Source of the DNA: a virus
Direction: 5' to 3' (one strand)
DNA: 25,229 nucleotides
IMG/VR virus record: IMGVR_UViG_3300007346_000208
Location: 1 to 25,229 of that record
Shown here: piece after piece, positions 1 to 25,229 of the stretch
Position numbering within the stretch: position 1 is the stretch's first letter
How the letters are laid out: each line of letters starts with the position of its first letter
Made by a program: the position numbers and the translations under genes
The notes under the pieces: generated by a model
Seen by the model: only the letters and a program-made list of their open reading frames with translations
Database searches by the model: none
What the model was told of the DNA's origin: nothing

Positions 1-1331
1 AAAGCATTATCCTTTTCTATCTCCCAATCAAAAACAGGGAAAGCGCCACGCTCCTGTGCGAGATAGCAACTTTCAGTGTAAGCGGTGTCTCTAATAGTCT
101 CGTAGATCTGCTCAATTAGAACCAACGCCTCGTTTGAATCGTAAGCAAGGTTCATTCGCGCAACAGCATCAGCAAGACCGTGAGTACCAAGACCAGTTCT
201 GCGACCATTGGCGGCAGCATCATAAAGTTTGGTCCATAGTTCCTTCTCATCGTCTGAATCAGCAACAGCACGAATGTTCTCTAGCTTCTCCAACTCCAAC
301 TCAACAAGGTTGTCGGAAAGACGCATACCTACGGACGCAATCTGCCTTAGCTTATTGAAGTCAAAGCTAGCGTTCTCTGTAAAAGCATTCTGAACAAGGT
401 GCTTTAGATTGAGAGAAATAAGACGGCAAGAATCGTAAGCAGAAAGAGGGATCTCTCCACAAGGATTAGTTGTCTTTGTTTGGAACTGTGCGTATGAGTG
501 TGCTGGAAGGTTCTTAGTGATGTTGTCCCACATAAGAAGTCCCGGCTCTGCTGTCTTCGTAGCAGACTCAACAATGTCATTCCATAGCTCTACAGCATTG
601 ATAGAGCTAATATGTGTTGGAGTCTCGGCATCTACAGGGAAACGAAGTGTAAACTCTCCTCCGTCCCTCACAGCCTCCATAAAGTCGTCTGTAATCTTTA
701 CGGACACATTGGCTCCTGTAACCTTGGTCAGATCATGCTTCATTCTCACAAACTCACGAATATCCGGGTGACGAACATCCATAGAAATCATAAGAGCGCC
801 ACGACGACCATTCTGTCCGATCATCCGACAAACATAAGAATAAAAATCTGCGAAAGACCAAGCGCCAGTAGTAGTGCGAGCAGAGTTGTTAACGGCAGCA
901 CCCTCGGGACGCAAATCAGAAATATCAAGACCAACCCCACAGCGGCGCTTAAACAAGTTAGCAATATCTTTACCAGCGTCCATAATAGAAGAAATGGAGT
1001 CTTGAGGATTCTCCACGACAACGCAGTTAGAGAGTGATACATTAACATAATTATTTCCAATCCCCATCATGGGTGAGCCCTGTGGGACAATGTATTTGAA
1101 GTTCTTTAAGTAAGAATAGATTTCTGATTCGGTAAGGTTGTTCTCACCAAACTTATCTTCCATCCGAGCAAACTCGGAAGCAATGCGACGATGCATATCA
1201 TCGGGGGTCTTTTCAATATAGCTTCCCTTATTGTCGCGAAGACAATACTTCGTCATAAAAACATTAGTTGCGAGTTCATCGCCATCAAAATAAGCTAATG
1301 TTGCTTCTCTTACCTGCTCTTCGTTATACAT
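1..1331 (-). CDS. nrdJ: Adenosylcobalamin-dependent (class II) ribonucleotide reductase, 3' end outside the window
   Basis: Reduces ribonucleotides to deoxyribonucleotides for phage DNA synthesis. The frame is open from ATG at 1331 to the left edge (443 codons), so the C-terminus is missing. Visible landmarks are VSLSNC (first active-site cysteine region), KRRCGVGLDIS and GRRGALM in the barrel, VTGANVSV, and the finger-loop motif NPCGEIPL with its Cys and Glu, followed by YDSCRL. The overall pattern fits the B12-dependent enzymes of Bacteroidetes type better than class I NrdA, and no small-subunit gene is seen here. A ribosome binding site AAGGAG lies 10 bases before the ATG. It follows the helicase stop by 2 bases, so it is co-transcribed with helicase and 5' nuclease. 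Assignment to RNR is very safe; class II rather than class I is likely but not proven without the C-terminus. Confidence 0.9.
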   Translation of the reverse strand, partial: MYNEEQVREATLAYFDGDELATNVFMTKYCLRDNKGSYIEKTPDDMHRRIASEFARMEDKFGENNLTESEIYSYLKNFKYIVPQGSPMMGIGNNYVNVSLSNCVVVENPQDSISSIMDAGKDIANLFKRRCGVGLDISDLRPEGAAVNNSARTTTGAWSFADFYSYVCRMIGQNGRRGALMISMDVRHPDIREFVRMKHDLTKVTGANVSVKITDDFMEAVRDGGEFTLRFPVDAETPTHISSINAVELWNDIVESATKTAEPGLLMWDNITKNLPAHSYAQFQTKTTNPCGEIPLSAYDSCRLISLNLKHLVQNAFTENASFDFNKLRQIASVGMRLSDNLVELELEKLENIRAVADSDDEKELWTKLYDAAANGRRTGLGTHGLADAVARMNLAYDSNEALVLIEQIYETIRDTAYTESCYLAQERGAFPVFDWEIEKDNA

Positions 1332-1333
1332 TG

Positions 1334-2722
1334 TTAGTTTTCTCCTTTGTTCTTCTTGAAGTTCTTGTATTTCTCTACGAGTGATTGCTTTTGCTTTTTA
1401 GCATCCACTTCAACATTCTCGTCTTCCTCGGATGGTTGTAAAACCTTGATACTGACTGTGCTTGTATCCATAAAGATTGGGAATACAAGTCCATCAGGTC
1501 CATTTCTGTTCTTTGCTACAAAGACGCGACCACCGTTCGCAACCTTATCATCCACAGTTCGAGAAACAGTGAAAATAAAGTCTGAAACGAAACATTTGTT
1601 GAACGCTTCTGAAATCGCCTCCATTGTAATAACTTCGGCATTCAAACCAGAGCGGTTTGTTTGCGAAGCAGTCCAAATAGGACACTCCATTTCTGATGCG
1701 ATGCCGCGAAGTTCTTCATAAATAGTTTCCAGTTCGTTTCTCTTTTCTCTCTGTGAACGAACCGGGCGAAGAAGATCAGCATAATCAACAATAATCATAT
1801 CAACATTGATATTGCGCATCTTCAACTTTTCAAGGTGCGTCTTGATTGTATGAGTTGTCGCAGACTTTGTTGGATACTCCTTGACGATTAGGCGACCTTC
1901 AATATCCTGAACCTCTTCGTAAATCTTCTCCTTGAAAGACATAAGATTGCCCAGAGGCACCTTTGTAAGACAAGAGTCATAACGAGAAGCAATAACAGTA
2001 TCTTGAAGTTCCAGTGTGTAATGAACAACAGTCTTGCCTGCTTTGAGAGCCTGTGTCCCAAGATGAACGAGAACCATTGACTTACCGGCACCAGTCGGAG
2101 CAATAACAACACCAAGCTCCTTTTGTCCAAGACCGCCCTTGCAAATGTTGTCGATTAGATCCCAACCAGTTGAAATAGGATTGCGGAACTTAGGCTTGAA
2201 GCGCTCCTCAAAGTCTTTCTTCCAATCATAACCTTCTTCGTTGTTCATACCCAAACGAAGTGAATCGTTGATTACCTGAGCAATCTCATCATAAGAAGAG
2301 TTCTGCAGAAGACCAATAGACTTGACCATCGCAGACTTGAGGTTCTGCTTTTTACAGAAATCAAGCGATGTATCCTTGATGTATTCTACATCTGTAAGAT
2401 CTGTAATCTGTGATCGAACATAAAACTCGCGCACTTGCTTTGCTGTTAGTTCGTTCTCTGCGTCCAAGTCAGAGCGCAGAATAGTCTTCATAATATCGCG
2501 TGATGGATGAACTCCATACTTTTCGCGATAAGAGAAAATCTTTGTTAGAAATAGTTTTAGATAGTTCAACTCCAAAAAGTTGATATCAAGAACTTCTTCG
2601 ATTTGATCAGCAAACGCACGGTCATCTAGTATTACCATACAAAGCTTTTCTTGGAAGGACTTGCCATACTTTGAGAAGTTAGCGTTTTCGTTTTTACCAA
2701 TGATAGTTTGATTCATAGCCAC
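1334..2722 (-). CDS. DnaB-like replicative DNA helicase (SF4, T4 gp41 type)
   Basis: Hexameric 5'-3' helicase that unwinds the phage replication fork. The RecA-like motor domain fills about residues 180-430. Walker A is APTGAGKS (208-215), the catalytic Glu sits in YTLELQ (near 238), Walker B is MIIVDYADLL (Asp 313), and a late AKNRNG segment supplies the arginine-finger/base region typical of the family. Residues 1-170 form a helical N-domain with no zinc-binding primase motifs, so it is helicase only. The start used is GTG at 2722, 6 bases after a GGAG; an ATG two codons later (2716) is an alternative. It lies 3 bases after the 5' nuclease gene and 2 bases before the reductase gene, forming one operon. 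Confidence 0.92.
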   Translation of the reverse strand: MAMNQTIIGKNENANFSKYGKSFQEKLCMVILDDRAFADQIEEVLDINFLELNYLKLFLTKIFSYREKYGVHPSRDIMKTILRSDLDAENELTAKQVREFYVRSQITDLTDVEYIKDTSLDFCKKQNLKSAMVKSIGLLQNSSYDEIAQVINDSLRLGMNNEEGYDWKKDFEERFKPKFRNPISTGWDLIDNICKGGLGQKELGVVIAPTGAGKSMVLVHLGTQALKAGKTVVHYTLELQDTVIASRYDSCLTKVPLGNLMSFKEKIYEEVQDIEGRLIVKEYPTKSATTHTIKTHLEKLKMRNINVDMIIVDYADLLRPVRSQREKRNELETIYEELRGIASEMECPIWTASQTNRSGLNAEVITMEAISEAFNKCFVSDFIFTVSRTVDDKVANGGRVFVAKNRNGPDGLVFPIFMDTSTVSIKVLQPSEEDENVEVDAKKQKQSLVEKYKNFKKNKGEN

Positions 2723-2725
2723 ATC

Positions 2726-3694
2726 TTACTCCGTCACCAGTGCTTTGTCAATACAAATTTTGTTCATAGTGCCGTGCAGATCCTCCCAATTAAAGACACC
2801 AAAACCATCCTGATTCATCATTCGAAGAATCTCGGTCTTGTTGTAGTCGTGCTCGAAATTATTTAGTGCGTAATGTACCTTTTCTTGACTCTGCAGCGAG
2901 ATGGCTGGAGCATACAGCTGCATCAGTTTATAGTTACTAATAACTATGTCTTTGTGCTCTAAAATGTTGGTGAAAAACTTGGCTTTTGAGTCTGTGCTTT
3001 CACAGAAATCGAAAACCTCGTGTAATGTCACGTCTTTATCTTCTCTCAGAAAATTAAGATTTTTTGCGATAGACTTAAGTCCAGCGCGTGGAACACCCAC
3101 AAGATTGTCCGAAGCATCGCCAGCAATAGCCCGAGCAACAGCAAAGTTACGAGGGTGAATGTCGAACTGCTCTACAATGTTCATCTTGTTGTGAACAACC
3201 TTTTGAGTCGGACGGAACAAAACAGTCTCATCATCACAAAGCTGAATAAAGTCCTTGTCATTGGACACAATGACCTTCTGCCAACCCTCATAGTGCGGAA
3301 GGCGACTAACATAAGAGATTATATCGTCAGCTTCAATCTCGTCAAAGCGGAACTGAATAACAGGTAGTTCGTTTAGATACTCAATAAGACGTACCTGTTG
3401 CCATACCATGTTCTCACGCTGTTCTTCCGGCGTGAGGTTATTGGGTCGATTGACTCGAATCGGCTTGCGACCCTCCTTATAATTCTTGTTTTGCTGTCGG
3501 CGCTTACGTGACCCTCCTGGCCCATCCCAAACAATCACGATACTGTCCGGGTTAATGTCCCGGCAAAGCTTCTGCAGAATGCTTAGAAAACCCTTAAGAC
3601 CGCCAATAGGCTGTCCGTGGATTGAAATACTTGGATTTACAATGAACGCCCTGAAGTAAGCATTCAGAGCGTCCACAATCATTACTCTTTTCAT
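2726..3694 (-). CDS. FEN-type 5'-3' exonuclease / flap endonuclease (RNase H-like, T5 D15 / PolI N-domain family)
   Basis: Removes RNA primers and 5' flaps during lagging-strand synthesis; it could supply the 5' nuclease missing from the short polymerase in this genome. Metal-binding motifs are visible in order: MIVDALNAYFRA at the N-terminus, VWDGPGGSRKRR, EADDIIS (paired acidic residues), VSNDKDFIQL, and GDASDNLVGVPRAG, which runs into the helix-hairpin-helix segment. Length (322 residues) is normal for phage members. ATG at 3694 has an AGGGGATAACAA leader. It is the first gene after a sigma70-like promoter (3731-3759) and leads the nuclease-helicase-reductase operon. Confidence 0.93.
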   Translation of the reverse strand: MKRVMIVDALNAYFRAFIVNPSISIHGQPIGGLKGFLSILQKLCRDINPDSIVIVWDGPGGSRKRRQQNKNYKEGRKPIRVNRPNNLTPEEQRENMVWQQVRLIEYLNELPVIQFRFDEIEADDIISYVSRLPHYEGWQKVIVSNDKDFIQLCDDETVLFRPTQKVVHNKMNIVEQFDIHPRNFAVARAIAGDASDNLVGVPRAGLKSIAKNLNFLREDKDVTLHEVFDFCESTDSKAKFFTNILEHKDIVISNYKLMQLYAPAISLQSQEKVHYALNNFEHDYNKTEILRMMNQDGFGVFNWEDLHGTMNKICIDKALVTE

Positions 3695-3720
3695 TTGTTA
3701 TCCCCTAACGTAGAAAGCGA

Positions 3721-3744
3721 CTGTGAGGTTATGATACCCCACAG
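3721..3744 (-). promoter_or_regulatory. Inverted repeat overlapping the -10 box (possible operator or 5'-end hairpin)
   Basis: Arms CTGTGGGG and CCTCACAG (8 positions, one G-U in RNA) flank TATCATAA, which holds the promoter -10 hexamer. The dyad is centred on the -10 box, which would suit a repressor site. It could also be a chance hairpin. Confidence 0.4.
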
Positions 3745-3759
3745 CCGCCTCTTTGTCAA
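3731..3759 (-). promoter_or_regulatory. Sigma70-type promoter upstream of the 5' nuclease gene
   Basis: On the minus strand a perfect -35 box TTGACA (3754-3759) and a -10 box TATCAT (3731-3736) are separated by exactly 17 bases. They lie in the 76-base gap between the recombinase stop and the 5' nuclease start, the largest gap in the replication half. Expected transcription start is about 3724. It would be read by unmodified host RNA polymerase and drive nuclease, helicase and reductase. Confidence 0.7.
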
Positions 3760-3770
3760 CCCTTATTTAC

Positions 3771-4895
3771 TTATTCTTCTTTATCTACGTCGTAGAAATC
3801 GCCTGCGTCTCCCTCGCGATTATCAAACTTCTTGATAATCTCTTCATCCATAATCTCAAATACTCGATTTCTAAATTTATCGTCCTCTAACTTATCTAAC
3901 CAATGGGCTGACTGGAACTTCTCTTCTGTGCCGTCTGAATAAACCAACGAATACCAAGCACCTGCTTGCTTTAGATTGTCAGAGACCTTGATTGCCTCCA
4001 ACCAACTTTCTTTATCCTGCACACCGATGTCTTCTGAGCCCCAAAGAATCTTGAAAGCACAGTTTCTACCAGCAGTTCCAAATCGTGACTTCTCCAACTT
4101 AACTTTTACTTCTGAACCAATACGGAAGCCACTATCATCTACAATAAAGGCAGCTTTTGCCTTTCTTCCTGTTAGCCAAATGCGCAGGGAATAAACATAA
4201 TGCATTGACTTACCACCCGGAGTGATGTAAGGCGTCGTCATAGCAATAATACGCGCATTTGGACCCTGTGGGATATTCGTCTTCAACTGATTGAGAACCA
4301 AAAACGCAGACTGTGTGTTTGCGATTGGAACCGTCAGCTTTGACATTCCCTTTGATAGAACACGAGCCTTGACAGCCATTGTAGAGTTCGGGTTGAAATC
4401 TCCCTCTACATCTGAAACAGTCGGGGTCAGAGCAAGTGAATCCCAAATGAATAAAGTTCGCTCTGCTCCTGAGTCCAAGACTGCCTCAACAGTCTCAAGG
4501 ACGTGCTCTACACTCTGTGCCTGAACATAAATAAGGCTCTCTAAATCACATCCCGTGCGCTCCAAGAAGCCCGGGTCAATAGCAGACTCTGAGTCCATAT
4601 AAACAACATTCATTCCCATCTTCTGTGCGTTCGCAGCAATCTGCGCAGCCATAAAAGACTTTCCTGTTGCTTCAAGACCAGCAATCTCCGTAAACTTGCC
4701 GACTGGAATACCAGCCAGCTGTCCTCGGCAGATAATGGAATCAAGCCAGCGTGAGCCAGTTGGGATCCACTCTTTTACCTCGGTTGGATTTGCTTGATTT
4801 AGATTGTGGGCACACTCCACTCCTGAAGTCTTGTTGATTAGACTTCGCAGACCATCAATAGAAATCTTGCCTGCTTTTGACTTACTCTTCGCCAT
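3771..4895 (-). CDS. uvsX: RecA/UvsX-like recombinase
   Basis: ATP-dependent strand-exchange protein used in phage recombination-dependent replication and repair. With the start at 4895 (374 residues), Walker A is GLEATGKS at 73-80, the catalytic Glu lies in YMDSES near 103, Walker B is TLFIWDSLAL, and the DNA-binding loop region follows in GGKSMHYVYS. An acidic tail (residues 340-374) is typical. An ATG 15 bases further upstream (4910) lacks a ribosome binding site, whereas ATG 4895 follows GGAGAGAAAAGTA, so 4895 is preferred. Its start overlaps the 3' end of the small membrane protein gene by 14 bases, suggesting translational coupling. Confidence 0.93.
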   Translation of the reverse strand: MAKSKSKAGKISIDGLRSLINKTSGVECAHNLNQANPTEVKEWIPTGSRWLDSIICRGQLAGIPVGKFTEIAGLEATGKSFMAAQIAANAQKMGMNVVYMDSESAIDPGFLERTGCDLESLIYVQAQSVEHVLETVEAVLDSGAERTLFIWDSLALTPTVSDVEGDFNPNSTMAVKARVLSKGMSKLTVPIANTQSAFLVLNQLKTNIPQGPNARIIAMTTPYITPGGKSMHYVYSLRIWLTGRKAKAAFIVDDSGFRIGSEVKVKLEKSRFGTAGRNCAFKILWGSEDIGVQDKESWLEAIKVSDNLKQAGAWYSLVYSDGTEEKFQSAHWLDKLEDDKFRNRVFEIMDEEIIKKFDNREGDAGDFYDVDKEE

Positions 4896-5043
4896 TACTT
4901 TTCTCTCCATATTCTTTGTATACTACTTCTGCGAAGTCAGCGTGAAGCATTCTTACAAGATCTTCAACTTCGTTTATCTGGCGCTGTAGCTCAGACATAT
5001 ACCAGATTATAAATACCATCATCACTACAGCGACCAGAATCAT
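4882..5043 (-). CDS. Tiny single-pass membrane protein (53 aa), function unknown
   Basis: A 53-residue frame with ATG at 5043 and TAA at 4882-4884. GGGGAG lies 8 bases before the ATG. Residues 2-15 are strongly hydrophobic (ILVAVVMMVFIIWY), followed by a charged, probably helical or coiled-coil part with LQRQINEVEDLVRML. It sits 5 bases after the lipoprotein gene and overlaps the recombinase start, so it is a real member of the operon rather than a spacer. An N-terminal anchor plus helical tail resembles an inner-membrane spanin, and the neighbour is a lipoprotein, but there is no lysis gene nearby; that idea is speculative. I do not recognise a family. Confidence 0.6.
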   Translation of the reverse strand: MILVAVVMMVFIIWYMSELQRQINEVEDLVRMLHADFAEVVYKEYGEKSNGEE

Positions 5044-5048
5044 AACGC

Positions 5049-5258
5049 TTACTCCCCGCTGTCGTCGTCGTCAGCAGCCGAGTCATCATCATCGACAACA
5101 TCGTCGTCGTCGGTGACGGATGAATCATCGTCATCATCTACGGATGAGTCATCATCATCGGTCTCTGAGCTTGAACAGCCACCTAATACTACCGTGTTGG
5201 TAGCAAAAAGGCAAGCCAAAAATGTTACAAAAGTAACGATATTTACACGCTTGAACAT
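5049..5258 (-). CDS. Small Asp-rich lipoprotein with DDDD repeats
   Basis: A 69-residue protein. Residues 1-28 are a lipoprotein signal peptide: MFKR charged start, hydrophobic core VTFVTFLACLFA, and lipobox LGGC with Cys 28 as the lipidation site. The mature part is almost only Asp runs separated by Ser, Val or Ala: five blocks of 4-5 Asp, 21 Asp and 2 Glu in the last 38 residues. Such a tail could bind divalent cations or simply extend away from the membrane. ATG 5258 follows AGAAAGGAAATAGT, a leader shared with other genes here. Similar DDDD-S lipoproteins are frequent in delta-proteobacterial and myxobacterial genomes, so host origin is possible. Function is unknown. Confidence 0.75.
   Translation of the reverse strand: MFKRVNIVTFVTFLACLFATNTVVLGGCSSSETDDDDSSVDDDDDSSVTDDDDVVDDDDSAADDDDSGE
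5058..5163 (-). repeat. Trinucleotide (GAY) repeat tract encoding the poly-Asp tail
   Basis: Five clusters of GAT/GAC codons, four to five each, separated by Ser/Val/Ala codons. Both GAT and GAC are mixed, so selection at the protein level is as likely as pure slippage, but the tract could change length by replication slippage. Confidence 0.6.
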
Positions 5259-5270
5259 ACTATTTCCTTT

Positions 5271-5801
5271 CTAGTTTAGTGTTAGAGTTCCGTTAGGGGT
5301 CTCGACAGAAACCTCAAAAGCGGAAACAAAGTTGTCGGCATCAAAATACTGAAAACGTCCAGTGGTGGCGGCTTCGGCGTTGAAGATATCTCCAAAGCGA
5401 ACCTGAACCTCGGTAGAGATGTCACAACGACCACGCTTGTAATCATACTGCTCGGTTGAATACTCTAGAGAATACTCACCGTCATAAATGGTCTCTGCAA
5501 GACGCTCGGTGATGTAATCCTGAAAGTAATCCTCTCCTCGCTCGTAATCGTCAAGCTCGCCTTGGGCGCGTAGCTCGTTAAGAATGTCGCTGCCCTCACT
5601 TGGCTCGCCCCAGTTGCTATACACCGGAATACCAGATGCAAGCAAACCTGCAAGCAAGCTGGCAGTCGCAGTCTCATGTACCGAATCAGTAACATGATCC
5701 TCGTTAATATGCCATACGTCATTTCCCTCGGCGTACTTGAGGGTTACAAAACTATCCTCTGAAATCTCCAGCTCCTTAAGCCGGTTAACAAAATCACTCA
5801 T
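5271..5801 (-). CDS. Hypothetical acidic protein (176 aa)
   Basis: I do not recognise a family. The frame is open further upstream, but the start is set at ATG 5801 (MSDFVNRLKELE), where AAGGGAG lies 8 bases before; the upstream stretch overlaps a hairpin and the end of the neighbouring gene. The protein is soluble-looking, rich in Glu, Asp and Tyr, with no signal peptide or membrane segment. A central part (about 70-115) has SEGSDILNELRAQGELDDY and a helical ERLAETIYD, and the C-terminal half alternates polar and hydrophobic residues as in beta-sheet (RFQYFDADNF, FEVSVETPNG). It lies between the Hc1-like gene and the lipoprotein gene in the replication block. Confidence 0.75.
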   Translation of the reverse strand: MSDFVNRLKELEISEDSFVTLKYAEGNDVWHINEDHVTDSVHETATASLLAGLLASGIPVYSNWGEPSEGSDILNELRAQGELDDYERGEDYFQDYITERLAETIYDGEYSLEYSTEQYDYKRGRCDISTEVQVRFGDIFNAEAATTGRFQYFDADNFVSAFEVSVETPNGTLTLN

Positions 5802-5828
5802 TTTAAACTCCCTTTTAAAGTGAAAAGT

Positions 5829-5858
5829 GGGGCACCTGTAACCCGTGCCCCCCTGCGG
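5829..5858 (-). promoter_or_regulatory. Intergenic hairpin, copy 1 of a duplicated element
   Basis: Read on the minus strand: CCGCAGG, then arm GGGGCAC, loop GGGTTACAG, arm GTGCCCC, then ACTTTTCAC. It lies just after the stop of the Hc1-like gene and before the ribosome binding site of the 176-residue protein. The same layout recurs at 6079-6109. It may be a weak terminator, an mRNA-stability hairpin or a protein-binding site. Confidence 0.6.
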
Positions 5859-5868
5859 TTGGTAGAGT

Positions 5869-6057
5869 TTACCCTGCGTTCTTGGTGTCCTGCACTTCGA
5901 CGCGAAGCTCCTGAGCAAGAACCTTTACCTCTTGCATTGCCTTGCGGACACGAGTTCCAGCAGCGTTGTTTCCGCCATTAAAGAACTTCTCGTGGTCGAC
6001 GCGAGTCTCCTCAAGAAGCGTGATTAGCTGCTCAAGACGGTTCGTTGTATTAGTCAT
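5869..6057 (-). CDS. Histone H1-like (Hc1-type) small protein
   Basis: A 62-residue protein. Residues 26-52, including FNGGNNAAGTRVRKAMQEVK, closely follow the pattern of the Hc1 histone H1-like family found in Chlamydia and Bacteroidetes (a G-N-x-AAGTR-x-RKA signature followed by a Lys/Glu helix). The usual Lys-rich C-terminal tail is missing, so only the conserved helical domain is present. In that family the protein binds and compacts DNA; here it is not very basic (several Glu and Asp), so binding to DNA is uncertain. ATG 6057 follows AGAAAGGAAGAGTT. It sits between the single-strand binding protein and an unknown gene, with a hairpin on each side, which fits a DNA-associated role. Confidence 0.65.
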   Translation of the reverse strand: MTNTTNRLEQLITLLEETRVDHEKFFNGGNNAAGTRVRKAMQEVKVLAQELRVEVQDTKNAG

Positions 6058-6078
6058 AACTCTTCCTTTCTAGAATGT

Positions 6079-6109
6079 GAGACCCCTATAACCCCGGGCC
6101 TCCCTGCGG
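6079..6109 (-). promoter_or_regulatory. Intergenic hairpin, copy 2 of a duplicated element
   Basis: Read on the minus strand: CCGCAGG, arm GAGGCCC, loop GGGGTTATAG, arm GGGTCTC, then ACATTC. Compared with copy 1 (5829-5858) the arms differ at several positions yet still pair, with one G-U, while the 5' flank and the loop core GGGTTAYAG are kept. It follows the stop of the single-strand binding protein gene by about 10 bases. Confidence 0.6.
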
Positions 6110-6118
6110 AGGGGATGA

Positions 6119-6895
6119 TTAAAGAGCGCCAAGCTCTGCGAAGGCGGCATCGACGGCGTTGACCTCGCTATCGTTGTTCTTGTTGCCATACTTCGTGGTC
6201 TCGCTAGAAACCGACTCTGGATCATCGACCTGCGAGTTAACAAAGTTATCAAGCATCGTCTGAACATCAGCAGTCGTCTTTCGCTCAAACAGCCCACCGA
6301 ACTCGGGGATGCTGTCAAGAAGCTCTGCGCACTTATCTGGAGTTAGATCCTCACAGAGAGCGGAGGGGCGTCGTCGCGGGACCAGCTTTGTCTGAGGGAA
6401 CGACGCTCCAGGGGGCTTACCGTAAGTAAGAGTAAGGTCAGTGCCAGACTCCGTATCGGTAATATCACCGTACTCAGGGTTGAGCACGAGAGAAAGAAGA
6501 TTCTCGTATGCGGTCTTTCCGTAACCCCAGATACGAACTCCTGCATCCTCCTGACCACGGACCATAACCGGAGAGAAGAAACGCTGACGAACGAAAAGAG
6601 ACTTTGCAGTCTTCTTAGAATGCTCGTCGTTGTTGTCTACGCCCTCACGCCATAGCTGAGAAGCAAACTCGCATACGGGGCAGTTATCGCCAAAGTTACG
6701 CTTTGGACAAAGGAAGCCGCCCTTTTCAACATTGTAGTGGAACCACATCTCCTTGAAGGGGTCGCCATCGGCAGTAGGCACGATACGAATATCCTGCTCA
6801 CCATCCTCGGGACGCCAGAAAACGGAGTCTCCACCCTTACCCTCACCTCGCAAGGCTGCGAGCTTCTCTCGCATTTTGTCTAAATTGATACCCAT
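6119..6895 (-). CDS. Single-stranded DNA binding protein (T4 gp32-like)
   Basis: Coats single-stranded DNA at the fork and works with recombinase, helicase and polymerase. The N-terminus INLDKMREKL resembles the basic cooperativity segment. Residues 25-150 form the core, with FWRPEDGEQDIRIVP as the first strands and a zinc site made of His 53, Cys 63, Cys 72 and Cys 75, spaced like the His-Cys3 site of gp32. Aromatic-rich strands follow (VRIWGYGKTAYENL). The C-terminus (about 215-258) is a flexible acidic tail ending VDAAFAELGAL, the usual partner-binding tail. ATG 6895 follows AAGAAAGGAAATAAAAA. Length (258) is close to T4 gp32 (301). Confidence 0.9.
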   Translation of the reverse strand: MGINLDKMREKLAALRGEGKGGDSVFWRPEDGEQDIRIVPTADGDPFKEMWFHYNVEKGGFLCPKRNFGDNCPVCEFASQLWREGVDNNDEHSKKTAKSLFVRQRFFSPVMVRGQEDAGVRIWGYGKTAYENLLSLVLNPEYGDITDTESGTDLTLTYGKPPGASFPQTKLVPRRRPSALCEDLTPDKCAELLDSIPEFGGLFERKTTADVQTMLDNFVNSQVDDPESVSSETTKYGNKNNDSEVNAVDAAFAELGAL

Positions 6896-6926
6896 TTTTT
6901 ATTTCCTTTCTTGGGTTAGAGTACGA

Positions 6927-7787
6927 TCAGCTAATATCCTGATCGCCTAAAAGCTTGTCAACATATTGTACCACAGAGGAATACCGAATGCAATAACAAT
7001 ATTTCTGTTCGTAACTCGTTCTAAACACACCATACGATACATTCGCTCCCGTGTCAAGCCTAGACTTAACAAAGTTGTTGATTTTTCTGAACAGAGTGCC
7101 GTCATTCTTCAGGTCATCCTCTCCAATACCATAGTAGTATACCACGTCCTTCGTGTGTGTCAAGGGGTAGAACCACTTTTCTTTATACTGTGTATAATCG
7201 TCACCCTCCAACGTCACAGCACCAATCGTGCAGATTCGTGACAATTCTGATGGGGTAATAAAGTTGCCAATTACAGGCTCTGAATGCTTAAATACGTTTG
7301 TCATATGAATAATATTTACAATCGCTTGGTTTAGAGTATCGTAATAACCGATAATAGACATATCACCAATGCTGCGTTCAATGTGCGCGTTATTGACCAT
7401 AATAATACGCTCTAATACGCCTGAACGAGCATACTCTTGTAGTACAGAAGAAACAATCTTCTCTTGCTTCTTTTGTATCTCGGACATAATCGTTAGATCG
7501 CCTTCAATGTAAAGAACTGTAACCTTATTGTTTTGAAGTTGCTCCAACAAACGCAAAGAACCACCAGAGATCTTTCCTGCGCCAGCAATAACAACCAATA
7601 CTTCTTCGTTTTGAATATCTAACTCTAAGTGGGGAAACTTTGCGTCATACTCTTCGTGAGAAGAGCATTCCTCAATCATAATGCTTGCGTCGTCGTTTGT
7701 ATCGATAGTAAAAGTTTCATACTGCGGGAACTTTGAAAAAGCCTTCGCAATATTACAACCTGCTTTTCCTAATCCAACAACAATCAT
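6927..7787 (-). CDS. Tubulin/FtsZ-like protein with degenerate GTPase signature
   Basis: With ATG at 7787 the protein has 286 residues and starts directly with the first strand and phosphate loop MIVVGLGKAGCNIAKAF, as in FtsZ. A strand ending TIDTND follows. Residues 63-77 (VLVVIAGAGKISGGS) sit where FtsZ has its GGGTGTG tubulin signature, followed by helix, strand VTVLYIEG, then LERIIMVNNAH and a helix YYDTLNQAIVNIIHMTNVF that match FtsZ order. In the T7-loop region GNFITPSELS the usual acidic catalytic residues are absent, so GTP hydrolysis may be lost or altered. ATG 7787 overlaps the preceding stop as ATGA; a GTG at 7799 is an alternative start with a poor leader. Similarity is by eye at fold level. 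A Rossmann-fold protein of another kind is the main alternative. Confidence 0.6.
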   Translation of the reverse strand: MIVVGLGKAGCNIAKAFSKFPQYETFTIDTNDDASIMIEECSSHEEYDAKFPHLELDIQNEEVLVVIAGAGKISGGSLRLLEQLQNNKVTVLYIEGDLTIMSEIQKKQEKIVSSVLQEYARSGVLERIIMVNNAHIERSIGDMSIIGYYDTLNQAIVNIIHMTNVFKHSEPVIGNFITPSELSRICTIGAVTLEGDDYTQYKEKWFYPLTHTKDVVYYYGIGEDDLKNDGTLFRKINNFVKSRLDTGANVSYGVFRTSYEQKYCYCIRYSSVVQYVDKLLGDQDIS

Positions 7788-7930
7788 TCCTTTACCCACT
7801 CCAACAAATAACCCATGTCAAAGCCACCACACTCAATACGCTTAACAGTGACAGCCGTCATAACCTGAGCATCCGTGATACCTTCTCTATTGAGATCCCG
7901 CGCACGCTTCGGCGTGATGATGTCACTCAT
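7784..7930 (-). pseudogene. Chimeric small frame whose 3' part is the C-terminus of a MazG-like pyrophosphohydrolase
   Basis: A 48-codon frame, ATG at 7930. The first dozen codons (MSDIITPKRARDL) are GC-rich like the block upstream. The rest is phage-like in composition and reads KRIECGGFDMGYLLEWV, which matches the C-terminal KR-x-x-R-GGF-x-x-G-x-LLE pattern of MazG-like (phosphoribosyl-ATP-pyrophosphohydrolase-like) proteins. The N-terminus of such a protein lies at 8494-8610, on the far side of the GC-rich block. The middle of the domain, with the metal-binding helices, is absent. It ends in an ATGA overlap with the tubulin-like gene, which it may still couple. Whether the 48-residue peptide does anything is unknown. 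Confidence 0.5.
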
Positions 7931-8267
7931 CGCCCACCCCCTTCGCAGCCTGCAGCGCGGCGACGAGGGCGTGAGCTTCGGTGTGGTCAGATTGCGCGGA
8001 CGTGCCCACAGCTCGCCAGCCATGCACGCCGCCCTCAGTCAGCAGGGGCTGGCAGGTCAGCCAGTCGCAGCCCCAAGCCTCGCGAACCTGCGCGAGCAGC
8101 ACGCCCAGGGTCGCCGGGTCGCGGAAGTCGGGCCACTTGCTGACAACCCACGCTCCGTCGCCGTCCTCGTAACGCTCTCGCGTCCGACCATCGACAGCCC
8201 CTCCCGCCCACTCAAACCCCGCCGCCAACGCCCGCAGGCCCAGTTCCTTCGCAGTCTCGTCGTCCAT
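7923..8267 (-). CDS. Hypothetical protein of the GC-rich block (114 aa)
   Basis: I do not recognise a named family. The start is ATG 8267 (MDDETAKELGLRAL), overlapping the previous stop as TGATG. The sequence has WVVSKWPDFRDPATLGVLLAQVREAWG and ends with HALVAALQAAKG, a style seen in small accessory proteins of phages from GC-rich hosts. No membrane segment or signal peptide. Its GC content is far above that of neighbouring phage genes. The frame stays open upstream of 8267, but that stretch lies inside the 76-residue gene. Confidence 0.6.
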   Translation of the reverse strand: MDDETAKELGLRALAAGFEWAGGAVDGRTRERYEDGDGAWVVSKWPDFRDPATLGVLLAQVREAWGCDWLTCQPLLTEGGVHGWRAVGTSAQSDHTEAHALVAALQAAKGVGDE

Positions 8268-8497
8268 CACTCGCTCCAATCCCGCAGCCCGATCAGCCGC
8301 GCCGCAGTAACCACCGCGTCTAGCTCGTGGTGCGACAGGGACAGGGCGACCGCACGCCCGGCCTTCTGCGGCGCCAGGACCACATCGACCCCCTCGCCGT
8401 TCTCCCACTCCGTCACGGTAACGGCGGTCTGCTCGCCGTACTCGGACACGTCGATGCGGATGGCGCGGGGTCGGTAGTACATCGGCGCGTCACTCAT
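8267..8497 (-). CDS. Hypothetical protein of the GC-rich block (76 aa)
   Basis: ATG 8497 follows GGGAGG by 5 bases. The protein has a beta-rich first half (AIRIDVSEYGEQTAVTVTEW) and a helical end with LSHHELDAVVTAARLIG; short proteins with an HELD-type helix are frequent in phages of GC-rich hosts, function unknown. It overlaps the next gene by TGATG, which supports it as a real translated gene brought in with the block. Confidence 0.6.
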   Translation of the reverse strand: MSDAPMYYRPRAIRIDVSEYGEQTAVTVTEWENGEGVDVVLAPQKAGRAVALSLSHHELDAVVTAARLIGLRDWSE

Positions 8498-8546
8498 CGT
8501 CGCCTCCCGGATCCGGCAGCAGGGCCCAGCGGTCGCCGTGCCATTT
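8490..8546 (-). pseudogene. C-terminal remnant of a donor gene at the edge of the GC-rich block
   Basis: In a frame different from the MazG-like fragment, the first bases of the block encode KWHGDRWALLPDPGGDDE and then stop at 8490-8492, overlapping the next start by ATGAGTGA. This looks like the normal end of a gene that sat upstream in the donor. Its 5' part is cut off at about 8546, which places the recombination point between 8544 and 8551. Confidence 0.45.
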
Positions 8547-8610
8547 TGCCGGCTTCTTCGATGATCTCTGGAATTCGATCTCGGACAAGCTTATGATATA
8601 TTTTTTTCAT
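8494..8610 (-). pseudogene. N-terminal fragment of a MazG-like nucleoside triphosphate pyrophosphohydrolase
   Basis: ATG 8610 overlaps the polymerase stop as ATGA. The first 22 residues, starting MKKIYHKLVRDRIPEIIEEAGK, match the conserved KLVRDRIPEII start of MazG-like (phosphoribosyl-ATP-pyrophosphohydrolase-like) proteins. After Lys 22 the sequence turns into an Arg/Pro/Gly-rich tail encoded by GC-rich DNA and stops at 38 codons. The metal-binding EExxE helices are gone, so the fragment cannot be active. The matching C-terminus is at 7784-7890. In intact phages this enzyme hydrolyses (d)NTPs or alarmones. Confidence 0.6.
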
Positions 8611-9794
8611 AATTTTAATCCCTTCATTTCTCCAAGGTTTCTGCCTGCCGAGACATTGACCTTGAAGTTACCATAGCGGGTTTTCTTAAACGTGTCAAGC
8701 ATTTTTATAACTGCCTGTCGTTCGTCGTTTGCGAGATCGATGTATACTGCGTCGTGAATAAGGAACGCGACATTGCTTTTCATCCCCTCCAAAAGCTTAA
8801 AAACCTTGTATGCCTGTTCATGCACCATATCAATCGTGGTGCTCTGTACAATGTAGTTGAGAGCGTGATGCTCGTCTACATTATCCATTATTCTACCATA
8901 ATCCGTCTTGATTTTGAAGCCATCCCAGAACTTATTTCGAACAAAATCCTTGTTGTAAAGCTGCTGTAACTGCTTGTTTTCATTGGAAGAATACAACCAA
9001 GCAAAGGTCTTTGTCTTTGCGTCTTCACGGGTCAATTGATTGTTGAAAACGTTCTGAACATTCCAATCGTGGATGTCATTTTGAGGCTGATCTTGCTCTG
9101 ACAGCGCCAGGAGCACTCTCAACTCTGCTGCATTGAAATCAAGCTCCAAAAGCCAATCATTGTTCGGTCTAATGCACCCTCGAAACTCCTTACCCATCGT
9201 CAAAATCGGAAAAGACTTAGGTTTTGTTGAAAGTCGACCAGTTACCGTCCCCCACGCATTATAATCACACACCCAACGCGACGTGCGAAGAGTGCGATGA
9301 AAGTTCTTGCCCTTTACAGAAGACAAAAGATGCTTGATAGGCTCAATATCGATGTTTAGGTCCCTTGACTCAATGTCCGAGAGCATCTGAACCAGATTCA
9401 TCATATGCTGATAATTCTCAGGACGATCAAAAGTCTCCAAAACGTGCTTTGTGACCTCATTTTTCGCATTCATGTAGCGATACAAGAAATACTCGGGCAA
9501 CACGTCATAAAAGCAGTTATCGTCCAAAGAAAGGTCAGCGGTTTTGAAGGCTTTCAGACACGATCTAAGCGTCTTTTTGATTTCCTCCCAGTCAGCCTTC
9601 ATATGCTCCGGACAAACGTCTGTAATCGTCGCTCCGTTGGCGTAGATGCGTGCTACTTCGTAGTTACCCTCACCCATATGACTAGAATATTCCCAAGTGC
9701 CACCTTCTGATGGAAGATCCGTCGTAGAGTTTATCTGATTATCAGCGAAATAGCCAACACAATCGCGCTTGGCGTCAAGAACTTGAAAAAGCAA
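8607..9794 (-). CDS. Family A DNA polymerase, polymerase domain only
   Basis: Replicative polymerase of the Pol I family (395 residues). Motif A is LLELDFNAAELRVLLALS with Asp 219 and Glu 224. The O-helix has Arg 256, Lys 260 and Phe 264 with the same 3-residue spacings as E. coli Pol I. Motif C is FLIHDAVYID with His 347 and Asp 348, where the usual following Glu is Ala. A WGTVTGRLST segment precedes motif A. There is no 3'-5' exonuclease DEDD motif and no 5' nuclease domain, so proofreading must come from elsewhere or be absent. The first 170 residues are unassigned. Start is TTG 9794, 4 bases after GGAGGT; the upstream TAG in the same frame leaves no earlier start. Confidence 0.9.
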   Translation of the reverse strand: MLFQVLDAKRDCVGYFADNQINSTTDLPSEGGTWEYSSHMGEGNYEVARIYANGATITDVCPEHMKADWEEIKKTLRSCLKAFKTADLSLDDNCFYDVLPEYFLYRYMNAKNEVTKHVLETFDRPENYQHMMNLVQMLSDIESRDLNIDIEPIKHLLSSVKGKNFHRTLRTSRWVCDYNAWGTVTGRLSTKPKSFPILTMGKEFRGCIRPNNDWLLELDFNAAELRVLLALSEQDQPQNDIHDWNVQNVFNNQLTREDAKTKTFAWLYSSNENKQLQQLYNKDFVRNKFWDGFKIKTDYGRIMDNVDEHHALNYIVQSTTIDMVHEQAYKVFKLLEGMKSNVAFLIHDAVYIDLANDERQAVIKMLDTFKKTRYGNFKVNVSAGRNLGEMKGLKL

Positions 9795-9803
9795 GTTACC
9801 TCC

Positions 9804-11078
9804 CTAGTAGTTAGACTGAATTGCTACTGCGACTTCAGCTACTGTGTCTACTATATCAGTCAGTTCGGTAATGTCAAGCGAAGAATTTAATTGGGCATAA
9901 TTTTTAGGATAAATAAAGTTTTTATATGTTTCATCGACATAATTGACAACCATTGATTTTGCCATTTCTGGGGATGATTGTATTTTGAATATTTCGTAAG
10001 CGCGTCTTTTTGTTTTCTTTACAGATGGTCCTTCATAATTTACCTCTGCATTTCTCAAATTAATGTATAAATCGATTAATTCTTTGGTTGTTAGAGTTTG
10101 AGTCCCCAGCTGTTCTCTTGGCTTTGTTACTAATCTATTTTCTCCACACATTTCTTCGTAAAATGGGCTTTGATCAATAAATTTTTGATATGCTATACGA
10201 ATATAAGCTTCTAAAGAATTTAAATCAACTTCTCTAGCATTAAAATAAAATGTATCAAAGAAATTTTGTTCTGTTATGGTCTCGCCATCATTAGTAAGAT
10301 AGTAATTAATATATTTTAATGATGCATCAGTGAATAAATCATATGTTAATACCCAAGGAACATACTTGTCAACTAGAAAACCAAACTTTTTGGCTGCGCG
10401 GGCGTAAAACTTGAAGTTAGGATCATTAATAAATTCATCATACTTGATTGAATCATTCCCTGCGTCTTGTTGGGCAATAGCTATCTTTAGTCCGCTACCA
10501 AAAGTTGATGCAAATGGAGATAAAACGTAACTTGTTAAAGTTATCGGCATACTCTTCACCATATTTAAAAGATATTTAACATATAAGTGTTTAAAATCTA
10601 TAAAGTTCTTAATTGGATACTCGTAGGAAGGTACGTAATTGTTAATAAAAGCTTCTGCTATTTTGCTTGCGTGGGTATTGTATGAAGAGGGCCAATCAGA
10701 ATAGCTGATTACGGCTCTCATATTGTACAAGGATGAATTACCGCCCCTATCGATACAGTTGGTTACATAAGCTGTCTTCATGTGTTCTACCAAGCGTGAG
10801 AACGCTATGTTAACGAAGTTTAAACAAAACATATTTGGCTGCACACCATAGTCGATTTGTACCAAATTAGATTGGCGAGGGATTATGCTGGTCTGCTCTT
10901 GATTGATTCTGCCATATAAGTTCTTATCGTACCAACTGTCTAGAGGTTTGGCGATATCTTCAGGATAAATGACCTCTTTATACAAAGAACGTTGAAAAAA
11001 CTTAGCTCTAGCAGACTGTGAGTTCCTGCCTGACGGATTCGCTATTTCTTCCTCGGTATAATCGTATGTTGTAGTCAT
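9804..11078 (-). CDS. Putative virion structural protein (424 aa)
   Basis: No family recognised. It follows the 1288-residue baseplate-type gene by one base and is the last gene before the polymerase, so it is most likely a tail or baseplate component. The protein is rich in Asn, Tyr and Phe, with no signal peptide, membrane segment or cysteine pattern. Predicted helical stretches dominate. The gene is very AT-rich: the 60 bases from 10201 contain only 13 G or C. ATG 11078 follows AGGAAATTAAT. Its TAG stop is followed in the same frame by three sense codons and the TTG start of the polymerase. Confidence 0.7.
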   Translation of the reverse strand: MTTTYDYTEEEIANPSGRNSQSARAKFFQRSLYKEVIYPEDIAKPLDSWYDKNLYGRINQEQTSIIPRQSNLVQIDYGVQPNMFCLNFVNIAFSRLVEHMKTAYVTNCIDRGGNSSLYNMRAVISYSDWPSSYNTHASKIAEAFINNYVPSYEYPIKNFIDFKHLYVKYLLNMVKSMPITLTSYVLSPFASTFGSGLKIAIAQQDAGNDSIKYDEFINDPNFKFYARAAKKFGFLVDKYVPWVLTYDLFTDASLKYINYYLTNDGETITEQNFFDTFYFNAREVDLNSLEAYIRIAYQKFIDQSPFYEEMCGENRLVTKPREQLGTQTLTTKELIDLYINLRNAEVNYEGPSVKKTKRRAYEIFKIQSSPEMAKSMVVNYVDETYKNFIYPKNYAQLNSSLDITELTDIVDTVAEVAVAIQSNY

Positions 11079-11079
11079 A

Positions 11080-14000
11080 TTAATTTCCTGAATATCTAGG
11101 GTTCAATATTTCTTGCCCATCATAAGGAACTAGTTGTGTCACGGAATTACCCGTCCCAGAAAAATCAACTCCTTCTTGGATAGCATCAATTGACACATTA
11201 AAGCCAGCTGAGGATATATCGTGGGAGACCTTTGTCACCATATAGTACCCGCCTATACCCAGCAAGCGCGCTAGGTTTGGTAAACTTCCTTTTTGCTGCA
11301 TGCTTCCCGCGCCAATCGCAATAGGATTTACATAAATGTACTGTCCGTTTTTGTGAAGATTATTGCCGACCATTTGAATGTTTGCATTGTAAAGTTCTCT
11401 TAACTGAACCGCCGAGAGGGCACTTTTTCGTTGAAGTCGAGACTCACGATAATATGGTAAATCGTTTCTATTAAACTTAATGCTTTTTGCAATTCCACAT
11501 GCCGCTCCAAGGTAGTAATGATAAATTCCGGTGCTTAAATCTTTATCATAATTTCCGGTTAATGGTCGCGAATCAACCGAATAAAGAACAAATGTTGGTA
11601 TTGTAGGCTTCTGATTTTGAGATAATGCAACACAATCTTTTTTATCTGCCGCTTTTTTGGAGGACGCTAGCTCTTGCACGGTTGTTACTTTTCCAGTAAA
11701 GGTTTTATCAAAATTGAATATTGATGTATCAAATCTTAAATTGAAATTAAGATCATCAAAACAAATTGAGTTAAAAGCTTTTCCAATCAAAGAACTGCAC
11801 ACTGTCTTTATGAATCTCAAAACATTGTATTGTTCAACTTGAGGCTTAACAATGTTGTTAATAAACCACTCCTGAAACACTTCTAGTGAAATAGGCATGC
11901 TAGCGATATTGGTTGTAAATTTGATACCGGTTAAACCACGAAATCGCATTGGATCCACTTTAGACAGTTCTCTTAGTATTTCAACATCCTTATTATTTGG
12001 GCACTCAACTTTAATTGATTCAACCTGATAAGCCACTAGTGGGTCGATCAGTTCAATCTGTGACATTAGTAATTGAAAACTTCCTCTGCTTTTATCTTTA
12101 TCTATTATTCCTCCCACATACTCCAAAACAGAGTCGATCAGATCGCCCAAATAGAAAAACGGAATCCTTAAATCTGTATTTGTATTTTTGGCAGACTTTT
12201 CAAGATTTAAACGACCGACGCCTGCCTTACCTTTTTCTTCATCTGTTAGGTCTTTATCACTAGTCTCTACTTTGCTCAACTCATCAATTCTTTTAGCTGC
12301 AGAGTCATACATGGCTGCGGCCGCTCCTGAGTCAGATTGCGGGTTATATCCAACTTCGTATTCGACACTTCCTACTCTATTTCTAGCTGCTCGGGCTCTC
12401 TGCTCTGGTGTCATGTTTTTTAATAATGTGCGTTGGCTCGCTGGAACTGTGTATGTATATATCTTTTGATCACGGTACAAGTTATTTAAGAATCTTTTGT
12501 ATTTGATTGCTTTGTCTTGTTTGGTAATTTTAATTTTTTGCTCAAGAAGGTCTTCTTTTTCTCTATTAAGACTTTCAATAACCTCGTCGTCTGAAGCAGA
12601 AGACTGATTCTCTTGATCGTACCTGTTAAGCTCTCTACTTATATCCTGATTTATTTGTTTGAGTTTACTGTCGATGCCTTTGAGCGTAAATTTGAACTTA
12701 CTTGGACCACCAAATATGTTTGCATCCGGCGATCTTGCAAGTCCAGATAGTCTTGCTTGATAATTTATGTTTAAGTCAACAGAGCCATTTTCGTTAAAGT
12801 TTAGCTCGTGAGTCGTTAACGTCAAATACAGCCCAACTCTTGTTGCATTAATTGCAGCTTCAAGGTCTTTTCCGTAGCTGTCGCCTTTTCCTCTGGATGA
12901 TTGTAGATCATTTACGATGCTTGAGAAATTCGCTGGGGTTGACCATCCTACGCATGCTTTGATTTCAAAGTCTCTTGGATCATACTCCATCATTGCAGCT
13001 TCAAAACACTCTGCAGAGACAGGCAGTGCAGCACTTTTATCACTAACGCGTGTTTGATCTTGAGTTTTGTTGCTTTGCGAACGGGCAGACTTAATAATTA
13101 AATCTAAGTATCCTGGCTTTTCTTGCCCAGCAGCGAGTCCTTGATTGAGTGAAAATAAATCTTGAATCGTTTGGAAATGCAAACTCAAACGGGCGGTTAT
13201 GTTGTTATCTACCTCAGCGGGGTTGACCCCATCTAAATTCCACGAAAATGATTTGATGCCAGCCCCTGGAAATCTACCGTAGTCGTTATTCATGATTGCT
13301 TGAATATCTGATGGGTCTATAAAGTTTGGAAACGGTATTTCCTGCTGCAGTGTAGGAATAAGCTTGTCTTCACCCTCATATTCAACACGATATATCTTGA
13401 TGTGCGGTGTAAGCAGAGCGTATATCTCTGGGCACAAATTTAGGAGAGCGTTGACTTCGTCCGTTTTGTTGGCGTGATTGATATACGAAATCAAGTTCCC
13501 CGGGAGAGAATTGCCTCCTTCCGCACTGTTGTATATTGTGCCGATGTTTTCGTACTTACTAACGTTAAATACCGTGAGATCATCTTTGTACTCTGATAAT
13601 GCTCTGATGTTTTCTAAAAGGTAGCACTGATGTTCAATTGGCTTAAGGGCTGATGGTTTTGGTTTAGGAATGACTTTCTTGAATGGAGTTTTAAGTTCTT
13701 CTTCCTCAGCGCCCAAAACAGCCTGCGCCGATTGTATATTTAGCTGGACCTCTTCTACGAAATCTTTAAGAACGTCCTTTAAGAGTGCCCATGTTTTTGA
13801 AGGATATAAAGTCGCGATGGTTGTTATAACATCTAAGTTCCATGCATAGATGCTTTCAAAAAACCCGCCGTTTGGGGCACGCGATGTAGGCCCGCCATTA
13901 TAGAATAAAATGTTGTCGGCTAGGAATTGATCTAATGCAACTTCTTCTTCAACTGATCTGAAGAAGTCTCCTAGGCTACGGAGGAAACCATCGCCAGTAA

Positions 14001-14946
14001 TTCCATTAAAACTAATATCCTCGCCCCTTTGTTGAGCAAAATCTTGTAGCTCTTTTCTAGTTTTAACTTGTATTGTTCCGGCATTAGAGATGTAATCTCT
14101 CCCAGCTCCAAAGTCTTCTGTTAAGCGCCCGTCTATCAATGGAACAAGAGCAGTGGGGATTTCACGGCGAACATCAACTGACGGGTAAGCTGTCCCCCGG
14201 GGGTATTCTTTTTCTATCTTAAAGCGCGGCGGGGTTGGTCTTAAATATGGAAACCAAAGCATGTTTGTAGCTGGGTTATCGCCCAACTCAGCCCGATCAG
14301 CTGGAAGTCCTGTTGCTCCTGTTTTGGTGGGGGCGTTCTGAGCCATATCTTTCGTGAACCAAGCTGTTTGGTACACAAACATAAAAAACAAATATACTCC
14401 GGGTCCTTCAAGATTTAAAGTTGCCCCACCGGTCGGACCAAATTCAAAAATACTTTGCGTTACAGCACCACCTAAATTATCCTCTACAACATTCGTAACA
14501 TCTTCCCGTGGCTGAAGGCTTTGATCTAGAAATACTTCGTTTGTATTAGTGAGGATTTCATAAAGCGTGGACTTACCTTCATCGGTTTCAAATAGATCTT
14601 TTGCTTTTTTATAAAACTTTCTTGCGATAGTACCGGGCTTTCCAGTGCCAAAGCCGTCATGTAAACTAAATTGCAACTGCTTAAAGGTTTCATAAGAGTC
14701 TTTATCGGAGCCGATTCTCTTATATCGCTGATTTCCGTCCTCATCTGTGTCTGCTTTCAGAAATTCAAACCCCGGATCGTCTTTATACTGATCCAAAAGT
14801 GTATTAAGTTTATTAGCCCAGGCAGCGTAATCTCCATCATCAATAGATGACAAATATTCATAAACATAGGACTGACAAATGTATTCTATGATTTCATTAT
14901 TACGTATGAAATCAACTGCTCTTGGGGTGTAATTCTTCTGTGTCAT
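11080..14946 (-). CDS. Large baseplate/virion protein with hub-like C-terminus (1288 aa)
   Basis: The largest gene in the window, inside the tail block directly after the LysM baseplate gene. The last 100 residues contain LLGIGGYYMVTKVSHDIS and FNVSIDAIQEGV, a pattern like the end of phage baseplate hub proteins (gp27/gp44/XkdQ-type), where a beta domain follows a glycine-rich turn. Residues about 760-830 are charged and helical, with SRELNRYDQENQSSASDDE. Elsewhere there are many short beta-like stretches and no enzyme motif; no lysozyme domain could be seen. ATG 14946 comes 3 bases after the previous stop. A fusion of several baseplate functions is possible. Structural assignment is firm by context, hub is tentative. 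Confidence 0.65.
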   Translation of the reverse strand: MTQKNYTPRAVDFIRNNEIIEYICQSYVYEYLSSIDDGDYAAWANKLNTLLDQYKDDPGFEFLKADTDEDGNQRYKRIGSDKDSYETFKQLQFSLHDGFGTGKPGTIARKFYKKAKDLFETDEGKSTLYEILTNTNEVFLDQSLQPREDVTNVVEDNLGGAVTQSIFEFGPTGGATLNLEGPGVYLFFMFVYQTAWFTKDMAQNAPTKTGATGLPADRAELGDNPATNMLWFPYLRPTPPRFKIEKEYPRGTAYPSVDVRREIPTALVPLIDGRLTEDFGAGRDYISNAGTIQVKTRKELQDFAQQRGEDISFNGITGDGFLRSLGDFFRSVEEEVALDQFLADNILFYNGGPTSRAPNGGFFESIYAWNLDVITTIATLYPSKTWALLKDVLKDFVEEVQLNIQSAQAVLGAEEEELKTPFKKVIPKPKPSALKPIEHQCYLLENIRALSEYKDDLTVFNVSKYENIGTIYNSAEGGNSLPGNLISYINHANKTDEVNALLNLCPEIYALLTPHIKIYRVEYEGEDKLIPTLQQEIPFPNFIDPSDIQAIMNNDYGRFPGAGIKSFSWNLDGVNPAEVDNNITARLSLHFQTIQDLFSLNQGLAAGQEKPGYLDLIIKSARSQSNKTQDQTRVSDKSAALPVSAECFEAAMMEYDPRDFEIKACVGWSTPANFSSIVNDLQSSRGKGDSYGKDLEAAINATRVGLYLTLTTHELNFNENGSVDLNINYQARLSGLARSPDANIFGGPSKFKFTLKGIDSKLKQINQDISRELNRYDQENQSSASDDEVIESLNREKEDLLEQKIKITKQDKAIKYKRFLNNLYRDQKIYTYTVPASQRTLLKNMTPEQRARAARNRVGSVEYEVGYNPQSDSGAAAAMYDSAAKRIDELSKVETSDKDLTDEEKGKAGVGRLNLEKSAKNTNTDLRIPFFYLGDLIDSVLEYVGGIIDKDKSRGSFQLLMSQIELIDPLVAYQVESIKVECPNNKDVEILRELSKVDPMRFRGLTGIKFTTNIASMPISLEVFQEWFINNIVKPQVEQYNVLRFIKTVCSSLIGKAFNSICFDDLNFNLRFDTSIFNFDKTFTGKVTTVQELASSKKAADKKDCVALSQNQKPTIPTFVLYSVDSRPLTGNYDKDLSTGIYHYYLGAACGIAKSIKFNRNDLPYYRESRLQRKSALSAVQLRELYNANIQMVGNNLHKNGQYIYVNPIAIGAGSMQQKGSLPNLARLLGIGGYYMVTKVSHDISSAGFNVSIDAIQEGVDFSGTGNSVTQLVPYDGQEILNPRYSGN

Positions 14947-14949
14947 ACC

Positions 14950-15288
14950 TTATTCCAGAATGTAATTCAATATCTTCTCTAATGGTGTGGGGACATAAAT
15001 AATATCGCCAGGGGTTAAATCAGCCTCGGTAGGTTTTTTGTTGTAATGAGCAATGACCCACCAGTACTTTGGATTACCGTAAAACTTTGAAGCAAGCTTG
15101 TAGTATCTATCGCCAACGCTCCAAACGTGCTGCACTCTTGTCAAGTTCTTAATCTCATTAACAGTTGGGAATTTCATAAATCTGGTTCCATACTGGAAAA
15201 TTTGTTTAACTCCTCGATCATCAAGAATATTTTCATACTCTTCAAGATCATTTTTAAGAACTCGTCGGTTATCGTATCTGCTGGTCAT
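14950..15288 (-). CDS. LysM-domain baseplate wedge protein (T4 gp53-like)
   Basis: A 112-residue protein. Residues 54-101 form a LysM-like module: HVWSVGDRYYKLASKFYG, then PKYWWVIAHYN and a closing PGDIIYVP. Residues 1-50 are an N-terminal extension with FMKFPTVNEI. This arrangement (GD-x-YYKLA, YWWVIA, PTE, PGD, PLE) is typical of gp53-like baseplate proteins, in which LysM serves protein-protein contacts rather than peptidoglycan binding. ATG 15288 follows AGGAATTC. It lies between the tube-initiator-like gene and the large hub-like gene, as expected for a baseplate operon. Confidence 0.8.
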   Translation of the reverse strand: MTSRYDNRRVLKNDLEEYENILDDRGVKQIFQYGTRFMKFPTVNEIKNLTRVQHVWSVGDRYYKLASKFYGNPKYWWVIAHYNKKPTEADLTPGDIIYVPTPLEKILNYILE

Positions 15289-15299
15289 TATATGAATTC

Positions 15300-16142
15300 C
15301 TAAGTTTTATCCGTTATTGCTTCCTGGCTGGCTTCAGCCTCGACCTGATTTGTTCCAACCCCAGTTTGCCAAACATCGGCAACATTGTCGTTATTAAGAT
15401 CGGGGCTTGTTAATTGTGGCGGCGGGTCTTGTGGGTTTGGATATTTAGGGATATAACCACCGGCGCCGCCGTGAGGATAGTTTGCATTTAATCTGGCACC
15501 CTCGCGCGATTGAGTAGGATGATCAGCCTTTCCAAAAGAGTATGTAACTCTACCATCGGCTCCCTGTCCCCCTTCTGCCTGCACCCAGCCAGTTAAGTGA
15601 GTGTGGAGCACGTTAAATGTTAATTGAACATTGTGCAATTGATATGCGAAGTCTTTATCTTTATTCGCAAAAAACTGACCCGCGTTTACATCGGGGGCAT
15701 ATGTAAAACCATTTAAAAAGCCAACTAACTCACTTCCATCGACTGCGTTTCTTACGAGAGAATTAAACTTCATTTTCAATAGCGGCGCCGCTTGAAGGAC
15801 CTGACTATTTTCTCTAGAGGATCCCCCGGCAACAGGATTAGAGTATACAGGATACAAGAACTGAGTTAATGTATTAAGTCTTGCCTGATTAAGTCTTGCT
15901 TCGTTAATGTCTGCTGCTACAACGTCAAAGGAAATGGTTATCACGCGTCCAGTTTTGGCAAAAGTGTATAAATCGTCCATTCGACCATACACAGGAGTTC
16001 CTTGCCAAGTAGAGGAAAAAGCATCAGTAAAGCCTGTAAGCCACGAATGAAACTCAACCTTCTTGTTGGTTGGAATATGAGTGATATGAATTAAGAAATT
16101 TGAATCGTTAAAAAATGTTGGTTGTTTTACTCTATCGGCCAT
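15300..16142 (-). CDS. Baseplate tail-tube initiator/cap-like protein (gp48/gp54-type)
   Basis: A 280-residue protein. Residues 25-80 contain FHSWLTGFTDAFSSTWQ, TPVYGRMDDLYTFAKTGR and VITISFDVVA; this resembles the tube-fold domain of tail-tube initiators, where a W-x(4)-V-x-GR-x-x-x-x-x-Y segment precedes beta strands. The middle (120-200) has a second beta-rich part with LVGFLNGFTYAPDV. The last 80 residues are Pro, Asn and Gln-rich and probably disordered. It follows the tape measure gene, a usual position for tube initiator or hub genes. ATG 16142 has a strong AGGAGGT leader 7 bases upstream. The exact T4 counterpart is uncertain. Confidence 0.6.
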   Translation of the reverse strand: MADRVKQPTFFNDSNFLIHITHIPTNKKVEFHSWLTGFTDAFSSTWQGTPVYGRMDDLYTFAKTGRVITISFDVVAADINEARLNQARLNTLTQFLYPVYSNPVAGGSSRENSQVLQAAPLLKMKFNSLVRNAVDGSELVGFLNGFTYAPDVNAGQFFANKDKDFAYQLHNVQLTFNVLHTHLTGWVQAEGGQGADGRVTYSFGKADHPTQSREGARLNANYPHGGAGGYIPKYPNPQDPPPQLTSPDLNNDNVADVWQTGVGTNQVEAEASQEAITDKT

Positions 16143-16154
16143 TTACTTTACCTC

Positions 16155-18413
16155 CTATCCCTCGTAAAATGGGGAAATTGAATTTCTTCCTCTTGTAGAG
16201 TTCATGGCTTTAACAACAACGTCACCTAATTGCTGATCTCCAACTTGAACCTGAACGTTCATGGCATTCTGTATAGCCTCAACAAGAACAGCAGTCTGCT
16301 TTTCAACAGATTCCCTAATCGCCTTATCCAAAGTTCCGTCAGGCTTGGCAGCGACGACAGAGTTGCCAACCCTTTCAAACGTATCTTGATTATTAAACTT
16401 AGCCATCTGTATCGACGCTGGCATAGTTGCATCGTTGAACGCGCCGCTGGCTGCAGCTGTCCCAGTCGCGAGCCCGATGGCGCCTCCGACAAGCGCGCCG
16501 GCCGCGGTACCGACAACAGGAACAAATGATCCAATTGCGGCTCCGGTAGCAGCGCCGGCAAGAGCGCCACCGCCCATGCCTATTGCTGCGGCTTTCCCAG
16601 TTTGTCCAGCAGCCGCTGCTTGAGAAGCTTTTGATATTGCGTAGGCGCCACCGCCTATTCCAGCAATTATAGCTGCGATTGGCAAGAGAACAGCCAATAA
16701 TGGCGAGGCGGCAGCGGACATAGAAGCAAACCCAGCGGTTGCCGAAGCCTGCGCAGCTGCAATTGCCGCTTTAAGACCCAGGAATCCCTTCACGACGCCG
16801 ACAAGCATACCAAGTCCTTTAACAGCCAAGCCAATTCCAAAAGCCCACTTCATCCATCCTGGCAATATACCAAAAATTGTTTTACCTAAATCAAATATAG
16901 ACTTATCACCTTTGTTTATCTGGAAAACAAGATCCGAGAATTTATCTACACCCTTTACAATAGAATCTATCAATGGCTTATTTTTAATAATTAAACTGTT
17001 GATTGCATCTGTTAGCTTAGTCATTATGTCTCGGGCATCACCGGCGCGCTTTGCCAACTGTTCTTGGCTCATGGCTTGCAATTGAACTTCTGGATCCAAC
17101 TCATTTAGAGACCTACGCAGTGTATCAACGTCAGTTCCCATAGCAGAAGCAAATGCTTTCTGTTCAAACTTGTTTAACTGATCAAACTGTACACCGCCAG
17201 CCTTAATAGCTTCTTTAATCATCTCAAGACGATCAGCCTCAGAGGCATTCAGCATATCAATAGAGTTAAGGTAAGGTCCACCTAAGATGGCGTTAAGGCG
17301 TCCTACGGCTTGTCCGGCGCCCTCAAAGGTATCAAACTTCTCACCGACCAGCCCAAGTAAAGAATCCACTGACAAGCCTGTAGCCTTTGATTGCCTTTCT
17401 AGCTGTGCGAACACATCGAACATCTGCTTACCGTAGAAAGCAAGCTTAGGAGCAGCGGAGGCGAGGTCTCCGGCAACCTCTGATATTGGCTTTCCAATGT
17501 CTCTGGCCAACGTCGCGGCTTGTCTGGTTAAAAGCTCAGCTTCTTGCGAGTTCATGTATAAGGACTTTGTTGCTTGGTCTAAGATTTGTCCTGTCTGAGC
17601 CGAGGAAACACCAAACTTTTCTAATGTTGCAGTGGTTGCAGCTATGTTGGCTCGCTCGGACTCTGAAAGGTTGGTAAAGTCTCTAAAACTTCCGAATAAA
17701 GCTTGTGTAGCCCTGCCGGCATCTTGGGCATTTATGCCATATGTAAGATATCTGCTTCCAGCCTCATCTATGACACCGGAAAACTCATTACCAGCACCAG
17801 TTGCTGCTTTAAATTGAGCGTTCTGTCTATCAAGCTCAAAAGCAAAGTTAATAGAGTTGCCAATTAACTTCTGAAAACTTTTAACAAGTAGGTCGCCTGT
17901 GAATACGCTTTTAGCTAATCCCGTAACAAACCCAGCTAAACTTGTGGTTCCGTTACCGATAATCTTAAAGAACGCTGCTCCTTCGCCTGAAAGGCTAAGA
18001 AAGCGATTAAGCAGGTTGTCGGCTTCACCAACGCCGGCCTTAAATGCCTCTTTCTGTCTCTTCAGTGCAGTTGTGGATTTGTCAACGGTCTTGGTATACT
18101 TTTCAGTCTCGTTGGATAATCTTACGACATCCTTAACAGCCTGTTTTCGCTGTTCGTCATCGTCAATACCCAATCGGAGAAGCTCTTTGGTGTTCTTCAG
18201 TCGCTCAAGTTTGTTTTCGTTTTCAAGTTTAACTCTTTCCTTTTCATCTCTAGCTATCTCTTTAATAAGCTTCTTTTCTTTTCCCAGAAGTTCATTGCGC
18301 TCCTTAAGATCTTCAATTCTTTCTGCTTTTCGTGTTGCAGCTGTGGTTCCGCCGCTTTTAAGTTGGGCGGTTAAAGCTTCGACCGCTGCTGTGAGATCTG
18401 TAACTTCAGACAT
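16155..18413 (-). CDS. Tail tape measure protein
   Basis: Sets tail length and occupies the tube lumen before ejection. Residues 1-130 are strongly coiled-coil, rich in Lys, Glu and Leu. The middle (about 190-470) is alanine-rich and helical. Residues about 520-670 are hydrophobic and glycine/alanine-rich, with GGGALAGAATGAAIG and GALVGGAIGLATG, the membrane-inserting type of segment typical of tape measures. No lysozyme or peptidase motif was seen. At about 0.15 nm per residue, 752 residues would give a tail near 110 nm (inference from the general rule). ATG 18413 follows AGGTGG. Position after tube and chaperone-like genes supports the call. Confidence 0.85.
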   Translation of the reverse strand: MSEVTDLTAAVEALTAQLKSGGTTAATRKAERIEDLKERNELLGKEKKLIKEIARDEKERVKLENENKLERLKNTKELLRLGIDDDEQRKQAVKDVVRLSNETEKYTKTVDKSTTALKRQKEAFKAGVGEADNLLNRFLSLSGEGAAFFKIIGNGTTSLAGFVTGLAKSVFTGDLLVKSFQKLIGNSINFAFELDRQNAQFKAATGAGNEFSGVIDEAGSRYLTYGINAQDAGRATQALFGSFRDFTNLSESERANIAATTATLEKFGVSSAQTGQILDQATKSLYMNSQEAELLTRQAATLARDIGKPISEVAGDLASAAPKLAFYGKQMFDVFAQLERQSKATGLSVDSLLGLVGEKFDTFEGAGQAVGRLNAILGGPYLNSIDMLNASEADRLEMIKEAIKAGGVQFDQLNKFEQKAFASAMGTDVDTLRRSLNELDPEVQLQAMSQEQLAKRAGDARDIMTKLTDAINSLIIKNKPLIDSIVKGVDKFSDLVFQINKGDKSIFDLGKTIFGILPGWMKWAFGIGLAVKGLGMLVGVVKGFLGLKAAIAAAQASATAGFASMSAAASPLLAVLLPIAAIIAGIGGGAYAISKASQAAAAGQTGKAAAIGMGGGALAGAATGAAIGSFVPVVGTAAGALVGGAIGLATGTAAASGAFNDATMPASIQMAKFNNQDTFERVGNSVVAAKPDGTLDKAIRESVEKQTAVLVEAIQNAMNVQVQVGDQQLGDVVVKAMNSTRGRNSISPFYEG

Positions 18414-18424
18414 TATCTAGCCAC

Positions 18425-18742
18425 CTAATTTTTAAATGGCCACCGTAAGCCTGTTTCTCTTTCAAAGCCCATAACGGCACGGTCAAGGTCTCTTCTGTTC
18501 ATCATTGTTCTGGAATCACCCAAGCCGTGCTTTATATACGAATCCATATATCTTTTTTCGCCACGAAGAGCTTTAAAGAAAGATTCTATTTGAGCTTGTG
18601 TTCCACGAATGGTTGGGTTAATATCGGCGCCGGCGTGGTATAAATCCAACAGCATGCGATTAACCTTATAGGAAAAATCTGTGTACAATCTTTCATTGAT
18701 TGTCTTATCACTTAAATCAATAACGATGTTCTCTTCACTCAT
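18425..18742 (-). CDS. Small conserved-looking tail-block protein (105 aa)
   Basis: No named function. It lies between the chaperone-like frameshift gene and the tape measure, and looks like proteins found at this place in other myoviruses. It is soluble and helical: KTINERLYTDFSYKVNRMLLDLYHAG, then FFKALRGEKRYMDSYIKHGL and a closing AVMGFERETGLRWPF. No cysteines or membrane segments. ATG 18742 follows AGAGG by about 8 bases. A role in tape-measure folding or tail assembly is a guess from position. Confidence 0.7.
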   Translation of the reverse strand: MSEENIVIDLSDKTINERLYTDFSYKVNRMLLDLYHAGADINPTIRGTQAQIESFFKALRGEKRYMDSYIKHGLGDSRTMMNRRDLDRAVMGFERETGLRWPFKN

Positions 18743-18761
18743 GGGGCAAACCTCTTCTATC

Positions 18762-18769
18762 TAAATAGT
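18762..18769 (-). promoter_or_regulatory. ACTATTTA motif upstream of the 105-aa gene (possible late-promoter element)
   Basis: The minus strand reads ACTATTTA about 20 bases before ATG 18742. The same eight bases occur in the gap before the sheath gene (23270-23277), each preceded by an AT-rich ATGC/GCAT stretch. A phage late-promoter element is possible; two copies are too few to be sure. Confidence 0.2.
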
Positions 18770-18790
18770 AGCATAAAGAAAAAGGCGCAC

Positions 18791-18979
18791 TTATCGTGAT
18801 GTCGACATTGCTTTCTCTTCCGCTTCACTCTTCTCTTCGAAGTGTTTAGCCAAACGAGAAAGGAACCACCTTCTTAAACCAGTGGGCAACATATAGGCTT
18901 CCGAAAAAGACCAGTTCCCATGTTGTTTAAGAATAAAAAACTCTTCGTACAGAGTCGCTTGGTAATCAGAGTTTAGGCC
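18791..18979 (-). CDS. Frameshift extension of the gp26-like tail protein (62 codons, chaperone-like)
   Basis: From 18979 a frame one base ahead of the gp26-like gene runs to TAA at 18791-18793. It encodes GLNSDYQATLYEEFF, ILKQHGNWSFSEAYMLP, TGLRRWFLSRLAKHFEE and a charged tail. Short proteins of this style (a hydrophobic helix, then LP-x-x-LR-x-WF) follow tube genes in many tailed phages and act as tail assembly chaperone parts. The only ATG in frame (18890-18892) would delete the first half of the conserved-looking part, and no ATG, GTG or TTG precedes it in the overlap, so entry by ribosomal frameshift at the T7 run is the best explanation. Predicted fused product is about 340 residues. 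Confidence 0.65.
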   Translation of the reverse strand, partial: GLNSDYQATLYEEFFILKQHGNWSFSEAYMLPTGLRRWFLSRLAKHFEEKSEAEEKAMSTSR

Positions 18980-19814
18980 AAAAAAAGTCGACGTTGATCG
19001 GCACCTCCAAGCGCTCTGTATGGGAGCAGTTGTCGCAGGTAAAGTCAGCTTTTAGTTCTATGTTTGGCATTGCTTCTTCGTATACTTTACGAATCTTTCT
19101 TGATAAAGCAGCAGGAATCTGACTGATAATCTCTTGGAGCGCGCTTGGCTGTGAGATACCATTAACAGATACAATAATGTTTTTTAGTAGTTCTGTTACT
19201 GGTCCTGTTTCAAGCTTAAGCTTTTTACGACCTTCAACATGCTTCAAAATTCTCTGTTCATCTTTACCGGTCAGAAGTCTAATCTCAAAGGTAATCTCTG
19301 GATTATAATCTGTAGAGGTTAATAAGAAGTTTCCATTCTCTAGAAGCTTTACATCATCAAGCAAGTTGGATTGCTTGATTTCTTTGCCTTCTAAGGAGAA
19401 TTGTTTCTCATTTAATGTTCCACAAGCAGGGCAAGTAACGTTTGTCCCATAAAGCGAACCAAATCCGGTTTCTCTAATAGCCATAACGATCGCATTCTTA
19501 TCGCCTATGAGTAAAGAGTTAGGATCGATATTTGTATCAACCAGTACAGACTTTAAGAGCCTGTCCATAACAAGACCCTTTTTAATTAAAGTCTCGGAAG
19601 ATAGGATATCTTCCTCTTTCGCTGTCATGTGTTTGATTTCTACTGTTTGAGCACTCTGCAGTGGATGCCCCTCGCCATAGAAAAGCCCCTTACTAGGAAG
19701 TTCAACGAACTCCGTTGGGGTCGGGAATGAAAATAAGTTTTGTGTTTGTTGTGCTTGTGGTAGTGGTGCGGGGGGTCCTTCTGGAGCCCCCTGTCTGTTT
19801 GAATTTCTACTCAA
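18966..19814 (-). CDS. T4 gp26-like baseplate/tail assembly protein with zinc ribbon
   Basis: A 282-residue protein of the T4 baseplate-protein (gp26-like) family. Residues 1-30 are Pro/Gln-rich and flexible. The conserved start of the domain is FVELPSKGLFYGEGHPL (36-52) followed by VEIKHMTAKEEDIL and LLIGDKNAIVMAIRETGFG. Two CxxC pairs, Cys 128/131 and Cys 260/263, can form a zinc ribbon. The start is TTG 19814: a TGA lies two codons upstream in frame and the next ATG would remove the conserved start, so TTG is nearly forced. Near its end the codons GAC TTT TTT TGG give a run of seven T where a second frame is entered (see 18791-18979). Its place between tube and tape measure is that of tail assembly chaperones. 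Confidence 0.8.
   Translation of the reverse strand: MSRNSNRQGAPEGPPAPLPQAQQTQNLFSFPTPTEFVELPSKGLFYGEGHPLQSAQTVEIKHMTAKEEDILSSETLIKKGLVMDRLLKSVLVDTNIDPNSLLIGDKNAIVMAIRETGFGSLYGTNVTCPACGTLNEKQFSLEGKEIKQSNLLDDVKLLENGNFLLTSTDYNPEITFEIRLLTGKDEQRILKHVEGRKKLKLETGPVTELLKNIIVSVNGISQPSALQEIISQIPAALSRKIRKVYEEAMPNIELKADFTCDNCSHTERLEVPINVDFFWPKL
18980..18986 (-). promoter_or_regulatory. Run of seven T: probable programmed frameshift site
   Basis: In the zero frame the run is read TTT TTT T(GG), four codons before the TGA stop. A tRNA-Phe on the second TTT can re-pair on the last three T by +1 slippage, giving FF-GLN; a -2 shift would give FFF-GLN. Both lead into the long open extension frame. Confidence 0.6.
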
Positions 19815-19833
19815 AAATCACCGTCTCTTTCTT

Positions 19834-20403
19834 TTATCGAATATTAGCTAAAGCTCTAGTGGCTTGTCCAACCTCATAAGTTGCCCAGTCGTAACGCATT
19901 TGAATTGTAATATCTAGAAGTTCTTCGCCTGCGTAATCTAAATCGCCAAAAGTTACATTTGTAATGAAAGCATTCTGTAGCTTCCAAATTCCAAGTGTGC
20001 CACCTTCGCCGGAAAGCTCCTCAAACTGAACCTGACCAAGTGCAGCTAACGCAGCCTGCTTGTTTGGTGTTGAGGCTGGAAGGTTCTGTAAGAAAACGTC
20101 TTCCTGAATATCAGGCTTTAGATAACCCATCTGCTGCAGAGCTTGGTAAAGAAGCTCATTGCCATCTGGAGCTACGGAGTTAACAATAGTGGCAGTGACC
20201 TCGTTCCAAGTAACTGCTGCTGGGTAGTAATAAGTGTTTCCTAAAAATTTATGCTCTGTTGTACCAACTGTGTACGAAGGTTTTGTAACAGATTTAGCAA
20301 GGTATTCTGCGTAAGCAAAATCACCTGTAATAAGTTCTGGGAATCTTAGAATAAATCTATGTTGTCTCTTTGGTTCTGAAAGTGCGCTTGTCCAAAAGGC
20401 CAT
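19834..20403 (-). CDS. Tail tube protein (gp19-like)
   Basis: A 189-residue protein that forms the inner tube of the contractile tail. It starts MAFWTSALSEPKRQHRF, the usual N-terminus of gp19-type tubes, then strands ILRFPEL, a loop with SVTKPSYTV, and ATIVNSVAPDGN. The end has FITNVTFGDLDYAGEELLDITIQMRYDWATYEV, the closing beta strands of the tube fold, a very characteristic pattern. ATG 20403 has the leader CAGGAGATAACAACA, nearly identical to that of the sheath gene, in keeping with high expression of both. Length is close to T4 gp19 (163). Confidence 0.92.
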   Translation of the reverse strand: MAFWTSALSEPKRQHRFILRFPELITGDFAYAEYLAKSVTKPSYTVGTTEHKFLGNTYYYPAAVTWNEVTATIVNSVAPDGNELLYQALQQMGYLKPDIQEDVFLQNLPASTPNKQAALAALGQVQFEELSGEGGTLGIWKLQNAFITNVTFGDLDYAGEELLDITIQMRYDWATYEVGQATRALANIR

Positions 20404-20438
20404 TGTTGTTATCTCCTGATAGGTCTAAGTTAATTAGT

Positions 20439-20461
20439 GTGGGGAGTCGGAACTCCCCCAC
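20439..20461 (-). terminator. Hairpin between sheath and tube genes
   Basis: On the minus strand GTGGGGGAGT-TCCG-ACTCCCCAC, a strong GC-rich stem with one bulged base and a four-base loop. It begins a few bases after the sheath stop. On this strand the downstream side (ACTAATTAAC) is not a T run, so it would be at best a partial terminator or a processing/stability hairpin. On the plus strand it is followed by TTTTATTTA and would be a good intrinsic terminator against antisense transcription. Confidence 0.5.
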
Positions 20462-20467
20462 TTTTAT

Positions 20468-23233
20468 TTAATCGTCAAACGATGCTCCGGTTCTTGTAAT
20501 GTTGAAGTCAATCGCAATGAACTCGATTGCTCTTGTTGGCTTCAAGAAAATCTGTGCGTATAGAATGTTTCTATCTACAAGATCTGGAGTTGTGGTTGTC
20601 TCATCAAGAACAACTCTGTAATCAGAGAGACCAAAGTTTGTCTTAACATCAGCCAAGAATGGCTCAACTCGGGAAGTGAATCGTGTCCAAGTTGTCTTAA
20701 CGTTTGGATCGAAGAGAATCCCGGAAGCAATCTGAGAGATACGCTTCTTAACGAAGATCATTAGACGACGAACGTTGATGCGATCCAAAGCAGAAGGTGT
20801 AACCTGTAGTGTCTTCTGACCGAAGATTACAACACCCTCAGATGGGAACTTAGCGATTGGGTTAATGTTCGCCCCATAAAGATCGTCACGATCCTTGCGA
20901 CGAAGCTGGTGAGCTACATCAACAACTGGAATGCCTGCGGAACCTTCTGTGAGTCCACCACGGTTGAAACCGGCTGGTGCGAACCAAACCTGTGTCTTAC
21001 GCTGTGAGCTTGAGAATGTACCAATAGCTGCTACAGATGGTGGGAGCCAAAGGAAGGCACCGTTGATGGTGTCTCTAGCTCTGACCCATGGGTAGTAAGC
21101 ACAACCGTATGAGGAGTTAAGTCCTCGCGAACGGAGACCGTTGATAAGTGTCGTGATGGTGCTTTGTGTGTTAAGACGAGCTACCTCTGTACTCTCTTCA
21201 CGAGGCTGGAAGGAATCTGGGAGATCAATAACAGCCAAAGCGTCACCACGGTCTTCACAAGTTCTTACCAAGTGTGTTGTAAGTCCTTCCTGTGTTAGAG
21301 CCGGGATAGCAGCCAAGTTCATTTCTACCACCTCTGGGTCTGCAACGGAATCAATTGCCTTACGGATTGAGAAGAACTCATAGCTAGTTGTATCAGAAGG
21401 AGAGCCAGTCATGGTTGCGTTCGCAAATGGATCCATCTGAGTGATGTCAGTTCCGTCGAAGCCGCCGTATACCGGTACGGTAAAGCGATCATATCCGGCA
21501 TCTAGGACGCCTGAAATAGGAGCCGCAAATGTTAGAGAATCCGTGGCGTAAGAACCTTCTGACCAAACGCCGGACCCCGAGATATCATCTAAGGTGAACT
21601 GTGTTGATTCTGCTCTGACACTTCCGGTCGCGCCGGCGAACATGTTTGCGACAATGCCGCCGCGAGGACGAAGCAAGTCAATGTTGGATGTATCGAATAC
21701 AGTTCCGCCTGCAGTCTGTGTGGTTTGGAAACCGAAGTAAGCATCAGTTGGGTTTGCAAGGTTGCCGTCAGAAGCGCTTACTCTTAGCTCTGGCTCTGGG
21801 TAGAACACATTAGCAGTCAGCGAAGAACCAGAGATTACGAGGGTTTCACCAACATATTCTGTGGGGTCTGGGTTTCCAGAACCAGAAATCCAAGAGCCAG
21901 AAGCGGCGTCTACGATGGTTTCGTCAACATACTTTACAATTCCGTCGAAACCGAATGGAAGAAGAACTGGGTTTGTTAGACCAGCATCCACATCGGAATT
22001 CATTACAATACGAACTAGTTGAGAGTTGTTTGGCCAGTCGCCTCGTGTGCGATAGCGGCGCTCTGAAGGTTCCCACTCACGGTACTGAGTACCGATCTTG
22101 CGAGCTACATAATCAAGCGAATTAGGATTGAGTGTGCAATTGTTGAACTGCTCGATTACTCGTACAACATTGTCGCTGTCGCTAAGGTGACGAATAACAA
22201 CTGAGAATGTACCGTATTCCGTGTCGTTATTAGTGGATCTCTTAATATCTTGAATAGAGATCTTGATGTTCTTGTTAGACCAATCACCACCATCGCCTCT
22301 TGTGACAAACTTAAACAAGTCTGTTGGAGTATCAGAAGGATCTAGACGGCAGCTAATAATCTGTGGCGTCTCTGCGCCTTGTAGGCTAGCTATGAAGTTG
22401 GAGCCCGACAAGGAATCTCCGGTGTTGGTTAGTTGTACCAAAGCGGCATATGTCGTCCCCTCATCTGAGACGGTTTCGCTAAGATGTCTATCGAATGTCT
22501 CACCCAAGAAGTAGTTAAGTGGCGTATCGGTGATGCCAGCGTTAGTAAGCTGCGGGTTTGTGTTAAACACTTTACGAATGTAACGAGAATCATTTCTGTT
22601 AAAGTTGAAAGAAGCTGTGATATCAGCCGAAGAAGCGCCAGCGTTTCCTAGGATCATCTTGAACTCGTTAGCATTTCCGGTATCTTTGATTATAAGGTTA
22701 GAACCTGTGATAGCAGGTCCGTCAGTGATCGCGCCGGAGGAACCAGATGCAGCCACTGTGCCCGAGAGAGCAAATGTAACTGATGGACCAGCATAAAAGA
22801 TTGCAGCCAAAGCACCGTCAACCTCATCGTTTCCAGCAGACTCAAAAACAAACAATCCGTAAGCCTGATCTTCAGTCCAGCCAGCCTTGCCACTATTTGT
22901 GGCGTTAGCATCCTCATCGCCAAGCAAACGAATGAAAGTCAAAGGAGAACTATTTCGGAGATAAGCCTGGGCTGCGTACATACCATATGTTGTAGCAGTC
23001 GTTGAGTTTCCTTGTCGCCACACGTCATCTCCAGCGTTTCCTGGGTTCGGTGTTCCGAATACATTGACAAACTCTTCAAATGAGTTGACGGTGGTTGGTC
23101 TTAAAGCTGGACCCTTTTCGGCGCGACCAATGATAACTGGACCGATTCCGGCTGGGGAAGCTGGAAGCTGGGAGTTATCAATTTCGTTGACGAAAACGCC
23201 TGGGGACACAAATCGGTAATTCTTAACTGACAT
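20468..23233 (-). CDS. Contractile tail sheath protein (gp18-like, enlarged)
   Basis: Forms the contractile outer sheath. The N-terminus YRFVSPGVFVNEIDNSQLP and the following GPVIIGRAEKGPALRPT are typical of sheath proteins, as is FEEFVNVFGTP. The C-terminal third carries the contractile core: LWLPPSVAAIGTFS, the segment VDVAHQLRRKDRDDLYGANINPI, and RRLMIFVKKRISQIASGILFDPN. At 921 residues it is much longer than T4 gp18 (659); the extra sequence lies in the middle (about 130-600), rich in Ser, Gly and Thr, probably surface-exposed domains. ATG 23233 follows TAGGAGATAATAACGA. Confidence 0.95.
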   Translation of the reverse strand: MSVKNYRFVSPGVFVNEIDNSQLPASPAGIGPVIIGRAEKGPALRPTTVNSFEEFVNVFGTPNPGNAGDDVWRQGNSTTATTYGMYAAQAYLRNSSPLTFIRLLGDEDANATNSGKAGWTEDQAYGLFVFESAGNDEVDGALAAIFYAGPSVTFALSGTVAASGSSGAITDGPAITGSNLIIKDTGNANEFKMILGNAGASSADITASFNFNRNDSRYIRKVFNTNPQLTNAGITDTPLNYFLGETFDRHLSETVSDEGTTYAALVQLTNTGDSLSGSNFIASLQGAETPQIISCRLDPSDTPTDLFKFVTRGDGGDWSNKNIKISIQDIKRSTNNDTEYGTFSVVIRHLSDSDNVVRVIEQFNNCTLNPNSLDYVARKIGTQYREWEPSERRYRTRGDWPNNSQLVRIVMNSDVDAGLTNPVLLPFGFDGIVKYVDETIVDAASGSWISGSGNPDPTEYVGETLVISGSSLTANVFYPEPELRVSASDGNLANPTDAYFGFQTTQTAGGTVFDTSNIDLLRPRGGIVANMFAGATGSVRAESTQFTLDDISGSGVWSEGSYATDSLTFAAPISGVLDAGYDRFTVPVYGGFDGTDITQMDPFANATMTGSPSDTTSYEFFSIRKAIDSVADPEVVEMNLAAIPALTQEGLTTHLVRTCEDRGDALAVIDLPDSFQPREESTEVARLNTQSTITTLINGLRSRGLNSSYGCAYYPWVRARDTINGAFLWLPPSVAAIGTFSSSQRKTQVWFAPAGFNRGGLTEGSAGIPVVDVAHQLRRKDRDDLYGANINPIAKFPSEGVVIFGQKTLQVTPSALDRINVRRLMIFVKKRISQIASGILFDPNVKTTWTRFTSRVEPFLADVKTNFGLSDYRVVLDETTTTPDLVDRNILYAQIFLKPTRAIEFIAIDFNITRTGASFDD

Positions 23234-23269
23234 TCGTTATTATCTCCTACATTGCGAAAATGTTCAAAG

Positions 23270-23277
23270 TAAATAGT
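23270..23277 (-). promoter_or_regulatory. ACTATTTA motif upstream of the sheath gene (possible late-promoter element)
   Basis: The minus strand reads TGCATAAC-ACTATTTA about 37 bases before the sheath ATG. It lies in the 64-base gap after the tail terminator gene, one of the larger gaps in the tail block, where a promoter for the abundant sheath and tube would be expected. The same octamer occurs at 18762-18769. Confidence 0.25.
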
Positions 23278-23297
23278 GTTATGCAGTAGGAAGAGAA

Positions 23298-24242
23298 TTA
23301 TTCTCTGTAAAAACCATCTTTTATATTATCGGGGATATCTCCGACGACTGTCCTCTCTCTGCCTAGCTTTACTTCAACTGCATTTTGGCGTCTCACTATC
23401 TTAGGTCTTTCTTGGTTTTCGCCTTCACCAATAAGATAGCCGAGAGTTTCGATATTAATATTAGTTTCGTAGTTCCTCTGTTCCATTCCAAGGTTTGCTT
23501 GGTTGGAGTTATTGGCGAAACCACCATCAATAAAGATTTCGTAATAGTGCCCCTCTGCCTCAATGCGCTTTGGGGTTCTAGAGTTGCCCGGAATTGTGAT
23601 GAATGGGCGAATAAGCTCGTTCATTTGCTGCTGATACTCGGTGCGAATAGAAATCTCATATACTACTTTAACCCAGGTAGGAATTGGGATTGTTATTGTT
23701 TCATATACTGTCTTGGCGGTTGACATGTTTCTTTTGTTTGTATTTAGCATTTTACTGGAAACATCTTTATCAGCGCCGTATTTTCTATTTGCCTGCGCAT
23801 TCTGAAACTCTGCTGTCTTCTTTTGATTTATTTGTCTCGCAACCGTAATAGTGCCGCCCTTCTCATCACCAACAGGATATAAGTTCGCGAACACAGTGCC
23901 TCGATAGTTTGGTTCTTTAGTCACACTTGATCGATTAACGGTGATCAAAGGAAGAATCAAAGTTTCTTCTTTATCTCTTAGATCTTTGTTATTTTTGATT
24001 TGGAAGGCTCGCTCTGCTGTGACCCACAGAACTGGAACTTTCTTGAAACCATCATTGGTATTCGCAAAAAGGTTAAGTTCTTCATCAATAAAACGAAGCA
24101 TTGCTCTATCAATCGTCTCCAAAGACGAAGGCATAAACTCAATCTCTTGAAGCTTTGCTGCAACTTCTTTGTCGCCAACATAATCAAAACGTTGTGATCT
24201 TTTGTCCTTTATTTGTCTTTCTGTTCTTTTACTGCGTGACAT
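23298..24242 (-). CDS. Tail terminator / sheath stabilizer protein (T4 gp15-like)
   Basis: Caps the finished tail and joins it to the neck. The order of features follows T4 gp15: an N-terminal helix with SSLETIDRAMLRFIDE, then KVPVLWVTAERAFQIK, EETLILPLITV, a loop region, VKVVYEISIRTEYQQQMNELIRPF, then YYEIFIDGGFAN and the late strand NYETNINIETLGYLIGE. The insertion at about 120-175 is Asn/Gln/Lys-rich. The start ATG 24242 lies 4 bases after the neck gene stop. It is directly upstream of the sheath gene, a usual place for the tail terminator. Length (314) is slightly above T4 gp15 (272). Confidence 0.8.
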   Translation of the reverse strand: MSRSKRTERQIKDKRSQRFDYVGDKEVAAKLQEIEFMPSSLETIDRAMLRFIDEELNLFANTNDGFKKVPVLWVTAERAFQIKNNKDLRDKEETLILPLITVNRSSVTKEPNYRGTVFANLYPVGDEKGGTITVARQINQKKTAEFQNAQANRKYGADKDVSSKMLNTNKRNMSTAKTVYETITIPIPTWVKVVYEISIRTEYQQQMNELIRPFITIPGNSRTPKRIEAEGHYYEIFIDGGFANNSNQANLGMEQRNYETNINIETLGYLIGEGENQERPKIVRRQNAVEVKLGRERTVVGDIPDNIKDGFYRE

Positions 24243-24246
24243 TTAA

Positions 24247-25229
24247 TTATCCCACGTAAATGCCGGCTGGTATGTTTTCAAGAACCTTTCTACCAGAGTC
24301 TTGCATTGTAGAGTCGACAGCAGCCAACTTGTCGTAAGTGGTATCCTCAAGAATGGTTTTAAGTTCATCTCTCAACTGATCCATCTCAGTTCTGGCTTGC
24401 GAAAGAAGCTCACCCGCGTTAAGAGTTACAGACTCTCCTGGGATTGGAACAGAAGAGAACTTGCCCCTTACTTGCCCCAATATCTCTTTTGTTAAAGCCA
24501 AAGCAAATCTACGAATCCATTGCTTACCTATAGCGTTAATGTTTTCGTATGGAATATTTTCGAATGGAAGCGTGTTAATGTTGTTAACACCTTCTGCTCC
24601 GTTATCTATTCCTGGCTGATTGTCCCAAGGCTCATATTGGTTATTGATTGTAAACTGAACCCAGAACTTTTCCGGGGATGTAGAGTCAGGCGTTGGGAAA
24701 ATCCTTAACTTGTTATCGTGGATCTCATAAGAGTAGTGAGATACTCTTGTCCAAAGCGCATCTTCGTAAGCCATTGCTTGAAGCTTGTTTTGCCAAGTTG
24801 GGACAATCTCAAATGTAGAGTCGTCAGCATACTGACCGTAAGTTCTTAAGTTACCTACAACTGAGAACCCACCGTAGTAACCATAAAATCTCCACATTGC
24901 TCGTGGTGTCTTAAAGAATACTTTTCTAATGGTTACCCTTTTATCTCCGACCTGTTGATAGAAAGAAGATGAAGTATCGGTTGCTGAAGAAGCAGAGATG
25001 ATTGTTTGTAAATTATAATCTTGCTGGTTGGCCACTCTGTCAACCGATGCAGAATATATTGGTGTTGTTCCACCGAACCCGGCTTCAGTTGCAAGACCTT
25101 CAGAGATTCTGCGAACATAACCATAATCAAATCTTGGATAACGCAGAGCTACATTAGATCCTGACAAAGATCCTGATGTGATTTGTCCATCTTGATCAAA
25201 AGATCCTGTTGTGGCACCAAGGTAAGAAG
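24247..25229 (-). CDS. Neck protein (T4 gp13-like), 5' end outside the window
   Basis: A head-tail connector component. The frame has no stop up to the right edge (327 codons seen). A TTG at 25165-25167 is in frame, but upstream residues read SYLGATTGSFDQDGQ and look coding, so the true start is probably beyond the window. The C-terminal region matches T4 gp13 in pattern: WIRRFALALTKEILGQVRGKF, then a P-G-x-x-VTLN segment, LLSQARTEMDQLRDELK, and a last GIYVG where T4 gp13 ends GILVG. The middle has aromatic-rich strands (FKTPRAMWRFYGYYGG). It is followed after 4 bases by the gp15-like gene, consistent with a neck-tail gene cluster. Confidence 0.8.
   Translation of the reverse strand, partial: SYLGATTGSFDQDGQITSGSLSGSNVALRYPRFDYGYVRRISEGLATEAGFGGTTPIYSASVDRVANQQDYNLQTIISASSATDTSSSFYQQVGDKRVTIRKVFFKTPRAMWRFYGYYGGFSVVGNLRTYGQYADDSTFEIVPTWQNKLQAMAYEDALWTRVSHYSYEIHDNKLRIFPTPDSTSPEKFWVQFTINNQYEPWDNQPGIDNGAEGVNNINTLPFENIPYENINAIGKQWIRRFALALTKEILGQVRGKFSSVPIPGESVTLNAGELLSQARTEMDQLRDELKTILEDTTYDKLAAVDSTMQDSGRKVLENIPAGIYVG

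Follow-up and report, generated by a model that had tools for sequence, protein, structure and literature searches.

The tubulin superfamily and its phage members are already known, and phage tubulins are dynamic GTPase filaments that position DNA. The face opposite the nucleotide is the side on which tubulins make their longitudinal (head-to-tail) contacts, and helix H8 together with loop T7 forms half of the longitudinal interface of FtsZ. The superfamily carries the signature GGGTG(S/T)G in loop T4 (PMC2875224). Strongly diverged members have been described as FtsZl1 and FtsZl2 (Makarova and Koonin 2010, PMC2875224), the first of which has no recognisable T6-H7 elements and was proposed to assemble atypically. 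Both retain GGGTG(S/T)G and are cellular, whereas the phage family described here, which we call FtsZL and which appears to be another strongly diverged member, has lost the signature and keeps S6-H7 and the C-terminal domain. In the open-access literature we found no core, syntenic, signature-less tubulin-fold family in T4-like phages other than jumbo phages.

The window analysed here is an entire IMG/VR record of 25,229 bases, in which FtsZL is encoded as follows:

6927 to 7787, minus strand: FtsZL gene, predicted tubulin/FtsZ-fold protein of 286 aa (open reading frame, family, AlphaFold2, Foldseek, dN/dS)

FtsZL is a real conserved gene. Its ATG lies at 7787 (GTG at 7799 would be an alternative but less likely start) and its stop codon at 6929-6927, and the dN/dS of 0.05–0.09 against close relatives, where estimable, indicates strong purifying selection. 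A first scan of IMG/VR retrieved 86 loci with homologues and a profile scan at least 232; residue conservation was counted over 91 distinct family proteins. The carriers are uncultured T4-like phages, mostly marine-derived, and the gene is present in one copy in each of eight long records (76–194 kb). Photosystem genes, which might have given a clue to the host, were found in none of the eight long relatives. INPHARED phages, considered as a bridge to FtsZ, yielded no homologue even at an E limit of 1, GTDB genome contigs yielded no relatives, and none of the Pfam, PHROGs or NCBIfam profiles recognises FtsZL above any cut-off.

An AlphaFold2 model built from a 49-sequence alignment headed by the window protein reached a pLDDT of 89.1 and a pTM of 0.89, and a second model headed by a 49%-identical family member reached 86.8 and 0.87. 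The predicted structure is a two-domain tubulin fold comprising a Rossmann-like GTPase domain, the core helix H7 and a C-terminal domain, and the elements follow the order S1-H1-S2, S4-H4-S5-H5-S6-H6, H7, S7 and S8-H10-S9-S10, in keeping with the FtsZ-like order that the first-pass annotation had read by eye. When either model was searched against the PDB with Foldseek, the top 50 chains were all FtsZ, TubZ or CetZ (50/50 each), with best E-values of 1.7e-12 for the window-protein model and 1.2e-12 for the second, TM-scores by query of 0.58–0.73, identities of 9–16% and alignments of roughly 310–360 columns that cover both domains. The first-pass annotation had called for structure prediction and named two outcomes that would speak against its reading, absence of the tubulin fold and better matches to another Rossmann-like family; the fold was obtained in both models, and the top 50 matches all belong to the tubulin superfamily.

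At the sequence level the likeness to FtsZ appears weak yet genuine. Against a ten-FtsZ profile, the family members reach a median of 2.0 bits (n=91 distinct), shuffles −2.3 and other ORFs from the same phages −2.7, and 48% of the members exceed the shuffles’ 99th percentile. TIGR00065 (ftsZ) matches two relatives with E-values of 0.0017–0.0018 over residues 126–165, the guanine-contact segment, at 17.7 bits and so below its cut-off of 295, while PF00091 reaches E 0.011 in two of 49 members and passes no curated cut-off. In profile–profile comparison, hhalign aligns FtsZL colinearly with FtsZ at P 0.03–0.06, which is non-significant alone, and aligns only the T1 segment with PhuZ, a trivial result. 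The predicted structures nevertheless support assigning FtsZL to the tubulin/FtsZ superfamily as a divergent member. We also considered a Rossmann enzyme or sensor without tubulin kinship that binds NAD(P) or another nucleotide, since the Pfam family TrkA_N (Rossmann) matches 38 of 49 members with a best E of 1.5e-5. The match in the window protein spans residues 2–39, that is, the first strand–helix, and stays under the curated cut-off, and the Foldseek ranking over both domains and two models likewise speaks against an NAD-binding protein. This explanation is largely refuted, and we give it very little credence.

The nucleotide-binding region combines retained and lost elements, located as follows:

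7752 to 7775, minus strand: T1-like phosphate loop GLGKAGCN (residues 5–12), with G5, L6, G7 and G10 in 91/91 proteins

7557 to 7583, minus strand: putative T4-equivalent loop GAGKISGGS (residues 69–77), FtsZ counterpart GMGGGTGTG

7389 to 7391, minus strand: N133 at the end of strand S6, in 89/91 proteins, putative equivalent of the FtsZ/tubulin guanine-contact Asn

7329 to 7346, minus strand: Y148-N153 (YYDTLN) at the start of core helix H7, putative equivalent of the FtsZ Phe...Asp guanine contact

7233 to 7298, minus strand: T7-equivalent stretch (residues 164–185)

Both segments singled out by the first-pass annotation, GLGKAGCN and IAGAGKISGGS, are present (residues 5–12 and 67–77), and the alterations it claimed for the GGGTGTG signature and the T7 acids extend to the family. 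The loop that we place opposite T4, by element order and alignment with FtsZ, keeps G69 and G75 in 91/91 proteins, G71 in 89/91 and S/T74 in 90/91, and two signature glycines are substituted: GAGxISGG replaces GxGGGTGTG in FtsZL, and GGGTG(S/T)G is missing from the 91 family proteins, which have GAGx(I/V)(S/T)G instead. Residues 166–189 contain no invariant D or E among the 91 distinct proteins, and the pattern NxDxxD/E was not found there; D209 and D212 are invariant in the compared FtsZ set. Helices H8 and H9 are absent from both AlphaFold2 models, the T3 loop region is shortened and differs from that of FtsZ, and neither a C-terminal H11-like helix nor the FtsZ C-terminal conserved peptide was found, the conserved tail being an RNA element (see below). 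N133, Y148 (kept in 90/91) and N153 (91/91) would occupy the guanine-contact positions, judging from element order and a faint alignment.

Set against FtsZ from Staphylococcus aureus (3vo8) and Aquifex aeolicus (2r6r), FtsZL shares the fold of both domains (TM 0.6–0.73), the T1 loop and, putatively, by alignment, the Asn and aromatic...Asn/Asp guanine contacts, but identity is only 10–14%, and GGGTGTG, T3, the T7 acids, H8, H9 and the C-terminal linker and peptide are all missing. The T7 and T4 catalytic motifs that define FtsZ proper are absent, and the context is a phage replication operon and not the host dcw context. From the retained and lost elements FtsZL is predicted to bind nucleotide without canonical hydrolysis. 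As it lacks H8 and T7, it may be unable to form the usual type of filament.

Among viral proteins, the best BFVD match is A0A6J5RW92 of an uncultured Caudovirales phage, annotated as an FtsZ cell division GTPase (TM 0.76 by query length), which differs from FtsZL in sequence (17% identity) and in length (452 vs 286 aa). TubZ (2xka, 4ei7) shares the fold and appears in the Foldseek lists, and both TubZ and PhuZ (phiKZ gp39) are, like FtsZL, phage- or plasmid-encoded; in contrast to FtsZL, more of their signature loop is preserved, they possess C-terminal H11 regions, and their filaments are known. If FtsZL formed dynamic filaments, with non-standard residues carrying out hydrolysis, and these centred or segregated the phage DNA, this would suit the predicted fold and match the function of the only well-studied phage tubulins, and PhuZ itself deviates from the canonical motif, with GGASGS in phiKZ. 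We nevertheless consider such positioning improbable, because FtsZL has no equivalent T7 acids, T3, H8 or H11-like helix and its phage appears to be neither jumbo nor plasmid-like; long relatives lie on contigs of 76–194 kb. The companions of a TubZRC system were not found either: iterated repeats (tubC) are missing within 6700–8700 and in one relative (L007), and the gene upstream of FtsZL encodes, by eye, a helical EExxE...EExAD protein and not a winged-helix TubR.

The earlier view that phage tubulins come from jumbo and plasmid-like phages only, and not from this gene neighbourhood, calls for a qualification as to the former: BFVD contains proteins of uncultured phages annotated as FtsZ, and IMG/VR about 75 contigs with canonical FtsZ, none of them in this gene neighbourhood. 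These contigs (L197–L271) encode proteins with GGGTGTG and NxDFAD and represent either true phage FtsZs or host contamination; they were rejected as a bridge to FtsZL, being canonical FtsZs in other contexts. A further contig of 4.6 kb (L273) carries an FtsZ fragment beside tail-sheath and tail-tube genes that resemble those of the window.

The immediate neighbours of FtsZL in the window are the following:

6119 to 6895, minus strand: gp32-like SSB, next gene downstream (phrog_1192, E 8e-24)

7784 to 7895, minus strand: upstream-gene remnant, whose stop codon overlaps the FtsZL ATG

8607 to 9794, minus strand: family-A DNA polymerase, next conserved gene upstream (phrog_17, E 1e-19)

In the direction of transcription, a T4-like tail/baseplate block leads into the polymerase, a small ORF, FtsZL and the gp32-like SSB, after which come two unassigned ORFs, a small ORF rich in Asp, and the genes for UvsX, a 5′ nuclease and a DnaB helicase, so that the original placement of FtsZL inside a replication block is borne out. 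The one-strand order of polymerase, small ORF, FtsZL, SSB, UvsX, nuclease and helicase is kept at nearly every retrieved locus. An SSB-based scan gave 80 loci, and FtsZL was present in 70 of the 70 that had at least 900 bases upstream, a figure that describes this clade alone because the set consists of the best-scoring SSBs (at least 73% identity to the query). The same operon occurs in the more distant Microcystis phage Mel-JY01, Flavobacterium phage immuto and a 484-kb uncultured phage, where unrelated proteins occupy the FtsZL slot, and FtsZL therefore looks like an acquisition of this clade.

The position of FtsZL shows co-regulation, not physical partnership. A rival reading takes FtsZL for a loader or an SSB–recombinase mediator, working as a monomer or dimer and with the tubulin fold incidental. 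Its place directly upstream of the gp32-like SSB is that of gene 59 relative to gene 32 in phage T4, whose intercistronic 59-32 region is arranged alike (PMC535899); as the idea draws on position and not on likeness to gp59 or UvsY in sequence or fold, we hold it to be rather unlikely.

Several other features of the window and its relatives were observed. About 650 bp at 7896–8543 have 70% GC amid a 40% GC neighbourhood and take the place of some 140 bp in the small gene that precedes FtsZL; the segment occurs in L002 and partly in L003 and L004, is absent from L007 and others, and is a recent insertion. The upstream gene is intact in relatives (e.g. L007, 5618–5986) and encodes a small helical protein, MazG/HisE-like by eye, with a sub-cut-off match to PF04447 (dATP/dGTP pyrophosphohydrolase, E 0.006). 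On the minus strand at 5049–5258 lies a 69-aa ORF, lipoprotein-like in appearance, whose product starts with hydrophobic residues, contains a Cys and ends in a long stretch rich in Asp. Two of the eight long relatives (L347 and L348, the genomes of L062 and L080) encode short adenylosuccinate synthetases of 330–338 aa, which we take to be the size of the phage PurZ of 2-aminoadenine genomes; an ORF resembling, by eye, the DNA polymerase III alpha chain adjoins each. These synthetases keep the Asp of YGD(E/C)GKGK, which makes a PurZ function uncertain.

Conservation outside the nucleotide pocket offers a clue to what FtsZL may do. Entropy is 0.44 bits in the loop KFPQY (17–24), 0.82 in QEYARSG (117–127) and 0.88 in the T7 region, all below the protein mean of 1.04 bits and thus more conserved, and in the tubulin fold these three segments would lie opposite the nucleotide side. 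Because conserved loops outside the pocket would then fall on the head-to-tail face of tubulins, we propose that FtsZL uses that face either to assemble, as a small oligomer or a static filament, or to dock a single replication protein. On this proposal, a diverged tubulin/FtsZ member would have become a core part of the replication module in an uncultured T4-like clade; it would use the residues kept in T1, S6/H6 and H7 to hold a guanine nucleotide, which it would not hydrolyse in the way FtsZ does. The filled or empty state of the site would then serve as a switch, structural or sensing, and the assembly or docking would organise or anchor the phage replication machinery. To this main reading, in which FtsZL binds but does not hydrolyse nucleotide and serves the replication machinery as a tubulin-fold scaffold, we assign a rough probability of 0.45.

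The same two faces could be read in another way. As an FtsZ antagonist by mimicry, FtsZL would cap or co-assemble with host FtsZ filaments through its nucleotide-bearing top face and, having no working T7/H8 bottom face, would block division and thereby keep the infected cell large. A filament cap would be expected to look like this, its top face kept and its bottom face broken, and small phage proteins such as Kil and T7 Gp0.4 commonly block FtsZ (PMC13423816). Known inhibitors, however, are accessory, small and fast-evolving, whereas FtsZL is core, syntenic and slowly evolving in the replication operon at every testable locus; moreover, its bottom-face loops are among its most conserved parts, which argues that this face is not decaying. 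The fixed place in the replication operon favours a replication scaffold over an accessory FtsZ inhibitor, and we judge a replication role for the putative scaffold to be likelier than the mimic, which we regard as unlikely. A bolder version of the scaffold reading, namely that a signature-less tubulin-fold protein has become a fixed and indispensable part of the replisome or replication centre in an abundant uncultured phage clade, we advance more tentatively, and with the same reserve we suggest that such a role, if true, is undescribed for the tubulin superfamily.

Part of the conservation of the gene has a different origin, in nucleic-acid signals that overlap its 3′ third:

7136 to 7163, minus strand: sigma-70-like promoter TTGACA-16-TATACT (11/12, TG before the −10), FtsZL codons 209–218

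6965 to 6993, minus strand: weaker promoter-like site TTGCAT-17-TACAAT, FtsZL codons 264–274

6920 to 6948, minus strand: SSB mRNA leader hairpin, overlapping the FtsZL stop codon

6890 to 6916, minus strand: predicted pairing of leader ACCC (6916-6913) with SSB-start GGGU (6893-6890), with covariation

Synonymous diversity is near expectation over codons 1–200 (0.84–0.98) and drops to 0.36–0.47 at codons 201–220 and to 0.1–0.36 at codons 261–286. The stronger promoter-like site falls in the first dip, the weaker one and the hairpin in the second. The stronger site is conserved at the codon level family-wide, and the synonymous sites of the weaker one are conserved as well, as assessed for both across the 91 proteins; the two probably drive SSB from within FtsZL. 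The hairpin has an 8-bp stem, an 8-nt loop GAUAUURG and two further pairs past a bulge. Across 53 leaders, 99.8% of alignment cells are paired and five of the eight pairs show changes on both sides, a covariation that none of 500 shuffles equalled; no Rfam family matches the hairpin. The ACCC/GGGU helix covaries to AGCC/GGCU in four of 70 distinct leaders, those with ATGGCT. A repeat of GATCAGGATATT within the SSB codons was set aside as chance or protein coding, as synonymous sites show unconstrained variation in the SSB copy.

In two relatives (L057 and L068), SSB lies about 1–1.5 kb farther downstream, and there the hairpin precedes SSB and not the FtsZL end, with a TTGACA/TATAAT promoter-like site ahead of the relocated hairpin and SSB. 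The C-terminal tail DQDI(S/G) was accordingly rejected as a protein-interaction motif: its codons are nucleotide-identical and form the covarying hairpin, a TAG stop falls inside it in some relatives, and the hairpin moves with SSB. The apparent conservation of the tail is thus that of the embedded RNA hairpin, and owing to the overlapping signals neither the tail nor part of the VVYYYG/YCYC conservation can be read as protein function. In phage T4, gp32 represses its own translation via a leader pseudoknot that overlaps the upstream reading frame (PMC535899), and the SSB leader described here (6890–6948), with a similar layout, is a candidate SSB autoregulatory element. The promoter-like sites and the SSB-leader hairpin constitute a separate, testable regulatory finding, and they carry the warning that nucleic-acid signals account for part of the conservation of the FtsZL protein.

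For the superfamily, FtsZL would show that structure prediction can find members missed by sequence searches. A core family that keeps the tubulin fold without the hydrolysis signature, in a replication operon, would widen the known uses of the fold, and the present evidence suggests that these phages have co-opted a tubulin-like cytoskeletal fold for the replication of their DNA.
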